From NCBI GenBank assembly GCA_022650485.1, contig JALCPP010000004.1:62001-126000 (forward strand): a stretch of DNA of 64,000 nucleotides. The letters run 5' to 3'. Origin of the DNA: Oscillospiraceae bacterium (GTDB lineage: Bacteria; Bacillota; Clostridia; Oscillospirales; Acutalibacteraceae). Positions 1 to 64,000 of the stretch are shown here, one piece after another (within the stretch, counting starts at the first letter, position 1; every line of letters starts with the position of its first letter). The position numbers and the translations under genes were made by a program. The notes beneath the pieces were generated by a model. It did not search any database, was not told the DNA's origin, and worked only from the letters and a program-made list of their open reading frames with translations.

Positions 1-260
1 GAGGATTTCCTGACGGACTCCGGTGCCGCGCTGTTCGTCCCCCCACCGGACTGTTCCCGTTAAGACTTCGGTTGGGGGAATCAACGGCGCTTTTAATTTA
101 AAACTCCTTTTCACGCGTTCCGCTTTGCACTTTTCTCCCCCGCCTTGGACAGGGAAGCCGCCCGCAGGGCACAAAAAAACACCGGTACGGAATTCTTTCA
201 TCCCATACACCGGCGCGCGTGAAAAGCAGGGTGTCTTCTTCGCCCCCGTCTTTCCCCCTC

Positions 261-289
261 TGTACAAAAATGGGAAAAAGAGGTATACT
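261..289 (+). promoter_or_regulatory. Possible SigA promoter
   Basis: TGTACA at 261-266 and TATACT at 284-289 are separated by 17 bases. This would start transcription near 296, about 230 bases before the pseudouridine synthase gene. It may be an upstream second promoter for that gene. Confidence 0.4.
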
Positions 290-469
290 GTTACCTGCAA
301 ATGCGCGGTTTTTACCGCTGTGTATGGAGGTTGGTTCTCCGTATGCAGGGGGCGGGATGGTGGTGCATCCTGTCCCTGCTTTGCACTTTTTTTATGTGCT
401 CTACAATTTTCATTATAATCCTTAATTTACCAAATTTCAACTGCAAATCTTTTTCAGGCGCCTGCGCGA

Positions 470-498
470 TTGATCTTTTCCGTGGCGGAGGGTATACT
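470..498 (+). promoter_or_regulatory. SigA-type promoter of the rsuA-like gene
   Basis: TTGATC at 470-475, a 17-base spacer, and TATACT at 493-498. The start codon follows 27 bases after the -10, with an AAAGGGGG ribosome site between them. Confidence 0.7.
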
Positions 499-524
499 GA
501 TTGTAATAGAAAGGGGGCCCGCAC

Positions 525-1253
525 ATGGCAAAGGAGCGCTTGGATAAAATTCTGGCTTCGCAGAATCTGGGAAGCCGCAAAGAGGTCGGCGCCATGATTC
601 GCGCAGGGCGCGCCGCGGTTCATGGCACGGCGGTGAAGTCCCCCGCGCAGAAGTTTGACCCGCAGGCGGACCCGATTACGGTAGATGGGAAACCGCTGAA
701 TTTTAAAAGGCATCTCTACCTGATGCTGAACAAGCCGGAGGGGGTGCTGTCGGCGTCGCGCGACCCGCATGCACGCACGGTGGTGGACCTGCTTCCGCCG
801 CATCTTCAGCGGAGGGGCATCTTTCCCGCGGGGCGGCTGGACCGGGATACCCGCGGCCTTTTAATCCTGACCGACGACGGGGGGTTCGCACACCGGATGC
901 TGGCGCCGAAAAGCCATGTGACAAAATGGTACGAGGCGCTGCTGGAGTCCCCGGTACAGGAACAGGATGTTCTGCGGTTTCGCCGGGGGGTGGAACTTTC
1001 CGACGGGATGATCTGTCTGCCGGCGGAGCTTTCCGTTTTGCGCCGGGGCGACCACCCAATCGCACTGGTGGGTTTGCGGGAAGGGAAATTTCACCAGGTA
1101 AAAAGAATGTTTGCGGCGTGCGAAAACCATGTTCTGTCACTGCGCCGGGTTCGCATCGGCGGCCTTTTTCTGGACCCGCAGCTGGAGGAAGGCGGTGCGC
1201 GGGAGCTGGAAGAGGCGGAAGCCGCGCGGGTGTTCGAAAGGCAGAATGGATAA
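525..1253 (+). CDS. RsuA/RluB-family rRNA pseudouridine synthase
   Basis: The product (242 aa) isomerises a uridine in ribosomal RNA to pseudouridine in the cytoplasm. An S4 RNA-binding domain covers about residues 1-60 and is followed by the RsuA-type catalytic domain. The catalytic aspartate is D106 in the motif GRLDRDTRGLL, and the family motif LNKPEGVL sits near residue 68. Start at ATG 525, preceded by AAAGGGGG and a good SigA promoter, so it appears monocistronic. RsuA targets 16S position 516 and RluB targets 23S; the sequence alone does not settle which, though the length suits RsuA. Confidence 0.9.
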   Translation: MAKERLDKILASQNLGSRKEVGAMIRAGRAAVHGTAVKSPAQKFDPQADPITVDGKPLNFKRHLYLMLNKPEGVLSASRDPHARTVVDLLPPHLQRRGIFPAGRLDRDTRGLLILTDDGGFAHRMLAPKSHVTKWYEALLESPVQEQDVLRFRRGVELSDGMICLPAELSVLRRGDHPIALVGLREGKFHQVKRMFAACENHVLSLRRVRIGGLFLDPQLEEGGARELEEAEAARVFERQNG

Positions 1254-1482
1254 AATAGACGAAAACGCGCCGATTTTTTTTGCGTCCCCAACTGATAAAA
1301 TAAACGAAAAACCGGCCCCCGCTTTGTGATTTATCGGATTTCCATAAACTGAAAAAATAATCTTTGGGCAAAAAAGACCTGTTTATCCTGATTTGCTTCT
1401 GCTATGATGATTTTAACAGGAAAGCAAATTTTCTTTTAAAGATTTTATAGTAAAAGAATGCATGAATCAGGAGGTTTTACAC

Positions 1483-2595
1483 ATGGCAAGCGTAACACTG
1501 AAAAATGTTTATAAAGTTTACAGCGGCAATGTTACCGCGGTTACGGATTTCAATCTGGAGATTAAGGATAAGGAATTCGTAATTCTGGTTGGACCTTCCG
1601 GATGCGGAAAATCCACGACACTGCGGATGATTGCCGGACTGGAAGAAATCACAAAGGGCGAGCTCTATATCGGGGACACGCTGGCAAACGATGTGGCGCC
1701 GAAAGACCGCGATATCGCGATGGTGTTCCAGAACTACGCGCTGTATCCGCATATGACGGTGTTCGACAATATGGCGTTCGGGCTGAAGCTGCGCAAGGTG
1801 CCGAAGGACGAAATTAAGCGCCGCGTGGAAGAAGCGGCACGCAATTTGGATATTTCCCATTTGTTGGACCGCAAGCCGAAGGCACTGTCCGGCGGCCAGC
1901 GCCAGCGCGTTGCACTCGGCCGTGCCATTGTGCGTGACCCGAAGGTCTTTTTGCTGGACGAACCGCTTTCCAATCTGGACGCAAAGCTGCGCGCTCAGAT
2001 GAGGACGGAAATCGCAAAGCTGCACAAAAGGCTGGGTACGACTTTTATCTATGTTACGCATGACCAGACAGAGGCCATGACGATGGGCGACCGGATTGTC
2101 GTGATGAAGGACGGTTTCGTTCAGCAGGTCGACACGCCCCAGAATCTGTATGACTGCCCGGTCAACCAGTTTGTTGCGGGATTCATGGGTTCCCCTCAAA
2201 TGAACTTCCTGGACGGGACCCTTCAGAAATCCGGGTCCGGATATGCGTTCCAGTTTGGGGAGTATCATATTCCGGTTCCGTCGGGAAAAGATAAAGACGA
2301 TGTGCTGAAAGATTATGTGGGCAAATCGGTTACGCTGGGCATTCGCCCCGAAAACGTGCACGATGAGCCGGAGTTCCTGGAAAAGGCGACCGATGGAATT
2401 GTGGGGGCCGACGTTGATGTGACCGAGCTGATGGGCGCGGAGACCTATCTGTACTTAAATTGCGAAGGTGTCAACATAACCGCAAGGGTTGACCCGACTT
2501 CAACGGCCAAATCCGGTGACCGCATTAAAGTTGCGTTTGAGCTGAATAAAATTCATCTGTTTGACAAAGAAACGGAAAAAACGATTCTGAATTGA
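1483..2595 (+). CDS. msmX: Sugar ABC transporter ATP-binding protein (MsmX/UgpC/MalK family)
   Basis: ATPase subunit (370 aa) that powers carbohydrate importers of the CUT1 class. Walker A GPSGCGKST lies at residues 37-45, followed by the signature LSGGQRQR, Walker B LLDEP, the H-loop histidine in VTHDQTEAM, and a C-terminal TOBE/OB region typical of MalK-type proteins. ATG 1483 is chosen because AGGAGG at 1469-1474 sits 8 bases before it; an upstream in-frame ATG at 1462 would place that site inside the gene. No permease or binding protein genes flank it, as for B. subtilis MsmX, which is known to energise several sugar importers. That shared role is inference here. A strong terminator follows. 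Confidence 0.9.
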   Translation: MASVTLKNVYKVYSGNVTAVTDFNLEIKDKEFVILVGPSGCGKSTTLRMIAGLEEITKGELYIGDTLANDVAPKDRDIAMVFQNYALYPHMTVFDNMAFGLKLRKVPKDEIKRRVEEAARNLDISHLLDRKPKALSGGQRQRVALGRAIVRDPKVFLLDEPLSNLDAKLRAQMRTEIAKLHKRLGTTFIYVTHDQTEAMTMGDRIVVMKDGFVQQVDTPQNLYDCPVNQFVAGFMGSPQMNFLDGTLQKSGSGYAFQFGEYHIPVPSGKDKDDVLKDYVGKSVTLGIRPENVHDEPEFLEKATDGIVGADVDVTELMGAETYLYLNCEGVNITARVDPTSTAKSGDRIKVAFELNKIHLFDKETEKTILN

Positions 2596-2605
2596 TGCTT
2601 GGTAT

Positions 2606-2650
2606 AAAAAGGCCGTGCGGGCAGCTGCTTTGCCCGCACGGCCTTTTTTT
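2606..2650 (+). terminator. Intrinsic terminator after msmX
   Basis: A GC-rich stem of 13 pairs (GGCCGTGCGGGCA with its complement) has a 7-base loop and is followed by seven T. It lies 11 bases after the stop codon. Confidence 0.93.
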
Positions 2651-2755
2651 CGGTACTCATGCTTGATTTTGCTTGCTCTGAATTCAATTTTGAAATTTTT
2701 TTTGAGAAATTGAATGATATTTTCGCATTTTTTTCCTATAATATGAAAGATACAG

Positions 2756-2784
2756 TTGAAATCTTGCCGGTCTTTATGTACAAT
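2756..2784 (+). promoter_or_regulatory. SigA-type promoter of the CdaR-type gene
   Basis: TTGAAA at 2756-2761 and TACAAT at 2779-2784 with a 17-base spacer, about 70 bases before the start codon. Confidence 0.65.
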
Positions 2785-2853
2785 AATGATAGAATTGTTT
2801 ATTTGAGAGAGAAATGTTCAGATAGATGGACAGATTGGAAATGAGGGAATACC

Positions 2854-3939
2854 ATGTCTAACAGGTTGTTTCAGGGAGTTATCCATCAAATGAAGGATGC
2901 CGTCGACCGCACGATTGGAGTGATCGATGAAACTTCTGTCATCATTGCATGCAGCGAACTTGGGCGAATTGGAGAAGTGAATGAAAGCGTTACGGCAGAG
3001 GCGCTGGTCGCACCGGGCACTTTTGTTATTAACGGCTATACTTACCGGTCTTTCGGGAACCGGCCGCGCCCGGAATACGCGGTGTTTGTTTCCGGCAGTG
3101 ACCCGGAAGCGGGCCGCTATGCTTCGCTGCTTGCCATTTCACTGAGCAGCATCAAGCAGTATTACGATGAAAAGTATGATCGCAGCAACTTCATTAAAAA
3201 CGTGATTCTGGACAATATCCTGCCCGGTGATATCTACTTAAAGGCGAGGGAGCTTCGCTTTAATTCGGATGTCAGCCGTGTGTGCATGCTCATCAAGATT
3301 ACGAACAAGTCCGATATTTCCGCTTTTGATGTGGTTCAGAACCTGTTCCCGGACAAAAACAAGGATTTCGTCATCAATATCAATGAAAGCGATATTGCGC
3401 TGGTCAAAGAAATTAAGCCCGGCATTGAAATGAAGGATCTGGATAAGCTGGCGGGCTCCATCGTCGACACGCTCGGCAGCGAATTCTACACCCACTGCAT
3501 TGTTGGGATCGGCACGATTGTGACCGGCATTAAAGACCTTGCGCGTTCGTTTAAGGAAGCACAGGTCGCGCTGGAAGTCGGAAAGGTATTCGACACAGAG
3601 CGCCTGATTGTCAGTTACGACAATCTTGGCATTGCGCGCCTGATTTACCAGCTGCCCACCACGCTGTGTGAAGCGTTTTTAAAAGAAGTTTTCAAACGCG
3701 GATCCATTGATTCGTTGGATCACGAAACGCTGTTTACCATTCAGCGCTTCTTTGAAAACAACCTGAATGTTTCAGAAACTTCCCGCAAACTGTTTGTTCA
3801 CCGCAACACGCTGGTGTACCGCCTGGAAAAAATCAAGAAGATTACAGGGCTGGATCTGCGTGAATTTGAAGATGCCATTATTTTCAAAGTTGCATTGATG
3901 GTGAAGAAATATCTCTCATCCAATCCGGTCAAATTTTAA
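2854..3939 (+). CDS. CdaR/PucR-family transcriptional regulator
   Basis: DNA-binding regulator of 361 aa. The C-terminal 60 residues form the PucR/CdaR helix-turn-helix (LNVSETSRKLFVHRNTLVYR), and the middle resembles the GGDEF-like CdaR domain. No membrane segment or signal peptide is seen. CdaR itself senses sugar diacids in E. coli; the ligand here is unknown and nothing nearby suggests a diacid pathway. ATG 2854 is preceded by GAGGGA. The gene is monocistronic, between its own promoter and a terminator. It could regulate the adjacent sugar ATPase, but this is only a guess from position. Confidence 0.85.
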   Translation: MSNRLFQGVIHQMKDAVDRTIGVIDETSVIIACSELGRIGEVNESVTAEALVAPGTFVINGYTYRSFGNRPRPEYAVFVSGSDPEAGRYASLLAISLSSIKQYYDEKYDRSNFIKNVILDNILPGDIYLKARELRFNSDVSRVCMLIKITNKSDISAFDVVQNLFPDKNKDFVININESDIALVKEIKPGIEMKDLDKLAGSIVDTLGSEFYTHCIVGIGTIVTGIKDLARSFKEAQVALEVGKVFDTERLIVSYDNLGIARLIYQLPTTLCEAFLKEVFKRGSIDSLDHETLFTIQRFFENNLNVSETSRKLFVHRNTLVYRLEKIKKITGLDLREFEDAIIFKVALMVKKYLSSNPVKF

Positions 3940-3995
3940 TTAATAAAAAATTACAAAAATATTACAAAATATTTTTTATAAAGAATTATAATTTT

Positions 3996-4041
3996 ACAGC
4001 CCATTGGTATTATGTAAACGTACCAACGGGCTGTGCTTTTT
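3996..4041 (+). terminator. Intrinsic terminator after the CdaR-type gene
   Basis: ACAGCCC and CGGGCTGT form the base of a hairpin extended by TTGGTA/TACCAA, followed by a T run. It separates the regulator from ftsE. Confidence 0.75.
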
Positions 4042-4103
4042 GCGCCCTGAAAATGGTAACAATTAGGAATATAATGGGAATTCGGAAATATGGAGAGATG
4101 GAA

Positions 4104-4790
4104 TTGATCGATTTTCAAAATGTTAGTAAAATCTATTCCAACGGAACCGAAGCCCTGAAAAATGTGAACCTCCATGTGGATAATGGAGAGTTTGTTTTTA
4201 TTGTGGGGTCATCGGGTGCCGGAAAAAGCACCTTTTTAAAATTGATTACTTGCGAAGAACGCCCCAGTGAGGGGGAAATCGTTGTGGGGGAGCAGAAGCT
4301 TTCCCAAGTGAAACGAGGGGATGTTCCCTATCTGCGGCGTAAAATGGGCATGGTGTTTCAAGACTTCCGGCTTATACAGAAAATGACGGTTTACGAAAAT
4401 GTGGCGTTTGCCATGCACGTGATCGGGGCATCCAGCAGGGATATCCGCAGGCGCGTCCCTTACATACTGGGGCTTGTGAATCTGCAGGAAAAAGCGGACT
4501 GCCACCCCCGTGAACTTTCAGGAGGGGAACAGCAGCGCGTGGGCCTTGCGCGGGCGCTGATTAATTCCCCGCGCCTGATTATTGCGGACGAGCCCACCGG
4601 GAATATCGACCCGGCGCTGTCATTCGAAATTGTCGATTTGCTCAGTGAAATCAACAAGCGCGGCACCACCATTTTAATGGTGACGCACGAACATTCCCTG
4701 GTTCGGCATTTTGCGCGCAGGGTTATTGAAATACACGGCGGCACCGTAGTGGCGGACAGCTGCAACTGGGAGGCGCGCCATGATTCATAA
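4104..4790 (+). CDS. ftsE: Cell division ATP-binding protein FtsE
   Basis: ATPase partner of FtsX (228 aa), working at the inner face of the membrane at the division site or cell-wall synthesis sites. Walker A GSSGAGKST, the signature LSGGEQQRV, Walker B LIIADEPTGN and the H-loop VTHEH are all present. TTG 4104 is chosen: GGAG at 4092-4095 is correctly spaced for it, and it gives MIDFQNVSKIY, the usual family start. ATG 4098 and ATG 4053 are in-frame alternatives. The stop overlaps the ftsX start by 11 bases, so the two are translationally coupled. Confidence 0.92.
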   Translation: MIDFQNVSKIYSNGTEALKNVNLHVDNGEFVFIVGSSGAGKSTFLKLITCEERPSEGEIVVGEQKLSQVKRGDVPYLRRKMGMVFQDFRLIQKMTVYENVAFAMHVIGASSRDIRRRVPYILGLVNLQEKADCHPRELSGGEQQRVGLARALINSPRLIIADEPTGNIDPALSFEIVDLLSEINKRGTTILMVTHEHSLVRHFARRVIEIHGGTVVADSCNWEARHDS

Positions 4791-5691
4791 TGTTCGTTAT
4801 CTGATTCGCGAAGGAATCCGCAGTATTTGGAGCAACCGCACCATGTCGCTGGCATCTATCGGCGTTTTGGTTTCCTGTCTGCTTTTGACAGGGGCTGCCA
4901 TCTTGTTTTCCATGAATATCAGCAACGCAATGGAAGCCGTAGAGGGGACCAATTCCGTAAAAATATATATGGACAAGGACCTTCCTGTGCTGGCGTCCCT
5001 GAAGGCCGGCGAAGAAATTAAAAAGCTGGATAATATCAAAAGATGCCAGTTCGTTTCCAGGGACGACGCGATTGAAAATGTTATGGAAATGCTGGGAGAG
5101 AAAGATTCCACTCTGCTCAAGGATATGACCGGGTCGGACAACCCCCTGCCGGACGCATTTCAGGTGTCGTTCAAAGACCTGTCCAAATACAAGGACACTG
5201 TTGCGCAGATTCTGAAAATCGAAGGGGTGTCCTCCGTTAATGATTACTCGGATATTGCGGCAAAGCTGACCAACCTGCATCGTCTGGTAACGACGGTCGG
5301 GTTCTGGATTGTCCTTCTGCTCAGCCTTGTTTCGCTGTTCATCATTTCCAACACCATTCGAGTGACGATGTTTTCACGCAGGCTGGAAATCAGCATTATG
5401 AAATCGGTGGGCGCGACAAACTGGTTTGTGCGCGTTCCGTTTGTGGTCGAAGGGATTCTCATCGGCCTGATTTCAGGCGCAGTCGGCAGCCTGCTGCTAC
5501 GCCTGCTGTACGACAAGCTGACCGGTACCTTAACTTCCATCACGCTGTTTGCGCCGCTTGCCATTGGGGAGATACAGTGGAAGATTACGCTTCTGTTTCT
5601 GCTGGCCGGTTCCTTGTTCGGCGCACTCGGCGGAGCCATTTCCATCGGAAAATACCTGAAGAAAGAGGGGGGCGAAATCGTTGATTGGTAA
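4780..5691 (+). CDS. ftsX: Cell division protein FtsX (permease-like)
   Basis: Membrane subunit of the FtsEX complex (303 aa). One membrane helix lies near residues 22-45, then an extracellular domain of about 120 residues, then three helices in the C-terminal half. FtsEX does not import anything: its ATP cycle is transmitted through the extracellular loops to a peptidoglycan hydrolase. The next gene encodes a coiled-coil M23 hydrolase, the expected client. It overlaps ftsE by 11 bases and the M23 gene by 11 bases. Confidence 0.92.
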   Translation: MIHNVRYLIREGIRSIWSNRTMSLASIGVLVSCLLLTGAAILFSMNISNAMEAVEGTNSVKIYMDKDLPVLASLKAGEEIKKLDNIKRCQFVSRDDAIENVMEMLGEKDSTLLKDMTGSDNPLPDAFQVSFKDLSKYKDTVAQILKIEGVSSVNDYSDIAAKLTNLHRLVTTVGFWIVLLLSLVSLFIISNTIRVTMFSRRLEISIMKSVGATNWFVRVPFVVEGILIGLISGAVGSLLLRLLYDKLTGTLTSITLFAPLAIGEIQWKITLLFLLAGSLFGALGGAISIGKYLKKEGGEIVDW

Positions 5692-6889
5692 GAAAATGGG
5701 AAGAATCTTCGCTGCGGTTTTGGCTGTGCTTTTAATGTCTCTTTTTGTTCCGGCGGTTCAGCCTGCACAGGCTTCCACCTTGAGTGAATTACAGAAAAAG
5801 CAAAGCACGCTTAAGCAGCAAAAGGCAAAGGTTGACGCACAGATTGCAGACTTAAAAAAGGATAAAACAAAAAAGCAGCAGTATAAAGATGCACTGAATT
5901 CACAAATTAACACTGTGGAGGCACAAATTGACAATCTGAATGACCAGATTACAGGGCTGAACAGTGAGATTAAAGAGAAAGAAAGCCAAATCGCGCAGAA
6001 GCAGAAAAAGATTGAGGCGGATTTTGACAAGCTGAAAGAACGGCTGTACGCCATTTATCTGACGGGCGATGCGTCCACCATGGAAGTTGTTCTGAACGCG
6101 AAAAATGTGATGGACCTTGCCGACAAAACGGAAATTCTGAAGGCGATTACGGAACACGATACGGAACTGATTCATCGCCTGAAAGAGGAAATGCAGTCTG
6201 TTTCGGATGAGAAAGAAACCATTGAAAAGAACCGCGATGCGGTGGCGGAAAATAAAAAGGTCTATGACCAGAAGCAGGCCGAACTGACAAGCTATGTCAA
6301 CGAAGTCAACAGCGCCATTGCGGATATTGCGGAAGATGAGTCATCCGCGGAAGCGCAGCGCAGGGCCATCGCCAAGCAGGAGGATGCGGCTTCGGCGGCG
6401 GTTGACAAATGGTATCAAGAGTACTACGCGTCCCTGAACAAGAACAATGGTACGAACAGCGGCGGCGGAAGCGGCGGCTATGTCAGCACCGGAAACTTTA
6501 CCTGGCCCGTGCCAAGCTGCACGAATATTACGAGTGAGTATGGGGCGCGCTGGGGAGGGTTCCATAAAGGAATCGACATTTCGCGCGGCGGCATCTACGG
6601 TGCGGCAATCGTCGCGGCGGATTCCGGCAAAGTCATTCAGGCGGGCTATGGACATTACGGCACCGGCTACGGCGGGTACGGCAATGTAGTCGCGATTGAC
6701 CATGGCGGCGGATATTCCACCCTGTACGGCCACATGAGCCATGTGGCGGTCAGCAAAGGCCAGCAAGTGACGAAAGGGCAGGTTATCGGATATGTTGGGT
6801 CCACCGGTCAGTCGACCGGGCCGCATCTGCATTTTGAAATTCGTGTGGGCGGCGTTGCAAAAAATCCGATGAACTGGTTTTCAAAGTAA
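5681..6889 (+). CDS. FtsEX-linked coiled-coil murein hydrolase, M23 (LytM) family
   Basis: Secreted peptidoglycan hydrolase of 402 aa. It has a signal peptide ending near AQA (residues 1-32), a long coiled coil (about 35-235) of PcsB/EnvC type, a Gly/Ser linker, and a C-terminal M23 domain. Zinc ligands are present: His and Asp in HKGIDI and the HxH of PHLHFE, so it should be active, unlike EnvC. TTG 5681 overlaps the ftsX end and has AGAGGGGGG upstream; ATG 5696 is an alternative. By analogy with PcsB and CwlO, the coiled coil should bind the FtsX extracellular loop and hold the enzyme off until FtsE hydrolyses ATP. Confidence 0.88.
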   Translation: MIGKKMGRIFAAVLAVLLMSLFVPAVQPAQASTLSELQKKQSTLKQQKAKVDAQIADLKKDKTKKQQYKDALNSQINTVEAQIDNLNDQITGLNSEIKEKESQIAQKQKKIEADFDKLKERLYAIYLTGDASTMEVVLNAKNVMDLADKTEILKAITEHDTELIHRLKEEMQSVSDEKETIEKNRDAVAENKKVYDQKQAELTSYVNEVNSAIADIAEDESSAEAQRRAIAKQEDAASAAVDKWYQEYYASLNKNNGTNSGGGSGGYVSTGNFTWPVPSCTNITSEYGARWGGFHKGIDISRGGIYGAAIVAADSGKVIQAGYGHYGTGYGGYGNVVAIDHGGGYSTLYGHMSHVAVSKGQQVTKGQVIGYVGSTGQSTGPHLHFEIRVGGVAKNPMNWFSK

Positions 6890-6908
6890 TCGATAAGGAC
6901 TGAAGACA

Positions 6909-8204
6909 ATGGGCAAAAAATTCTCGGTGGGTGCGGCGGTGTCAATCGCGGCTGTGACGGCGGCCATCACGGTGTCTGTCACCTATGTTTATGCCATGAA
7001 CAGCTTCAATTCCAAGGTAGCCGATATTAACGAACGGCAGGCCATGTACCAAAAGCTGAGCGAAATCGACCAGAAGGCGAGGCAGGACTATATCGGCTCC
7101 ATCGACGAAAACAATTTAAAAGACGGAATCTGTGCCGGCTATGTGGCGGGGCTGGGGGATTCTCATGCCCAGTATCTTTCGACGCAGAAGTATAAAGAAT
7201 ATCTGGCTGCAAACGGAGCAAAAAGCATCGGCGTGGGCATTAAAACCGTACAGGATGAAGACGGCAATATGGAAGTAACGGAGGTCATGCCGACTTCCCC
7301 GGCGGAAGAGGCCGGGCTGAAAAAGGGAGACGTCATTGTCTCAATGGACGGCAAGGAGATCGCCCGCATCACTTATGGCGACGCGCTGAACAAGCTGGAC
7401 GGTACGGCGGGGACCAAGGTGACGCTGGGCGTTCTGCGCCCGAACACGCAGAGCGGGGAATCTTCCGCCGGGGCAGTCGCGGAAAGCCTTACGTTTACCA
7501 TAACGCGTGCGGAATATACAGACCGGACGATCACCTATGCCATGATTAACGGAAATACCGCGTACCTGAAAATTTCAGAATTCACAGAGGATACGCTGAC
7601 GAATTTCAGCACGGCGCTGAATAAGCTGATTGGAGAAAAGGCGTGCGGAATGGTGGTTGATCTGCGCGACAATCCGGGCGGAAGTGTGGAGTCCGCGGCG
7701 AAAGTGCTGGACTTGCTGCTGCCTGCCGGCAATACGGTTAGCAGCCGCGACAAAAGCGGAAATGTCACGGTGGAGTATACCTCAAAAACCGGCGCGGTGG
7801 AGCTGCCGGTCAGCGTGATAATGAATCAAAGCACCTACGGCGCGGCTGAAATTTTTGCGGCGGATATCCGCGATTTTAAAAAAGGAATGCTTGTGGGGGA
7901 ACAGACGGCCGGATACGGTACAAAAGATGAAGCCGTTCCGCTTTCCGACGGCTCCGCAATGATCCTTTCCGTCGCGGAGTATCTTACCGTAGGGGGCAGT
8001 CCGTTTCAGGGAACCGGGATTCAGCCGGAAATCCGGAAGAGTTTGACCGAGCCGCAGAAAAGCCTGCTGAAACGCAATCAGCTTCCCTTTGCTGAAGATC
8101 CGCAGATTCAGGCGGGGGTAACCGCCCTGATCCGCCAGGGAGCGGCGGTGCAGCAGGTGCCGGGGGCAGAATCCTCTGAACCGGCGGCGTCTGCCGGGGA
8201 GTAA
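6909..8204 (+). CDS. S41-family (C-terminal processing peptidase-like) protein, catalytic residues missing
   Basis: Membrane-anchored protein of 431 aa with an N-terminal signal anchor (about residues 8-30), a PDZ domain (about 98-150; SPAEEAGLKKGDVI) and an S41 peptidase fold. Aligned on the conserved EIFAA and GT segments of E. coli Tsp, the catalytic serine position is Gly311 and the catalytic lysine, 25 residues later, is Tyr336; the usual Gln four residues on is Asp340. Without Ser and Lys it should not cleave peptides, so it is probably a pseudoprotease that binds peptide ends. It lies 19 bases after the M23 gene, so it may modulate that hydrolase or recruit partners. Annotation pipelines will call it an S41 peptidase. 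Confidence 0.85.
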   Translation: MGKKFSVGAAVSIAAVTAAITVSVTYVYAMNSFNSKVADINERQAMYQKLSEIDQKARQDYIGSIDENNLKDGICAGYVAGLGDSHAQYLSTQKYKEYLAANGAKSIGVGIKTVQDEDGNMEVTEVMPTSPAEEAGLKKGDVIVSMDGKEIARITYGDALNKLDGTAGTKVTLGVLRPNTQSGESSAGAVAESLTFTITRAEYTDRTITYAMINGNTAYLKISEFTEDTLTNFSTALNKLIGEKACGMVVDLRDNPGGSVESAAKVLDLLLPAGNTVSSRDKSGNVTVEYTSKTGAVELPVSVIMNQSTYGAAEIFAADIRDFKKGMLVGEQTAGYGTKDEAVPLSDGSAMILSVAEYLTVGGSPFQGTGIQPEIRKSLTEPQKSLLKRNQLPFAEDPQIQAGVTALIRQGAAVQQVPGAESSEPAASAGE

Positions 8205-8300
8205 CGCTGACGGCGCGGCCGAGAAAAAAGACCGCAGCAGGGGGCACAAGCCGACGGGGCTGAAAAATCCAGAACAGGCCGCGTTTTTTCGGCAGGGAAT
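8205..8300 (+). terminator. Possible long-looped terminator after the S41 gene
   Basis: CGCGGCC near 8213 and GGCCGCG followed by six T near 8277-8290 could pair across a loop of about 58 bases. The stem is short for such a loop, so this is weak. Confidence 0.3.
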
Positions 8301-8336
8301 CTTGCTGCCCGAAAACACGTTTTGTGCCCGCATTTG

Positions 8337-8365
8337 TTGACAGAACGGGGACGGCTTACTATAAT
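8337..8365 (+). promoter_or_regulatory. Consensus SigA promoter of greA
   Basis: TTGACA at 8337-8342, a 17-base spacer, and TATAAT at 8360-8365. Both hexamers match the consensus exactly, predicting very strong constitutive transcription. Confidence 0.93.
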
Positions 8366-8431
8366 AGAATTATTCTGTTTGAAAGTCAGAATGTCTGATT
8401 TTCATGTCCGAAAGAAAAGGGTGGTAATAAT

Positions 8432-8917
8432 ATGGTGAAACAGGTAGTCCTGACAAAGGAAGGCCTTGAAAAGCTTGAAAAAGAGCTCCAGGAACTGAAA
8501 GGTGTCAAACGGAAAGAAGTTGCCGAAAAAATTAAAGTAGCCCTTTCGTTCGGCGACTTGTCTGAAAACAGCGAATACGATGAGGCCAAAAACGAACAGG
8601 CTATCATGGAAGCGCGCATTGCAGATATTGAAGTCATGCTGAAAAATGTCCGCGTGATTGACGAGAGCGAACTGAGCAGTGAAAAAGTGCATATCGGCTC
8701 AAAAGTGGAGCTTCGCGTCGTGAACGAGAAAAACAACAGCAGCAATGTGGTGAATTACCGCATGGTCGGTTCCAATGAAGCGGACCCGGTCAACGGCTGT
8801 ATTTCGGACGAATCTGCGGTTGGCAAATCTCTTTTGGACCATGGCATTGGCGATAAAATTACGGTGGAAGTGCCCGCCGGCGTAATGGAGTATGAAATTT
8901 TAGCCATATCCAAATAA
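8432..8917 (+). CDS. greA: Transcription elongation factor GreA
   Basis: Cytoplasmic factor of 161 aa that enters the RNA polymerase secondary channel and stimulates cleavage of backtracked RNA. The N-terminal half is the antiparallel coiled coil, with the acidic tip in [13 protein letters not shown]; the C-terminal half is the FKBP-like domain. Full family length. ATG 8432 follows AAAGGGTGG. It has its own consensus promoter and a terminator before lysS. Confidence 0.96.
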
Positions 8918-8925
8918 TAACGTGC

Positions 8926-8961
8926 GGGCAGGTAAGGCCGGGGGGCTTTCCTGCCCTTTTT
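8926..8961 (+). terminator. Intrinsic terminator after greA
   Basis: GGGCAGG pairs with CCTGCCC, followed by five T. It lies between greA and lysS. Confidence 0.8.
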
Positions 8962-9037
8962 CCATTTTGATTTCGTGCGCGGACGCGGCGGAATTCAACT
9001 TAATTACTTAATTACTAAATTGTTTAGGAGAATGAAC

Positions 9038-10540
9038 ATGAGCGACGGGACAACGGGAATGACAGAAAACGCAGAGAATAAGAGCGAAGCGGAAATTCGA
9101 AGGGAAAAACTGAACGCGCTGCAGAAAGCGGGGAAGGACCCTTTTTATATTACAACCTGCCCGCATGACAAATCAGCGCAGGAGATTAAGGACGACTTTG
9201 CCGAATTAGAAAATAAAGACGTGTGCATTGCCGGGCGGATTACCGGCTGGCGCGATATGGGCAAAGCCGGTTTTATGGACCTTGCCGACCGCAGCGGCCG
9301 GATTCAGGTTTATATGAAAATCGACCAGGTTGGCGAAGAAAGTTACACCGACCTGAAAACATACTGGGATGTCGGGGATATCATCAGCGTAAAGGGATAT
9401 GTATTCAAAACCCGCAGGGGTGAAATTTCCGTTCATGCAAAAGAGATTGGGCTTCTTTCCAAGTCCCTGCTTCCGCTGCCGGAAAAATTCCATGGCCTGA
9501 AGGACACGGATCTGCGGTACCGCCAGCGGTACCTGGACCTGATTATGAACCCGGAAGTCAGGGATACCTTTATTAAGCGCAGCAATATCATTAAGACGAT
9601 TCGCGGCGTTTTAGACGACAGAAAGTACATTGAGGTGGAGACGCCGGTGCTGAACACCATTCCCGGCGGCGCCGCGGCGCGTCCGTTTGTTACACACCAC
9701 AACACATTGGATATCGACATGTATCTGCGCATCGCGACGGAACTTCACCTGAAAAGGCTGATCGTCGGCGGAATGGAGCGCGTTTATGAAATCGGCCGCA
9801 TTTTCCGCAATGAGGGAATGGATGTCAAACATAATCCAGAATTCACAACGATTGAACTGTACGAAGCCTACACGGATTACCGCGGCATGATGGACCTGAC
9901 CGAGCGTTTGGTTCGTGAAAGTGCCCTGGCGGCCTGCGGGACCGACAAGGTGACGTATCAGGGCGAAGAGCTTGACTTCTCCACTCCGTTTGCCCGTGTT
10001 ACCATGAACGACGCGATTCAAAAATACACCGGCATTGATTTCCTGTCTTTCAAGGGCGACACCGCACGCGCAAAGCAGGAAGCCGAAAATCTGAAGCTGG
10101 AACTGAAGCCGACGGATACCTGGGGCGACATTATGGCGCGTGTATTTGACGAAAAAGTAGAGGACAAGCTCCTGCAGCCGACCTTTATTTATGATTACCC
10201 GGTGGAGGTTTCTCCGCTGACCAAGCGCAAGCGCGGCACGCCGGAACTGGTGGAACGCTTTGAGCTGTTCATCGCGCGGTGTGAACTGGCAAATGCGTAT
10301 TCGGAGCTGAACGACCCGATTGACCAGCGCGGACGCTTTGTGCATCAGATGGAGCTGCGCGCTTCCGGCGACGAAGAAGCCAACATGATCGACGAAGATT
10401 TTATTACCGCGCTGGAATACGGCATGCCGCCGACCGGAGGCATGGGCATGGGCATCGACCGCCTTGTCATGCTGCTGACAGACAGTGCTTCTATCCGCGA
10501 CGTTCTGCTGTTCCCGACCATGAAGCCGCGGGAGGACTGA
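9038..10540 (+). CDS. lysS: Lysine--tRNA ligase (class II)
   Basis: Charges tRNA-Lys with lysine in the cytoplasm (500 aa). An OB-fold anticodon-binding domain (about residues 60-155) precedes the class II core, with motif 2 around FRNEGMD..HNPEFT and motif 3 in GMGMGIDRLVM. ATG 9038 is preceded by TAGGAG with 7-base spacing; ATG 9032 is 6 bases upstream and an in-frame ATG at 8975 has no ribosome site. No T-box leader is seen. The next gene starts 8 bases after the stop. Confidence 0.95.
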   Translation: MSDGTTGMTENAENKSEAEIRREKLNALQKAGKDPFYITTCPHDKSAQEIKDDFAELENKDVCIAGRITGWRDMGKAGFMDLADRSGRIQVYMKIDQVGEESYTDLKTYWDVGDIISVKGYVFKTRRGEISVHAKEIGLLSKSLLPLPEKFHGLKDTDLRYRQRYLDLIMNPEVRDTFIKRSNIIKTIRGVLDDRKYIEVETPVLNTIPGGAAARPFVTHHNTLDIDMYLRIATELHLKRLIVGGMERVYEIGRIFRNEGMDVKHNPEFTTIELYEAYTDYRGMMDLTERLVRESALAACGTDKVTYQGEELDFSTPFARVTMNDAIQKYTGIDFLSFKGDTARAKQEAENLKLELKPTDTWGDIMARVFDEKVEDKLLQPTFIYDYPVEVSPLTKRKRGTPELVERFELFIARCELANAYSELNDPIDQRGRFVHQMELRASGDEEANMIDEDFITALEYGMPPTGGMGMGIDRLVMLLTDSASIRDVLLFPTMKPRED

Positions 10541-10547
10541 TGCGCCG

Positions 10548-11243
10548 ATGGCAAGGGAAGGCCTTCTGATTCATGAAAGCGAAGATCGGCCGGAACCGCC
10601 GGCCCCCGCGCCGGAAACACCGAAAAAGAAATGGGAAAATTTTTGGTATTATCACAAGTGGCACATGCTGATTGTACTATTGGCTGCGGGTCTGCTGGCT
10701 TTTGTTTTGCATGACCTGATGCGCCCTGAGGCGGACTATGAAATCGGGCTGATTACGACAGCAACCTATCCGCAGGAGGCCGTCGAGCTTTTGGAACAGA
10801 GCATTGGGGAGTACGGCGAGGATCTGAACGGGGACGGGCGAGTGCTGGTGCAGATTGACAGCTTTACCCTCGACCCGGAAGACAGTGTGTCGGAAATGCA
10901 GGTTGCCAACCAGGTCAAGCTGGATGCGGACCTTTCTTCGGGCGGCTGCCTGCTGTTTCTGACCGATGAGAAAAGCTTTCTGCATCAGCAGGAACAGAAC
11001 CGGCTGTTTGCAAAAACGGACGGAAGCACGCCCGCGAAAGGCGAAAACGACCCGGAACAGATGAGAATTCCCCTTTCCGGGCTCAAGGCGCTGTCAAAGC
11101 TGTCTTATCCAATGCAGGACGGGCAGGATCTAATGGATCGGCTCGGCTTGTCGCTGAGGATCTATCAGGGCTCCGCGGCCGAAGGTACGAAAGACGCGGA
11201 ATGGGAGGCTTCCCGCCGGCTGTTTGAAAAACTTGCCGGGTAA
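10548..11243 (+). CDS. Uncharacterised single-pass membrane protein
   Basis: Protein of 231 aa that I do not recognise. The N-terminal 40 residues are Pro/Glu-rich and cytoplasmic, one membrane helix covers about residues 45-63 (HMLIVLLAAGLLAFVLHDL), and the remaining 165 residues are predicted outside. No catalytic motif stands out. It lies 7 bases after lysS, with GGAGG inside the lysS end 12 bases before its ATG, so it is probably cotranscribed with lysS. A terminator follows. Confidence 0.7.
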   Translation: MAREGLLIHESEDRPEPPAPAPETPKKKWENFWYYHKWHMLIVLLAAGLLAFVLHDLMRPEADYEIGLITTATYPQEAVELLEQSIGEYGEDLNGDGRVLVQIDSFTLDPEDSVSEMQVANQVKLDADLSSGGCLLFLTDEKSFLHQQEQNRLFAKTDGSTPAKGENDPEQMRIPLSGLKALSKLSYPMQDGQDLMDRLGLSLRIYQGSAAEGTKDAEWEASRRLFEKLAG

Positions 11244-11244
11244 A

Positions 11245-11279
11245 AAGCGCGGCGCGGCTCTGCTGCCGCGCTTTTTTTC
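11245..11279 (+). terminator. Intrinsic terminator
   Basis: AAGCGCGGC pairs with GCCGCGCTT, followed by a run of T. It closes the lysS transcription unit. Confidence 0.88.
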
Positions 11280-11385
11280 CATATATCGCTCAATTTTTAA
11301 ATTGTATTCATAAATTATTTTTTAAATCTATTATAATCAAATTATAAGGAACTCTAAGACAGACAAGTAGGGGAGGATGATTGAA

Positions 11386-12075
11386 ATGGCTGCGGGAAAA
11401 ATTCTTGTGGTGGACGACGACCAGAATATCTGTGAGCTGTTGCGGCTGTACTTGGAAAAAGAAGGGTATGATGTTGCGCTGGCGGGCAGCGGCAGAAAAG
11501 CACTGGAGCAGTTTGACAGGGAAAACCCGGACCTGATTCTGCTGGACATCATGCTTCCGGAGCTGGACGGCTGGCAGGTATGCCGGGAAATCCGGAAAAA
11601 ATCACAGTGCCCCATTATTATGCTGACCGCGAAAGGCGAAGTGTTCGACAAAGTGCTTGGGCTGGAGCTGGGCGCGGACGACTATGTGGTAAAACCGTTT
11701 GAAGCCAAAGAGGTCGTGGCGCGCATTAAGGCTGTGCTGCGCCGGCTGGGCAAAAACGGAAACGATACCGTGAAAGAAGTCAAGTACGACAAACTTTCCA
11801 TCAACCTGACCAACTATGAACTGAAGGTAAACGGGGTTCAGGTCGACACACCGCCGAAAGAAATGGAACTGATTTATCACCTGGCCAGCAACCCGAACCG
11901 CGTGTTCACGCGCGACCAGCTTCTGGATGAAGTGTGGGGATTCGACTACTACGGAGACAGCCGGACGGTGGATGTTCATGTGAAGCGGCTGCGCGAAAAG
12001 CTGGAGGGAGTTTCAGACCAGTGGGAGCTGAAAACCGTTTGGGGTGTCGGTTATAAATTTGAGGTGAAGGAATAA
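11386..12075 (+). CDS. OmpR/PhoB-family response regulator
   Basis: Two-component response regulator of 229 aa. The receiver domain has the acidic pocket (VVDDD), phospho-acceptor Asp54 in LLDIMLPELDG, the conserved Thr in MLTAK, and Lys in VVKPFE. The C-terminal winged helix is of OmpR type (FTRDQLLDEVWGFDYYGDSRTVDVHV is its core region). ATG 11386 is chosen because AGGGGAGG at 11369-11376 is correctly spaced for it; ATG 11377 would leave no spacing. The partner kinase follows after 27 bases, then an HtrA protease, suggesting envelope stress sensing. Confidence 0.93.
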   Translation: MAAGKILVVDDDQNICELLRLYLEKEGYDVALAGSGRKALEQFDRENPDLILLDIMLPELDGWQVCREIRKKSQCPIIMLTAKGEVFDKVLGLELGADDYVVKPFEAKEVVARIKAVLRRLGKNGNDTVKEVKYDKLSINLTNYELKVNGVQVDTPPKEMELIYHLASNPNRVFTRDQLLDEVWGFDYYGDSRTVDVHVKRLREKLEGVSDQWELKTVWGVGYKFEVKE

Positions 12076-12102
12076 CCGGAGAACCGCCTCCGGGGGGATG
12101 CA

Positions 12103-13617
12103 ATGCAGAAAACTCTGTTTAAAAAATACTTGAGGATTACGTCGCTGGTCATTCTTGTCAGCTTTTTCCTTCTGGGCTTTGTCATGCTGATTGCAATTTC
12201 AAGCTACTGGAAGACGGAAAAGCTGGACCTTCTCCGGAAAAATGCGCAGAGCGTCGCCAGAATCGCGGCGGACAGCGTCATCACGGTGAACCAGAACGAG
12301 TACCAGGTGGACGGGGTGAGGATGAGAACGTTTATCCTCGCTTTTGCCGATAACATTGATGCGGACATTTTCGTGACCAAGCTGGACGGACAGCCTCTTC
12401 TGGCGGCTTATGGAAGCGGCGGAAAGGTGAACGGAACCGGCAGGGTCAGCACGGAAATTATGCAGCAGGCGCTGGGTGACGGGTATTCCGCGCAGGGAAC
12501 GATGAACGGTTTTTATGACCAGCGGTATTACATTGTCGGGGTTCCGATTTCACTTACTGTAAACGGAGCGCCCGTGCAGATCGGCGCGGTGTTTGCGGCT
12601 TACAGTGTAAGAACCTTCAACGAATTCCGCATGGATGTTCTGAAGATGATTATTTTTGCCGCCATGGCGGCGTTTGCCATTGCGTTCTGTGTCATTTGGC
12701 TGTTTTCTTACAAACTGGTGCAGCCGCTGCGCAATATGGCGGCGGCGGCACGGTGCTTCGGGGAAGGGAACTTTTCCGTGCGTGTGCCGGTTACCAGCCA
12801 GGATGAGATCGGGCAGCTTTCGGTGGCATTTAACAATATGGCGGATTCGCTCGCTTCTGTGGAACATGTCCGCCGCGATTTTGTCGCAAATGTGTCGCAT
12901 GAGCTGAAAACGCCGATGACGACGATTGCCGGATTTGTCAACGGAATTCTGGACGGAACCATTGAACCGGAAAAGCAGAAACATTATCTTCGCATTGTTT
13001 CGCAGGAAGTCATGCGGCTGTCGCGTTTGGTGCGCACCATGCTGGATCTTTCCCGCATCGACAGCGGAGAGCTGACGCTTCGGCCCGCCCGCTTTGATAT
13101 CACGGGCACTGTCCTTTCCGCCATGCTGTCGTTTGAACAGGCCATTGAAGAAAAGAAAATTGAAGTACGCGGGCTGGAACGTGCCGAAAGCCTTTTTGTT
13201 GACGGTGATCCCGATATGATTCATCAGGTTGTGTATAATCTGATTGACAACGCCGTAAAATTTACAAAGGAAGGCGGCTATATCCAGATAGGGCTCAGCC
13301 AGGAAGCGGACCGAACGACCGTTTCTGTGGAAAACAGTGGGGATGGGATATCCCCGGATGAGCTGCCGATGGTGTTTGAACGTTTTTACAAGACCGACAA
13401 ATCGCGCAGTCAGGATCGCAAAGGCATGGGGCTGGGACTTTATATTGTCAAAACAATCATTCGCTTGCACGGCGGGGAAATTGCCGCCCACAGCGTCTGG
13501 CATGAAAATTGCCGGTTTGAATTCTGGCTTCCCAGGCGAATTGATACCCGGACCAGTCAGCTCAATTTGGTAGAGACCAGCGGTAAAGAACCAAAAGAAC
13601 ACTCAAAAAAGAAATGA
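12103..13617 (+). CDS. Sensor histidine kinase
   Basis: Membrane kinase of 504 aa pairing with the upstream regulator. Helices lie at about residues 12-36 and 180-203, enclosing an extracellular sensor of about 140 residues. A HAMP linker follows (about 204-256), then the dimerisation domain with phospho-acceptor His266 in VSHELKTP, and an ATPase domain with the N box (NLIDNAVKFT) and G box (GMGLGLYIV). The sensor domain shows no recognised fold. An htrA-like gene follows 12 bases later, a plausible target of the system. Confidence 0.93.
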   Translation: MQKTLFKKYLRITSLVILVSFFLLGFVMLIAISSYWKTEKLDLLRKNAQSVARIAADSVITVNQNEYQVDGVRMRTFILAFADNIDADIFVTKLDGQPLLAAYGSGGKVNGTGRVSTEIMQQALGDGYSAQGTMNGFYDQRYYIVGVPISLTVNGAPVQIGAVFAAYSVRTFNEFRMDVLKMIIFAAMAAFAIAFCVIWLFSYKLVQPLRNMAAAARCFGEGNFSVRVPVTSQDEIGQLSVAFNNMADSLASVEHVRRDFVANVSHELKTPMTTIAGFVNGILDGTIEPEKQKHYLRIVSQEVMRLSRLVRTMLDLSRIDSGELTLRPARFDITGTVLSAMLSFEQAIEEKKIEVRGLERAESLFVDGDPDMIHQVVYNLIDNAVKFTKEGGYIQIGLSQEADRTTVSVENSGDGISPDELPMVFERFYKTDKSRSQDRKGMGLGLYIVKTIIRLHGGEIAAHSVWHENCRFEFWLPRRIDTRTSQLNLVETSGKEPKEHSKKK

Positions 13618-13629
13618 AAGGGCTTTTTT

Positions 13630-15297
13630 ATGAACGACAACGGTTTTGACCCAAAAAGTGAAAAAGACCCATGGGAATACGAAGACCGCCGGCAGAGTGA
13701 AACGGAGCGGGACTCGAATCCGCAGAATGCCGCGGAGTCCGAAAACACAGCGCAGGAAGAAACGTCTTCTGCCCAGGGAGAGCCGTCCGGGGAGCCACAG
13801 CAGCCCAGGGAAGAGTCCGCGGGGCAGAGTTCCGGTCAGGAACCGTACCCCCCTTCCAGCGGGTATGGAACGCCGCCTGCCGGCGGAAACGGAGATAGAT
13901 CGCCTTACGGCAACCCTTCCAGCGGGCAGGCGTACGGCAATTACAACGGCGGTGGCACGCAGGGCGGAAACCGGGCCGGAGGGCCAACCTATGATAATCC
14001 ATATGGTCAGACTTACTGGAACTATTCCGGCGGAAACCAGTACGGGCAGCAGCCGAACCAGCCGCCCATGCCGCCCAAAAAGATGGGAACAGGGCTGAAA
14101 GTCCTTTTGTGGGCACTGGGGGTAGTGGTTGCCGGGCTGATTGTGGGAACCGCCGTTTATGGATACCGGATGACTACTCAGAACCCCGGGGTGGTGAGCA
14201 GCAGTTCGGCGGCTTCTTCCACTGCCCCGGATGAAGAAAATGGTACTTCCTCCGCTTCTTCCTCCGCTCTGATCGGCGGAGTGGAGGATAACGGAACCGA
14301 CCCGAATGCTTCCGGTATTGTGGTTCAGCCCCATCCCTCGGGCGATGCGCTGACCGCGACGGAAGTTTACAAGCGGATCATTCAAAGTGTGGTGGGTGTG
14401 CAGACGACAATTCAGGAAAGCGGTACCAGCGAGGGCACCGGCATTATTGCCTCAAAAGACGGTTATATTCTGACCAATGCGCATGTCATCAATTACTCCA
14501 ACAAATATCCCGTAAAGGTCATTCTGCATGACAATAAGTCCTGTGAAGCCAAGGTGGTTGGGTACGACAAGACCTCCGACCTGGCGGTGCTGAAGATCAA
14601 TGCCACGGGGCTGTCCCCGGCGACATTCGGCACGGTGGACGGCATGCAGGTCGGCGACCATGTCATCGCGATCGGAAACCCCGGCGGGCTGAGTTTTGCG
14701 GGCTCGCTGACCGGCGGCTATATTTCCGCGCTGGACCGTTCAATTGAAGAACACAGCGAGAACGGCATGACCTATATCCAGACGGATGCCGCGATCAATC
14801 CCGGAAACTCGGGCGGCCCGCTGGTCAATCTGTACGGGCAGGTCGTCGGGATTAATTCGAACAAAATCGTCGCGTCGGGATACGAGGGCATGGGTTTTGC
14901 CATTCCGATCAGCCGTGCGAAAACCATTATCAACGACCTGATTGCACACGGTTATGTTTCCGGCCGCACCCGCCTTGGCATCAGAGCCAAGACGATCGAG
15001 CCGCTCTATCAGCAGATTTACGGATACCCGCAGGGAGTACTGATTGTTACCATTGACGACGACAGCCCGCTGAAAAGCAGCGGAGCGGTTCAGGGCGATA
15101 TTATCACGGAAGCGGACGGAACGGAAATTACCGATATGGACGGCCTGTACGCGGTTCTGACCAGGCATAAACCCGGGGACACCATCAAAATTAAAATTTA
15201 CTCAACGTCTCTTTCACAAACCGCGGGCGGCGGCAAAGACGGCACCACAAAGGAAATCAGCGTAACGCTGCTGGAAGACAAGGGCGAAACGCAGTAA
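13630..15297 (+). CDS. HtrA/DegP-like membrane serine protease
   Basis: Surface quality-control protease of 555 aa. About 150 cytoplasmic residues are rich in Ser, Gly, Pro, Glu and Gln, followed by one membrane helix (about 155-178), a Ser-rich linker, a trypsin-like S1C domain and a C-terminal PDZ domain. The triad is intact: His285 (LTNAHV), Asp317 (TSDLAVL) and Ser394 (GNSGGPL). The long low-complexity N-terminus is longer than in most HtrA proteins. It lies 12 bases after the kinase gene; CssRS controlling HtrA in Bacillus is a known parallel, so stress-induced expression is likely. Confidence 0.93.
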   Translation: MNDNGFDPKSEKDPWEYEDRRQSETERDSNPQNAAESENTAQEETSSAQGEPSGEPQQPREESAGQSSGQEPYPPSSGYGTPPAGGNGDRSPYGNPSSGQAYGNYNGGGTQGGNRAGGPTYDNPYGQTYWNYSGGNQYGQQPNQPPMPPKKMGTGLKVLLWALGVVVAGLIVGTAVYGYRMTTQNPGVVSSSSAASSTAPDEENGTSSASSSALIGGVEDNGTDPNASGIVVQPHPSGDALTATEVYKRIIQSVVGVQTTIQESGTSEGTGIIASKDGYILTNAHVINYSNKYPVKVILHDNKSCEAKVVGYDKTSDLAVLKINATGLSPATFGTVDGMQVGDHVIAIGNPGGLSFAGSLTGGYISALDRSIEEHSENGMTYIQTDAAINPGNSGGPLVNLYGQVVGINSNKIVASGYEGMGFAIPISRAKTIINDLIAHGYVSGRTRLGIRAKTIEPLYQQIYGYPQGVLIVTIDDDSPLKSSGAVQGDIITEADGTEITDMDGLYAVLTRHKPGDTIKIKIYSTSLSQTAGGGKDGTTKEISVTLLEDKGETQ

Positions 15298-15311
15298 ATG
15301 TCATAGAATTC

Positions 15312-15348
15312 GGCCGGTCCCTGTTTCCGCATGGGGCCGGCTTTTTTA
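15312..15348 (+). terminator. Intrinsic terminator after the htrA-like gene
   Basis: GGCCGGTCCC pairs with GGGGCCGGC across an 11-base loop, with six T following. Confidence 0.85.
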
Positions 15349-15473
15349 CTTTTTGCAGATCAATGGAAGAAAACGTATTTCTTTCTTGTGGCTGCGCAGG
15401 ATAACAGGGGAGAATCCGGTCGAAAGCGAATCTGAAGCGGACTCGGATGAGATTGAGAAAGGGGCAGGCGGGC

Positions 15474-16772
15474 ATGAAACAAAGAAAACGCGCAATAATC
15501 GCGGGCGGCGGATGGGGCGGTTGTGCCGCTGCGGTGTCCGCGGTGAAATGCGGCATGGATACCGTACTGCTGGAGCGGACGGATATGCTTCTGGGAACGG
15601 GTCTGGTGGGTGGAATCATGCGCAATAACGGGCGCTTTACGGCGCAGGAGGAATGCGCGGCGCTCGGCGCCGGTGAGCTGTTTCGCATCACGGATCAGTT
15701 TGCCAGGCACCGCAATGTCGATTTCCCGGGTCACCGCCACGCGAGTTTGTACGATGTAACCCGCACACCGGCCGCAGTCGAGCGGTATCTGCACCGGATC
15801 GGCGTGCGGGTGGAGTATCAGGCACGCATCCGTAAAGCGGAGGCTGCCCGCGGTATTCTGTACAGCGTGACGGACGACAGCGGCCGCGTATTTGACGGGG
15901 ATGTGTTTGTCGATGCGACCGGATCCGCCGGTCCGCAGGGGAACTGTGCGAAATACGGCAACGGCTGTGCCATGTGTGTGCTGCGCTGCCCAAGCTTTGG
16001 CGGAAGGGTCAGCCTGACGGCGCTTGCCGGAATTCCGGAAATTCAGGGGAAGAACGCCGTGGGCGAAACCGGGGCGATGAGCGGGTCCTGCAAACTGCAG
16101 AAGGAATCGCTGGCGCCTTCGATTGTGGGGTGCCTTGAAAGAACAGGTGTGGCCGTCATCCCTCTGCCGAAAGAGCTGATCGAGGATCATTTGGCGGAAA
16201 AAGCGTGCCAGCAGTACGCTCTTCCGGAATACCGTGAAAATCTCATTTTGCTCGACACGGGTCATGCCAAGATGATGACTCCGTTTTTCGACCTTCACAA
16301 ACTGCGGCGCGTGCCGGGTTTTGAAAATGCGCGCTATGCCGACCCCTACGCGGGCGGGCGCGGAAATTCGGTGCGCTTTTTGGCCATGGCGCCGCGTGAA
16401 GATTCCCTTTTGGTTAACGGAATGAAAAACCTGTTATGCGCGGGAGAAAAGGCGGGATTGCTGGTGGGGCATACGGAGGCGATTGTGACCGGATCGCTTG
16501 CCGGGTTTAATGCCGCGCGCCTGGCGTACGGAAAAGAGCCGCTTTGTCTGCCGCGCGGGCTTGCCTGCGGTGAGGCGATCGCCTTTGTCAGGGAACAGAT
16601 GGGTTCTGCGCAGGGGCTTTCCATGAAATATACGTTTTCCGGTTCTGTTTTGTATGAACGGCTGAAGAAACTGGGGTTGGATTCTTCTGACCCGGAGCAA
16701 ATCCGCGTGCGGGTGAACAAACTGGGGCTTGCTCATATCCTGCGCCCGCGTTACGGGGATTTTCCCATATAA
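15474..16772 (+). CDS. FAD-dependent oxidoreductase, substrate unknown
   Basis: Flavoprotein of 432 aa. The N-terminal Rossmann motif IIAGGGWGGCAAA binds FAD, followed by LLERTDMLLGTGLVGG, typical of the FAD_oxidored group (PF12831-like). Conserved blocks DATGSAG and VLRCPSF follow. There is no signal peptide or membrane helix. ATG 15474 has AGAAAGGGG 9 bases upstream; ATG 15447 is an alternative. It stands alone behind the htrA terminator and upstream of an ABC importer cluster; a link to that importer is possible but unsupported. The substrate cannot be named. Confidence 0.75.
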   Translation: MKQRKRAIIAGGGWGGCAAAVSAVKCGMDTVLLERTDMLLGTGLVGGIMRNNGRFTAQEECAALGAGELFRITDQFARHRNVDFPGHRHASLYDVTRTPAAVERYLHRIGVRVEYQARIRKAEAARGILYSVTDDSGRVFDGDVFVDATGSAGPQGNCAKYGNGCAMCVLRCPSFGGRVSLTALAGIPEIQGKNAVGETGAMSGSCKLQKESLAPSIVGCLERTGVAVIPLPKELIEDHLAEKACQQYALPEYRENLILLDTGHAKMMTPFFDLHKLRRVPGFENARYADPYAGGRGNSVRFLAMAPREDSLLVNGMKNLLCAGEKAGLLVGHTEAIVTGSLAGFNAARLAYGKEPLCLPRGLACGEAIAFVREQMGSAQGLSMKYTFSGSVLYERLKKLGLDSSDPEQIRVRVNKLGLAHILRPRYGDFPI

Positions 16773-17051
16773 GGGAACGCATCTTTCTGATTTATTTGGG
16801 CTGACCGGTGTCAATTTTCCCCGGCCGATCTATTATGTTATTAGATGTGCAACAAACAGGACCCGCGGCAATTGGAATGCTGAGAGGAAAGACGCTTTAA
16901 GAGTTGCTTAAAGCGTCTTTCTTTGTATCTTTATCTGCCCGGTAAAACAGAGCCAGCCCAAAGCGGGTGACGATTTGGCGCGGCGCGGTTCAAAAGGCAA
17001 TGCCGAAAAAAGGATTCGGAGGCTCCGGCTGAAACGGAGAGAGGGTGCGTT
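16773..17051 (+). other. Intergenic region before the importer cluster
   Basis: No gene is seen. It holds a perfect 14-pair hairpin at 16888-16920 (see the terminator entry). The CTGAGA at 16880-16885 resembles a piece of the TPP riboswitch, but the rest of that motif is missing. Confidence 0.5.
16888..16925 (+). terminator. Hairpin, likely terminator, before the importer cluster
   Basis: AAAGACGCTTTAAG (16888-16901) is perfectly complementary to 16907-16920 across a 5-base loop, followed by a T-rich stretch. It lies 115 bases after the FAD oxidoreductase stop and could end that transcript or be a leader attenuator of the next operon. Confidence 0.7.
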
Positions 17052-17420
17052 ATGGTCGCCGGTACTTTTAAACAGGAAATACTGAAGGTTTACAACAGTG
17101 TCAACAGGCGGATTTTTAACACCGGCGTCCGGCAGCAGAATGTCGAGTTTGCCGGCAGTAAAATTATCATTCTTTCCCTGAACACCCGGATTCCCGCCTT
17201 AAAACTTTTAGACGACAAATATGCCGGTACAACCGATTATATGGATCATCTGCTGACACAGATTTTTAAAAAACAGATTAAAACGTCAATAGAAAAGCAG
17301 TTTCACTTAAATGTAATCGCCGTTTTCAAGGACTATGACGCGGCGTCGGAATTTTCCGGCACCATCATATGCCTTGACCGCGATGTAGAAGCCTGTCTGA
17401 ATGAACTGCCGGAGCTTTGA
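17052..17420 (+). CDS. MpsC/DUF2294-like protein
   Basis: Small cytoplasmic protein of 122 aa. The pattern NVEFAGSKIIILSLN near residues 28-42 and a C-terminal ICLDRD suggest the DUF2294 family, part of which is named after MpsC of a proposed Na+-translocating system; that function is poorly established. There is no membrane segment. It lies about 95 bases before the ABC ATPase gene on the same strand, so it may belong to the importer operon. Family assignment is from memory of the pattern and is moderate. Confidence 0.55.
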   Translation: MVAGTFKQEILKVYNSVNRRIFNTGVRQQNVEFAGSKIIILSLNTRIPALKLLDDKYAGTTDYMDHLLTQIFKKQIKTSIEKQFHLNVIAVFKDYDAASEFSGTIICLDRDVEACLNELPEL

Positions 17421-17514
17421 ATTTGATTCAAAGAGCCGGAATGAAAAAGCCCGCGCGGGGCAGCCCGCGGGGGGCTGTGCGTATGACTCAGTTCAAGAAA
17501 GGAAGAGTTTTACA

Positions 17515-18303
17515 ATGAGCAAACCCTGCAAGATTGAAGTGACCGGGGTCAGCAAGATTTTTCGCAAGAACGGGACCAATGTTGCCGCGCTTTCAGAAAC
17601 GAACCTTGCCGTTGAAGAAGGGCGTTTTGCCAGCATCATCGGGCCTTCCGGCTGCGGAAAGTCCACCCTGTTCCATATTATCGCCGGGTTAATGACACCC
17701 ACCGCGGGGGATGTCACCGTTGATGGGCAGAGCATTGTAGGAAAGGCCGGAACGGTCGGCTACATGCTGCAGAAAGACCTTCTTCTGCCCTGGCGCACGA
17801 TTCTGGACAATATTATTCTTGGGCTCGAAATCCGCGGCATTCCGCGTGCGCAGGCTGTGGAACGGGCCCTCCCTCTGATGAAAAAATACGGGTTGGGCGG
17901 GTTTGAAACCCACTACCCGACCGAATTGTCCGGCGGAATGCGCCAGCGGGCCGCACTGCTGCGCACGCTGCTGTACGACCGGGATATCCTGCTGCTGGAT
18001 GAACCGTTCGGCGCGCTGGATGCCCAGACCAGACTTTCCATGCAGAACTGGCTGTTGGAAATCTGGAGCGATTTCGGCAAAACGGTGCTGTTTGTCACGC
18101 ATGATATTGACGAGGCCGTTTATCTTTCCGATGATATTTATGTATTTTCCCCAAGACCGGGGCATATTCGCGCCAAAATCACCGTCCCGATCGGCCGCCC
18201 GAGAAAAGCGGAGGACCTGACGGCTCCCCGTTTTATGGAAATGAAACATCATCTGCTGGATCTGCTTTCCGCCGGGCAGGTTCAGGCAGAAGAAATTTCT
18301 TAG
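17515..18303 (+). CDS. NitT/TauT-family ABC transporter ATP-binding protein
   Basis: ATPase (262 aa) of an importer in the nitrate/sulfonate/taurine/hydroxymethylpyrimidine group. Walker A GPSGCGKST, Q-loop MLQKDLLLPWRT, signature LSGGMRQRAALLRTL, Walker B LLLDEPFGALDAQTR and H-loop VTHDIDEA are present; the LLPWRT Q-loop is typical of SsuB/TauB-like proteins. ATG 17515 has GGAAG correctly spaced; an upstream frame extension to 17401 overlaps the previous gene and lacks a ribosome site. Permease and binding protein follow at once. The substrate is not decided by sequence. Confidence 0.92.
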   Translation: MSKPCKIEVTGVSKIFRKNGTNVAALSETNLAVEEGRFASIIGPSGCGKSTLFHIIAGLMTPTAGDVTVDGQSIVGKAGTVGYMLQKDLLLPWRTILDNIILGLEIRGIPRAQAVERALPLMKKYGLGGFETHYPTELSGGMRQRAALLRTLLYDRDILLLDEPFGALDAQTRLSMQNWLLEIWSDFGKTVLFVTHDIDEAVYLSDDIYVFSPRPGHIRAKITVPIGRPRKAEDLTAPRFMEMKHHLLDLLSAGQVQAEEIS

Positions 18304-18319
18304 GGACGGAAGTGAAAAA

Positions 18320-19204
18320 ATGGCTATGATGAATCAAGAAACCTGTTATGCGGCGCGCGCGGCGGACAGCGAGCCCCGGCAGAAACAGGAGAAAGTGAAA
18401 TTCCAGGTTGAATCCTACGACGGCGAAACACAAGAGAAAAGAAGAAAGCACCGGGTAGTTACCGGAAGAATCCTGGTGGCGGTCTTTCTATTTGTCGGGT
18501 GGGAATTCTTCACGCGAATCGGCTGGATGGATTCCTATTACTGGAGCTGCCCAAGCATGATTCTTCAAACGGCGTGGCTGCAGCTGACGAAGGGAACACT
18601 GCTGCAAGATATCATTTATACCTCCGGCTCCACGTTAATCGGATTTGTTTCAGGAACGCTGGTCGGCGCCCTTTTGGGGCTGTCGTTCTGGTGGTCGAAA
18701 ACCTATGCCGGAATCAGCGAGCCGTTTATCATTATTTTAAACGCTTTGCCGAAATTGGCGCTTGGCCCCGTGCTGGTCATTCTGTTTGGAATCGGTTTTT
18801 TCTCAAAGGCGGTGCTCGCCTTTTTGATGACGGTGGTCACCAGCGCAATTTCCGCTTACGGCGGGGTGAAAAGCGTGGACCCCGCATTGGAAACGCTGAT
18901 GGTGTCACTCGGCGCAAAGCGGCGTCAGGTGTTTGCAAAGGTTGTTGTGCCGTGGTCTATGCCGTGGATTATTTCCAGCCTGCGCATTAACATTGCGCTG
19001 GCGCTGGCCGGCTCTATCGTGGGCGAATTCATTTCGTCCGAACAGGGCGTGGGCCGCATGATTATCTACGCGGGTACGATCCTTGATATCAACCTGGTCT
19101 GGGTGGGCGTATTTGTCCTCTCCGTTCTCTCCATACTGATGTACTGGGGAGTGATTCTTTTAGAAAAATGGTTGTCAAAAAGGTTGGCAATCATTTCCTC
19201 ATAA
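18320..19204 (+). CDS. NitT/TauT-family ABC transporter permease
   Basis: Integral membrane subunit of 294 aa. An unusually long, charged cytoplasmic N-terminus of about 45 residues precedes six predicted helices. The EAA loop that docks to the ATPase is around DPALETLMVSLGAKRRQVF. It starts 16 bases after the ATPase gene and ends 19 bases before the binding protein start. Homologous to SsuC/ThiX-type permeases; probably a homodimer. Confidence 0.92.
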   Translation: MAMMNQETCYAARAADSEPRQKQEKVKFQVESYDGETQEKRRKHRVVTGRILVAVFLFVGWEFFTRIGWMDSYYWSCPSMILQTAWLQLTKGTLLQDIIYTSGSTLIGFVSGTLVGALLGLSFWWSKTYAGISEPFIIILNALPKLALGPVLVILFGIGFFSKAVLAFLMTVVTSAISAYGGVKSVDPALETLMVSLGAKRRQVFAKVVVPWSMPWIISSLRINIALALAGSIVGEFISSEQGVGRMIIYAGTILDINLVWVGVFVLSVLSILMYWGVILLEKWLSKRLAIISS

Positions 19205-19223
19205 ATCATTTTTGGAGGGAAAT

Positions 19224-20264
19224 ATGATGAAAAACAGGTGGAAATTTTCCGCGGGAAGAAAATTAATTGCGGCAGCGGTAGGGCTTGCGGTTCTGCTGCT
19301 GCCGGGCTGCACGGCGGCGCCGAATCAGACCGGCTCTGATCAGCCGCAGCAGCTCAAGAAACTGGTCATTTCAGAGCCTGTGCATCTGAGCGGATATCTG
19401 CCGCTTTATGTTGCGCAGCACGAGGGGTATTTTAAAGAGCAGGGACTGGAAGTAAAAGTGATTCAGGCCACCGGAGGAACGCATGTGACGGCGGTCGTCA
19501 GCGGCGACGCCTGGGGCGTCATCGGCGGGATTGATTCCATTGCGCTGGGCAACAAGAATAATTCTGATCCGATCGTGTCCGTGTGCAACTGTGTCAACCG
19601 TGCGAACGTATATCTGTTCGCCAAAAAGGGCTTGGCCCCAAAGAGCAAAAGCCCGGAAGATTTAAAAGAATTTTTGAAAGGGAAAAATATTGTGGCGGGC
19701 CGCCACGGCGGAAGCCCGAACCTGCTGACGCGCTCCCTGCTGATTGACGTGGGACTGGACCCGGAAAAAGATGTGCGCCTGATTGAGAATGCCGATGCCT
19801 CGACGGTGGTCGCCATGCTGCAAAACGGAAACGGAGATATCGGCAACGGTGCGGAACCGCAGATCTGCGAAGGAATTTCAGAAGGCATCTGGGAAGAGCC
19901 GTTCTACAAATTTACCGACCTCGGCGACTTTTCTTATTCCGTCATCAGTGTAAAAAAATCAACGATTGAAAATGATCCCGAAACGGTGCAGAAATTTGTA
20001 AATGCCATGAAAAAGGCGCTGAAAGCCGTTCAGGACGACCACGATATGGCAAAACAGGTGTTGGTCAAAGAATTCCCAACCCTTTCCGAGATGGAAATTC
20101 AGGCTTCGTTTGACCGCGCCTACGGCGACAACCTCTGGAGCGAGGACGGGTTTATCAGCGAGAAGGCCGTCACCGCCGATATGGATATGCTTTTGAAGAC
20201 CGGAATTTACACCGGCACTTATTCTTATGACACGCTGGTGGAAATGAAGTTTGTGAAAGAATAA
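19224..20264 (+). CDS. NitT/TauT-family ABC transporter substrate-binding lipoprotein
   Basis: Lipid-anchored binding protein of 346 aa. A basic N-terminus and hydrophobic stretch end in the lipobox LLPGC (Cys about residue 26), followed by an NMT1/ThiY-like periplasmic binding fold (LYVAQHEGYFKEQGLEVKVI is the usual opening). ATG 19224 follows GGAGG after 5 bases; ATG 19227 is the next codon and equally possible. This class covers nitrate, sulfonates, pyrimidine thiamin precursors and guanidine-linked solutes. No thiamin or sulfur gene is adjacent, so the solute stays open. Confidence 0.9.
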   Translation: MMKNRWKFSAGRKLIAAAVGLAVLLLPGCTAAPNQTGSDQPQQLKKLVISEPVHLSGYLPLYVAQHEGYFKEQGLEVKVIQATGGTHVTAVVSGDAWGVIGGIDSIALGNKNNSDPIVSVCNCVNRANVYLFAKKGLAPKSKSPEDLKEFLKGKNIVAGRHGGSPNLLTRSLLIDVGLDPEKDVRLIENADASTVVAMLQNGNGDIGNGAEPQICEGISEGIWEEPFYKFTDLGDFSYSVISVKKSTIENDPETVQKFVNAMKKALKAVQDDHDMAKQVLVKEFPTLSEMEIQASFDRAYGDNLWSEDGFISEKAVTADMDMLLKTGIYTGTYSYDTLVEMKFVKE

Positions 20265-20282
20265 CAGAATATAATTACAAGA

Positions 20283-20337
20283 AAAGCGCGCCCTTCCGGA
20301 AAATAACTCGGTTTGTTCCGGAGAGCGCGCTTTTTTT
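20283..20337 (+). terminator. Intrinsic terminator after the ABC importer
   Basis: AAGCGCGC and TCCGGAA pair with TTCCGGA and GCGCGCTT, followed by seven T. It closes the importer operon. Confidence 0.93.
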
Positions 20338-20413
20338 GATGCGCCTGTGCGAATAGTTTTTCCGTTTCCGCCGTAAATTTAAGTAATGGAACCGGCGCAG
20401 GGAGGAAGAACAC

Positions 20414-20578
20414 ATGAACATCCTGGCGGGGATCACGATTTTACTGGCTTTTTTTGGGCTGCTGATCTCCGTGCGCGGAGAAAATATATCGTTCCTTCAG
20501 GCAATGACTGCTCTGCTGCTGTTTCTTCTTTCCCTGAGCGGCGGCGTGCTGGCCTTTTTGTTTCTTATTTGGTATTGA
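20414..20578 (+). CDS. Small two-helix membrane protein
   Basis: A 54-residue protein, below usual gene-calling cutoffs. It has a strong ribosome site (GGGAGG, 20400-20405) before ATG 20414. The sequence is almost entirely two hydrophobic helices (about residues 3-19 and 30-52) joined by a short polar loop (VRGENIS). No family recognised. It is convergent with the DUF4349 gene and their 3' ends overlap by 14 bases. The ribosome site and clean two-helix pattern support a real gene; the function is unknown. Confidence 0.65.
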   Translation: MNILAGITILLAFFGLLISVRGENISFLQAMTALLLFLLSLSGGVLAFLFLIWY

Positions 20579-21500
20579 TATCCGGTTTGTCTTTTTTGTC
20601 TGGAGGAGTACCACGGTTTGCCCGCCTGCCGAATTTTCGGCGCAGAAACAGCACCGCGCCGCCGATGACGGCCGCAACCGCCAGGAAGGGGAGCGCCGCC
20701 GTGACGGCGAATAGAGTGTAGCGGCAGAGTTCGCGAAGTGCCGTCAGCGAGCCGCGGAAGATGGAGACAAGCTGCCATCCCAGTCCTTCTTCGGGGGGTT
20801 CAGTGATGGCCTCGACTTCTTTGACCGAAATGGTTACGGTCGACAGGCTGATGAGGGAATCCCACTGCTTGAGCTGCCCGGTGAGCTGCTCGATGTTGCT
20901 CTGCACTTGCGTCAGGCGCTCTTCGATTTTCAGAATGTCATCCATCTTATCTGCCTGCTTCATCAGCTCCAGCAGACGGTCCTGTTCCGTGCGCAGCGTT
21001 TTCAGCCTTGTTTCCGAATCAAAATAGTTCTGCGTCACGTCTTCCCCGTGCATGCTTTTTCGAATCACGTTTCCAATGTCCCCGGCACAGGTCAAAAATT
21101 CTGTCAGTCGGTCCGAGGGTACGCGCACGGTGTAAGAGGAACTTCGCAGCCCGCTGTTCCCAGACGTGTCCCCCTGAACCGAAGAACTTTCGATATATCC
21201 GCCGAACGAAGCAACCAGCGATTCCAGCTTTTTGTTCACCTCGTCATATTGGACGGATTGAAGCGTCAGCTCCGCGTTTTTAATGACTTTGCGCGAATCG
21301 GTGACCGACTGATTTTTAGCGTTCGATACGGCGGTACTCTGGGTTCCGTTTGCCAGTCCTGCTTCATCGGCGGTGTATTCCGCTCTGTCGGCAGCCGCTT
21401 CGGCCGGGCGGCTGACGGAGCCGGGCTCGGAGGAAGAACATCCTGACACGGCCAGCAGGAAAAGAAACGCTACGAGAAAACATGCCCATGCTTTTTTCAA
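20565..21500 (-). CDS. DUF4349-domain lipoprotein
   Basis: Lipoprotein of 311 aa. Signal peptide with lipobox AVSGC (Cys about residue 21), a Ser/Ala-rich linker, then the DUF4349 domain (IKNAELTLQSVQYDEV near residue 75) with a coiled coil (about 160-215, ETRLKTLRTEQDRLLELM) and a C-terminal membrane helix (about 265-288) with a basic tail. It is thus tethered to the membrane at both ends. TTG 21500 follows AAAGGGGG. The family has no established function. A palindrome sits just downstream of its promoter. Confidence 0.85.
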   Translation of the reverse strand: MKKAWACFLVAFLFLLAVSGCSSSEPGSVSRPAEAAADRAEYTADEAGLANGTQSTAVSNAKNQSVTDSRKVIKNAELTLQSVQYDEVNKKLESLVASFGGYIESSSVQGDTSGNSGLRSSSYTVRVPSDRLTEFLTCAGDIGNVIRKSMHGEDVTQNYFDSETRLKTLRTEQDRLLELMKQADKMDDILKIEERLTQVQSNIEQLTGQLKQWDSLISLSTVTISVKEVEAITEPPEEGLGWQLVSIFRGSLTALRELCRYTLFAVTAALPFLAVAAVIGGAVLFLRRKFGRRANRGTPPDKKDKPDINTK

Positions 21501-21515
21501 AGAAATCCCCCTTTC

Positions 21516-21540
21516 ATGAACAAAACACGATTTTGTTCAT
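21516..21540. promoter_or_regulatory. Perfect inverted repeat, probable operator
   Basis: ATGAACAAAA (21516-21525) and TTTTGTTCAT (21531-21540) form a perfect 10-base inverted repeat with a 5-base spacer. It touches the -10 of the DUF4349 promoter and covers its transcription start, so a bound dimeric repressor would block it. Confidence 0.6.
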
Positions 21541-21567
21541 TATAAGCAAAAAGCGCAGAAAAAGCAA
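21539..21567 (-). promoter_or_regulatory. SigA-type promoter of the DUF4349 gene
   Basis: On the minus strand TTGCTT (21567-21562), a 17-base spacer, then TATAAT (21544-21539). Confidence 0.7.
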
Positions 21568-21587
21568 GACGGAAGGATGATCCTTTC

Positions 21588-21615
21588 TTGACTTATTGCA
21601 AAAAAGATTTATAAT
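21588..21615 (+). promoter_or_regulatory. SigA-type promoter of the MFS exporter
   Basis: TTGACT at 21588-21593, a 16-base spacer, and TATAAT at 21610-21615. Transcription should begin near 21622, leaving a leader of about 118 bases before the transporter start. Confidence 0.75.
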
Positions 21616-21643
21616 AATATTAAAATTTTACAGGAGAATCTTT

Positions 21644-21661
21644 ATGAGAAATCCAACCTGA
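21644..21661 (+). CDS. Five-residue leader peptide (MRNPT)
   Basis: A complete mini-ORF, ATG AGA AAT CCA ACC TGA, preceded by CAGGAGA 7 bases upstream. Its last codon and stop lie on the 5' strand of the stem that hides the ribosome site of the downstream MFS gene. This is the layout of translational attenuators such as those of ermC and cat. The peptide itself matches no leader I know. Confidence 0.6.
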   Translation: MRNPT

Positions 21662-21732
21662 TTCATTTTTTGTGCATTTTGTCTGCCGGAAAGCGGCGGG
21701 CTTTCTTTTGCTGCAATCAATGAGTCAGGAGG
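21657..21732 (+). promoter_or_regulatory. Shine-Dalgarno-sequestering stem (translational attenuator)
   Basis: Bases 21657-21667 pair with 21719-21729: ten Watson-Crick pairs and one G-U. The 3' strand contains CAGG of the AGGAGG ribosome site (21727-21732) of the MFS gene. A smaller hairpin (GAAAGC/GCTTTC) fills the loop. A ribosome stalled on the leader peptide would open the stem. Confidence 0.65.
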
Positions 21733-21738
21733 ATTTTT

Positions 21739-22923
21739 TTGTTTCAATATAAAAATAAAATTTATTATATTATTATTTTTTTGCAGGGGATGGTGTTCTA
21801 CGCGCCCGCGGCGGGTCTTTACCGCGTCGAGCGTGGCCTGAGCGTCTTTCAAATTACGCTGATCGAGAGCCTTTCCCTCGTTCTGATGATTGCGCTCGAA
21901 ATTCCGATGGGATTTCTCGCGGAGCGCATCGGGTACCGAAAAACCATTCTTTGCTGTAATCTGCTGTTTTTTGTTTCCAAGCTGGTGTTCTGGCGTGCTG
22001 ACCGCTTTGCGCTGTTTCTGTTGGAACGGATTATGCTGTCCGTGGTGGGCGCGGGGCTTTCCGGGTGCGATTCCGCCTATCTGTTTGCCTGCGCGGGGCC
22101 GGACAGCGACCGGGCGTTCAGCCGGTACAGCGCTGTGCAGACGGCGGGCGTGATGCTTGCCGCGCTGGTGTTTACCTTTGGAATCGGCGGCAATCTGGAG
22201 GAATCCGCCGGACTGACGGCGGCGGCCTACGGCGCGGCGGCGGCGCTGTCGTTTTTGCTGCCGGAAGCGGGCACGCCGAAATCGGAAAAGTTTTCTGTCG
22301 TAAAAACGGCAAAACTTCTTTATTCTGAACGCGGGGATACGCTGCGGTTTCTGCTGTATCTGGCGGCATGCGCGCTGCTGACCCAGACTGCGCAGACGGT
22401 GACGGTGTTTTTAAGCCAGCTTCAATATCGGCGGTGCGGAATAGAAACAGGCGCGATGGGGCTGTGCTACCTTGCGGTGCAGGGGGCGGCGCTCAGCGCG
22501 GCTTTTTCCCACAGAATTTCCGCGCGGCTGGGCGAAACCGCGTTTACCTGCACGCTGTTTCTTCTTTCAGCGGCCGCCTGTGTCATGCTGACGGCAACGG
22601 ATTATGCGGCGCTGTCAATTTTCTGTATCGCGGTGCTTGCCGCCGCTTCCGCTTTGCTGGCCCCGTCCATGATGACGGTGCAGAACCGCAGACCTGCCGC
22701 CTTCTTTGGCCGCGCGGCGGTGCTGAGCGTATATTCCATGATGACTGACGGTTTTACCGCAGGGGTCAGCGTGGTGCTGGGCAGAGCGGGTGACGCGGAA
22801 TTTTCACGGGCGTTTCTGCTCGGCTCCGTGTTCTGCGCGGCGGGCTTGGTTCTGTATCTGACTTGGAAACGGAGCGGCGGAACAGTCAATCCTGCCTCGG
22901 GGAAATTTCGGGGTCAAAATTAA
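21739..22923 (+). CDS. MFS transporter, probable drug exporter
   Basis: Twelve-helix major facilitator protein of 394 aa. The loop 2-3 signature is GFLAERIGYRKT. TTG 21739 lies 6 bases after AGGAGG. Substrate unknown, but the leader peptide and ribosome-site stem before it suggest induction by a ribosome-targeting drug, which would make it an antibiotic efflux pump (inference). It converges with another MFS gene; the two 3' ends overlap by 38 bases. Confidence 0.85.
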   Translation: MFQYKNKIYYIIIFLQGMVFYAPAAGLYRVERGLSVFQITLIESLSLVLMIALEIPMGFLAERIGYRKTILCCNLLFFVSKLVFWRADRFALFLLERIMLSVVGAGLSGCDSAYLFACAGPDSDRAFSRYSAVQTAGVMLAALVFTFGIGGNLEESAGLTAAAYGAAAALSFLLPEAGTPKSEKFSVVKTAKLLYSERGDTLRFLLYLAACALLTQTAQTVTVFLSQLQYRRCGIETGAMGLCYLAVQGAALSAAFSHRISARLGETAFTCTLFLLSAAACVMLTATDYAALSIFCIAVLAAASALLAPSMMTVQNRRPAAFFGRAAVLSVYSMMTDGFTAGVSVVLGRAGDAEFSRAFLLGSVFCAAGLVLYLTWKRSGGTVNPASGKFRGQN

Positions 22924-24121
22924 TAAAATCGCGGAACGGCTTTTGAAACGCAAAAAAGATAAAAAGCATCAAAGCAATCAAGTTGCACGAAAAAATCAGG
23001 TATTTTAAATCCAGAAATTCGGCGGCTGCACCCGCGGCGGCGATGCCGAGCGGCGCGATTCCACGCGCGCCCATCGCAATAAGGGAAAAGACTTTTCCCC
23101 GCATCGCTTCCCGGGTGCTTTGCTGCACGGAGGTCAGGATCAGCATGTTTACTACGGAATTCCCAACCCCGGCGACGAACAGCAGCAGGATGCCCGCGTG
23201 GATGTCCGCAAACGGAAACAGAGCGTTCAGGCCGGCATCCACCATGGCCGAGAGCAGAAAAAAGACCATCCGCATTCGACAGGGAATTCGGGCGGCGGAG
23301 GTAAACAGCATGCCCAGAAGATTTCCGACGCAGATTGCGCCCGCCGCGATTCCGTATTTTTGAATTCCAAATCCCGGGGTGTGAAGAAAAAGCGGCTGAA
23401 GTAAAATGAACGCTCCGCTGGCAAAAAAATTCAGGAAGCAGGCCATTAAAATCATATCTCTCAGCCCCGCGAACCGGACAGTATATTCAAATCCGGCCTT
23501 GAGGTCTGCCCAAAAAGAGGGCGCACAGGAGCGATTCTTTCGATTTTTAGGGCTGACTTTCAGAAAGAAGGAAAGTGTTCCTGAAAACAGAAAAGAAATT
23601 CCGTTGAGAAGGAAAAGCGGACCCGCGCCGAACAGACCGTACAGAAAGCCGCCCGCTGAATTACCGCCGGTCTGAGTCAGCCGGTTTGCCAGATTAATCA
23701 GTGAATTTGCGCGCATCAGGTTTTTCTTTTCCACAATGAGGGGAATCAGCGACCGGATGCAGGGTGTGAAAAACGCTCCGCCCACGCTGATGGCGGTTCC
23801 CGCCAGATAGAACATCCACAGCGGAATGCCGCCGCACAATGTCCATACGGCGGTGACCGTCACGGCGGCGCCGCGAATGAAATCGACGGTGACAAGAATC
23901 CACTTTGGATTCATCCGGTCAATGATCACGCCCGCGAACGGTGCCGCAATCAGCCCGGGAACGGCGGAAACGGCGACGACGGTCGCCATCAGCGCGCTGG
24001 AATGATACGCTTGCAAAAGGCAGAAGCCCAGCGCGATTTCATACAGAACATCCCCAGCAGAGGAAACCAACTGCCCCTGGCAAAGAAGAAAAAAATTTTT
24101 ATGCTGAATCCAATTTCGCAC
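22886..24121 (-). CDS. MFS transporter (MefA-like group)
   Basis: Twelve-helix exporter of 411 aa of the MFS_3/MefA-like type (QGQLVSSAGDVLYEIAL at the start, APFAGVIIDRMNPKWI in loop 2-3). GTG 24121 is chosen because AGAAAGGTG lies 9 bases before it and the promoter at 24156-24184 excludes the longer frame, whose TTG would be the -35 itself; ATG 24145 is an alternative with little leader. It is divergent from the DUF2087 regulator, which may control it. Relation to macrolide pumps is by overall pattern only. Confidence 0.85.
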   Translation of the reverse strand: MRNWIQHKNFFLLCQGQLVSSAGDVLYEIALGFCLLQAYHSSALMATVVAVSAVPGLIAAPFAGVIIDRMNPKWILVTVDFIRGAAVTVTAVWTLCGGIPLWMFYLAGTAISVGGAFFTPCIRSLIPLIVEKKNLMRANSLINLANRLTQTGGNSAGGFLYGLFGAGPLFLLNGISFLFSGTLSFFLKVSPKNRKNRSCAPSFWADLKAGFEYTVRFAGLRDMILMACFLNFFASGAFILLQPLFLHTPGFGIQKYGIAAGAICVGNLLGMLFTSAARIPCRMRMVFFLLSAMVDAGLNALFPFADIHAGILLLFVAGVGNSVVNMLILTSVQQSTREAMRGKVFSLIAMGARGIAPLGIAAAGAAAEFLDLKYLIFSCNLIALMLFIFFAFQKPFRDFINFDPEISPRQD

Positions 24122-24155
24122 AGCTCGACGCACCTTTCTAGAAAGCATGTAAAAT

Positions 24156-24184
24156 ATCATACAGTTAAAGATGTTGTTTGTCAA
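24156..24184 (-). promoter_or_regulatory. SigA promoter of the MefA-like gene
   Basis: On the minus strand TTGACA (24184-24179), a 17-base spacer, and TATGAT (24161-24156). Confidence 0.85.
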
Positions 24185-24207
24185 TATATAAACATATTTG
24201 TGTTTTG

Positions 24208-24236
24208 TTTACAAGCTTTAGAAAACATGGTATGAT
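24208..24236 (+). promoter_or_regulatory. SigA promoter of the DUF2087 regulator
   Basis: TTTACA at 24208-24213, a 17-base spacer, and TATGAT at 24231-24236. It faces away from the MefA-like promoter. The two -10 regions form an inverted repeat (AAATATCATA and TATGATATTT). Confidence 0.8.
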
Positions 24237-24263
24237 ATTTGCAGAAGAACGGAGGAAACAGAC

Positions 24264-25016
24264 ATGGAACTTTCGGAATTATTCTGGGGCGCGTCGATAG
24301 AAGAAATGGCGCGCGGGTATGTGCTTCGGGATGGCTTTTATATCTGCCTGATCTGCGGCACGCGCTTTGAAGACGGAAGAATTTACCCGGAGGAAGACGG
24401 GTATTATGAGGCGCGCAAGATGGCCGCGCGCCATATCAGTGCCGCGCATGGTTCGGTATTCGAGTATTTGCTGAGCATGGACAAGCGATATACCGGCCTG
24501 AGCGAAATTCAGAAGGAATACCTGATGAGCGCGTACCGGAAGCGTTCCGACCGGGAGACCGCGCGGGAGATTGGGTGCGGTGAATCCACGGTGCGCAGCC
24601 ACAGGTTTAAGCTGCGGGAGAAGGCAAACCAGGCGAAAGTGTTCCTGGCCCTGAACAGCCTTTTAGAGCAGTCCGGCGAAAAGCAGGAGGCGAAAAGACT
24701 GCTTCCCGTGCCTAAAAATGCCCGGATGATCGATTTGCGGTTTGCAGTCACAGAAGAGGAAAGCAAAAAAATTCGACAGACATACTTTGATGAGGCGGGG
24801 CGCTTAAAGAGCATTCCTTCCAAAGAAAAGAAGAAAATTGTTGTGCTGAAAGCAATTGCAGCCCTGTTTAAGACAAACCGGGAGTACTCTGAAAAAGAAA
24901 TCAACCGGATTCTGGAGCGTGTCTGCGGCGACTATGTATCGCTGCGCCGTGAATTGATCGAATACGGATTTTTCGACCGAAAGACGGATGGCTCCTGTTA
25001 CTGGGTGAGGGAGTAA
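24264..25016 (+). CDS. HTH regulator with C-terminal DUF2087 domain
   Basis: Predicted DNA-binding regulator of 250 aa. Residues about 30-70 carry a CxxC and two His (YICLICG ... HISAAHG), a possible zinc finger. A LuxR/sigma-like helix-turn-helix follows (about 82-125, RSDRETAREIGCGESTVRSH), and the last 75 residues match DUF2087 (REYSEKEINRILERV ... DYVSLRRELIEYGF). ATG 24264 has CGGAGG upstream. It is divergent from the MefA-like gene with closely spaced promoters, so control of that exporter is likely but unproven. Confidence 0.82.
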   Translation: MELSELFWGASIEEMARGYVLRDGFYICLICGTRFEDGRIYPEEDGYYEARKMAARHISAAHGSVFEYLLSMDKRYTGLSEIQKEYLMSAYRKRSDRETAREIGCGESTVRSHRFKLREKANQAKVFLALNSLLEQSGEKQEAKRLLPVPKNARMIDLRFAVTEEESKKIRQTYFDEAGRLKSIPSKEKKKIVVLKAIAALFKTNREYSEKEINRILERVCGDYVSLRRELIEYGFFDRKTDGSCYWVRE

Positions 25017-25072
25017 CGACAGCAGCTTGATACAAAAATACGGCGGCGCGAAGAATGTTTGGGGGCAATAAA

Positions 25073-25810
25073 ATGCAGGAGCAGTATGTGAGCAAAGTTG
25101 TGATGCGGCGGGACAAAGCGCCGGATTTTGGCCGGTATCCGTTTTCCGTTCCGGCGGTGCGCGGCCTTTCGGAGCTGCCGCTGCACAAAAGCGTTACGTT
25201 TCTGGTGGGGGAAAACGGAACCGGAAAATCAACGTTAATTGAGGCAATCGCGATCTGCTGCGGGTTTAACCCGGAAGGAGGGAGCCGGAATTTCAATTTT
25301 GAGACATACCGCTCCCATTCGGAACTGTGCGATTACCTCACGCTGTACAAGGGCGTGAGGCACCCGCGAGACGGTTATTTTCTGCGTGCCGAAAGTTTTT
25401 ATAACGTGGCCACGAACATTGAACATCTTGACGAGGGCGGAATGGGCACGCCGATTAAATGCAGTTACGGCGGATCGCTGCATGAAAAGTCGCACGGCGA
25501 AAGCTTTTTTGCGCTGCTGATGAACCGCCTCGGCGGGCACGGGCTCTATATTTTTGATGAGCCGGAGGCCGCGCTTTCCCCCCGGCGGCAGCTCGCGATG
25601 CTCTGCCGCATTGACGAACTGGTAAAGCGGGATTCCCAGCTGATTATTGCGACGCATTCGCCGATTCTGACGGCTTATCCAAACAGCGTAATCTATGAGC
25701 TTTCCGCTGGCGGAATTCATCGGCGCGAGTATGAGGAAACGGATAACTTCCGGGTGACAAAAGAATTCCTGAACCGATATCCGCGCATGCTGCGGGAGCT
25801 TTTAGACTGA
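25073..25810 (+). CDS. AAA-family ATPase (ABC-type, stand-alone)
   Basis: Soluble ATPase of 245 aa. Walker A VGENGTGKST lies near residues 44-53, Walker B LYIFDEPEAALS near 160-171, and the H-loop histidine is in IATHSP. It belongs to the AAA_21/SMC-like group rather than to transporters: there is no typical LSGGQ, and GESFF occupies that region. ATG 25073 follows GGGGG; ATG 25055 is an alternative. It follows the DUF2087 regulator on the same strand by 56 bases and may share its transcript. The function is unknown. Confidence 0.8.
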   Translation: MQEQYVSKVVMRRDKAPDFGRYPFSVPAVRGLSELPLHKSVTFLVGENGTGKSTLIEAIAICCGFNPEGGSRNFNFETYRSHSELCDYLTLYKGVRHPRDGYFLRAESFYNVATNIEHLDEGGMGTPIKCSYGGSLHEKSHGESFFALLMNRLGGHGLYIFDEPEAALSPRRQLAMLCRIDELVKRDSQLIIATHSPILTAYPNSVIYELSAGGIHRREYEETDNFRVTKEFLNRYPRMLRELLD

Positions 25811-25843
25811 AAAAATCCCCCTCCGGATAGTCCGAAGGGGGAT
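25811..25843 (-). terminator. Intrinsic terminator after mreB (minus strand)
   Basis: AATCCCCC with an inner TCCGGA/TCCG pairs with GGGGGATT. On the minus strand it is followed by a T run, 16 bases after the mreB stop. Confidence 0.85.
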
Positions 25844-25858
25844 TACTAAATGTATTAA

Positions 25859-26875
25859 TCAGTGCTTTTTGTTCTCTTTGTAATAAGAGGACGGCATGTT
25901 GACTTCCAGCTGTTTGCCGGTGCCGTTTACCACGCAGTCCAGCGGATTTTCCGCCACATGAACCGGCATGCCGGTTTCCTGTTCTACCAGCTGGTCCAGC
26001 CCGCGCAGCAGTGCGCCGCCGCCGGTCAGCATAATGCCGTGGTCGATGATGTCCGCCGAAAGTTCCGGGGGGGTTTTTTCCAGCGTGCTCTTAATGGCGT
26101 CGACGATCAAAGCCAGCGGGTCGCTTAGGGCATCGCGTACTTCAACAGCGCTGATGGTTACGTTTTTCGGCAGGCCGTCCACCAGATTGCGGCCTTTGAT
26201 GTCAACGGTTGCATCGGCATCTTCTTCAGAAGCAAACGCCGAACCGATTTTAATCTTGATTTCTTCAGAGGTGCGCTCACCGATGAGAAGATTATATTTT
26301 TTCTTTACGTAGGAGATAATGGATTCGTCGAACTTGTCCCCCGCGCAGCGAACCGAAACCGAGGTGACAATATCCCCAAGAGAGATCACGGCGACTTCCG
26401 CCGTGCCGCCGCCGATATCCACGACCATGTTGCCGGTCGGTTCAGAAACGGGAAGCCCCGCGCCGATTGCGGCGGCCATCGGTTCTTCAATTAATTCGAC
26501 ATTGCTTGCACCTGCCTGGCGCGCGGCATCTTCCACGGCGCGGCGCTCTACCTCCGTTACGCCGGAGGGGATGCAGATGATGATATGCGGCTTGGAAAAA
26601 GCGTTTGCTTTGACCGCTTTGCGGATAAAGTGCTTGAGCATGGTTGCGGTAATGTCAAAGTCGGCAATTACGCCGTCTTTCATCGGGCGCACGGCTACAA
26701 TGGACCCCGGTGTGCGGCCGATCATTTTTTTGGCCTGTTCACCAACTGCCAGAACGGTGTCGGAGCGAACGTCTACCGCGACGACGGACGGTTCGCGCAT
26801 GACGATGCCTTTCCCCTTCATAAAGACCAGGGTGTTGGCGGTGCCCAGGTCAATTCCTATATCTTTTGAAAACAT
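25859..26875 (-). CDS. mreB: Rod shape-determining protein MreB/Mbl
   Basis: Bacterial actin of 338 aa that forms membrane-associated filaments guiding cell-wall synthesis. Actin-fold ATP-binding motifs are present: [10 protein letters not shown] at the N-terminus, [13 protein letters not shown] in the middle, and [12 protein letters not shown] near the C-terminus. The family length is normal. It has its own promoter (26938-26966) but follows the maf gene on the same strand. No mreC or mreD is next to it, so Mbl is an equally good name. Confidence 0.94.
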
Positions 26876-26937
26876 TAGTTTTTCCCCTTTCAGCGCATCC
26901 GGGCCGCAGCCGGTTCCGGATGATCCGATCTTTTCTT

Positions 26938-26966
26938 ATTATAACCCGAATACCGAAGATTCTCAA
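26938..26966 (-). promoter_or_regulatory. SigA promoter of mreB
   Basis: On the minus strand TTGAGA (26966-26961), a 17-base spacer, and TATAAT (26943-26938), between maf and mreB. Confidence 0.8.
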
Positions 26967-26997
26967 TCATTAATTCGGAATTTGCGCAGCGGCAAGG

Positions 26998-27561
26998 TCA
27001 TTCGTCCTTTTGCTTCAGGCCGGTAAGAATCCTGTGAATCTTAGCAATGGGCAGACCGACGATATTGCAGTAATCGCCGTTAATGCGTTTGACAAACAGT
27101 GCGCCCCGGCCTTGAATGCCATAGGCTCCGGCCTTGTCGAACGGTTCCTCCGTTTTGATATAAGTATCAATTTCCGCCGGAGAAAGCGCGTAAAACTCCA
27201 CAGAGGTGCATTCGTGGCCGCAGAGAAACTTTTTGCCGCTGATAATGGTATAGCCTGTGTAAACCTGATGTACATTGGCGGAAAGAATTTTGAGCATGGC
27301 CTTTGCCGCCTCCGCGTCTTTCGGCTTTCCCAGAATTCTTCCTTTGAACACGACCAGGGTGTCGGCGGCAAGGATGGTGTCTTCCGGGTGCTGTTTTGCA
27401 ACGGCCTGTGCCTTGCGCGCGGAAAGCTGCTCCACAATCTGCATGGGTGGGGTTCCGCGCAAAAATGTTTCGTTGACGTTTGCGGGCACAACGGTAAATT
27501 CATAACCGGCTTTTTTCAACAGTTCGCTGCGGCGCGGCGATGAAGATGCGAGCAGTAACAT
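26998..27561 (-). CDS. maf: Maf-family nucleotide pyrophosphatase
   Basis: Cytoplasmic pyrophosphatase of 187 aa that hydrolyses non-canonical or excess nucleoside triphosphates, probably dTTP/UTP. The N-terminal signature LLASSSPRRSELL is clear, with ADTLV and the GKPKD segment in the active site and YGIQG further on. ATG 27561 follows TAGGAG. It stands between DUF4321 and mreB in a minus-strand run that also carries dut, giving two nucleotide-housekeeping enzymes together. Confidence 0.93.
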   Translation of the reverse strand: MLLLASSSPRRSELLKKAGYEFTVVPANVNETFLRGTPPMQIVEQLSARKAQAVAKQHPEDTILAADTLVVFKGRILGKPKDAEAAKAMLKILSANVHQVYTGYTIISGKKFLCGHECTSVEFYALSPAEIDTYIKTEEPFDKAGAYGIQGRGALFVKRINGDYCNIVGLPIAKIHRILTGLKQKDE

Positions 27562-27605
27562 GGCAAAGAAAACTCCTATCTATAACGATTTGATGAATTT
27601 CACTT

Positions 27606-27863
27606 TTAGTGTATTCTGTTATACCCGAAAATGGCAACAAGCAGAAAAACAGCCTGTGCTACATGCAAGTCCACGGTCATTCCAAACGTAAAACGAAGAA
27701 TGGATAAATCGACGGTTACGGGGGAAATTCCGAAGTTTGCGCCGGCGCTCAGAAAGGAAAGAAATGGAACGCCCGCGGCGGCATCGGAAACAGCTTTGCC
27801 GAGGACAACGGCAAGGACAAGCAGAATGATTAACAGAAGTATTTTTAGAATACCCTTTTTCAT
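27606..27863 (-). CDS. DUF4321-domain membrane protein
   Basis: Small membrane protein of 85 aa with helices at about residues 7-26 and 62-80. The sequence and the position next to maf fit DUF4321, a clostridial family without known function. RBS CGGAGAT lies upstream of ATG 27863. It probably belongs to the zapA-to-mreB run. Confidence 0.75.
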   Translation of the reverse strand: MKKGILKILLLIILLVLAVVLGKAVSDAAAGVPFLSFLSAGANFGISPVTVDLSILRFTFGMTVDLHVAQAVFLLVAIFGYNRIH

Positions 27864-27899
27864 AGTAAAAATATCTCCGACAAAATTTACCTTATTTTT

Positions 27900-28337
27900 T
27901 TATTTTCCGGTTGAACCAAACGCACCGGCGCCGCGGTCGGTTTCGCCCAGATCGTCTGTTTCTTCCAGCTCCGGCTGGTAAACGGGCATGACAACCAGCT
28001 GTGCAAAGCGTTCCCCGGGTGAGAGCTGATAGGCGTCTTCCCCGGTGTTGCCGATTCCGACAATCAGTTCCCCACGGTAGTCGCTGTCTACGACACCGAC
28101 GGCATTGGGAAGCGAAACACCGTGCTTGACGCCAAGGCCGCTGCGGGCAAAGATAAAGCCGACGGTTTCAGAGCTGGGAAGCGCAATTGCCACGCCTGTG
28201 GGGATGCGGTACAGTTTGCGGGGTTCGATGAGAACCGGCTTGTCGATGCAGGCATAAAGATCCAGCCCGGCGGCGCCGGCGGTGCCGCGGGTTGGGAGTA
28301 CCGCGTTTTCTCTGACTTTTTTGATCTTGATTTTCAT
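27900..28337 (-). CDS. dut: dUTP diphosphatase
   Basis: Trimeric dUTPase of 145 aa that converts dUTP to dUMP and keeps uracil out of DNA. The conserved motifs are present: AGLDLYA (1), RSGLG (2), GVVDSDYRGE (3), GERFAQLVV (4) and the Gly-rich C-terminal RGAGAFGSTG (5). Its start overlaps the end of the U32 peptidase gene by 4 bases (ATGA), indicating coupling. Confidence 0.95.
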   Translation of the reverse strand: MKIKIKKVRENAVLPTRGTAGAAGLDLYACIDKPVLIEPRKLYRIPTGVAIALPSSETVGFIFARSGLGVKHGVSLPNAVGVVDSDYRGELIVGIGNTGEDAYQLSPGERFAQLVVMPVYQPELEETDDLGETDRGAGAFGSTGK

Positions 28338-30424
28338 GGTTCCTCCTGCCGGGCGGCGAAACCGCGGTAGTAAAGTCCGCGTGTAAAGGAATTTGGCTCC
28401 GCATTTTTCCCGGTTCCGTTTAAGATCTGTTGAATGATTTGTTCTGTTTCCCCGGGGGTTTCCGTTGAAAAGCGGAGCAGCCCGAAGTCCATATGCACAA
28501 CGTCGTGCATGCGCCCGGAAAGGGACAGCGGAACGGAATTGAGAACTTCACTGCATGCGCCGTAGCACTGCACAGGGAACTTGATGCCGCGGCGGTCCGT
28601 TAACTCCGGCGGTGTTTTGCAGGAAAGACAGCCGCTCGAAGAATTCGCGGCGGGGCAGTTTCGGCAGAGCATCAGCGGAAGTCTGCCGTAAAGGAAAAGC
28701 CCGCGCGGCGTGTCGCCGCCGATGTGAGCCGCCTGCCGCAGAGTCAGCTCAAACGAAAGCTCGGAATCGGCAATGCCCAGCGAATGATAAAATTCCAGAG
28801 CCGGGGTATTGGTAATATTTAAAGAAAATCCGCCGTGTACGGTCAGACCGCAGTCCAGCGCAAGCTGAACGCCGTCAAGTGTGCCTGCCCAGACGTCGGT
28901 GACGCCGGCGGCTTTCGCGTTTTCCAGGCGGCGGCGCACGGTTTCTTCCATGCCGAACATGCCGCGCGGCAGTTCGACCGCCGCCGAAAATCCTTCTTTC
29001 AGCAGTCCGGCAAGCCGATGCGGGTCCGTGTTGTACGGGACATAGCACAATTCGAGCTTTTTAGCAATTTCGGGCAGATTTGTGTGCGAAAAACGTGCCC
29101 TGAACCGCAAGGGACCTGCGCGGTGCGGCGGTTGGTCAGCATCCGCAAAGTCCTTCCATGGAATTTCCGGGCGCTCCGCGCGCTGTTCCAGCAAAATGCC
29201 GAGCGCCTCGCGCCGCATGCGGTTTAATTCGGAAACAGGCGCGGCAAGTCCTTCGTCCAGCTCCACTTCGATGTGCGCCGTAGAAAACGGAGTACCGCCT
29301 GTTTTGGCAAGCTGGGCATTACACCGCTCGCGGTCGAGCGCGCGGTGTAATGCCTGTTCCGGAACTGCGCCGCAAACGGTGGCTTTTCTTCCGCAGGGGT
29401 CGGCGGCAGTCAATTGCATTGGCTTATTATATTTGATTTTGAGCGCAAAATCAACGGGAATATTCATCAATTCTTTGGAATAAAGATTTCGAAGGCTGGA
29501 AAGGACTTCTCCGGTTGCCGCGGCGGCATTTTCCTTTGAGCGCACGCCGAACATCTCGCGCCCGCGTTTGCCGTCCGGGTAGCCGGTGGTAAAACCGGAG
29601 CGCGAAAAAACCGCACCGAGGTTTTTCAGCAGTTCCGGCGGAATTTCTTTTCCATCCGCAGCGTACCGGCATGCGGCGGACGCTGCGGCAACATATTCCG
29701 GCCGCTTGAGCCTTCCCTCAATTTTTGCGCACATGGCCCCCGCTTCGGAAAGGTCCGAAAGGCGGGGAATCATGGAAAGGTCTTTTAAACTCAGGTCGTG
29801 CCCCGTACCGCCCGGTGCCGAAAACGGCAGACGGCACGGCTGGGCGCACATGCCCCGGTTCCCGCTGCGGGAACCGAGCACAGAACTGAAATAGCATTGT
29901 CCGCTGACCGACATGCACAGCGCGCCGTGAACAAAGGTTTCCAGCTCGGCGGGGCAGGCGCGGTGAATGTCTGCAATTTCTTTTAGAGAGAGTTCGCGTG
30001 CCAGCACAACCCGTTTGAATCCGATGTCATAAAGCGCCCGCGCGCCGGACGGCGTGTGAACGCCGGTCTGGGTAGAGGCATGCAGCCGTAAAGCCGGCGC
30101 ATGCCGCAGCAGAAGAGAGGCAAGTCCCATATCCTGCACCAGCAGTGCGTCCACCGGCAAAGAGCAGGCAAACCGAACAAAATCAAGCGCGGCGGCCAGT
30201 TCACCATCCAACAGCAGGGTGTTGACCGCAAGGTATACCTTGACATTCCGCGCGTGGCAGTACCGAACTGCCTGCCGCAGCTCATCATCTGAAAAATTCT
30301 TGGCGCCCGCGCGCGCGGAAAACCGCGCGCCCCCCAGGTAAACGGCATTTGCGCCCGCCCGCACTGCCGCTTTCAGGCTTTCAGAAGAACCGGACGGAGC
30401 TAAAATTTCCATTTTACGGTTCAT
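28334..30424 (-). CDS. U32-family peptidase/hydroxylase-like protein
   Basis: Protein of about 696 aa. The N-terminal U32 domain opens with ILAPSGSSESLKAAVRAGA and contains the family signature region ETFVHGALCMSVSGQCYFS with conserved Cys; a middle DUF3656-like region and a second U32-like repeat follow, with another Cys cluster (CRNCPAANSSSGCLSC). Related proteins include RlhA/TrhP, which hydroxylate RNA, so 'peptidase' may mislead. ATG 30424 overlaps the zapA end; ATG 30412 and TTG 30439 are alternatives. It lies between zapA and dut with overlaps on both sides. Confidence 0.88.
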   Translation of the reverse strand: MNRKMEILAPSGSSESLKAAVRAGANAVYLGGARFSARAGAKNFSDDELRQAVRYCHARNVKVYLAVNTLLLDGELAAALDFVRFACSLPVDALLVQDMGLASLLLRHAPALRLHASTQTGVHTPSGARALYDIGFKRVVLARELSLKEIADIHRACPAELETFVHGALCMSVSGQCYFSSVLGSRSGNRGMCAQPCRLPFSAPGGTGHDLSLKDLSMIPRLSDLSEAGAMCAKIEGRLKRPEYVAAASAACRYAADGKEIPPELLKNLGAVFSRSGFTTGYPDGKRGREMFGVRSKENAAAATGEVLSSLRNLYSKELMNIPVDFALKIKYNKPMQLTAADPCGRKATVCGAVPEQALHRALDRERCNAQLAKTGGTPFSTAHIEVELDEGLAAPVSELNRMRREALGILLEQRAERPEIPWKDFADADQPPHRAGPLRFRARFSHTNLPEIAKKLELCYVPYNTDPHRLAGLLKEGFSAAVELPRGMFGMEETVRRRLENAKAAGVTDVWAGTLDGVQLALDCGLTVHGGFSLNITNTPALEFYHSLGIADSELSFELTLRQAAHIGGDTPRGLFLYGRLPLMLCRNCPAANSSSGCLSCKTPPELTDRRGIKFPVQCYGACSEVLNSVPLSLSGRMHDVVHMDFGLLRFSTETPGETEQIIQQILNGTGKNAEPNSFTRGLYYRGFAARQEEP

Positions 30425-30941
30425 CGGTTTTCTTTTCAAAAAAACTCATGAACCCGTCCGGGTCCGGTCCATCCGCCTGGGGGGTTACATGGGAAAAACT
30501 GCCCGTCTGCGGGTGGGGCACGTTCGCACCCGGGGCAATCGGAGGTGCTTTTTCTGCGCCGGTTCCTTCGGGAACTTCTTCCCCGGCGGAGCTGAGGCGG
30601 GCGCGCAGGGTTTGAATTTCGCGCTTTAAGCGCTCAATTTCCCTGCGGGATTCTTCCGCTTCCAGTCTGGCATGGGAAGAATCCTCCAGGTAATCCTTAA
30701 TCTGCGTGCGAAGATTTTCAGCTGTATCCGTCGCCTTGTGCGCGTCGTCGCAATAGCTCAACGCGGCGGTGATGGCAGCCATGGTGGTGGAAATGCGTTC
30801 GTTCCGGTCCATAATTGCCTCAATGGTTTTTTGGACCTCTTCGCCAACGGAGCGCATGTAGCCCTCGCTGTCTTCTGAACTGATTACGCACTCACAGCCG
30901 CAGATATTCAGTTTAATTCTGTTTTTGCTCAATCCATTCAT
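30414..30941 (-). CDS. zapA: Cell division protein ZapA
   Basis: FtsZ-ring associated protein of 175 aa. The N-terminal ZapA domain (about residues 6-75, NRIKLNICGCECVISSED) is followed by a coiled coil (about 80-120) and a Pro/Gly-rich disordered tail. The tail makes it longer than the usual 90-110 residue ZapA, and is common in clostridia. It heads the minus-strand run zapA-U32-dut-DUF4321-maf. A weak -10 (TATAAT) lies upstream in the AT-rich region. Confidence 0.88.
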   Translation of the reverse strand: MNGLSKNRIKLNICGCECVISSEDSEGYMRSVGEEVQKTIEAIMDRNERISTTMAAITAALSYCDDAHKATDTAENLRTQIKDYLEDSSHARLEAEESRREIERLKREIQTLRARLSSAGEEVPEGTGAEKAPPIAPGANVPHPQTGSFSHVTPQADGPDPDGFMSFFEKKTDEP

Positions 30942-31083
30942 TTCCTTTCGTGAAAGCCGCGTTTTTATATAGCCTATTATAATCTATTTTGATATAATAT
31001 GAAAGGGATTTATCGACTTTTTATTGGCTTTGCGTTTCATGGCAAATCCGAAAAATGGAGGAAACGCCGCGCCGAACGCTCTA

Positions 31084-31113
31084 ATTTGTGCAATTTAGGG
31101 AAATTGCACAAAT
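31084..31113. promoter_or_regulatory. Perfect 13-base inverted repeat, probable operator
   Basis: ATTTGTGCAATTT (31084-31096) is repeated in inverted orientation at 31101-31113 across AGGG. There is no T tract, so it is not a terminator. It lies 120 bases upstream of the glgP -35 and about 140 bases before zapA. Confidence 0.6.
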
Positions 31114-31235
31114 ATAGACTGAAAACATATTCTAATAAACGCACGGAAAACTACAGATAAAAATAGCGTAAAAACCGCATGACACAGGGAAAAACACGCG
31201 GTATTGTGCCGCGGGGCGCAATCGCCTTGCTTCTC

Positions 31236-31264
31236 TTGAAAAAACCTGAAAATTGGTGTATCAT
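31236..31264 (+). promoter_or_regulatory. SigA promoter of glgP
   Basis: TTGAAA at 31236-31241, a 17-base spacer, TATCAT at 31259-31264. Confidence 0.75.
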
Positions 31265-31303
31265 ATACAGAAATAAAATTGTTGAATCAGGAGGACCGTT
31301 CCG

Positions 31304-33733
31304 ATGATTTACAGGCAGCCGATCAAAAAGATTCAGGAGTCCGTCTGCAGCATGCTGGAATTGGTATTCGGGGTCAGCCTGAAAAATGCCACCGACGAGC
31401 AATGCTATAAGGCAGTGGCGCTGTGCGTGCGCGACCAGATTGAAAAAGGGCGCAGCGAATTCATCAAAACCGCCGAAAAAGCGCGGACCAAACACGTTTA
31501 TTACCTTTGTATGGAGTTTCTTTTGGGGCGTTCGCTCAAAAACAGTCTGTTCAACCTGGGGGTGGAAGAGGACTACCGTCAGGCACTTTCCGGTTTAGGG
31601 CTGAAGTTGGATGTATTGTATGAGCAGGAACCGGACGCAGGCCTGGGCAACGGCGGACTGGGGCGTTTGGCGGCCTGTTTTCTGGATGCGCTGGCAACGC
31701 TGAGAATTCCGGCGACGGGGTATTCCCTGCGCTACGAATACGGAATTTTCCGGCAGAAACTGGTGGACGGCTGGCAGACGGAGCTGCCGGATTTCTGGCT
31801 GCCGGGCGGAAAAATCTGGCTGAGAAGCGAGCCGGAAAAAAGTGTGGAAGTTCACTTTAACGGTCGGATTGACGACTACTGGAATAATGGGTTTCATGTG
31901 GTGAACCACAAGGATTACACAAAAGTCACGGCGGTCCCAAGTGATATTTATGTGCCGGGGATTGGCGGAAGCGGCGTGAGCCGCCTGCGCCTGTGGGCGG
32001 CAACCAGCGAAGAATTCGACATGAAGCTGTTTAACGGAGGGGATTATTTAAGAGCCGTGGAACAGGAGGCAATGGCGGAAAGCATCACCAAGGTGCTGTA
32101 CCCGGAGGACAACCACCCGGAGGGAAAAAGCCTGCGGCTTTCCCAGCAGTATTTTCTGGTTTCGGCCGCGGTTCAGGATATCATCCGGCACCACCTGTTC
32201 CGCAACCGCACGCTCGACAATCTGCCGGACCTGATCGCCATTCATTTGAACGATACGCACCCGGTTCTGGCAATTCCGGAAATGATGCGCATTATGATGG
32301 ATGAGTGCGGCTATGGCTGGGATGCGGCGTGGGAGATTGTGCGGGAAATCTTTGCCTATACCAACCATACCGTGATGTCGGAAGCGCTGGAATGCTGGGG
32401 AATCGATCTGTTCCGCATGCGCCTGCCGCGCATTTATCAGATTGTGGAGGAGATTAACCGCCGGTTCTGTGCGGGTATGCACAACAAGGGCGTGGACGGC
32501 TACAAAATCGGGCGTATGGCGCCGTGGAACGAAGGGTTTGTCAAGATGGCAAACCTCGCCGTGATTTCCTGCCACAGTGTCAACGGGGTTTCGAAACTTC
32601 ACTCCGACATTCTAAAGAACCGCGTGTTCCGCGATTTCTATACCGAAACGCCGGAAAAGTTCACCAATGTGACCAACGGTATCGCTCACCGGCGCTGGCT
32701 GTGCCAGGCGAACCCGGGCTTATCTTCTTTGCTTAAGGAACTGATCGGCGACGGATTCATCCGCGATTCTTCTCAGCTGCAAAAGCTGATGAAATACAAA
32801 AACGACCCGGCGGTTCTGGAAAGACTGGCGAAAATCAAACGGGAAAACAAACTGCGCCTTGCCCGGTATGTGCAGCGCGCCAATGGGATTGAGCTTGACC
32901 CGGATTCTATTTTTGACGTTCAGGTCAAACGTCTGCACGAATACAAGCGCCAGCACCTGAACGCACTGCAGATTCTGACTGATTATCTGCGCCTGCGCGA
33001 ACACCCGGAAATGGAGTTTACGCCGCGCACCTATCTGTTCGGGGCGAAAGCCGCGCCCGGCTACTATTTTGCAAAGCAGATCATCCGCTTTATTGTCAAT
33101 CTGGGGAAAACAATTAACGCGGATGAACGTGTGAACCGGAAGATGAAGGTCGTTTATCTGGAGGATTACCGCGTGACGCTGGCGGAGCTGTTAATGCCGG
33201 CGGCGGACGTCAGTGAGCAGATTTCGCTTGCGGGGACGGAAGCCTCTGGCACAAGCAATATGAAGTTTATGATTAACGGCGCCGTGACACTCGGAACGCT
33301 GGACGGCGCGAATGTTGAAATTCACGACGCGGTCGGGGACGATAACATGATTCTTTTCGGGATGAACGCCGAAGAGGTGCAGAACCGGAAGAAGACCGGT
33401 TACGAACCGCGGGCAATCGCGGAACGCAGCCCGGAGCTGAAAGCTGCCGTGGATGCGCTGAACACGGGATTTTGCGGCGTTTCGTTTTCCGATATTGCGA
33501 ATTCTTTGCTGACCACGGACCCATACATGGTGCTGGCGGATTTTGCTTCTTATGAAAAGGCGAGGCGCCGGTCGGAACAGCTGTATCTTGACCGGGAAAA
33601 ATGGCGGAGCATGAGCCTTGTGAATACGGCGCAGGCGGGTGTCTTTTCGGCGGACCGCGCAATTCGACAGTATGCCGAAAACATATGGCATGCGTCGTCG
33701 GTTCCGCTTCCGCGCAAAAAGCTGATTTTATAA
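31304..33733 (+). CDS. glgP: Glycogen/alpha-glucan phosphorylase
   Basis: Pyridoxal-phosphate enzyme of 809 aa that releases glucose-1-phosphate from glycogen or maltodextrin. Recognisable blocks are the glucan site EPDAGLGNGGLGRLAACF and the PLP-lysine segment EASGTSNMKFMINGA. The family length is normal. ATG 31304 follows CAGGAGG. The next gene, 20 bases on, is a GH13 alpha-glucan hydrolase, so together they degrade storage or imported alpha-glucans; the lone MsmX ATPase elsewhere in the window could serve a matching importer. Confidence 0.96.
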   Translation: MIYRQPIKKIQESVCSMLELVFGVSLKNATDEQCYKAVALCVRDQIEKGRSEFIKTAEKARTKHVYYLCMEFLLGRSLKNSLFNLGVEEDYRQALSGLGLKLDVLYEQEPDAGLGNGGLGRLAACFLDALATLRIPATGYSLRYEYGIFRQKLVDGWQTELPDFWLPGGKIWLRSEPEKSVEVHFNGRIDDYWNNGFHVVNHKDYTKVTAVPSDIYVPGIGGSGVSRLRLWAATSEEFDMKLFNGGDYLRAVEQEAMAESITKVLYPEDNHPEGKSLRLSQQYFLVSAAVQDIIRHHLFRNRTLDNLPDLIAIHLNDTHPVLAIPEMMRIMMDECGYGWDAAWEIVREIFAYTNHTVMSEALECWGIDLFRMRLPRIYQIVEEINRRFCAGMHNKGVDGYKIGRMAPWNEGFVKMANLAVISCHSVNGVSKLHSDILKNRVFRDFYTETPEKFTNVTNGIAHRRWLCQANPGLSSLLKELIGDGFIRDSSQLQKLMKYKNDPAVLERLAKIKRENKLRLARYVQRANGIELDPDSIFDVQVKRLHEYKRQHLNALQILTDYLRLREHPEMEFTPRTYLFGAKAAPGYYFAKQIIRFIVNLGKTINADERVNRKMKVVYLEDYRVTLAELLMPAADVSEQISLAGTEASGTSNMKFMINGAVTLGTLDGANVEIHDAVGDDNMILFGMNAEEVQNRKKTGYEPRAIAERSPELKAAVDALNTGFCGVSFSDIANSLLTTDPYMVLADFASYEKARRRSEQLYLDREKWRSMSLVNTAQAGVFSADRAIRQYAENIWHASSVPLPRKKLIL

Positions 33734-33753
33734 AATACGGGGAGGCGGACGAG

Positions 33754-35652
33754 ATGTTTTGTTCCCGAAATCCTGTTTACCGCGACCCGGTGGGGGCGGT
33801 GCCCGCGGGGACCCGCGTACATTTTAAAATCACACTGCCGCGCAGCCTGGGTTGCTGCGGCGCGCACCTGATTGTCCGCAGTGGAGCCGGGGGGCGGGAA
33901 CAGGACCTTGGCATGTTCTGGTGCGGCATGAACGGGGATGCGGCAGAGTGGTGGGAATGCCATTTCACGGCGGCGGAGCCGGGTGTATATTTTTATAATT
34001 TCAAACTGGAAACTCCGCCCGGACCCCGCCGCCTCAAACGCGGTGTGGGAGGAACGGCTGTGTTTGACGCCGGGTCCCGGTGGCAGCTGACCGTTTACGA
34101 AAAGGAATTCAAAACGCCGGAATGGCTTGCGGGCGGGGTACTGTATCAGATTTTTCCCGACCGATTCTTCTGCTCTGGTCAAAAGAAAGCGGGTGTGCCG
34201 AACGACCGCAGACTGCACGAAAAATGGGAAGAAACGCCTGACTGGAAGCCGAATGAGCAGGGAAAAATTACAAATTCCGATTATTTCGGGGGTGATCTGG
34301 CAGGAATCCGGAAGAAACTGCCGTACCTCAAATCTCTCGGTGTGACCTGCCTGTATCTGAACCCGATTTTCGAAGCGCACTCGAACCACCGGTACAACAC
34401 GGCGGACTACACAAAAATTGATCCCCTGCTGGGCGATGAAGAAGAGTTCCGCGCCCTGTGCGGCGCGGCGGAAAAACTCGGAATCCGCGTGCTGCTCGAC
34501 GGCGTGTTCAACCATACGGGCAGTGACAGCGTCTATTTTAACCGGCAGGGGCGCTACCCCGGCCCCGGGGCGTACCAGTCCCGCCAATCGCCGTATTACC
34601 CGTGGTATTCTTTTCAGCAATGGCCGGATCAATACGACTGCTGGTGGGGGTTCCCCACCCTGCCGAATGTCAACGAGGGAAATCCGGAATACCGCCGGTA
34701 TATCTGCGGGGAAAACGGAATTATCCGCCGGTGGCTGCGCGCCGGGGCGGCTGGATGGAGGCTGGATGTGGCGGACGAACTGCCGGATGATTTTCTGGAT
34801 TCCCTGCGTGCCGCCGCCAAAGAGGAAAAGCCCGATGCGCTGATTGCGGGCGAGGTTTGGGAGGATGCTTCCAACAAAGTGGCCTATGGAAAGCGGCGCA
34901 GGTATCTGCTGGGAAAGCAGCTGGACAGCGTGATGAACTATCCGTTCCGCAACGCGGTTCTGGGCTTTTTGACCGGCGGGGACGCGGCGGCCTCGATGGA
35001 AACGATTCTTTCCGTGCTGGAAAACTATCCGCCGCAGGTGGTTTGTGTCCTGATGAACAATATCGGAACACACGATACGGAGCGCGTCCTGACCATACTG
35101 GCCGGGGAGCCGCGCCGGAACAACGGGCGGGAGTGGCAGAGCGGGACGCATTTTACCCCGGAACAGCGCCGGCGGGGGCTCGCTCTGCTGCGGTGCGCGT
35201 CACTGCTTCAATACACCTTGCCGGGCGTTCCGTGTCTTTACTATGGGGACGAGGCCGGGATGGAAGGCTATGCGGACCCGTTCAACCGCGCGCCGTTCCC
35301 CTGGAAACAGCGGGAGGAGCCGCTGACGGACTGGTACCGTGCGCTGGGAAGATTGCGCGCAAAGTGCGCCTGCCTGAAAGGCGGGAAATTCATCCCCGTT
35401 TCGGCTGCCGGGGATGTGCTGTGTTATGTGCGCCGCGGTGGCGGGGACACACTGCTCTGTGCGGTGAACCGTGCCCCGGAAGAGCGCCGGGTGGTGGTTT
35501 CGCCGGAGTGGGGCGCGGCGCAGCCCGTTTTTGGCACGGCGCCGGATTCACGCGGCGTTTTGGTTCTGCCGCCGTTCGGCGGCGCGGCGCTGTATCTTCA
35601 AAAAAGTACCGGGCCAAAGATAAAACCGCATGGAGCAGATACTTTGCGCTGA
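33754..35652 (+). CDS. Glycoside hydrolase family 13 alpha-glucosidase/neopullulanase-like
   Basis: Alpha-glucan hydrolase of 632 aa without signal peptide, so intracellular. An N-terminal beta-sandwich (about residues 1-120) resembles the CBM34-like domain of neopullulanases. The GH13 barrel has region I (LLDGVFNHTG), region II (GWRLDVADE, catalytic Asp), region III (IAGEVWEDAS, catalytic Glu) and region IV (NNIGTHDTER, catalytic Asp). ATG 33754 follows GGGGAGG; the frame continues upstream into glgP but without support. It probably trims maltodextrins for GlgP. Confidence 0.92.
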   Translation: MFCSRNPVYRDPVGAVPAGTRVHFKITLPRSLGCCGAHLIVRSGAGGREQDLGMFWCGMNGDAAEWWECHFTAAEPGVYFYNFKLETPPGPRRLKRGVGGTAVFDAGSRWQLTVYEKEFKTPEWLAGGVLYQIFPDRFFCSGQKKAGVPNDRRLHEKWEETPDWKPNEQGKITNSDYFGGDLAGIRKKLPYLKSLGVTCLYLNPIFEAHSNHRYNTADYTKIDPLLGDEEEFRALCGAAEKLGIRVLLDGVFNHTGSDSVYFNRQGRYPGPGAYQSRQSPYYPWYSFQQWPDQYDCWWGFPTLPNVNEGNPEYRRYICGENGIIRRWLRAGAAGWRLDVADELPDDFLDSLRAAAKEEKPDALIAGEVWEDASNKVAYGKRRRYLLGKQLDSVMNYPFRNAVLGFLTGGDAAASMETILSVLENYPPQVVCVLMNNIGTHDTERVLTILAGEPRRNNGREWQSGTHFTPEQRRRGLALLRCASLLQYTLPGVPCLYYGDEAGMEGYADPFNRAPFPWKQREEPLTDWYRALGRLRAKCACLKGGKFIPVSAAGDVLCYVRRGGGDTLLCAVNRAPEERRVVVSPEWGAAQPVFGTAPDSRGVLVLPPFGGAALYLQKSTGPKIKPHGADTLR

Positions 35653-35675
35653 AAATTTGAAAGGCAGGAAAGAGG

Positions 35676-36071
35676 ATGGGCAATCGATACGACTGGCTGG
35701 AAAAGGAATTGCTGGATAACCCCGGCGCAGAACGGGATTACAAAGCGGAATGGAGCTGGCACCGCTGGCTGGTCGGCGGAAAAATGTTTGCCGCGGTCTG
35801 CAGTCCGGGACCGGAACACGGAATTTACGGGGGCCGGAAACTGCTGACGCTGAAATGCGAGCCGATGCTTTCGGAACTGATGCGGAAGGAATACGAAGAT
35901 ATCCTGCCGGGATTTTATATGAATAAACAGAATTGGATTTCCATCTTTCTGGACGGAGAGGTACCGGACGGCGTCCTGCGGGATTTGTGCGGCCGCTCCT
36001 ACCGCCTGGTGTTTGAAAAGCTGACGAAAAAAGCGCAGAGGGAAATCCTCAGCGGACGGGAAAAAGAATGA
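35676..36071 (+). CDS. MmcQ/YjbR-family protein
   Basis: Small cytoplasmic protein of 131 aa matching the MmcQ/YjbR (DUF419) fold: VGGKMFAAV, LKCEPMLSELMRKEY, LPGFYMNKQNWISIFLDG, and a C-terminal RSYRLVFEKL. The family binds DNA in some reports but its role is unclear. It starts 23 bases after the GH13 gene with GGAAAGAGG upstream, probably in the same operon. A terminator follows. Confidence 0.88.
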   Translation: MGNRYDWLEKELLDNPGAERDYKAEWSWHRWLVGGKMFAAVCSPGPEHGIYGGRKLLTLKCEPMLSELMRKEYEDILPGFYMNKQNWISIFLDGEVPDGVLRDLCGRSYRLVFEKLTKKAQREILSGREKE

Positions 36072-36088
36072 AAGTTCCCGCAGAAGAA

Positions 36089-36130
36089 AGAAATCCCGCC
36101 GTTCCCCAAAAGGAAAGACGGGATTTTTTT
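36089..36130 (+). terminator. Intrinsic terminator after the glgP operon
   Basis: AAATCCCG with inner TTCC pairs with GGAA and CGGGATTT, followed by eight T. It separates the plus-strand operon from the minus-strand gene at 36146. Confidence 0.9.
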
Positions 36131-36145
36131 TGCATGTAGTATTTG

Positions 36146-36691
36146 TTACAGCCGGTAATAATCCAGCATGGCCTGTGCGCCGTCATCGGTCATTTCCATG
36201 CTGCCTGTTTCCAAAAGCGCGGTGTCGAACAGAAAATTGGGTTTTCCGCTTCCTTCGTTCACGGCTTCCTGAAAAGCCGTGAACGCCGCCGATTTACGAA
36301 CCGTCTGCTCGTCAAAGCCGGGGACTGCTTTTCCGTCGTACTTCAGGGAAATAAGCCCGCGCTTTACCAACTGTGAGATGACGGCTCCGCGCTCTTTGAC
36401 AAGGGCCACCGTGTCGCCGGGGCTGTGGATGACAACAGGAGCCAGCGCGATGGACTGCAGGCTGTCCTCTTTACTGGAAGACATGACAAACCGGCATACG
36501 GTTACCGCGCCGCCGCTGGAAAGTTTCCCTAAAATTTCCGCTTCTTGGTCGGAAAGCGGAAAGACGGCCAGCTTTTTTCTGGCTGCTCTTTGGGCAAGGG
36601 TCAGGCGGCAGGCCGCGCAGTATGAGTTTCCGGGAATGGGACCCGTACAGGTGGTTTGATTGCAGGGTTCTTGTTCCGGGTTTGTTTTCAT
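36146..36691 (-). CDS. Uncharacterised protein with N-terminal Cys cluster
   Basis: Soluble protein of 181 aa, not recognised. Cysteines cluster near the N-terminus (CNQTTC ... CAAC), a possible zinc or Fe-S site. The rest has a winged-helix-like stretch (LSDQEAEILGKLSSGGAV and ERGAVISQLVKRGLISLKYDG), suggesting a DNA-binding-like fold, but this is weak. ATG 36691 has TGAGG upstream; ATG 36706 adds five residues. It is convergent with the YjbR gene. Confidence 0.65.
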   Translation of the reverse strand: MKTNPEQEPCNQTTCTGPIPGNSYCAACRLTLAQRAARKKLAVFPLSDQEAEILGKLSSGGAVTVCRFVMSSSKEDSLQSIALAPVVIHSPGDTVALVKERGAVISQLVKRGLISLKYDGKAVPGFDEQTVRKSAAFTAFQEAVNEGSGKPNFLFDTALLETGSMEMTDDGAQAMLDYYRL

Positions 36692-36706
36692 GGATGAAGG
36701 CCTCAT

Positions 36707-37121
36707 TTCTTTTTGATCGGATACATGATTTACTTCTTTTGTTCAGTATAGCACAGGCCCGATGGCGGATCAATCAAGCGGTGGGTGTGCCGCAGCGAAA
36801 AGAGCGGACCCGGAATTCTGTATTCCGAGTCCGCTCTGTTTGAGCTCCGATCAGATTTTTGGAGGACGATTTTTCAGGCTGAGCTTTTTGACCACTTAGC
36901 CCCATTCTATGCAGCGCGGTTTCCTTTGCACTGCGGGTAGTGGGACACCTGAACAATCCGTTTCTGACCGTTCGCCGGACTGACGGGAGGGAGTTCCTCC
37001 GGCGATGCCTGGCGGGGCGATGCGGTTGTTTCGTTGTGCCCCAATCCTATTTTATTCCAAAAGATTGCTTTCCGTGCGTGGATTTCGCCGTTCGCGGCGG
37101 CGAAATGGCCAATCGCCCGTC
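36707..37121. other. Gene-free region between 36706 and glyS
   Basis: No supported gene. It holds a strong hairpin with minus-strand T tract (36796-36837) and a perfect TTTCGCCG/CGGCGAAA hairpin near 37087-37109 just downstream of glyS. It may be a long glyS 3' UTR or hide a small RNA. Confidence 0.5.
36796..36837 (-). terminator. Minus-strand terminator hairpin
   Basis: AGAGCGGAC and GTCCGCTCT, extended by CGGAAT/ATTCCG, form a long stem, followed on the minus strand by TTTT. It is the first terminator-like structure after glyS, 285 bases from the stop. Confidence 0.55.
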
Positions 37122-38498
37122 TTAAAATTCCATTTTTCCGTCCAGATAATCGGTCAGACTGTCGATGGCGATGCGTTCCTGCTTCATGGTGTCGCGGTCG
37201 CGCACGGTGACACAGCCGTCCGATTCGCTGTCAAAATCATAAGTGATGCAGAAAGGAGTTCCAATCTCATCCTGACGGCGGTAGCGCTTGCCGATGGAGC
37301 CGGTGTCGTCGTAGTTAATCATGAATTTTTTAGCAAGCGCGGCATACACTTTCTGCGCACGGTCGTTCAGTTTTTTGCTTAAGGGGAGCACCGCGGCTTT
37401 GTATGGTGCGAGCGCCGGATGCAGGTGCATGACGACACGCTTGTCGCCGCCCTCCAATTCTTCCTCGTCGTAGGCGTCGCACAAGAATGCCAGCGCTACG
37501 CGGTCCGCACCGAGGGAAGGCTCGATGACGTAGGGAAGATAGTGTTCGTTGGTGGTCTGGTCGAAGAATTCCAGGCTTTTACCCGAATGCTCCTGGTGAC
37601 GCGACAAATCGTAGTTTGTGCGGTCGGCAACGCCCCAAAGTTCGCCCCAGCCGAACGGGAACAGATATTCAATATCCGTGGTCGCTTTGGAGTAGAAGGA
37701 AAGCTCCTCTTTTTCATGGTCGCGCAGGCGGATGTTTTCCCGCGTCATGCCGAGGTTCAGCAGCCAGTTTTCGCAGGTGTCCTTCCAATAATGGAACCAG
37801 TCGAGGTCGGTGTCCGGTTTGCAGAAAAACTCCAGTTCCATCTGCTCGAATTCGCGGGTGCGGAAGGTGAAGTTACCGGGGGTAATCTCGTTGCGAAAGC
37901 TTTTTCCGATCTGTGCGATGCCGAACGGAATCTTTCTTCTGGTGGTGCGCTGCACGTTTGCAAAATTAACAAAGATGCCCTGTGCGGTTTCCGGGCGCAG
38001 GTAAATTTCATTTTTTGCGTCTTCCGTTACGCCCTGAAAGGTTTTGAACATCAGGTTGAACTGGCGGATGTCCGTGAAATTTTCACTGCCGCAGTTGGGG
38101 CATTTAATATGGTGTTCTTTGATGAAATTCATCATCTTTTCATGGCTCCAGCCGTCTGCGCTTTCACCGGTATAGTCTTCAATCAGTTTATCGGCGCGGT
38201 GGCGCGCCTTGCAGTCGCGGCAGTCCATCAGCGGGTCGGAAAATCCGCCCACATGGCCGGACGCAACCCAGACTTCCGGATTCATCAGGATGGCGGAGTC
38301 AAGCCCGACGTTGTAGGGGCATTCCTGGATGAACTTTTTCCTCCAGGCGGCTTTTACGTTGTTTTTAAATTCTACGCCAAGCGGGCCGTAGTCCCATGTG
38401 TTGGAAAGTCCGCCGTAGATTTCGGAACCCGAATACACAAATCCACGATTCTTGCACAGGGCGACGATTTGATCCATTGTTTTTTCAGATGCTTGCAT
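37122..38498 (-). CDS. glyS: Glycine--tRNA ligase (class II, homodimeric type)
   Basis: Charges tRNA-Gly (458 aa). This is the single-chain alpha2 type, not the alpha/beta bacterial type. Typical features: [11 protein letters not shown] near the N-terminus, a CxxC zinc-like insertion ([12 protein letters not shown]), motif 2 region [21 protein letters not shown], motif 3 [12 protein letters not shown], and the C-terminal anticodon domain ([19 protein letters not shown] region). ATG 38498 follows GGAGG. It lies 45 bases after gtrA and has no T-box leader. Confidence 0.95.
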
Positions 38499-38543
38499 GC
38501 TGTTTTCCTCCAGATTCAGCGGGACGCTGGCTGCGGCCCCTGA

Positions 38544-38963
38544 TTATTTTTTGCGGAATATGAAAAGTTTACTTAAAACATAGTTGATGATAACAACGAT
38601 GACATTGTCCACAATTTTAGCGGCAAGTCCGTTCCATGCCAGCAGGTCGATCAGCAGCCACATGCAGGCGTAATCGACGCCAAGCGAAAAAAGGCGCACC
38701 GCTACAAACCCCAGCAGCTCCCGCCAGAAAACATTGGCCCGAAAGCTGCTGCTGCGGAATACCCACAATTTGTTGGCGATAAACGCAAACGCGACCGCAA
38801 GAATCCATGCGAGCGCATTGGCACTCTGCCACGACCACAAAAGAGTGCCGTAGCAGACTTGAAAAACGGCGATGTTGATCACGGTGGTCAGAACGCCGAA
38901 AATCAGGTATAAAATCATTTCCGGGCTGGTAAGAAAGCGCCACAATTTCAGCAGATGTTTCAT
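38544..38963 (-). CDS. GtrA-family membrane protein
   Basis: Four-helix membrane protein of 139 aa. Motifs fit GtrA (YLIFGVLTTVINIAVF, FAFIANKLWVFRS), a family linked to moving polyprenyl-linked sugars across the membrane. ATG 38963 follows GGGAGG. It sits upstream of glyS on the same strand, so the two are probably cotranscribed from the promoter at 39000-39028, an odd pairing without evident shared function. Confidence 0.88.
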   Translation of the reverse strand: MKHLLKLWRFLTSPEMILYLIFGVLTTVINIAVFQVCYGTLLWSWQSANALAWILAVAFAFIANKLWVFRSSSFRANVFWRELLGFVAVRLFSLGVDYACMWLLIDLLAWNGLAAKIVDNVIVVIINYVLSKLFIFRKK

Positions 38964-38973
38964 AGATGGCCTC

Positions 38974-39018
38974 CCTGCGGGAACGAAACGAATAGATATA
39001 GTTTACCATTCCCGCAGG
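38974..39018. promoter_or_regulatory. Inverted repeat spanning the gtrA promoter
   Basis: CCTGCGGGAA (38974-38983) and TTCCCGCAGG (39009-39018) form a perfect 10-base inverted repeat with a 25-base gap. The second half lies in the promoter spacer, so it would not be transcribed as a hairpin and may be an operator. Confidence 0.45.
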
Positions 39019-39028
39019 TTTCTTTCAA
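39000..39028 (-). promoter_or_regulatory. Promoter of gtrA-glyS
   Basis: On the minus strand TTGAAA (39028-39023), a 17-base spacer, and TAAACT (39005-39000). Confidence 0.55.
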
Positions 39029-39121
39029 CCAAAATAAAGGATTTTCTGCCGCCGAGTCCTGAACTCAGTCAAATCAGCAGAAATATGGAAAAATATTCTA
39101 AATTTTTAATTATTTTGTAAA

Positions 39122-39150
39122 TTGACATGACTGCGGCCGCTCTGTATAAT
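39122..39150 (+). promoter_or_regulatory. Consensus SigA promoter
   Basis: TTGACA at 39122-39127, a 17-base spacer, and TATAAT at 39145-39150, both exact consensus. It drives the four-helix protein at 39199. Confidence 0.92.
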
Positions 39151-39198
39151 GGAAAGGAAAAATATTCATTACCCTTATGTAAAGGAGTCGTCAGTTTT

Positions 39199-39729
39199 AT
39201 GAAAAAGAAAAATCTGCGGAAAACCGAGGGTCTTCCGTTTACGCTTGGCATGGCGGCAGGCGTTGTTCTGCTGCTGGAAACCATTCTTTCCTTTAACCTC
39301 AACCCGATCATCACACAGGTAACGCTTGACCACATGGGGATGGCGGGCAGCAGCGCGGCGCTGGCTGGCGGCACGATCGGCAGCATGATCAGCACGGTTG
39401 TTTCATTCCTGATTGTTCCGGGCATTTTCCTTCTGCTTTTGATTTTGGGAAAAAACAAAGAAAAACGGGGCAGTGCGTTTGCAATTGTCTGGCTGGTGAT
39501 TTCCCTGCTTGCCGTCATTCTTGGTCTGTGGGGGCTGTTGTTTACGAATGACAAAACACTGCAGACAAAGATTGTTGAAGCAGTCGATCTGGTCATGCCC
39601 GGCGGCTACTGGATTCAAACCGCTCTGTCTTTCATTGGCAACCTGCTGATTACCGCTTCCTGCATTGTGTTTTTGAAACGCCTGCATGAGCCGCCGGTGG
39701 ACGAAATCCAGTCGCCTGAAAATTTTTAA
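39199..39729 (+). CDS. Uncharacterised four-helix membrane protein
   Basis: Membrane protein of 176 aa with four predicted helices (about residues 13-33, 55-78, 87-112, 135-158) and short basic loops. No family recognised. ATG 39199 follows AAAGGAG; the longer frame from 39127 is excluded because it starts inside the promoter. The exact-consensus promoter suggests high, constant expression. It is convergent with the flavoprotein gene, 10 bases apart. Confidence 0.75.
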   Translation: MKKKNLRKTEGLPFTLGMAAGVVLLLETILSFNLNPIITQVTLDHMGMAGSSAALAGGTIGSMISTVVSFLIVPGIFLLLLILGKNKEKRGSAFAIVWLVISLLAVILGLWGLLFTNDKTLQTKIVEAVDLVMPGGYWIQTALSFIGNLLITASCIVFLKRLHEPPVDEIQSPENF

Positions 39730-39739
39730 AGGTTCGTTT

Positions 39740-40486
39740 TCAGCTGTTTTTGGGATGCGGCGTACTGACCGGGTTGTGGAACGGCGTTTTGCCGCCGAGC
39801 CAGCCGTGCGCTTCCCAGTACTGCCGGTCAAGCGAAGCTGCCGTGTGCCGCTTGTACATCACGCGGCACAGAAAAAAGAAAAAACGCGAAAATACATACG
39901 GCGTGCTGTCCCCTTTGCGGACGGCGCGCCAAAATTTTTCAGCGCTGCGGTCAAGCCGGCAGGCGTATTTTTTTTGCCTTTTTTCCGGCATGTCCCCCCA
40001 TTCAAGTGCAAACATGCGAAATCCCGTTTGATACACTTTGTTGATTCCCCAGTACTTTAAACACCTTGCAATCGGTTTCATGGCGGATTTTAACCCCGCG
40101 CCCACAGTGGTTGAAATAATGAATACTTTTTTGTGAAAAAATTCCGGGCGCGGCCGGTGAACCATAAACAGAAACGGAAAATGATCCAGAAAGTTCTTCA
40201 TTCCGCCGGATGCTGACATTACGTAGACCGGCGTTGTAAAAATGAGCGCATCCGATTCAAGCATGGAGTCGAGAATCGGTTTTGAATACCGGAAATGCGG
40301 GCAGTGTTCTTCCCCGTGCAAAACACAGGCGCAGCAGCCCCGGCAGAATTCGGGCAGGTCGTTCGGAAGAAAAAATTCGCGTACTTCGGTGGCTTCGCAC
40401 TGTTTCATTGAATGAAGAAACAGCTGGGCGGCGTGATAGGTGTTCCCTTTGCGCGGACTGCCATGGATTACGGTGAGCTTCATCAT
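39740..40486 (-). CDS. NAD(P)H-dependent flavodoxin-fold oxidoreductase
   Basis: Flavodoxin-fold protein of 248 aa. The FMN phosphate loop is HGSPRKGNTYHAAQ near residues 8-21, and CRGCCACVLHGEEHCPH resembles the Cys motif of iron-sulfur flavoproteins, although here the Cys spacing could bind an Fe-S cluster or be structural. TTPVYVMSASGGMKNFLDH is the typical second FMN contact. A C-terminal extension of about 70 residues is rich in aromatic and basic residues. ATG 40486 (or 40483) follows AAAGGAG. The partner is unknown. Confidence 0.82.
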   Translation of the reverse strand: MMKLTVIHGSPRKGNTYHAAQLFLHSMKQCEATEVREFFLPNDLPEFCRGCCACVLHGEEHCPHFRYSKPILDSMLESDALIFTTPVYVMSASGGMKNFLDHFPFLFMVHRPRPEFFHKKVFIISTTVGAGLKSAMKPIARCLKYWGINKVYQTGFRMFALEWGDMPEKRQKKYACRLDRSAEKFWRAVRKGDSTPYVFSRFFFFLCRVMYKRHTAASLDRQYWEAHGWLGGKTPFHNPVSTPHPKNS

Positions 40487-40544
40487 GCGTCTCCTTTATG
40501 CTGTACGGAAAGATTTTATTCGGCGTCGTTGTGGTTCGGCTCCG

Positions 40545-40558
40545 CCGTCGTACGACGG
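40545..40558. promoter_or_regulatory. 14-base perfect palindrome upstream of the flavoprotein gene
   Basis: CCGTCGTACGACGG is self-complementary and lies about 60 bases upstream of the flavoprotein start, just below a TATAAG box on the minus strand. A possible operator. Confidence 0.4.
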
Positions 40559-40612
40559 TCCTTTCTTATAATAGTAATCCTTCGAATTCCTTTTTTCAAT
40601 GGAATAAAATAC

Positions 40613-40647
40613 AAAAAGGAACGGCCTGCCGGATGCAGACCGTTCCT
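40613..40647 (-). terminator. Intrinsic terminator after glnN
   Basis: AGGAACGG with inner CTGC pairs with GCAG and CCGTTCCT; on the minus strand five T follow. It lies about 75 bases after the glnN stop. Confidence 0.82.
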
Positions 40648-40721
40648 ATTATATAGGAAGATGGGTAAAGAATCTTGTAAGTTATCGTTGGAACGGAAAA
40701 GAAAATGAAATGTGCGGGAAA

Positions 40722-42815
40722 TTATACCACGCTGAACAGCAGTTCGCCGTAGGTTGGATACGGCAGGTATGCCGAACCGAGAAGCGGCTCGATCTGATCG
40801 GCGACGGTACGGGTTTCTTCCATCAGCGCAAACACGGTGTTGTGGAAGTATTCGGCTTCGTCCAGCGTATCCTTGAATGTGCGGTCTGTGTTGGCGGCAG
40901 CCGACAGGTCTTCCGTTTTCTGATACAGTTCTGTGGTCAAAGGAGCAAGCTTTTCGAGCAATCCCTTTTCAAACCCGCAGGACAAATCGGAAGAGAACTG
41001 TTTTTTGCTGTTGGCGGTGGCGCACAGGTCTTTCATATAAGAGGCAGCGGCGGGCAGCAGATCCCTGCGGATCATGTCTACCATGGAAAGCGCCTCAATG
41101 CTGATCTGCTTCCAGTAGTTTTCCAGCTGGATATCGCGGCGGGAATAAACTTCCGTTTTGGTGAGAACACCGTGTTTTTCAAACATCGAAACGTTTTCAG
41201 GCGTGGTGTAGTACGGCAGGGCATCCACGGTGGAACGCAGATTTAAAAGGCCGCGCTTTTTGGCTTCGTCAATCCATTCGGGCGCGTAGTTGTTGCCGTT
41301 GAAAATAATGCGCTTGTGCTTTTTAATGGTTTCCTGAATCAGTTTATTCAGTTCAGACTTAAAGTCGGACGCCTTTTCAAGGCGGTCGGCAAAGCTGCAC
41401 AGCGTATCCGCGATAATGGTGTTCAGAATCATATTCGGGCATGCGACGGAGTCGGCGGAACCGACCATGCGGAACTCGAATTTGTTTCCGGTGAAAGCAA
41501 ACGGAGAGGTGCGGTTGCGGTCAGTTGCATCTCTGGAAATCTTCGGCAGAACGTCGGTGCCGATTTCCATGAATACGCGGTCCTTTTTCACGCACGGGGT
41601 TCCGCTTTCAATGTCGTTCAGAATTTCTTCCAGATCTTCGCCGACAAACATGGAAACAATGGCCGGCGGTGCTTCATTCGCACCCAGACGGTGGTCGTTG
41701 CCAGCGCTGGCAACGGAAATCCGAAGAAGATCCTGGTGCTTGTCGACCGCTTCAATCACAGCGGACAGGAAAAGCAGGAACTGCGCGTTTTCACTGGGGG
41801 TTTCGCCCGGTTCCAGCAGGTTTTCGCCCTGGTCGGTCGACATGCTCCAGTTGTTGTGCTTTCCGTTGCCGTTGATCCCTTCAAATGGTTTTTCGTGCAG
41901 CAGGCAGGTCAGCCCGTGGCGAATGGCGACTTTTTTCATGATTTCCATCACAAGCTGGTTGTGATCCGTCGCAACGTTGCTGGAAGTGAAAATCGGGGCC
42001 AGCTCGTGCTGGGCGGGCGCAACTTCGTTGTGCTCCGTCTTGGCCAGGATGCCGAGCTTCCACAGTTCTTCGTTCAGGTCAGCCATGAATGCGGCAACGC
42101 GGGGCTTGAGCGCGCCGAAATAGTGGTCGTCAAGTTCCTGCCCCTTCGGCGGCTTTGCCCCCAGCAGAGTTCTGCCGGTATAAAGCAGGTCTTTTCTTTT
42201 TTCATACAGCGCCTTGTCGATCAAAAAGTATTCCTGCTCCGGTCCGACGGTTGTGGTCACATGGGTGACCTGCGTGTTGCCGAACAGCTTTAAAATACGC
42301 AGCGCCTGCTTGTTGATGGCATCCATCGAACGAAGCAAAGGGGTCTTTTTGTCCAGTGCTTCTCCGCCGTAAGAATAGAACGCGGTGGGGATGCAAAGCG
42401 ATTTTTCTTTCACAAAAGCATCGCTGGTCGGGTCCCAGGCGGTGTAACCTCTTGCTTCAAACGTGGCTCTCAGTCCGCCGGACGGAAAGCTGGAAGCATC
42501 CGGCTCGCCTTTAATCAGCTCTTTGCCGGAAAACTCCATGATCACTTGTTCTCCATCCACAGGATAGATAAAGCTGTCGTGCTTTTCGGCGGTGATGCCG
42601 GTCATCGGCTGGAACCAGTGGGTAAAGTGCGTTGCGCCCTTTTCCAAAGCCCATTCTTTCATGGTGTTGGCAACCATGTCTGCCACTTTTGGGTCCAGTG
42701 CTTTTCCTTTTTCTCTGGTTTCTTTCAGGGCCTTATATGCTGATTTTGGAAGTCTAGCCTTCATTACGGTGTCATTGAACACCATGCTTCCGAACAATTC
42801 CGGAACATTGCTCAT
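40722..42815 (-). CDS. glnN: Glutamine synthetase type III (GlnN)
   Basis: ATP-dependent amidation of glutamate with ammonia, cytoplasmic. At 697 aa it has type III length rather than the 450 of type I. Conserved type III blocks include [41 protein letters not shown] and [16 protein letters not shown] 42815 follows TAGGGAGTGG; the upstream extension to 42908 runs through the leader terminator and is not used. It is divergent from the glutamate synthase cluster, completing a GS-GOGAT pair. An attenuator in its leader suggests nitrogen control. Confidence 0.95.
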
Positions 42816-42852
42816 CAGAAATCCACTCCCTATATAAAATACGGTAATAATG

Positions 42853-42906
42853 AAAAAAAGATGCTGTGGGGCCTTTCGCAGAAAGTCCCTACAACATCCT
42901 CGTTGC
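42853..42906 (-). promoter_or_regulatory. Leader attenuator of glnN (terminator plus competing hairpin)
   Basis: On the minus strand GATGTTGTAGGG (42898-42887) pairs with CCCCACAGCATC (42871-42860), with one G-U and one mismatch, followed by seven T: an intrinsic terminator about 45 bases before the start codon. Upstream, CAAC and GTTG (42905-42902 and 42895-42892) form a hairpin with a six-base loop that uses part of the terminator stem, so the two exclude each other. Confidence 0.65.
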
Positions 42907-42913
42907 AATCACT

Positions 42914-42942
42914 ATTATAGAGCGGTCAGGGCAAAAAGTCAA
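42914..42942 (-). promoter_or_regulatory. SigA promoter of glnN
   Basis: On the minus strand TTGACT (42942-42937), a 17-base spacer, and TATAAT (42919-42914). Transcription begins just before the attenuator. Confidence 0.85.
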
Positions 42943-43061
42943 TATTTAATTAACCACAAATGCAAAAAAAGCTGAAAAAGATGTGAAATAGTGCTCATTA
43001 TCCTCATTTTATGAATTTTTGATTACAATTTCCGTCATAATGTTAAAAATCTGTGAAACGC

Positions 43062-43090
43062 TTGACTTTGCCTGTTAAACCATTTATCAT
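43062..43090 (+). promoter_or_regulatory. SigA promoter of the glutamate synthase cluster
   Basis: TTGACT at 43062-43067, a 17-base spacer, TATCAT at 43085-43090. Confidence 0.7.
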
Positions 43091-43222
43091 GAGGAAACGA
43101 ACAAAAGTAAAGTATTTTTCGAAATAAGTTTATTTAGTTAACAAAACCTTCCGTTTTCAAAAATATGCAAAGAGAAAAAAGAAAGCGGCGAATTCATTTT
43201 CTGCATGGAGGCTGACAGAAAA

Positions 43223-44317
43223 ATGCAAAAAGAGGGGCAAATCAGAATTCCGTCCGGGTGTGCGATTACGGGCGTGATATCGAAAAGCGGCGAACGGTTC
43301 AGCGGAGAAACGGCGATTCGCTCTATTGAACCGATGCACGACCGGTCAAACGGTTTGGGCGGCGGGTTTGCGGCCTATGGAATCTATCCAAAGAACCGCG
43401 ATCTGTACGCATTCCATGTTTTTTATGACAGCGTGCGCGCGAAAGAGGAATGCGAAGCGGCCCTTCAGACCAGCTTCGACGTGTCGGCCGCCGAAAAAAT
43501 TCCAACCCGCAGGATGCCGCAGATTACGGATGAGCCGGCCATTTGGCGCTATTTTGCGCTTCCGTACGACAAGCTGCTGCAAAGCACCGGACTGGATGAG
43601 CGTGAATTTGTGGCGCAGTTTGTGGTAAAAATCAACACGCAGATTCCCGGGGCTTACGTGTTCAGCAGCGGGAAGAACATGGGCGTGTTCAAAGCGGTCG
43701 GGTTCCCGGAGGACGTGGGCCGGTACTATCGGCTGGAGGATTACGAGGGTTACTGCTGGACGGCGCACGGGCGTTACCCAACCAACACGCCGGGCTGGTG
43801 GGGCGGCGCACATCCGTTCAGTCTGCTGGATTACACGGTGGTGCATAACGGAGAGATTTCCTCTTACGATGCGAACCGGCGCTGGATTGAGATGTTCGGC
43901 TACCGCTGCACGCTGCTGACCGACACGGAAGCGATTACCTATATTATAGATTATCTGAACCGCCGCCACGGCCTGAGCCTGAAAGAAACCGCAGAGGTGA
44001 TTGCGGCGCCGTTCTGGAATGAAATCGATTCGATGAGCCCGGAGGACCGGAAGCGCTATACCTATCTGCGAAATATCTTTTCCGGACTGCTGATTACCGG
44101 GCCGTTTTCCATCCTTCTGGGCTTTACCGGCGGGATGATGGCTTTAAATGACCGTTTAAAGCTGCGCAGCATGGTGGTCGGCGAAAAAGGCGACCGCGTG
44201 TATGTCGCAAGTGAAGAGTGCGCGATCCGCACAGTGGAGCCGACGCTTGACCGCCTGTGGTCCCCGCGCGGCGGGGAGCCGGTCATCGTGCGAGTGAACG
44301 AGGGGGTACGGGTTTAA
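43223..44317 (+). CDS. Glutamate synthase class II glutamine amidotransferase subunit
   Basis: Releases ammonia from glutamine for the synthase subunit (364 aa). It matches the stand-alone Ntn-type amidotransferase domain of split glutamate synthases. The likely nucleophile is Cys13 (PSGCAITGVIS), which implies removal of a short propeptide; HGRYPTNT and VHNGEISSYD are the expected glutamine-site motifs. ATG 43223 follows GGAGG at 43207-43211; the in-frame ATG 43205 overlaps that site. First gene of a five-gene cluster, 2 bases before the synthase gene. Confidence 0.9.
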   Translation: MQKEGQIRIPSGCAITGVISKSGERFSGETAIRSIEPMHDRSNGLGGGFAAYGIYPKNRDLYAFHVFYDSVRAKEECEAALQTSFDVSAAEKIPTRRMPQITDEPAIWRYFALPYDKLLQSTGLDEREFVAQFVVKINTQIPGAYVFSSGKNMGVFKAVGFPEDVGRYYRLEDYEGYCWTAHGRYPTNTPGWWGGAHPFSLLDYTVVHNGEISSYDANRRWIEMFGYRCTLLTDTEAITYIIDYLNRRHGLSLKETAEVIAAPFWNEIDSMSPEDRKRYTYLRNIFSGLLITGPFSILLGFTGGMMALNDRLKLRSMVVGEKGDRVYVASEECAIRTVEPTLDRLWSPRGGEPVIVRVNEGVRV

Positions 44318-44319
44318 TT

Positions 44320-45829
44320 ATGGCAATCAATTACAAAATTCCGGAATACGACGTTCTGCGTGACCCGCAGCGCTGTATTGCCTGCCGTGTCTGCGAGCGC
44401 CAGTGTGCCAACGAGGTGCATGCGTTCGACCCGGAGTCCGGCACCATGCGAAGCGATGAAAGCAAATGTGTCAACTGTCACCGCTGTGTCACGCTCTGCC
44501 CGACCCATGCGCTGAAAATTGTGAAAAATCCGGATACCTTCCGCTTGAGCGCGTATTGGAAGCAGAGTGACATCGGCGAAATTTATGCCCAGGCGGATAC
44601 CGGAGGCATGCTGCTTTCCTCCATGGGCAACCCGAAACCGTACCCGATTTACTGGGACAAAATGCTGATTAATGCTTCCCAGGTGACCAATCCCTCCATC
44701 GACCCGCTGCGCGAACCGATGGAAACCCGCACGTTTCTTGGGAAGAAACCGGGACGCATTGAGCGCAATGCGGATGGAAGTATCAAAACCGCCGGCCTTC
44801 CGCCCCAGCTGAAGCTGGAGGTGCCGATCCTGTTTTCCGCCATGAGCTACGGTTCCATCAGCTACAACGCGCACGCAAGCCTTGCGCGTGCGGCGCGGGA
44901 GCTGGGTACCTATTATAATACGGGCGAGGGCGGCCTGCACGAGGACTTCTATGAATACGGCCCGAACACCATTGTTCAGGTGGCGTCCGGCCGGTTCGGG
45001 GTGCACCCGGATTACCTGAAAACGGGGGCGGCGATTGAAATCAAGATCGGCCAGGGGGCGAAACCGGGAATCGGCGGCCACCTGCCGGGGGCGAAGATTA
45101 CGGATGCGGTTTCCCGCACGCGTATGATTCCGAAAGGAACCGATGCGATTTCTCCGGCGCCGCACCACGATATTTACTCGATTGAGGACCTGCGCCAGCT
45201 GGTTTTTTCGCTCAAAGAAGCCACGGAGTACCAAAAGCCGGTCATCGTCAAGATTGCTGCGGTTCATAATGTCGCCGCCATTGCGAGCGGTATTGCGGCG
45301 CAGCGGCGCGGATATCATTGCCATTGACGGCTTCCGCGGCGGAACCGGCGCGGCGCCGACCCGTATCCGAGACAACGTCGGCATCCCCATTGAGCTTGCG
45401 CTTGCGGCGGTGGATGAACGCCTGCGGCAGGAGCAGATTCGAAACAACGTTTCTCTAATCGTTGCCGGCGGAATCCGCAATTCGGCGGACGTGGTCAAGG
45501 CCATCGCGCTCGGTGCGGATGCGGTTTACATTGCGACCCCGGCATTGCTGGCGCTGGGGTGCCACCTGTGCCGCACCTGCCAGTCCGGCAAGTGCAACTG
45601 GGGCATCGCAACCCAGCGCCCGGATCTGGTGAAACGCCTGAATCCGGAGATTGGATACAAGCGCCTTGTCAACCTTGTTTCCGCGTGGCAGCATGAAATC
45701 ATGGAAATGATGGGCGGCATGGGCATCAATTCGATTGAATCGATGCGCGGCAACCGGCTGATGCTGCGCGGCATCGGCCTGAATGAGAGAGAGCTGGAGA
45801 TTCTCGGAATAAAGCATGCGGGGGAATAA
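44320..45829 (+). pseudogene. Glutamate synthase FMN/synthase subunit, interrupted by a frameshift
   Basis: The synthase subunit makes glutamate from 2-oxoglutarate and ammonia at FMN. An N-terminal 2[4Fe-4S] ferredoxin domain (CIACRVCERQC, CVNCHRCVTLCP) precedes the GltS barrel (FSAMSYGSISYNAH; GEGGLHEDFYEYGPN). The frame from ATG 44320 runs to a stop at 45325-45327, but from about 45298 the family sequence continues in the next frame (RSGADIIAIDGFRGGTGAAP, then the Cys cluster CHLCRTCQSGKC) to the stop at 45827-45829. One extra base, a G near 45298-45299, explains it. Both halves are otherwise intact, so this is a recent mutation or a sequencing error. Confidence 0.88.
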
Positions 45830-45832
45830 GCG

Positions 45833-46264
45833 ATGAAACGGGTTTATGTAAACGAAGAATGGTGCCTGGGGTGCCATTTGTGCGAATATAACTGCGCGTT
45901 TGCCGCAACCGGGGAAACCGACATGGCGAAGGCGCTTCAAGGGGTTGAGATTCACCCCAAGGTTCAGATTGAGGGTGACGGCCGAATCAGCTTTGCCGTT
46001 TCCTGCCGTCACTGTGACGACCCCATCTGTATGAAAAGCTGTATTGCGGGCGCTATTTCCAAACGGGACGGTGTGGTTCATGTGGATAAGGATAAATGCG
46101 TGGGGTGCTACACCTGTGTTCTGGTCTGTCCCTACGGCGCGGTACTGCCCGCCCCGGACGGGCACGCGATTCGGAAATGCGAGCTTTGTACCGACAACGC
46201 CTGCGGCGAGCCTGCCTGCGTGAAGGGATGCCCGAACGGCGCGATTGTTTTTGAAGAGAGGTGA
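45833..46264 (+). CDS. Ferredoxin-like 4Fe-4S subunit of glutamate synthase cluster
   Basis: Electron-transfer protein of 143 aa with four cysteine clusters, starting CLGCHLCEYNC at residue 11, then CRHCDDPIC, CVGCYTCVLVC and CELC..ACGEPACVKGC: the DMSO-reductase-HycB-like multi-cluster pattern. It could carry up to four [4Fe-4S] clusters. It starts 3 bases after the synthase gene and precedes a FAD oxidoreductase, so it likely passes electrons from that protein to the synthase. Confidence 0.9.
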   Translation: MKRVYVNEEWCLGCHLCEYNCAFAATGETDMAKALQGVEIHPKVQIEGDGRISFAVSCRHCDDPICMKSCIAGAISKRDGVVHVDKDKCVGCYTCVLVCPYGAVLPAPDGHAIRKCELCTDNACGEPACVKGCPNGAIVFEER

Positions 46265-46269
46265 ATGCA

Positions 46270-47499
46270 ATGAACTATGTAATGATCGGGAATTCCACCG
46301 CGGCGGTCGGCTGTATTGAGGGAATCCGCTCCATTGACCCGAAAGGGACGATCACGATGATTTCGGAAGAGCCGTACCCCGCCTATTCCCGCCCGTTGAT
46401 TTCCTACCTGCTTCAGGGGAAAACGACGGAGGAAAAGATGAAAGCCCGCCCCGCCGAATTTTATGAAAAAAACGGTGTGACGCTTCTTTGCGGCAAAAGG
46501 GCGGCCCAGGTGGATTTCGGCAGAAAAGCCGTTGTTCTGGAGGACGGAGAGCAAATCTATTATGATCGGCTTTTCATTGCAACCGGGGCCCGCCCGTTTG
46601 TCCCGCCGATGGAGGGACTGGAACGGGTGAAACAAAAATTTACCTTTATGAAGCTGGATGACGCAAAGGCGCTGGAGGCGGCCCTGACCCCGAACAGCCG
46701 CGTGCTGATTATCGGCGCGGGGCTGATCGGGTTAAAGTGTGCGGAAGGAATCAGCGGCCGCGCCGGTTCCATCACGGTGGTCGATCTGGCGGACCGCGTA
46801 TTGCCCAGCATCCTTGACCCGAAGGGCTCGGACATGGTGCGGCGGCATGTTGAATCGAACGGAATTCGCTTTCTGCTCGGTGACAGCGCGGCGGAATTCC
46901 AGCCGAACCGTGCGCGCCTGAAAAGCGGAAGAACGGTTGACTTTGACCTGCTCGTTCTCGCCGTGGGGGTACGGCCGAATACGGAGCTTGCCGCGCAGGC
47001 AGGCTGCAAAGTCGGGCGGGGCATCGTAATCGACGAACATTCCGCGACCAGCGTGCCTGAAATTTACGCGGCGGGCGACTGCTGCGAATGCCGTGACATT
47101 ACAACCGGGCAGAACCGGGTGCTTGCCATTCTTCCAAATGCTTATTTACAAGGGGAAACGGCGGGCGTTAATATGGCCGGTGGAGAAAAAAGCTTCGCCA
47201 ATGCCGTGCCGATGAACGCGATTGGATTTTTCGGGCTTCACGTCCTTACGGCGGGAAGTTATGACGGAAAAGAACTGGTGGAAACCAAAGCCGGAGTTTA
47301 CAGAAAACTGGTGGTCAGGGACAATTTGCTGAAGGGATTTATCCTGGTTGGAGAAATTGCGAGGGCGGGCATTTACACGTCTTTGATTCGGGAGCGGACC
47401 CCGCTTGATACCGTCGACTTTGAACTGCTGAAACAAAAGCCGCAGCTGATGGCCTTTTCGGCCCGGAGCCGCGCGGTTAAACTCGGAGGTGCGAAATGA
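46270..47499 (+). CDS. NAD(P)/FAD-dependent oxidoreductase of glutamate synthase cluster
   Basis: Pyridine-nucleotide-disulfide-type oxidoreductase of 409 aa. The N-terminal FAD motif is YVMIGNSTAAVGCIEGI, the NAD(P) motif VLIIGAGLIGLKCAEGI near residue 142, and the second FAD motif EIYAAGDC near 260. There is no CxxxxC redox disulfide. ATG 46270 follows GAGAGGTG; an in-frame GTG lies at 46261. It probably delivers electrons from NAD(P)H to the adjacent ferredoxin for glutamate synthesis. Confidence 0.9.
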   Translation: MNYVMIGNSTAAVGCIEGIRSIDPKGTITMISEEPYPAYSRPLISYLLQGKTTEEKMKARPAEFYEKNGVTLLCGKRAAQVDFGRKAVVLEDGEQIYYDRLFIATGARPFVPPMEGLERVKQKFTFMKLDDAKALEAALTPNSRVLIIGAGLIGLKCAEGISGRAGSITVVDLADRVLPSILDPKGSDMVRRHVESNGIRFLLGDSAAEFQPNRARLKSGRTVDFDLLVLAVGVRPNTELAAQAGCKVGRGIVIDEHSATSVPEIYAAGDCCECRDITTGQNRVLAILPNAYLQGETAGVNMAGGEKSFANAVPMNAIGFFGLHVLTAGSYDGKELVETKAGVYRKLVVRDNLLKGFILVGEIARAGIYTSLIRERTPLDTVDFELLKQKPQLMAFSARSRAVKLGGAK

Positions 47500-48218
47500 A
47501 CCGGATTGATGCGAACGGAAAAGACTTTCGCGCGCTGAACGAGGAGCTCCGCAAAGCGGGGACAGACGTTCGGATTGAAAACTGTATGGGCCAGCGGTAT
47601 CTTGCCGCCGGCATGAGCGGAAAGAATCTGGCGGTTCAGGGAACGCCGGGCAACGCACTGGGCAGTTACCTGAACGGCGGAACCATTCGTGTGTGCGGCA
47701 ACGTGCAGGATCAGACTGGAGACACCATGAACGCGGGAACCATCGTAGTGGACGGTTCCTGCGGGGACGCGACGGGATACTCGATGCGCGGCGGGAAGAT
47801 TCTGGTGCGCGGTGACGCGGGGTACCGTGTCGGCATTCATATGAAGGCGTACCGCGAGCAGCAGCCGCTGATTATGGTCGGCGGGGAAGCCGGCAGTTTT
47901 CTCGGCGAGTACCAGGCCGGCGGCACGATTATTGTGCTGGGAATCGGCTGCGAAGGCCGGGCGCCGGTCGGCCGCCTGTGCGGGACGGGAATGCACGGCG
48001 GAAAAATGTTTCTGCGCGCCGCCGCGCTTCCCGCGGATCTGCCGCCGCAGGTTTCGGCGGAACAGGCAGGCGCAGAGGATATGGCGGAAATCGACGGATA
48101 TCTGGATGAATTCTGCACCGCGTTTTCGTTTGAAAAGAAAAGCCTGTTTGACCGCCCGTTTTACGTTCTGCGCCCGAATTCCAGCAATCCCTACAAAAGT
48201 CTGTATACATTTAACTGA
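47496..48218 (+). CDS. Glutamate synthase GXGXG-domain subunit
   Basis: Right-handed beta-helix subunit of 240 aa, equivalent to the C-terminal structural domain of GltB. Repeated glycine-rich turns are seen: GTPGNALGSYLNGGTIRVCG, GDTMNAGTIVVDG, GDATGYSMRGGKILVRGDAG. It overlaps the oxidoreductase gene by 4 bases (ATGA). As in archaeal-type split glutamate synthases it should bind the amidotransferase and synthase subunits together. A terminator follows. Confidence 0.9.
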   Translation: MNRIDANGKDFRALNEELRKAGTDVRIENCMGQRYLAAGMSGKNLAVQGTPGNALGSYLNGGTIRVCGNVQDQTGDTMNAGTIVVDGSCGDATGYSMRGGKILVRGDAGYRVGIHMKAYREQQPLIMVGGEAGSFLGEYQAGGTIIVLGIGCEGRAPVGRLCGTGMHGGKMFLRAAALPADLPPQVSAEQAGAEDMAEIDGYLDEFCTAFSFEKKSLFDRPFYVLRPNSSNPYKSLYTFN

Positions 48219-48244
48219 AGAAACCGCAAAAGTAAAGATCATAA

Positions 48245-48288
48245 AAATGCGCTTTGTCCCGGCGGAAAACCGGAGCAAAGCGCATTTT
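48245..48288 (+). terminator. Intrinsic terminator after the glutamate synthase cluster
   Basis: ATGCGCTTTG with inner CCGG pairs with CCGG and CAAAGCGCAT; A runs before and T runs after make it bidirectional. Confidence 0.85.
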
Positions 48289-48347
48289 ATCGCTGGGAAA
48301 AGAATATGATTTTATGAGATCGTGCAAAGTCGAACGGCGGGCGAAAC

Positions 48348-49352
48348 CTATGCTTTCATTCCCGCAAAATGGGCGGCGATGACCTTGTCGCACCATGCGT
48401 CGAACTTTGGGTCCGGAACCTGCATTTCCGGGTGGGAAAGGGTGTATTCCACACCGCGGCGCGCGCCGTCCGCAAAGCGGATATCTGCGTGAAACCCAGG
48501 AACCAGTCGCTTGATTTTGGTGTTGTCGAACACGGCGCAGTACGCTTTGTCGCCCAGCAGTGTGCCGAGCAGCTCCGGGTTGAAGGCGGCGAGAAAGTCA
48601 GAGGGAATGTGGACCAGATTCGGCTTTACGCCGAGCGCCCTGCCAATTGCCTCATAAGCGTCGTTCCAGGTAACCGCTTCATCGCTCGTGATATGAACCG
48701 CTTCGCCGAGCGCATGCGGATTGCCCAGCAGACCGCAGAATGCCTTTGCAAAATCATCGGCGTGGGTCAGGGTCCACAGAGTCAGCCCGTCGCCGTGAAC
48801 AATGACCGGCTTTCCGTCCAGCATGCGCCGCAGCACCTGCCAGCTGCCCTTTTCCCCGTGAACGGCCAGCGGAATCTGGCGGTCGCAGTAGGTGTGACTG
48901 GGGCGTATGATGGTGACGGGGAATCCGTCGGAACGGTAAGCGGCGGTGAACAGCTCTTCACAGGCAATTTTATTGCGTGAATAGCGCCAAAACGGATTGC
49001 AGAGCGGTGTGCTTTCGGTAATGGGGTATCGTGCCGGCGGCTTTTGATAAGCGCTGGCGGAGCTGATAAAGAGAAACTGCGCTGTCTTTTCATGAAAAAG
49101 AGAAAGATCGCGCGCGGCCTGTTCGGGGGTCATCACGGTGAAATCCGCAACTGCGTCGAAAGTTCGGCCGGAAAGCAGCTGTGCCGTTTCTTTTTCGTTT
49201 GAAATGTCCGCTTTCAGCAGCTCTGCCCCCGCAGGGGCAAGTTCCGGGTGAGAGCCGCGCGTCAGCAGGGTGACTTTGGCTCCCCGCTGTGCCGCCAGGG
49301 CAGCGCAGGAGGCGCTGATGGTGCCGGTTCCACCGATAAATAGTACTTTCAT
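48348..49352 (-). CDS. NAD-dependent epimerase/dehydratase family protein
   Basis: Extended SDR protein of 334 aa. The Rossmann motif is FIGGTGTISASCAALA near residues 5-20. The catalytic region is atypical: the sequence has ISSASAYQKP and then YSRNKIACEE, giving Ser and a YxxxK, so it is probably active. ATG 49352 follows TTGGAG. Extended SDRs of this shape are often mis-named mRNA-binding CSP41-like; the substrate is unknown. Confidence 0.82.
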   Translation of the reverse strand: MKVLFIGGTGTISASCAALAAQRGAKVTLLTRGSHPELAPAGAELLKADISNEKETAQLLSGRTFDAVADFTVMTPEQAARDLSLFHEKTAQFLFISSASAYQKPPARYPITESTPLCNPFWRYSRNKIACEELFTAAYRSDGFPVTIIRPSHTYCDRQIPLAVHGEKGSWQVLRRMLDGKPVIVHGDGLTLWTLTHADDFAKAFCGLLGNPHALGEAVHITSDEAVTWNDAYEAIGRALGVKPNLVHIPSDFLAAFNPELLGTLLGDKAYCAVFDNTKIKRLVPGFHADIRFADGARRGVEYTLSHPEMQVPDPKFDAWCDKVIAAHFAGMKA

Positions 49353-49500
49353 CTTGCACACTCCAATTTCCTGTATTATAATATTACCATATCCGCAAAA
49401 TTCGTTGTGCCGAAAGGCTTCGCCTTTTTGGGCAAATGGGAAATGGTAAGATTCTGTTAGAAATCATTACGCAAATTTGGGTAGAAAGGAAGGGACCGCG

Positions 49501-50019
49501 ATGCTTAAAAATTTATCTTTTTTGAACATGCTGGTCTGGAACCTCGTGATTGTCGGCCTTTGGCATATGGTGGTATTTCTGCTTTGCATTAAAATTCCAA
49601 AATCGTCTATCAACCCCGCGAAAGGACGGTTTGCGCCAAAGCAATGGGAACATAAGGGCCGCTGGTACCGGGAAACACTGAAAATCCAGCTTTGGAAAGA
49701 CAGGGTGCCGCAGCATATTGGGAAAAACGGATTTTCCAAAAGACACCTGAAGGATATGTCCATTGATTATCTGGATGAATTTATATTTGAAACATGCCGC
49801 GGCGAGTGGATGCACCTGAAAAATTGTATTTGCGCCGTTGTTACGCTGTTAATTAACCCTTTGCTGGTCGGTATTGTGATCTCTTTTCTCATTATGCTTG
49901 CCAATGTGCCTTTCGCAGCTGTTCAGCGGTACAACCGGTTTCGTCTGATGACTCTGCGGAAAAGAAGACTGCGGGAGATTCGCTCGGCTCAGATGGAGCA
50001 CAGCACCGTCACCGCGTAA
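49501..50019 (+). CDS. CrtO-like membrane acyltransferase homologue
   Basis: Membrane protein of 172 aa resembling staphylococcal CrtO, the acyltransferase that finishes staphyloxanthin. Shared features: an N-terminal helix followed by KIPKS and WEHKGRWYRETLKIQLWKD, ETCRGEWMHL, and a second helix region ending in ANVPFAAVQRYNRFRL. No carotenoid synthesis gene is nearby, so the real acceptor is probably a different lipid or glycolipid (inference). ATG 49501 follows AAGGAAGG. A terminator follows. Confidence 0.75.
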   Translation: MLKNLSFLNMLVWNLVIVGLWHMVVFLLCIKIPKSSINPAKGRFAPKQWEHKGRWYRETLKIQLWKDRVPQHIGKNGFSKRHLKDMSIDYLDEFIFETCRGEWMHLKNCICAVVTLLINPLLVGIVISFLIMLANVPFAAVQRYNRFRLMTLRKRRLREIRSAQMEHSTVTA

Positions 50020-50037
50020 TCCGAATGCAAAATTTTT

Positions 50038-50074
50038 AAACAGCCATGCCGCTTTGTGCGGCGCGGCTGTTTTT
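50038..50074 (+). terminator. Intrinsic terminator after the CrtO-like gene
   Basis: AAACAGCC with inner GCCGC pairs with GCGGC and GGCTGTTT, followed by more T. It lies just before the cohesin-domain gene. Confidence 0.88.
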
Positions 50075-50099
50075 CAATATGCCGGGGGTGAAAGATGCA

Positions 50100-51233
50100 A
50101 TGAACAAACGCTGCCTTTCTGTAATGGTATCTTTGTGTTTTGCCTTGCTGGGGCTTGCTTCGGGGTCAGCGTCTGCCCATTCAGCCGCTTATTTTTCCTA
50201 TGCGCTGAATTCTGTTTCCGCTTCGCCGGGGGAAACGGTGAAATTAAACGTAAAAGCATTCAAAACGGAGGAAACGGCGGCGGGATTCCGGCTGAACGTT
50301 CAATATGATGAGGACAGGCTGGATTATATCGGAACCGAAACCGCCGGAGCGGTAAAGAGCGGAACTTTGCGGACCAATAACCATTCCGGTTTGGTCAGCG
50401 GTGTCTATGTCTGCAACACGGAATGCGAGGATGCGCCCAGACTTTCCGGCACGGTGGTTTCCTTTGCCTTTGCGGTGGAACCGGATGCCGATGCGGGGGA
50501 TACGGCGCTGACGGTGTCGGCGGACCAGGTCTGTAATTACGACGGTGACCCCCTCGATGCTTCCAGCGCGGATGAAAAGCTGAACCTGAACATTCAGCCG
50601 AAGGCTTCTTCAGATGCCAGCCTGACAGCGTTGGCACCGTCGGCCGGAACATTGAAACCGGACTTTTCCCCTTCCCTGTACCGCTACACGCTGAAAGTCG
50701 GCAGTGAAGTGGATGCCGTCGATTTTCAGCTGTCCGCCAAAGACGGGGGCCGTGCTCGCGTCAGCCGCACAGCGCTGAACCGGGCGGGAAAAGAAACGAA
50801 GATCACTGTTACGGTCACATCGGAAGATCAGCTGCGCACGGCGCAGTACATGGTTTTTGTCCAGCGCGCGGCAGCGGCAAAAGAAAAAGACACCGTGTCC
50901 GCGGCCGCGGGAACGGTGGAACATAAAAGTTCCGCAGTACCGCGGAACAGAGAACATGCACCGGCAGGAACAACATCTGCTTCGGCTTTGCAAAACGAAG
51001 AAGAACCGGAGTCAAAATCCGCGCGATCTTCGCGGGCGGAAGGCAGTTTGCAAGAAGGGCAGGGCGCAGGCCTACAACCGGCCGCTCAAACGCAGCAGGA
51101 TTCCGCCGGGCGGACGCTGGTGCTCACAGGGGACAGAATGCCCTCTTTCTTTTCCGGCATGATGGCCGCGGCTTTTTGCATTATGGTCGGAATGGCGGTC
51201 AGCTTTTGGCTGCCGGCCCACCGCCGGCGGTGA
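50100..51233 (+). CDS. Secreted cohesin-type plus cadherin-like domain protein, membrane anchored
   Basis: Surface protein of 377 aa. It has a signal peptide (about residues 1-27, ending ASA), a cohesin-like beta-sandwich (about 33-160, opening VSASPGETVKLNVKAF), a cadherin-like beta-sandwich domain (about 170-255, LTALAPSAGTLKPDFSPSLY), a low-complexity Ser/Glu/Gln-rich stretch, and a C-terminal helix (about 350-372) with an Arg tail. Cohesins bind dockerins in cellulosomes, but no dockerin or scaffoldin is seen, so it is probably a general adhesion or sensing protein. ATG 50100 follows GGGGGTG. Confidence 0.78.
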   Translation: MNKRCLSVMVSLCFALLGLASGSASAHSAAYFSYALNSVSASPGETVKLNVKAFKTEETAAGFRLNVQYDEDRLDYIGTETAGAVKSGTLRTNNHSGLVSGVYVCNTECEDAPRLSGTVVSFAFAVEPDADAGDTALTVSADQVCNYDGDPLDASSADEKLNLNIQPKASSDASLTALAPSAGTLKPDFSPSLYRYTLKVGSEVDAVDFQLSAKDGGRARVSRTALNRAGKETKITVTVTSEDQLRTAQYMVFVQRAAAAKEKDTVSAAAGTVEHKSSAVPRNREHAPAGTTSASALQNEEEPESKSARSSRAEGSLQEGQGAGLQPAAQTQQDSAGRTLVLTGDRMPSFFSGMMAAAFCIMVGMAVSFWLPAHRRR

Positions 51234-51236
51234 GCC

Positions 51237-51683
51237 TTAAGTCTTTTTCGTGAACTCTGTTCGGCAGACCGGGCAGGTAATCACAATTTTCCCCTTGCCT
51301 TTCGGCACGCGCAGAGTTTTTTTACAGTTTGGGCACCGAAAATACCGGTGCGTTTTCTTGTCGTTCATCCGGTACAGGGTCTGACCGCGCCAGCGTTCAA
51401 ACCGGCCGGAAGCCGTGCGGAACCACTGGACTATTCGGTGCCAGTACTTTAAAAACACGGCGTTTTCCTGGTAACGGCGGGAGATGTTTCGGGAAAAAAT
51501 CCGGTAAACATCCCACACCAGAAGCGCCAGCGCCAGATAAGCGAGAAACGGCAGGCGGGTGATTCTGGCGATAAAGACCAGCAGCAGGTAGCCGATCATC
51601 AATCCGATGCTCAGCTGGTCGGAGCCGTACCGCCCCGTCATAACCCGCCGGTACCAATAAGAAAGGCGCATTAAATAGTTCAT
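51237..51683 (-). CDS. Membrane protein with C-terminal zinc ribbon
   Basis: Protein of 148 aa with two helices (about residues 25-42 and 45-62), a basic middle region, and a C-terminal zinc ribbon CPNCKKTLRVPKGKGKIV followed by CPVC. No function known. ATG 51683 is likely; TTG 51686 is adjacent, with AAAGGA upstream. Its stop is 3 bases from the stop of the convergent cohesin gene. Confidence 0.75.
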   Translation of the reverse strand: MNYLMRLSYWYRRVMTGRYGSDQLSIGLMIGYLLLVFIARITRLPFLAYLALALLVWDVYRIFSRNISRRYQENAVFLKYWHRIVQWFRTASGRFERWRGQTLYRMNDKKTHRYFRCPNCKKTLRVPKGKGKIVITCPVCRTEFTKKT

Positions 51684-51803
51684 CAACTTTTCACATCCTT
51701 TCGCCGCGTCGGTTCTATTGCCATGATAGCATAGTAAGCAGGAAAAAACTTGAATAAACTGTAAAAAACAGGACCGCCGCAGTCTTTCTGCGGCGGTAAA
51801 TAT

Positions 51804-52484
51804 TTATTGAATAACAACTTTGGTGCCTGCCGGAATATGGTCGTAAATCCATTTTGCGTTTTCCGTGGTCAGGCGGATACATCCGTGGGAAGCGGGGGTC
51901 CCCAGCTTCGCGGCTTCCTCGGGCTCCATTTCCTCATTTTCGTCAAACGGAACGCTGTGAAACAGGTAGGCGTTATAAAAGCGGGTCCAGTAATAGGCGC
52001 CTTCCTGCACGCGGGGATTGTAAAAAGACATTCCGCGGCTTTTGGAGCCTTCGGCTATTGTGAATGTTCCGATTGGCGTTTCGCTGCCTTCTTTGCCGGA
52101 AGAACAAAGAAATTCCTGAACCAGCCGGCTTTCCGCATCCAGGACACGGACTTTCTGATCCTGAAGGGACACGTCGATTTTCAGGGGCTTTGCGGCCTTT
52201 TCAAGAGAAACCGTGACGGCCTCCGGCTCGCTGGAAGCGGGGGGCACGGAGGATTCCTGCACAGGCGCGGAAGAGATCGGTGTGGAAGAAACGGGCGTAC
52301 AAGAGGAAGATTCCGGTTCGGCGGCCACGGCGGACCGGTCGAATTTCATCCATTCCACCGCGGCGGAGACCCCCGCGGCAAAGCGGCCCGGGTCCAGTGC
52401 GGCATACGTTGCGCCCGCACCCACAAAAAGAATCAGGGCAGCGAGCAAAATTTGTTTGATGGGTCCTTTTCCGTGTCCTTTCAT
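51804..52484 (-). CDS. L,D-transpeptidase (YkuD family)
   Basis: Membrane-anchored cell-wall enzyme of 226 aa that cross-links or modifies peptidoglycan through L,D bonds. It has a signal anchor (about residues 11-30), a Ser/Pro linker, and a YkuD domain with catalytic motif LGTPASHGCIRL (His and Cys). ATG 52484 is preferred; AAGGA lies 14 bases upstream. The longer frame from ATG 52556 would start almost at the transcription start of the promoter at 52566-52594. Confidence 0.88.
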   Translation of the reverse strand: MKGHGKGPIKQILLAALILFVGAGATYAALDPGRFAAGVSAAVEWMKFDRSAVAAEPESSSCTPVSSTPISSAPVQESSVPPASSEPEAVTVSLEKAAKPLKIDVSLQDQKVRVLDAESRLVQEFLCSSGKEGSETPIGTFTIAEGSKSRGMSFYNPRVQEGAYYWTRFYNAYLFHSVPFDENEEMEPEEAAKLGTPASHGCIRLTTENAKWIYDHIPAGTKVVIQ

Positions 52485-52565
52485 GAAGGATCGGCACGTC
52501 CTTTCTTTCTTCGTCTGAATCCTGCCGCGTTCGGCGGCGAAGGACAAAATTTTCATTTTATCCTA

Positions 52566-52594
52566 ATTATAAAGGAAAGGGCGTGACTTTCCAA
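52566..52594 (-). promoter_or_regulatory. SigA promoter of the L,D-transpeptidase
   Basis: On the minus strand TTGGAA (52594-52589), a 17-base spacer, and TATAAT (52571-52566). Confidence 0.7.
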
Positions 52595-52627
52595 TGAAAA
52601 AATAGAATTTACAATAAAATTTTAGGG

Positions 52628-53983
52628 CTACGGGTCCGACACCACGCCGAGAAACAGCGGCAGATTTGTGTCGGTGTTGATCACAGCGATGACAAACGGC
52701 CGGTCAAAGGTGAGAATATGGTCGGGGAGCGAACTGCCGGCCGCCATATCGACTGCGGTCACCGCCCCGGCCTTCAGCCCTTTTTCGTCGGCCTGAATAA
52801 ATGCTTTCTGCGTGACACCGCTAAGAAACAGGTTACCTTCCGGCGAGCTGCCCATTGCGGAAAAATCCGCTTTTTCCGCGTTAAACGCGTCGGAAAGGCC
52901 AAGTGATTTCAGTGTGCTGTTCAGGTCCATCGTGCAGTCAAATTTAAATTTTGGAAGAGATGCGGAAGCAAATTCTTTTTTTCCGGAACGCATCAGACTT
53001 AAAAACTTTTCCCCGGTCAAATTCTGGACATAGTCGCCGACAGCGGTGCCGTCTTTCGGCAGAATCGCCGCAAACGCGAAACGCGGGTCCTTGAGCGGCT
53101 TGAGCATGCCTTCGGCCTTATCATCGTTCAGGTATAGTTCCATCGAATGCATCATTTGAACGGTTTTATCGCCGCCCGGCGCGTGAAAGGTGCTGCTTCC
53201 GCTGCCGTTGTAGGCACTTTCCCAGTCCTGTTCCAGATACAGTGCGTTCAAAAGGAACATCATGTCATCCGGATTGATTTTCTCCACGATTTTTTTGATG
53301 TTTCCCTCCGTGTTTTTGCTGACCCAGGAATTGATTTTTTCGGCGGAGGAAGGGTTTGCAAAATCGAGCCGGAACGCATCCGCACCGAAGAAATCGGCGT
53401 TGTTCTGCAAAAACGGTTTCTGTACGGTCAGATTTTTGTTCCGGTACCAGATGGAATTGGCAAGAAGAAATTTTCCGCCTGTGACAGCTTTGAATACCTG
53501 CTGCTCCGCCGCAAAGTTCCGATTCAGCTCGGAAAGGCTCATTCCGTTTCCAAGAAGGGATTCAAACTGGGAAAGGGTTTCTCCCCCTGCGCCGTTTGCC
53601 GTCATGCCGAGCGCAAGTGCGGCGGAAAGAGGGGAAACAAGCGCGTTTTTGCCGGGCATGGCCGTTTTCTGAAACAAACCGACCGAAAAATCCGCCTGCG
53701 CCGCGATAAAGTCCGCACCGGGGCTTTTCGAAAGCTCCTGCTTTTGCGGTCGGATGTCCTCCATCAGGTTTTCCGTGGCGCCTGCGGGTACGGTCGCCGA
53801 TTTTAAAAGCGGCCCGATCATCAAGGCGCAGACAAGCACGGCCGCCAGCGCGCCCGGAAGAACCCATTTGAGCGTTCGGGGCTGTCTGTGCGGCTGCCGC
53901 ATGCGGGCGGCGGTTTCGCTCTTCCATTTTGAAGAAGCCTGAATTCTTCCGCATTCCTCACGGTATTTTTCTTGGTTACTCAT
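52628..53983 (-). CDS. Membrane-anchored serpin in the anti-sigma position
   Basis: Serine-protease-inhibitor fold protein of 451 aa. A cytoplasmic N-terminus of about 38 residues (QEKYREECGRIQASSKWKSE) resembles the short sigma-binding segment of Oscillospiraceae anti-sigma-like proteins. One helix follows (about 40-60), then a full serpin domain outside the membrane (LVSPLSAALALGMTANGA; ANSIWYRN; the strand HILTFDRPFVIAVI). The hinge is EKGLKAGAVTAV; the P14 Leu and P13 Lys are unlike good inhibitory serpins. ATG 53983 overlaps the ECF sigma gene by 8 bases, so expression is coupled. It likely links surface protease activity to the sigma factor (inference). Confidence 0.88.
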   Translation of the reverse strand: MSNQEKYREECGRIQASSKWKSETAARMRQPHRQPRTLKWVLPGALAAVLVCALMIGPLLKSATVPAGATENLMEDIRPQKQELSKSPGADFIAAQADFSVGLFQKTAMPGKNALVSPLSAALALGMTANGAGGETLSQFESLLGNGMSLSELNRNFAAEQQVFKAVTGGKFLLANSIWYRNKNLTVQKPFLQNNADFFGADAFRLDFANPSSAEKINSWVSKNTEGNIKKIVEKINPDDMMFLLNALYLEQDWESAYNGSGSSTFHAPGGDKTVQMMHSMELYLNDDKAEGMLKPLKDPRFAFAAILPKDGTAVGDYVQNLTGEKFLSLMRSGKKEFASASLPKFKFDCTMDLNSTLKSLGLSDAFNAEKADFSAMGSSPEGNLFLSGVTQKAFIQADEKGLKAGAVTAVDMAAGSSLPDHILTFDRPFVIAVINTDTNLPLFLGVVSDP

Positions 53984-54446
53984 CGTCAAACCCTCCTTTT
54001 AGCAAGTCTTTCAGTGCGGCGCGCGCCCGGTGCAGCCACGAGGAAACCGTGTTTTCACGCCTGTGTAGAAGGTGCGCGATTTCTTTCACGCTGAAGCCTT
54101 CGTAATAGTGCAGATAAACCGCGTTGCGGTAGGGAACCGGCAGAGACCAAACCGCTTCCAGTACCTCGGCATGGCATGGCTTGTCTGGGACTTCCTCAAG
54201 CGGCACCGCCTTTCGACGCGCCGATTTGAGAAAGTCCCGGCAGCGGTTGATTGTAACGCGGATCATCCAGGCTTTTTCGTGTTCCGGCGAGGCAAACGGC
54301 CGCCGCGCGGTGATCCGGCGAAGGAATACCTCCTGCGCGATGTCTTCGGCGTCAGATCGGGACCGCACATTGTGCAGGGCGATTCGCAGCACCATGTCGG
54401 AATAGCGGTCCAGCAAGTCTTTCGCCTGGGCTTCGGTTACTTCCAT
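53976..54446 (-). CDS. ECF-type RNA polymerase sigma factor
   Basis: Extracytoplasmic-function sigma factor of 156 aa. Region 2 covers about residues 10-75 (AEDIAQEVFLR, the core-binding and -10 segment) and region 4 about 100-150 (YRNAVYLHYYEGFSVKEIAHLLHRRENTV, the helix-turn-helix for -35). There is no extra domain. ATG 54446 follows AGAAAGGA. The next gene, overlapping by 8 bases, encodes a membrane serpin rather than an ordinary anti-sigma. No convincing self-recognised promoter was identified upstream. Confidence 0.94.
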   Translation of the reverse strand: MEVTEAQAKDLLDRYSDMVLRIALHNVRSRSDAEDIAQEVFLRRITARRPFASPEHEKAWMIRVTINRCRDFLKSARRKAVPLEEVPDKPCHAEVLEAVWSLPVPYRNAVYLHYYEGFSVKEIAHLLHRRENTVSSWLHRARAALKDLLKGGFDDE

Positions 54447-54632
54447 TCCTTTCTCCCCCTTCCTTTTTAATACGATTCAGAGGCCCGTTTCCTTGCAGGA
54501 TTTTCCTATGTTTTTATTTTTCTTTTACTGTATCATGGCAAAAGAAAAAAGGAAAGGGCAAACGGTTGGCAGGCAGAGGGTTTTCAACCAGCTAAAATTT
54601 CAAAATTGTTTTCAATTCGTTCATATTTTGGC

Positions 54633-54660
54633 TTGCAACAGAGCATGCGCATGGTATAAA
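54633..54660 (+). promoter_or_regulatory. SigA promoter of glnA
   Basis: TTGCAA at 54633-54638, a 16-base spacer, and TATAAA at 54655-54660, about 135 bases before the start codon. Confidence 0.6.
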
Positions 54661-54718
54661 ATAAAAGGGTAAAAATAATAAAAACATTATTATGATATAA
54701 AAAGAACGATCACCATGA

Positions 54719-54758
54719 TTGGGCAATGAAGTCCGACACGCTGTGCCGGGCTTTTTTT
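54719..54758 (+). promoter_or_regulatory. Leader attenuator of glnA with ANTAR-like hairpin
   Basis: TTGGGC (54719-54724) pairs with GTCCGA (54731-54736) around the hexaloop AATGAA, which has A at position 1 and G at position 4 as in ANTAR target hairpins. It overlaps the terminator stem AAGTCCGACAC (54729-54739), which pairs with GTGCCGGGCTT and is followed by a T run. The two structures exclude each other. Confidence 0.65.
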
Positions 54759-54794
54759 GGTTTTTTAAGATTTTACCGTAGGGAGGGATGCGGA

Positions 54795-56132
54795 GTGGAG
54801 CATTACAGCAAGGAAGAAATCTGCAGGTTGATGGAGGAAAACGACGTGTCGTTTATCCGGCTTCAGTTTACGGATATTACCGGCATGATGAAGAACGTTG
54901 CCGTGACAAAGAACCAGCTGGAAAAGGTGCTGAGCAACCAGTGTGTATTTGACGGTTCTTCTCTGGATGGATTTGAGCGCGACGCCGAAGCGGATATGTG
55001 CCTGCACCCGGACCGCGACACATTCACCATGCTCCCCTGGCGGCCGGCCCACAACGGGGTGGCGCGCTTTATCTGTGACGTGTATTCCCCGGAGGGAGAG
55101 CCGTATGACGGCGATCCGCGGCAGATTCTGAAACGGGAAGTGAAAAAGGCCGAACAGCTTGGAATGGAGTTTTTGGTGGGGCCGGAATGCGAATTTTTCC
55201 TGTTTGAAACGGATGATTACGGTCGACCGACCACGCAGACGCGGGACACCGCGGGGTATTTTGACCTTGGCCCTATCGATATCGGCGGCGATATCCGGCG
55301 GGAAATCTGCCTGACGCTGGAAAGCATGGGGTTTGAGCTGGAGGCATCTCACCATGAAGTGGCGGTCGGCCAGCACGAAATTGATTTTAAGTATGATACC
55401 GCGCTGAAAACGGCGGACAAGATCATGACTTTTAAAATGGCGGTCAAGTCGATTGCGCATGGTTCCGGCGGCTACGCCACCTTTATGCCGAAGCCCCTGC
55501 CGAACGTGAGCGGGTCCGGAATGCATCTGCATATGTCGCTGAGAAGCGGGGGAAAAAATTTATTTGACGGACCGGACGACCCCGCCGGCAACGGGCTGAG
55601 TGAAACGGCGTACCGGTTTATGGCCGGGCTTCTGGCGCATGCAAAGGCGCTGACGGCGGTGTGCAGCCCGACCGTTAACTCGTACAAAAGGCTGGCGGCC
55701 GGTTATGAAGCACCCGCCCACATCACCTGGTCCTGCAAAAACCGCAGCCCGCTCATCCGGATTCCTTCCGCACGCGGGGAAGGTTCGCGCATTGAGTTTC
55801 GTTCTCCGGACCCGTCCGCCAACCCCTATCTGGTTTTGGCCTGCTGCCTTGCGGCGGGACTGGACGGGATTAAAAAGAAGATGACGCTGCCCCCCGCGAC
55901 GGACTGCGACCTGTTTGATGTGCCGGAGGAAGCCATAGCGTCGATGGGAATCGGGACGCTTCCGCTCAACCTGATGGATGCGGCTCAGGCACTGAAACAA
56001 GACACGGTGATTGCGAAAGTTCTGGGGGAACATGCACTGCACAGCTTTTTGCAGGACAAAAAGAGCGAATGGACCCGCTACACGCGTGCCGTCACAGACT
56101 GGGAAATTGAAAATTATCTGCAGAAATATTAG
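54795..56132 (+). CDS. glnA: Glutamine synthetase type I
   Basis: Second glutamine synthetase of the window, 445 aa, type I (GSI-alpha length). Blocks: DGSSLDGF, the Glu-rich metal site (GPECEFFLF; SHHEVAVGQHEIDF), ATP site NVSGSGMHLHMS, and the PSARGEGSRIEFRSPDPSANPY region. The adenylylation Tyr loop is not seen. GTG 54795 follows AGGGAGGG; the in-frame ATG 54726 lies within the leader terminator. It stands alone between an attenuator and a terminator. Confidence 0.94.
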   Translation: MEHYSKEEICRLMEENDVSFIRLQFTDITGMMKNVAVTKNQLEKVLSNQCVFDGSSLDGFERDAEADMCLHPDRDTFTMLPWRPAHNGVARFICDVYSPEGEPYDGDPRQILKREVKKAEQLGMEFLVGPECEFFLFETDDYGRPTTQTRDTAGYFDLGPIDIGGDIRREICLTLESMGFELEASHHEVAVGQHEIDFKYDTALKTADKIMTFKMAVKSIAHGSGGYATFMPKPLPNVSGSGMHLHMSLRSGGKNLFDGPDDPAGNGLSETAYRFMAGLLAHAKALTAVCSPTVNSYKRLAAGYEAPAHITWSCKNRSPLIRIPSARGEGSRIEFRSPDPSANPYLVLACCLAAGLDGIKKKMTLPPATDCDLFDVPEEAIASMGIGTLPLNLMDAAQALKQDTVIAKVLGEHALHSFLQDKKSEWTRYTRAVTDWEIENYLQKY

Positions 56133-56165
56133 AGCGGAAACAGAAAACAGGATTGCTTCGGCGAA

Positions 56166-56201
56166 CCCCCGCCGCTGCTGCCGCAGCGGCGGGGCCTTTT
56201 T
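56166..56201 (+). terminator. Intrinsic terminator after glnA
   Basis: CCCCGCCGCTG pairs with CAGCGGCGGGG, followed by CC and five T. Confidence 0.88.
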
Positions 56202-56271
56202 GGGCGGGCTTGAACGGAAAAGACCCGCTTCGGTAAAATAGGAGCATCTGCAAACGGGGAAGGGAACGGAT

Positions 56272-57171
56272 ATGCGGATACAAAAGAATATTCTGGCGGT
56301 ACATGATATCTCCTGTGTGGGGAAATGCTCACTGACGGTGGCACTGCCGATTCTCTCTGCGGCGGGCTGCACGGTCAGTGTTCTGCCGACCGCGGTGCTG
56401 TCCACGCACACAGGGGGATTCGAGGGCTTTACTTTTCGGGACCTGACCGGGGACCTTCCGGGCATTCTGAAACACTGGAGGGCGCTTGGACTTCGGTTTG
56501 ACGCGATTTATACCGGGTATCTGGGCTCTATTGAGCAGCTGCGTCTGGTTTCCCGGCTGATCGACGAGTTCCGCGCGCCGGGGGCCCCGGCGTGTGTTGA
56601 CCCCGTTATGGCGGACGGAGGCCGTCTTTACGCTTCTTTCGGGCCGGACTTTCCGCCGGGAATGGCAGCCCTGTGCCGCAAGGCGGACCTGATTCTGCCG
56701 AACAGGACGGAAGCGGCACTGCTGCTTCGTGAGCCGTACCGCGAAGGAACACAGAACCGGAACCGGACGGAGGAAACCCTGCGGCGGCTTTCGGAACTTG
56801 GGCCGCGCCGCGTGGTGCTGACCGGCGTTTCCTTTTCACCGGAAGAAACCGGGTGCGCCGTCTACGACCGAGACACGGATGAAATCGGTTACGCGTTTTC
56901 ACAAAAAATTGAGGGGGCTTACCACGGTACGGGGGATGTGTTTGCAAGTGCGCTGATCGGCGCGCTTGCAAACGGATTTTCTTTGATTCAGTCGGCCCGC
57001 GAGGCGGTCGGCTTTACGTGCGGCGCGATTGAGCGCACCCATCTTGCCGGAACGGAGATTCGGTACGGCGTGAACTTTGAAGAAGGTCTTGCCGAGTATT
57101 CACGGCGGATGCTTCCGGACCCGGCGGAAAAATCGGAGAGGAAAAAGGAAGGCAACTTGGATGAAATATAA
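56272..57171 (+). CDS. Pyridoxal/pyridoxamine kinase (PdxY-like)
   Basis: Phosphorylates B6 vitamers with ATP in the salvage route to pyridoxal phosphate (299 aa). Ribokinase-like fold with HDISCVGKCSLTVALPIL at the N-terminus, VDPVMADGG in the middle, NRTEAALL, and the C-terminal GTGDVFASALIG with the catalytic Asp. ATG 56272 follows GGGAAGGGA. Its end overlaps the next gene by 11 bases, so the acyltransferase is coupled to it. Confidence 0.9.
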   Translation: MRIQKNILAVHDISCVGKCSLTVALPILSAAGCTVSVLPTAVLSTHTGGFEGFTFRDLTGDLPGILKHWRALGLRFDAIYTGYLGSIEQLRLVSRLIDEFRAPGAPACVDPVMADGGRLYASFGPDFPPGMAALCRKADLILPNRTEAALLLREPYREGTQNRNRTEETLRRLSELGPRRVVLTGVSFSPEETGCAVYDRDTDEIGYAFSQKIEGAYHGTGDVFASALIGALANGFSLIQSAREAVGFTCGAIERTHLAGTEIRYGVNFEEGLAEYSRRMLPDPAEKSERKKEGNLDEI

Positions 57172-58591
57172 AATCCGTACGGAAGCACTTGATCTGATTC
57201 AGTATTTTGATTCTTCGGCGCACAAGCCGGTTCTTCGTGCGCTGATTCAATTTTCCGGCCGGTTGGATCCGGAACTGCTGCGAAGAGCCGTGAATCTTTC
57301 GGCGGCGTCCGTTCCGCAGATTCGCTGTGCATTTTCAACCCAGGCGCACGGGTGGGAAGAAAAAGGATTTTCCGCCGAGCAGATTGTGAAAGTAACGGAG
57401 TCCGTGCAGGAAGATGAGGCACAGCGGCTTTTCATGGATACGATTCGGCCGGAATCGGAGCCGCCGCTGAAAATCCATTTACTGCGCGGGCCGGAAAAGG
57501 ACATGCTCTGCGTCATTTTCAGCCATCTGGTCGCTGACGGTTCGGGGTTTAAGCAGTACCTGTATCTGCTGGCATCCGTTTACCGCCGCTGCGCGGAAGT
57601 GCCGGGATTTGTTTTTCCGCCGGAGCCGATGGATCGCGACGTGGGGCAGGTTTTCCGCGGAATGGCGCCGGCGGAACGAATTCAGATTTTGCGCTCGCAC
57701 GGGGAACCCACGCACCCGGAGCAGGAAAAAGAAGCCCTGCTTCCGCTGGAAGAAAAACAGGGAGAGCCGGTTCTGCTGACACGGCGCATCGGCACAGAAC
57801 TGTTTGCCGCACTGAAACAGTACGCAAAAAAGGCGGACGTCACCATGAGCGACCTTTTTCTGACCGCTTACGGCCGCGTCCACGCATCGCTGACGGGATG
57901 CCCGGATTTCCGGCTTCCCTGCCCGGTGAATCTGCGCAAATTTCTGCCGGCAGGAACCCGGTGCGGAATCTGCAACCTGACCGGAAGCTGGCTCTGCCAT
58001 GTTTTGTCGAAACAGAATGAGCCATTTCGTGAAACCCTGCGGCGGGTCGCCGCCCAGACCAGGGCGCGCAATGAGAACCGGAACTGCCTGAAGGCGCCGA
58101 TGATTCTGAACTTTTTATTTTCCGCGCTCCCTTATTCGGCTGCAAAAAAAATTTTTGACAAAAAATTTACGATTCCGCCCGTTTCGTTTCTTAATCTGGG
58201 TGTCCTGGACCGAAAACGGCTGGATTTTGGGACCGGCAAGGTAGAGCAGGCCTATCTGGCGGCGGGGGTCAGGCGCCCGCCGAGCTTTCAGGTTTCCGTT
58301 TCCGCTTTTTCGGGCTGCTGCACTCTTTGCAGCAGCTTGTACGCGACGGAAAAAAACCGCCGTGTTGCAGAGCAGGTGATGGACGGAATGATGACGGAAC
58401 TGAAAAGGGCTGTTTCAGAACATGCGCATAAATCACGGGAAAAGAGCAAGAATAATTCCGGAGGTGATTCCCATGCCAAAGGACAGCCAGCCGGACAACA
58501 AGAAAAGCCGGATTCGGAAAGCAAACGGGCAGACACCCATTACAAGGGAAAATCAAAATCAAAATCGAAACGCAAAAAAACAGTCCGTTAA
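57161..58591 (+). CDS. Condensation-domain-type acyltransferase
   Basis: CoA- or carrier-dependent acyltransferase fold protein of 476 aa. The hallmark HxxxDG is HLVADG at residues 122-127; further blocks fit the alcohol acetyltransferase/PapA/condensation superfamily (SDLFLTAYGRV; NLRKFLP). The last 55 residues are Lys/Ser-rich and disordered. ATG 57161 follows AAGGAAGG and overlaps the kinase end; the frame further upstream has no support. The substrate is unknown. It overlaps a small ORF at its 3' end. Confidence 0.82.
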   Translation: MKYKIRTEALDLIQYFDSSAHKPVLRALIQFSGRLDPELLRRAVNLSAASVPQIRCAFSTQAHGWEEKGFSAEQIVKVTESVQEDEAQRLFMDTIRPESEPPLKIHLLRGPEKDMLCVIFSHLVADGSGFKQYLYLLASVYRRCAEVPGFVFPPEPMDRDVGQVFRGMAPAERIQILRSHGEPTHPEQEKEALLPLEEKQGEPVLLTRRIGTELFAALKQYAKKADVTMSDLFLTAYGRVHASLTGCPDFRLPCPVNLRKFLPAGTRCGICNLTGSWLCHVLSKQNEPFRETLRRVAAQTRARNENRNCLKAPMILNFLFSALPYSAAKKIFDKKFTIPPVSFLNLGVLDRKRLDFGTGKVEQAYLAAGVRRPPSFQVSVSAFSGCCTLCSSLYATEKNRRVAEQVMDGMMTELKRAVSEHAHKSREKSKNNSGGDSHAKGQPAGQQEKPDSESKRADTHYKGKSKSKSKRKKTVR

Positions 58592-58607
58592 AAATAACGA
58601 CGTGTAA
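58473..58607 (+). CDS. Small basic protein overlapping the acyltransferase end
   Basis: A 44-residue ORF in a different frame from the acyltransferase, sharing 119 bases with it. The ribosome site GGAGGTGAT (58460-58468) is almost fully complementary to the 16S tail and sits 4 bases before ATG 58473. The product is rich in Lys, Asn, Gln and Arg with no hydrophobic core, similar in composition to minor small acid-soluble spore proteins, but no family match is claimed. Confidence 0.5.
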   Translation: MPKDSQPDNKKSRIRKANGQTPITRENQNQNRNAKKQSVKNNDV

Positions 58608-58622
58608 AAAGGGGGGCCAGAA

Positions 58623-58766
58623 GTGGCAAAAGCCGGCATGAGCCGACCGGATTCCCGGGAGCCGACGCAGAGCAGCAAACGGGCGCATATGCCGAAAAAC
58701 ACGCAGCCTGTGCCGGAAATTCAGGGAAAAGCGAAAAACGGCAAAAAACGCGCGCGGCCGACCTGA
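58623..58766 (+). CDS. Small basic protein
   Basis: A 47-residue ORF from GTG 58623 to TGA 58766, preceded by AAAAAGGGGGG. Composition is very basic and polar (Lys, Arg, Pro, Gln), like the ORF 15 bases upstream; the two may form a pair. No family recognised. A terminator follows 49 bases later. Confidence 0.45.
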   Translation: MAKAGMSRPDSREPTQSSKRAHMPKNTQPVPEIQGKAKNGKKRARPT

Positions 58767-58814
58767 TTCCAGAAAAGAAATCATGCGGCGCAGAACGATG
58801 AACTTATGGTCTGG

Positions 58815-58844
58815 GGAAAAGCGGGTTCGCTTTTCCTCTTTTTT
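58815..58844 (+). terminator. Intrinsic terminator
   Basis: GGAAAAGCG pairs with CGCTTTTCC around GGTT, followed by TCTTTTTT. It closes the kinase-acyltransferase-small ORF run. Confidence 0.85.
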
Positions 58845-58958
58845 GCGCGGTGCGGGGGAAAGAACCTTACATACCTGCGCCAAAAACGGATTTCCTGTTT
58901 TATTTATGCTATAATAGGACGAAATCATATGAATTGACCGAATCGGGGGATCGTCTTT

Positions 58959-59426
58959 ATGAGCGAAATTGTGACTATTTATCAAATTAAATGCCTGTCT
59001 GCTCCGGAACCGTCAATGGAGGGGGAGCGCTGTTCCTTTCTGCCGTGGCAGGACAGGCCCGGCCTGCAAGGCTGGGACGACGGCGGGCGGGAATATATCC
59101 TGCCGGAGCATTATGCCGCGGGGGTTGCGCCGGGCGGGGATCCAGCGGTATTCAGCGAGGCGGGCGAATTGTGCGGGCTGATGCTTCACAACGGCTGTCC
59201 GCTTCTGATTGACGAAAAGAACCGCCGCGCTCATCTTTTGGAGCCGGTGAAGAAAATCGCTTCGTACCGGCATTTGGCAGGGCTGTCTCTTTCTGAACTG
59301 GCAGAGCGCCTTTGCGTGCCGCCAAAGCAGCTTTATATGTGGGAAAATATGGAGCAGAATCCGGGGGCGGAAGTCCTTGACGAAATCGCGTCGATTCTGG
59401 GCTGTAAACCGTCGGATTTACGTTAA
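58959..59426 (+). CDS. XRE-like helix-turn-helix protein
   Basis: Protein of 155 aa. The first 95 residues show no known fold. The last 60 residues carry an XRE/Cro-like helix-turn-helix (LAGLSLSELAERLCVPPKQLYMWEN), with EIASILGCKPSDL as the closing helix. An extended -10 TGCTATAAT lies upstream (58907-58915). It is a putative regulator; the suf operon downstream has its own promoter, so a link is not shown. Confidence 0.8.
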   Translation: MSEIVTIYQIKCLSAPEPSMEGERCSFLPWQDRPGLQGWDDGGREYILPEHYAAGVAPGGDPAVFSEAGELCGLMLHNGCPLLIDEKNRRAHLLEPVKKIASYRHLAGLSLSELAERLCVPPKQLYMWENMEQNPGAEVLDEIASILGCKPSDLR

Positions 59427-59443
59427 AAATATTTGGCATCTGC

Positions 59444-59472
59444 TTGCAAACAGCGGGGTTTGCGGCTATAAT
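59444..59472 (+). promoter_or_regulatory. SigA promoter of the suf operon
   Basis: TTGCAA at 59444-59449, a 17-base spacer, and TATAAT at 59467-59472, about 80 bases before sufC. Confidence 0.8.
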
Positions 59473-59550
59473 ATAAATACACATCAATTTGGTATACATT
59501 AAGGGCAAATGCCCTTTTCGTCTTACAAAGTCGGAGAGGTGGAAAAGTCA

Positions 59551-60294
59551 GTGCAACTATTGGAAATTAAGGACCTTATGGTCAGTGTGGAGGACAATCA
59601 GATCCTCCGCGGGCTGAACCTTACCGTGGGCAAAGGGGAAGTCCATGTCCTGATGGGCCCGAACGGCGCGGGAAAATCCACGCTGGTCAATACCGTTATG
59701 GGGCATCCGCAGTACCGTGTGGATGGGGGAAAAATTTTGTTTGAGGGAAAAGAGATTACCCATGAGCCGGCAAATGAGCGGGCAAAGGCGGGGCTGTTCC
59801 TTTCCTTCCAGAATCCAGAGGAAGTTCCCGGCATTTCGCTGGAAAACTTTATGCGCACTTCGCGCTTTGCCGTCACGGGCAAACCGGTTAAACTGTTTGC
59901 TTATAAAAAAGAGCTGAAGCAGAAGATGGAGCATCTCAACATGGATGAGGAGTATGCTTCCCGTTACCTAAACGTCGGGTTTTCCGGCGGGGAAAAGAAA
60001 AAGTCGGAAATTCTGCAGATGATGATGCTCAACCCCAAACTTGCAATTCTGGACGAAACGGATTCCGGCTTGGATGTTGACGCAGTCAAGATCGTTTCGC
60101 AGGGCGTGGAAAAATTCCACACAAGCGAGAATTCCCTGCTGATTATCACACATAACACCAAAATACTGGATTTTCTGCCGGTGGACGCCGTGCATATCCT
60201 GATGGACGGCAAAATTGTGCGTACGGGAGACCGTTCGCTGATCGACCGGATCAACGATTCAGGATTTCAGGGGCTTGAGGCCCCCGCTGTCTGA
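59551..60294 (+). CDS. sufC: Fe-S cluster assembly ATPase SufC
   Basis: ABC-type ATPase of 247 aa for the SufBCD scaffold; cytoplasmic, not a transporter. Walker A GPNGAGKST, signature FSGGEKKKSEI, Walker B LAILDETDSGLDVDA and H-loop ITHN are the SufC forms. GTG 59551 follows GAGAGGTGG; the in-frame ATG 59509 lies upstream without a ribosome site. First gene of sufCBDS. Confidence 0.94.
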   Translation: MQLLEIKDLMVSVEDNQILRGLNLTVGKGEVHVLMGPNGAGKSTLVNTVMGHPQYRVDGGKILFEGKEITHEPANERAKAGLFLSFQNPEEVPGISLENFMRTSRFAVTGKPVKLFAYKKELKQKMEHLNMDEEYASRYLNVGFSGGEKKKSEILQMMMLNPKLAILDETDSGLDVDAVKIVSQGVEKFHTSENSLLIITHNTKILDFLPVDAVHILMDGKIVRTGDRSLIDRINDSGFQGLEAPAV

Positions 60295-60313
60295 GAACGC
60301 GGAGGGAAAAAAG

Positions 60314-61735
60314 TTGAACGCTTTGCATAAAACAAAAACACAGGTGGAAGAGATCGACCGCACGGTGTACGATATCCGCGACAAGGTCAATTCCCCTTAC
60401 CAGGTCGGGCAGGGCCTGACGGTGAAGATTGTAAACGAGATTTCCGCCAAGAAAAATGATCCGGAGTGGATGCATCAGTTCCGGTTAAAGTCGCTTCAGG
60501 TGTATCATCGCCTGCAGCTGCCGGGCTGGGGCCCCTCGCTGGACGAACTGGATATGAACGAGATTGTCACCTATATCCGCCCGAACACCGGGATGAAGGG
60601 GAAATGGTCCCAGGTGCCGGACGATATTAAAAACACGTTTGAGCGTCTTGGAATTCCGCAGGCGGAGCGAAAATCGCTCGCCGGGGTCGGAGCGCAGTAT
60701 GATTCAGAGATCGTGTACCATAATGTGCGCGAAGAGGTGCGCCGCCAGGGCGTCGTCTACACCGATATGGAAAGCGCCGTCCACGACCCGAAGTACGGGC
60801 CGATGGTCAAAGAGCATTTCATGCGGCTGGTTCCGCCGGAAGACCATAAGTTTGCGGCACTGCACGGCGCGGTCTGGTCGGGCGGCTCCTTTGTATATGT
60901 GCCGCCGTATGTCAACGTGGAAATTCCGCTGCAGTCATATTTCCGCCTGAACGCGCCGGGCGCGGGGCAGTTTGAGCATACGCTGATTATCGTGAGCGAG
61001 GGCGCGAGCCTGCACTTTATCGAAGGATGCTCCGCGCCGAAGTACAACGTCGCCAACCTGCACGCCGGGTGTGTGGAGTTGTTCGTTGGCAAAAACGCGC
61101 GCCTGCGCTATTCGACGATTGAAAACTGGTCGAAGAATATGTTTAACCTGAACACCAAGCGTGCCTTGGTCGAGGAGGGCGGAACCATCGAGTGGGTTTC
61201 CGGTTCCTTCGGTTCCCATATTTCCGAACTGTACCCAATGAGTATTTTAAAGGGCGAAGGGGCGCGCATGGAGTTTACCGGCATTACCTTTGCCGGCAAG
61301 GGCCAGTCGCTCGATACGGGCGCAAAGGTGGTTCACGCTGCGCCTCACACATATTCCAACATCAACACCAAGTCCATTTCAAAAGACGGCGGCTGCTGCA
61401 CCTACCGCAGTGCGGTCAGCATTCTGCCGAAAGCGTACGGATGCAAATCATCCGTATCCTGTGAATCCCTGATGCTGGATGACCGCTCGCGTTCCGATAC
61501 GATTCCGGCCATGGATATCCGCAACGACGATGTGGATGTTGGGCATGAAGCGAAAATCGGGCGCATCAGCGACGACGCAATCTTTTACCTGATGAGCCGC
61601 GGTATTTCTGAAGAAGATGCCAAGGCGATGATTGTAACCGGCTTTGCGGACCCGGTTGCGAAAGAGCTCCCGGTGGAATACGCCGTAGAGATGAATAATC
61701 TGATTAAGCTGGAAATGGAGGGCTCCATCGGATGA
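60314..61735 (+). CDS. sufB: Fe-S cluster assembly protein SufB
   Basis: Scaffold subunit of 473 aa. The central beta-helix and C-terminal SufBD helices are clear (VPPYVNVEIPLQSYFR; LNTKRALVEEGGTIEW; DVGHEAKIGRISDDAIFYL). Cys-rich segment CCTYRSAVS and the conserved Glu in VEEGG fit the cluster-assembly face. TTG 60314 follows GGAGGG with 7-base spacing. Ends with ATGA into sufD. Confidence 0.94.
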   Translation: MNALHKTKTQVEEIDRTVYDIRDKVNSPYQVGQGLTVKIVNEISAKKNDPEWMHQFRLKSLQVYHRLQLPGWGPSLDELDMNEIVTYIRPNTGMKGKWSQVPDDIKNTFERLGIPQAERKSLAGVGAQYDSEIVYHNVREEVRRQGVVYTDMESAVHDPKYGPMVKEHFMRLVPPEDHKFAALHGAVWSGGSFVYVPPYVNVEIPLQSYFRLNAPGAGQFEHTLIIVSEGASLHFIEGCSAPKYNVANLHAGCVELFVGKNARLRYSTIENWSKNMFNLNTKRALVEEGGTIEWVSGSFGSHISELYPMSILKGEGARMEFTGITFAGKGQSLDTGAKVVHAAPHTYSNINTKSISKDGGCCTYRSAVSILPKAYGCKSSVSCESLMLDDRSRSDTIPAMDIRNDDVDVGHEAKIGRISDDAIFYLMSRGISEEDAKAMIVTGFADPVAKELPVEYAVEMNNLIKLEMEGSIG

Positions 61736-61755
61736 CCGGTGGAAGGGATGATACC

Positions 61756-62853
61756 ATGAATCTTGAACTTGCGCAGATCAATACCCTGCCGGCCCCCACG
61801 TGGTTCCGGCTGGCAATGAACGATACAAAACTTTCGGGTGGAATTCCCGAAATTCACCCCTATCAGGGGGACTATCTTTCCACAGAACTGCCCCGGAATG
61901 TTGAAATTTTAACCGAACCGTTTTCCGCGCCGGAACTTTCGACCGGAATGGGCGGCGAAGCTGAAAAATTCACGCAGGACCACCGCACCTGCGGGGTGAC
62001 CGTCCGTGTGCCGGACGGCGTAAAGGCGGACAAACCGATTTTTCTTTCCTTTCGTGTGGACGAGGAAAACCCGTCCGTTCTGGATGTTCACAATGTGATC
62101 GCCGGAGAAGGAAGCGAAGTAACGGTAGTGATGAGTTACACATCCCCCGCGGATTTTTCCGGCTTTCACGGCGGGATGACCCGGCTGTACGCCGCGAAAA
62201 ACGCGGTGATCCGGCTGATTCAGGTGCAGCTGCTCGGCGACGGGTGCGTGCATTATGACAATGTTGGGGCACAGTGCGGCGAAAACGGAACCGTCACCGT
62301 CATTCAGGCGGAGCTTGGGGGCAAAAGTGCTCTTGCCGGCCTGAAAGCGGATTTACAGGGACGGAAAAGCCAGCTGAACCTGGATACGATTTATTTCGGC
62401 GACCGAAGCCGTTCCATCGATATCAACTATGTTGCGCACCATGCCGGAAGCGCCTCTCACAGTGAAATTCACGCGAGCGGTGCGCTGTTGGACGAAAGCC
62501 GCAAGACCTTCCGCGGAACCATCGACTTTTTAAAGGGTGCCAAGCGCGCGGTCGGGCACGAAAGCGAGTACAGCCTGCTGTTCAGCCCGAAGGTAGTCAA
62601 CCGCTCCGCCCCGCTGATTTTGTGTGCGGAAGAGGATGTGGAGGGCCAGCACGCGGCCTCCGCCGGAAAAATCGATGCGAACCGGATGTTTTACCTCATG
62701 TCCCGCGGCTTAAGTGAACTGGAAGCGAGAAAACTGCTGATTGAAGCGCAGTTCCGCCCGGTAACGGACCGGATTCCGGACCCCGCCCTGCGGGACGCGG
62801 TTTTGAATTATGTGAAAGAGAGGCTGGAAGCCATTGAACCCGTATCTGAATGA
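61756..62853 (+). CDS. sufD: Fe-S cluster assembly protein SufD
   Basis: Partner of SufB in the SufBC2D complex (about 365 aa). The same SufBD fold is seen, ending in GKIDANRMFYLMSRGLSELE. ATG 61756 follows GGAAGGG; ATG 61732, which overlaps the sufB stop (ATGA) and has GGAGGG upstream, is an equally possible start and would add eight residues. It overlaps the sufS start by 20 bases. Confidence 0.9.
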   Translation: MNLELAQINTLPAPTWFRLAMNDTKLSGGIPEIHPYQGDYLSTELPRNVEILTEPFSAPELSTGMGGEAEKFTQDHRTCGVTVRVPDGVKADKPIFLSFRVDEENPSVLDVHNVIAGEGSEVTVVMSYTSPADFSGFHGGMTRLYAAKNAVIRLIQVQLLGDGCVHYDNVGAQCGENGTVTVIQAELGGKSALAGLKADLQGRKSQLNLDTIYFGDRSRSIDINYVAHHAGSASHSEIHASGALLDESRKTFRGTIDFLKGAKRAVGHESEYSLLFSPKVVNRSAPLILCAEEDVEGQHAASAGKIDANRMFYLMSRGLSELEARKLLIEAQFRPVTDRIPDPALRDAVLNYVKERLEAIEPVSE

Positions 62854-64000
62854 TTTCCCTGTTTTAGGCGAAAAGCGGGACGGCAAGCGTCTGGTTTATT
62901 TAGACAATGCCGCCACAACGCAGAAGCCGCTTTCCGTCATTCAGGCGGTGGACGAGTACTATCGCCGTTCCAATGCGAACCCGCACCGCGGCCTTTATGA
63001 ACTGAGCATCCGCGCAACGAAGATGTATGAGGACGCGCGGGAATCGGTGCGTGCATTCATCAATGCCGGAAAGGCTTGCGAAGTGCTGTTTACCCGCAAT
63101 GCTTCCGAATCCCTGAATCTTGTGGCGTACAGCTACGGGATGAACTTTATCCATGAAGGCGACGAAATTGCTCTGCCGGTTTCGGAACACCACAGCAATC
63201 TGCTCCCATGGCAGATGGTCGCGAAGGCCAAGGGCGCGAAACTGGTCTATCTGTATCCGGACTCATGCGGGCGCCTGCCGGAGCGGGAACTGAACAAAAT
63301 CGGGCCGAAAACAGCGCTGGTTGCGGTTGCACATGTTTCCAACGTGCTGGGAACGGTCTATCCCGTGCAGGAAATTGTCCGCAGGGCGCATGCCGTTGGT
63401 GCCGTGGTCGTGCTTGACTGCGCGCAGAGCATCCCCCACTATCCGGTCGATGTAAAAAAGCTCGACGTGGATTTCGCCGCGTTTTCCGGCCATAAGATGC
63501 TGGCCCCGATGGGGATCGGCGTCTTATACGGAAAAGAAGAACTTTTAAATCAAATGCCGCCGTTTTTGACGGGCGGAGAAATGATTGAGTATGTGAGCGA
63601 GCAGAACGCGACATTCGCGCCGCTGCCGCAGAAATTTGAAGCGGGAACGCAGAATGTCGGCGGTGCGGTGGGTCTGTCCGCCGCTATCGACTACATGAAA
63701 AAAGTCGGCTACGACACCATCATCAAAACAGAAGAGGATCTGCTGGCTTATGCGCTGGACGGCATGGCGAAAATCCCGCACGTTACGGTTTACGGCGACA
63801 CCAAAGCGGGGGAACAGCGCTGCGGCGTGATCTCTTTCAATGTGGACGGGGTCCATCCGCACGATGTTTCCTCTATTTTGGATTCCGACGGCGTGGCGAT
63901 TCGCGCCGGACATCACTGTGCGCAGCCGCTCATGAAATATCTGGGCGTCAACGCGACCTGCCGCGCAAGCCTGTATTTTTACAATACGAGGGAAGACATT
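62834..64000 (+). CDS. sufS: Cysteine desulfurase SufS, 3' end cut by window
   Basis: Class II cysteine desulfurase that removes sulfur from cysteine for Fe-S clusters. From TTG 62834 (MNPYLNDFPVLGEKRDGKRL) the frame stays open to the edge, 389 codons. The PLP lysine is Lys221 in FSGHKMLAPMG, the substrate-binding HHSN is present, and the catalytic Cys362 lies in RAGHHCAQP. It overlaps sufD by 20 bases. A TTG start and the open 3' end make it easy to miss. A sufU-type partner would be expected just outside. Confidence 0.93.
   Translation, partial: MNPYLNDFPVLGEKRDGKRLVYLDNAATTQKPLSVIQAVDEYYRRSNANPHRGLYELSIRATKMYEDARESVRAFINAGKACEVLFTRNASESLNLVAYSYGMNFIHEGDEIALPVSEHHSNLLPWQMVAKAKGAKLVYLYPDSCGRLPERELNKIGPKTALVAVAHVSNVLGTVYPVQEIVRRAHAVGAVVVLDCAQSIPHYPVDVKKLDVDFAAFSGHKMLAPMGIGVLYGKEELLNQMPPFLTGGEMIEYVSEQNATFAPLPQKFEAGTQNVGGAVGLSAAIDYMKKVGYDTIIKTEEDLLAYALDGMAKIPHVTVYGDTKAGEQRCGVISFNVDGVHPHDVSSILDSDGVAIRAGHHCAQPLMKYLGVNATCRASLYFYNTREDI

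What the first reader, a model, noticed from the sequence alone, without database searches (positions are those of the whole stretch)
52628..54446. ECF sigma factor paired with a membrane serpin in place of an anti-sigma factor
The sigma gene overlaps by 8 bases a gene encoding a short cytoplasmic tail, one membrane helix and a complete extracellular serpin domain. The tail looks like the sigma-binding segment of clostridial anti-sigma-like proteins. This suggests a sensor that reads extracellular protease activity: when a protease attacks or is trapped by the serpin, the conformational change could release sigma. The hinge (Leu at P14, Lys at P13) is not that of a classical inhibitor, so the serpin may act as a sensor rather than a strong inhibitor. 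Architecture is seen; the signalling role is inference.
Basis: partly seen in the sequence, partly recalled or inferred. Interest (0 to 1): 0.78.

Follow-up and report, generated by a model that had tools for sequence, protein, structure and literature searches.

The report
Membrane serpin as anti-sigma factor

Summary
Confirmed: an ECF sigma gene (54446-53976, -) overlaps by 8 bp a gene for tail, one membrane helix and a full serpin (53983-52628, -). The pair occurs in all 4 genus genomes held and in two genomes of another genus where the neighbours differ. Of 215 distinct serpin ORFs read in the window's family, order and class, 34 are such fusions directly behind an ECF sigma gene and 29 are separate serpins behind a sigma gene plus a membrane protein; a sigma gene lies downstream of 2. 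The tail is homologous to tails of non-serpin membrane proteins that follow related sigma factors (29.5 bits; best of 3500 shuffles 9.0); their outer domains include RsgI_M, DUF4349 and DUF4474. So the tail claim is supported: an anti-sigma-type protein with a serpin as outer domain. A promoter-like element is conserved before the sigma gene in the window and 5 of 5 relatives read. The hinge argument is only partly right: Lys at P13 is normal (the inhibitor tengpin has it); Leu at P14 is unusual. That a protease is the signal, and that the tail binds sigma, are inference; the complex could not be modelled. My open-access searches found no paper on serpins as anti-sigma factors. New variant of a known kind (RsgI-like ectodomain exchange).

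The parts
53976..54446 (-). ECF sigma factor, 156 aa (region 2 residues 11-78, region 4 residues 94-145)
52628..53983 (-). tail - membrane helix - serpin protein, 451 aa, ATG start overlapping the sigma gene by 8 bp
53864..53983 (-). cytoplasmic tail (residues 1-40), anti-sigma-type; 29.5 bits against a profile of 25 non-serpin tails
   Evidence: model helices 3-13 and 18-28
53804..53863 (-). membrane helix (about residues 41-60); holds Leu-Ala-Ala at 46-48
   Evidence: hydropathy; alignment
53714..53803 (-). juxtamembrane tether (residues 61-90) with E-N-L-M-E-D-I at 71-77, which aligns with the N-terminal extension of tengpin
   Evidence: role of the extension in tengpin from passages of PMC8233489
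52631..53701 (-). serpin domain (residues 95-451)
52724..52786 (-). reactive centre loop region (residues 400-420), P14 Leu403, P13 Lys404 (numbered from Glu400 as P17)
   Evidence: pLDDT under 50 at 405-419
54469..54496 (-). conserved promoter-like element GCAAG-N17-CGTATT ending 22 bp before the sigma start

Best explanation
The serpin gene encodes a membrane anti-sigma factor whose sensor is a serpin. At rest the two-helix cytoplasmic tail holds the sigma factor and the metastable serpin stands outside the membrane, its tether (E-N-L-M motif) packed on the body as in tengpin. When an extracellular protease cleaves or is trapped by the reactive loop, the irreversible serpin transition exposes or pulls the tether, the membrane helix is cut by the site-2 protease, the tail is destroyed and sigma is freed. 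Sigma then transcribes its own operon, which makes new serpin and new anti-sigma together. The serpin is both inhibitor and gauge: its consumption triggers its replacement. Shown here: architecture, conservation, tail homology, promoter-element conservation, a site-2 protease gene in the genome. Inferred: tail binds sigma, sigma acts on the promoter, protease is the signal, intramembrane proteolysis.
For: Pair kept in 4 of 4 genus genomes (sigma neighbours) and in G152 and G025, where five window neighbours searched for are absent from the 14-15 kb read. 34 of 215 distinct serpins are tail-helix-serpin proteins next to an ECF sigma gene, 29 of these 34 with overlapping frames. Of 144 serpins without a sigma gene only 3 seem to have such a tail, one at a contig end. 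A tail profile built only from non-serpin partners of related sigma factors scores the window tail 29.5 bits; of 9 of these 25 partners scanned, 6 carry RsgI_M, DUF4349 or DUF4474 and 3 no known domain. 29 further serpins lie behind a sigma gene and a separate membrane protein; its tail types recur, by eye, in the fusions. Sigma and serpin co-diverge: Mantel r 0.48, 0 of 5000 permutations, n 34; thinned n 23, r 0.30, 0 of 5000. Promoter element in the window and 5 of 5 relatives, 5 of the 6 exact. Site-2 protease in own genome, E 1.2e-59. Precedents: RsgI uses autocleavage, RseP and ClpXP (PMC12203970, abstract and introduction); B. breve serpin is protease-induced through a two-component system (passages of PMC8012564).
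Against: Leu at P14 may slow loop insertion (general serpin knowledge, recalled), so trapping may be poor. No subtilisin-family gene in the genome, so the protease would be foreign or of another family. The Mantel result is not corrected for the organisms' own kinship. No case is known to me of a serpin transition signalling through a membrane helix. No wider regulon was found: the other 12 exact promoter matches in 5 genomes look incidental, and the reversed control pattern itself gave 9 matches. Some tails of other fused serpins do not score above shuffles in the window-type profile.
Confidence: 0.6

Rival explanations
1. The anti-sigma role is right but the serpin domain is no longer an inhibitor: it is cleaved as a substrate, or binds a ligand or peptide, and serves as sensor only.
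For: P14 is Thr/Ser in only 15 of 34 fused serpins against 140 of 173 in class B plus those without a sigma gene (5 of the 173 gapped there; Fisher p 4.2e-5, or 5.2e-6 without the gapped). 13 fused serpins, with tails of the D-A-I-G..D..L-I type, have Val, Cys or Ile at P14, and often Tyr or Phe at P9.
Against: The deviation lies in two blocks (those 13, and the 5 of the window clade) plus one more, so it is a few events, not nineteen. Three or four other fused serpins with the same kind of tail have ordinary hinges. In the window genus P12-P8 are inhibitor-like, and Lys P13 is shared with tengpin.
Confidence: 0.22
2. Membrane-bound inhibitor whose tail reports the amount of serpin at the surface or its misfolding (latent or polymeric forms, envelope stress), not protease attack as such.
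For: Serpins are metastable, and the tether resembles the tengpin segment that guards the native state. A promoter element before its own operon fits a supply loop.
Against: Nothing tested here speaks for heat or misfolding as the signal.
Confidence: 0.12
3. The two genes are merely co-transcribed; the tail is a membrane anchor without a role in sigma control.
For: No binding was tested.
Against: Tail homology to partners of related sigma factors; the same arrangement in 34 of 215 serpins with several tail types; pair kept where the neighbours searched for had changed.
Confidence: 0.05

Closest known systems
RsgI-type anti-sigma factors (Clostridium thermocellum SigI/RsgI)
   Same: Cytoplasmic domain, one membrane helix, exchangeable extracellular sensor, partner of a sigma factor (PMC12203970 introduction); some relatives of the window sigma are followed by proteins with RsgI_M.
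   Different: The window protein has no RsgI_M match; its partner matches ECF models with regions 2 and 4; the sensor is a serpin. The sensors listed for RsgI in that paper are carbohydrate-binding, glycosidase, peptidase-like, NTF2-like or unknown domains.
Tengpin (Thermoanaerobacter tengcongensis serpin; 2pee, 2pef, 2vh4)
   Same: Closest solved serpin by sequence (E 4.5e-90) and fold (TM 0.90); same NLM-containing N-terminal extension; same P13 Lys.
   Different: A close tengpin orthologue in genome G1352 (731 bits to 2pee) looks like a lipoprotein without a tail; it lies behind an ECF sigma gene and a separate DUF4367 membrane protein.
Bifidobacterium breve serpin with protease-inducible two-component system
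   Same: Serpin production tied to extracellular protease by a neighbouring regulator (passages of PMC8012564).
   Different: The regulator and the serpin are separate proteins there; here inhibitor and regulator would be one molecule.

Membership tests
ECF sigma factor | sigma-70 regions 2 and 4 only | tested here: met
   PF04542 4.3e-13, PF08281 3.3e-15, 156 aa; TIGR02937 1.2e-21, 77 bits against a cut-off of 42.9
Serpin (PF00079) | complete serpin domain | tested here: met
   2.7e-80 over profile 2-370 of 370; fold match to native tengpin
Serpin (PF00079) | inhibitor-type hinge (P15 Gly, small P14, small P12-P9; pattern recalled) | tested here: inconclusive
   P15 G and P12-P9 A-G-A-V fit; P14 Leu does not
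Serpin (PF00079) | covalent trapping of a protease | not testable with these tools
   needs an assay
Single-pass anti-sigma factor of an ECF sigma | gene next to and overlapping the sigma gene, cytoplasmic tail then one membrane helix | tested here: met
Single-pass anti-sigma factor of an ECF sigma | tail homologous to tails of other partners of related sigma factors | tested here: met
   29.5 bits, E 4.1e-8 at Z 1000; best of 3500 shuffles 9.0. Those partners are anti-sigma factors by position and domain, not by test.
Single-pass anti-sigma factor of an ECF sigma | tail binds and silences the sigma factor | not testable with these tools
RsgI family | RsgI central domain (RsgI_M) | tested here: not met
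   only Serpin found in the window protein
RsgI family | partner is a SigI-type sigma factor | tested here: not met
   the models found for the sigma are ECF-type; no SigI model among the 25 shown of 82

The most novel reading that the evidence does not exclude
A suicide inhibitor is used as a consumption gauge: the irreversible serpin transition, set off by the protease it traps, is passed through one membrane helix to free a sigma factor that makes more of the same inhibitor. Fusions with at least three kinds of tail suggest that these bacteria built this several times, perhaps from sigma / anti-sigma / serpin operons.
Probability: 0.4. Interest if true: 0.87.

Novelty: new variant of a known kind. 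Interest (0 to 1): 0.75.

Why it matters
It would be the first case known to me of a serpin whose conformational change carries a signal across a membrane into transcription, and would give a role to many bacterial serpins whose purpose is unknown. It makes the question of what bacterial serpins are for directly testable, because the sigma factor supplies a ready reporter. It also places a close orthologue of tengpin, a structurally well-studied bacterial serpin, in a sigma-factor setting.

Tried and rejected
Considered and rejected: (a) chance neighbours: 34 direct and 29 indirect upstream against 2 downstream of 215; (b) Lys P13 as sign of a non-inhibitor; (c) a wider regulon from the promoter element: 17 exact matches in 5 genomes (control pattern 9), one per genome before the sigma gene, 4-22 bp ahead of a start; the other 12 all overlap a long open frame on one strand or the other, so no regulon is claimed. 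Three of the 5 sigma sites also lie in an upstream extension of the sigma frame. (d) A single origin of the fusion: the quick tree needs 22 changes of the fused state (11 against class B alone, at least 5 by starred branches); origins and losses cannot be told apart, and that tree still held the five repeats named below.

Led nowhere: Rfam and tRNA scans of the window (nothing); the genome-collection scan found one relative; NCBIfam gave the serpin no name; a phylum draw (74 of 398 genomes with a match) gave 26 new best-scoring loci, 2 of them (L260, L262) with an upstream sigma gene.

Limits of sampling: one search is an even draw of 200 family genomes; its serpins were read except two fragments (G196, G055). 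From only the best-scoring loci and regions I picked were read, 7 of them because the match began near the tail, so 34 of 215 leans towards relatives of the window serpin. In the family draw alone the counts are 19 fused, 5 class B, 4 far, 57 none of 85. Searches counted 220 (89 in the family); one search merged 5 repeats, all without effect on classes A and B, one of which may be a true tandem copy (L168). Serpin ORFs covering under 220 profile positions were dropped before the count. 15 of 215 had under 1300 bp upstream; 131 had 1300 bp or more downstream.

Full report
THE OBSERVATION. The sigma gene (54446-53976, minus strand, 156 aa) and the next gene (ATG at 53983, end 52628, 451 aa) share 8 bases. 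Pfam gives regions 2 and 4 for the first and one complete serpin domain, residues 95-451, for the second. The closest solved protein is tengpin, E 4.5e-90. An AlphaFold model on 16 sequences (mean pLDDT 79.5) shows tail helices at 3-13 and 18-28 with middling confidence, a poorly modelled membrane stretch, a confident serpin body and an unsettled reactive loop; the first match in the PDB is native tengpin, TM 0.90 by target length. The genome has no other serpin match.

CONSERVATION OF THE PAIR. All 4 genomes of the genus have the fused serpin; the sigma gene stands before it in each (L230 and L229; L306, identical to L031 over its length; the window). G152 and G025, of another genus of the family, have it too, about 50% identical, with a flagellin gene downstream (Pfam for G152) and without the window's glnA, YkuD, zinc-ribbon, CrtO-like or Phos_pyr_kin neighbours in the 14-15 kb read. 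G191 has a diverged version, sigma 32% identical. So the two genes stay together while the surroundings change.

HOW COMMON. I searched serpins in 200 family genomes (65 with a match), 394 of the order (188) and 391 of the class (160), with overlap among the draws, and read the surroundings of 215 distinct serpin ORFs in L001-L213 (repeats merged). An ECF sigma gene lies upstream on the same strand in 71: 34 directly before a tail-helix-serpin protein (class A), 29 before a separate membrane protein that is followed by the serpin (class B; 24 of 29 with a lipobox-like motif), 8 further away. It lies downstream in 2 (both class B) and on the other strand in 3. In 29 of the 34 the two frames overlap, by 4 bp in 19. 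In all 34 a hydrophobic helix begins between residues 28 and 59. In the even family draw alone: 19 class A, 5 B, 4 far, 57 none of 85. Among the 144 without a sigma gene 3 have a comparable tail, one at a contig end, one doubtful. Pfam confirmed serpin and sigma in 5 of 5 class A pairs checked, though in two of these sigma proteins only one of the two regions passed 1e-5. Beyond the class the link seems to thin out: 2 of 26 new best-scoring loci from a phylum draw.

WHAT THE TAIL IS. The window sigma has relatives 42-58% identical in the family that are not before a serpin (L233-L257). In these 25 loci the next gene starts between -29 and +13 of the sigma stop and encodes a tail-helix protein. 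Of 9 of the 25 scanned, 3 carry RsgI_M, 2 DUF4349, 1 DUF4474 and 3 no known domain. A profile made from the 25 tails, with no serpin protein in it, scores the window tail 29.5 bits (E 4.1e-8 at Z 1000), five near relatives 24.8-38.6, and no shuffle of 3500 above 9.0. Other fused serpins carry other tails (M-R-S-F-E-E-R-K and D-A-I-G types), several of which score no better than shuffles in this profile but match by eye the tails of the separate membrane proteins of class B. The quick serpin tree needs 22 changes of the fused state, 11 against class B alone, at least 5 by well-supported branches. I read this as repeated fusion of an anti-sigma tail to a serpin, perhaps from operons of class B; the direction is inference.

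PROMOTER. Upstream of the sigma gene the window and five relatives share GCAAG-N17-CGTATT (one, L031, has GCACG), with a conserved G-rich stretch after it. In five genomes the exact pattern occurs 17 times and the reversed control 9 times. Each genome has one site 4-22 bp before a start of its sigma gene; the other 12 matches all overlap a long open frame. The layout (17 bp between boxes, CGTA in the -10) fits ECF promoters in general (recalled). It suggests that sigma drives its own operon, hence its serpin.

THE SERPIN AS SENSOR. The tether holds E-N-L-M-E-D-I, with N, L, M and I invariant in the six fused serpins of alignment A1, aligned to the N-terminal extension of tengpin. [quoted passage not shown] the original paper is not held). 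The same motif occurs in many serpins that are not fused (and N-termini, by eye), so it is not special to the sensor; but in the window protein this segment is the link between membrane helix and serpin body. That is the anatomical ground for proposing that the serpin transition is felt by the helix. The next steps would be as in RsgI: RseP cuts in the helix and ClpXP removes the tail (PMC12203970, abstract and introduction). A site-2 protease gene is present, and the helix has a Leu-Ala-Ala like the XAA signals named there; this is weak, since Ala is common in helices.

THE HINGE. Counting from Glu400 as P17, the window has Gly P15, Leu P14, Lys P13, then A-G-A-V-T. Lys is the commonest residue at P13 in every class and present in tengpin, which inhibits neutrophil elastase and forms a covalent complex (passages of PMC8201313). 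P14 is Thr or Ser in 27 of 29 class B, 113 of 144 without sigma (5 of these gapped), but 15 of 34 fused. The 19 exceptions are the window clade (Leu in 3 of 5, Ala in 2), one more Ala (L174), and 13 serpins with D-A-I-G-type tails (Val, Cys, Ile). The remaining 15 fused serpins have Thr. So the fused class as a whole is not non-inhibitory, but in two lineages the hinge has drifted, which allows a sensor-only role there.

TENGPIN. In genome G1352 a close tengpin orthologue (731 bits to 2pee), by eye a lipoprotein, follows an ECF sigma gene and a membrane protein with DUF4367 that overlaps the sigma gene by 8 bp: the order of class B. In G1227 the sigma frame is short and no partner frame of 90 aa lies between it and the serpin. 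The tengpin organism itself was not examined.

LITERATURE. Searches of the held open-access library for serpin with anti-sigma factor and ECF sigma factor (0 papers), with sigma factor and clostridia (8), with anti-sigma (13 held, 12 listed), with extracytoplasmic function (4), protease inhibitor domain with anti-sigma factor (0), bacterial serpin with sigma factor (2) gave no title or start of abstract on this link. Of these papers I opened one, in passages (PMC3413522, on RsgI in cellulosome regulation); the others may mention more in their text. The main ECF classification paper is not held, so it may note such pairs. The B. breve serpin is protease-induced through a two-component system (passages of PMC8012564), which gives the physiological logic with different parts.

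VERDICT. The architecture is real, conserved and widespread in the class sampled; the tail is of anti-sigma type; the signalling role is likely but untested; the protease as signal is the most economical reading of a serpin sensor.

Noticed in passing
L286:2186-5183: A close tengpin orthologue sits behind an ECF sigma gene and a DUF4367 membrane protein; a second sigma gene with a Sigma_reg_N/C protein precedes them.
   Followed up: partly
L287:1721-3602: In another genome of the same genus code the sigma frame before the tengpin orthologue is short and its partner is missing, a possible decayed switch.
   Followed up: no
L118, L120, L122, L123, L125, L126, L129, L132, L136, L137, L143, L145, L153: Fused serpins with D-A-I-G-type tails and drifted hinges (P14 Val/Cys/Ile, often Tyr or Phe at P9), perhaps sensor-only serpins; L117 has such a tail but lacks upstream DNA.
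   Followed up: partly
L237, L238, L239: DUF4349 and DUF4474 appear as outer domains of tail-helix proteins after ECF sigma genes, so these domains of unknown function may be sensors of anti-sigma factors.
   Followed up: no
window 51804-52556 (-): An L,D-transpeptidase (YkuD) gene follows the serpin gene in the window and two relatives (L031, L032) but was not found beside the pair in G152 and G025.
   Followed up: partly
window 50046-51233 (+): Protein with a cohesin match (2.7e-6) and a cadherin-like domain, with a hydrophobic C-terminus by eye; a possible surface anchor.
   Followed up: no
L003, L004, L018, L026, L029, L094: Neighbouring serpin genes, two or more in a row, in several family genomes; in L094 the first is fused behind a sigma gene and the next two look like lipoproteins.
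   Followed up: no
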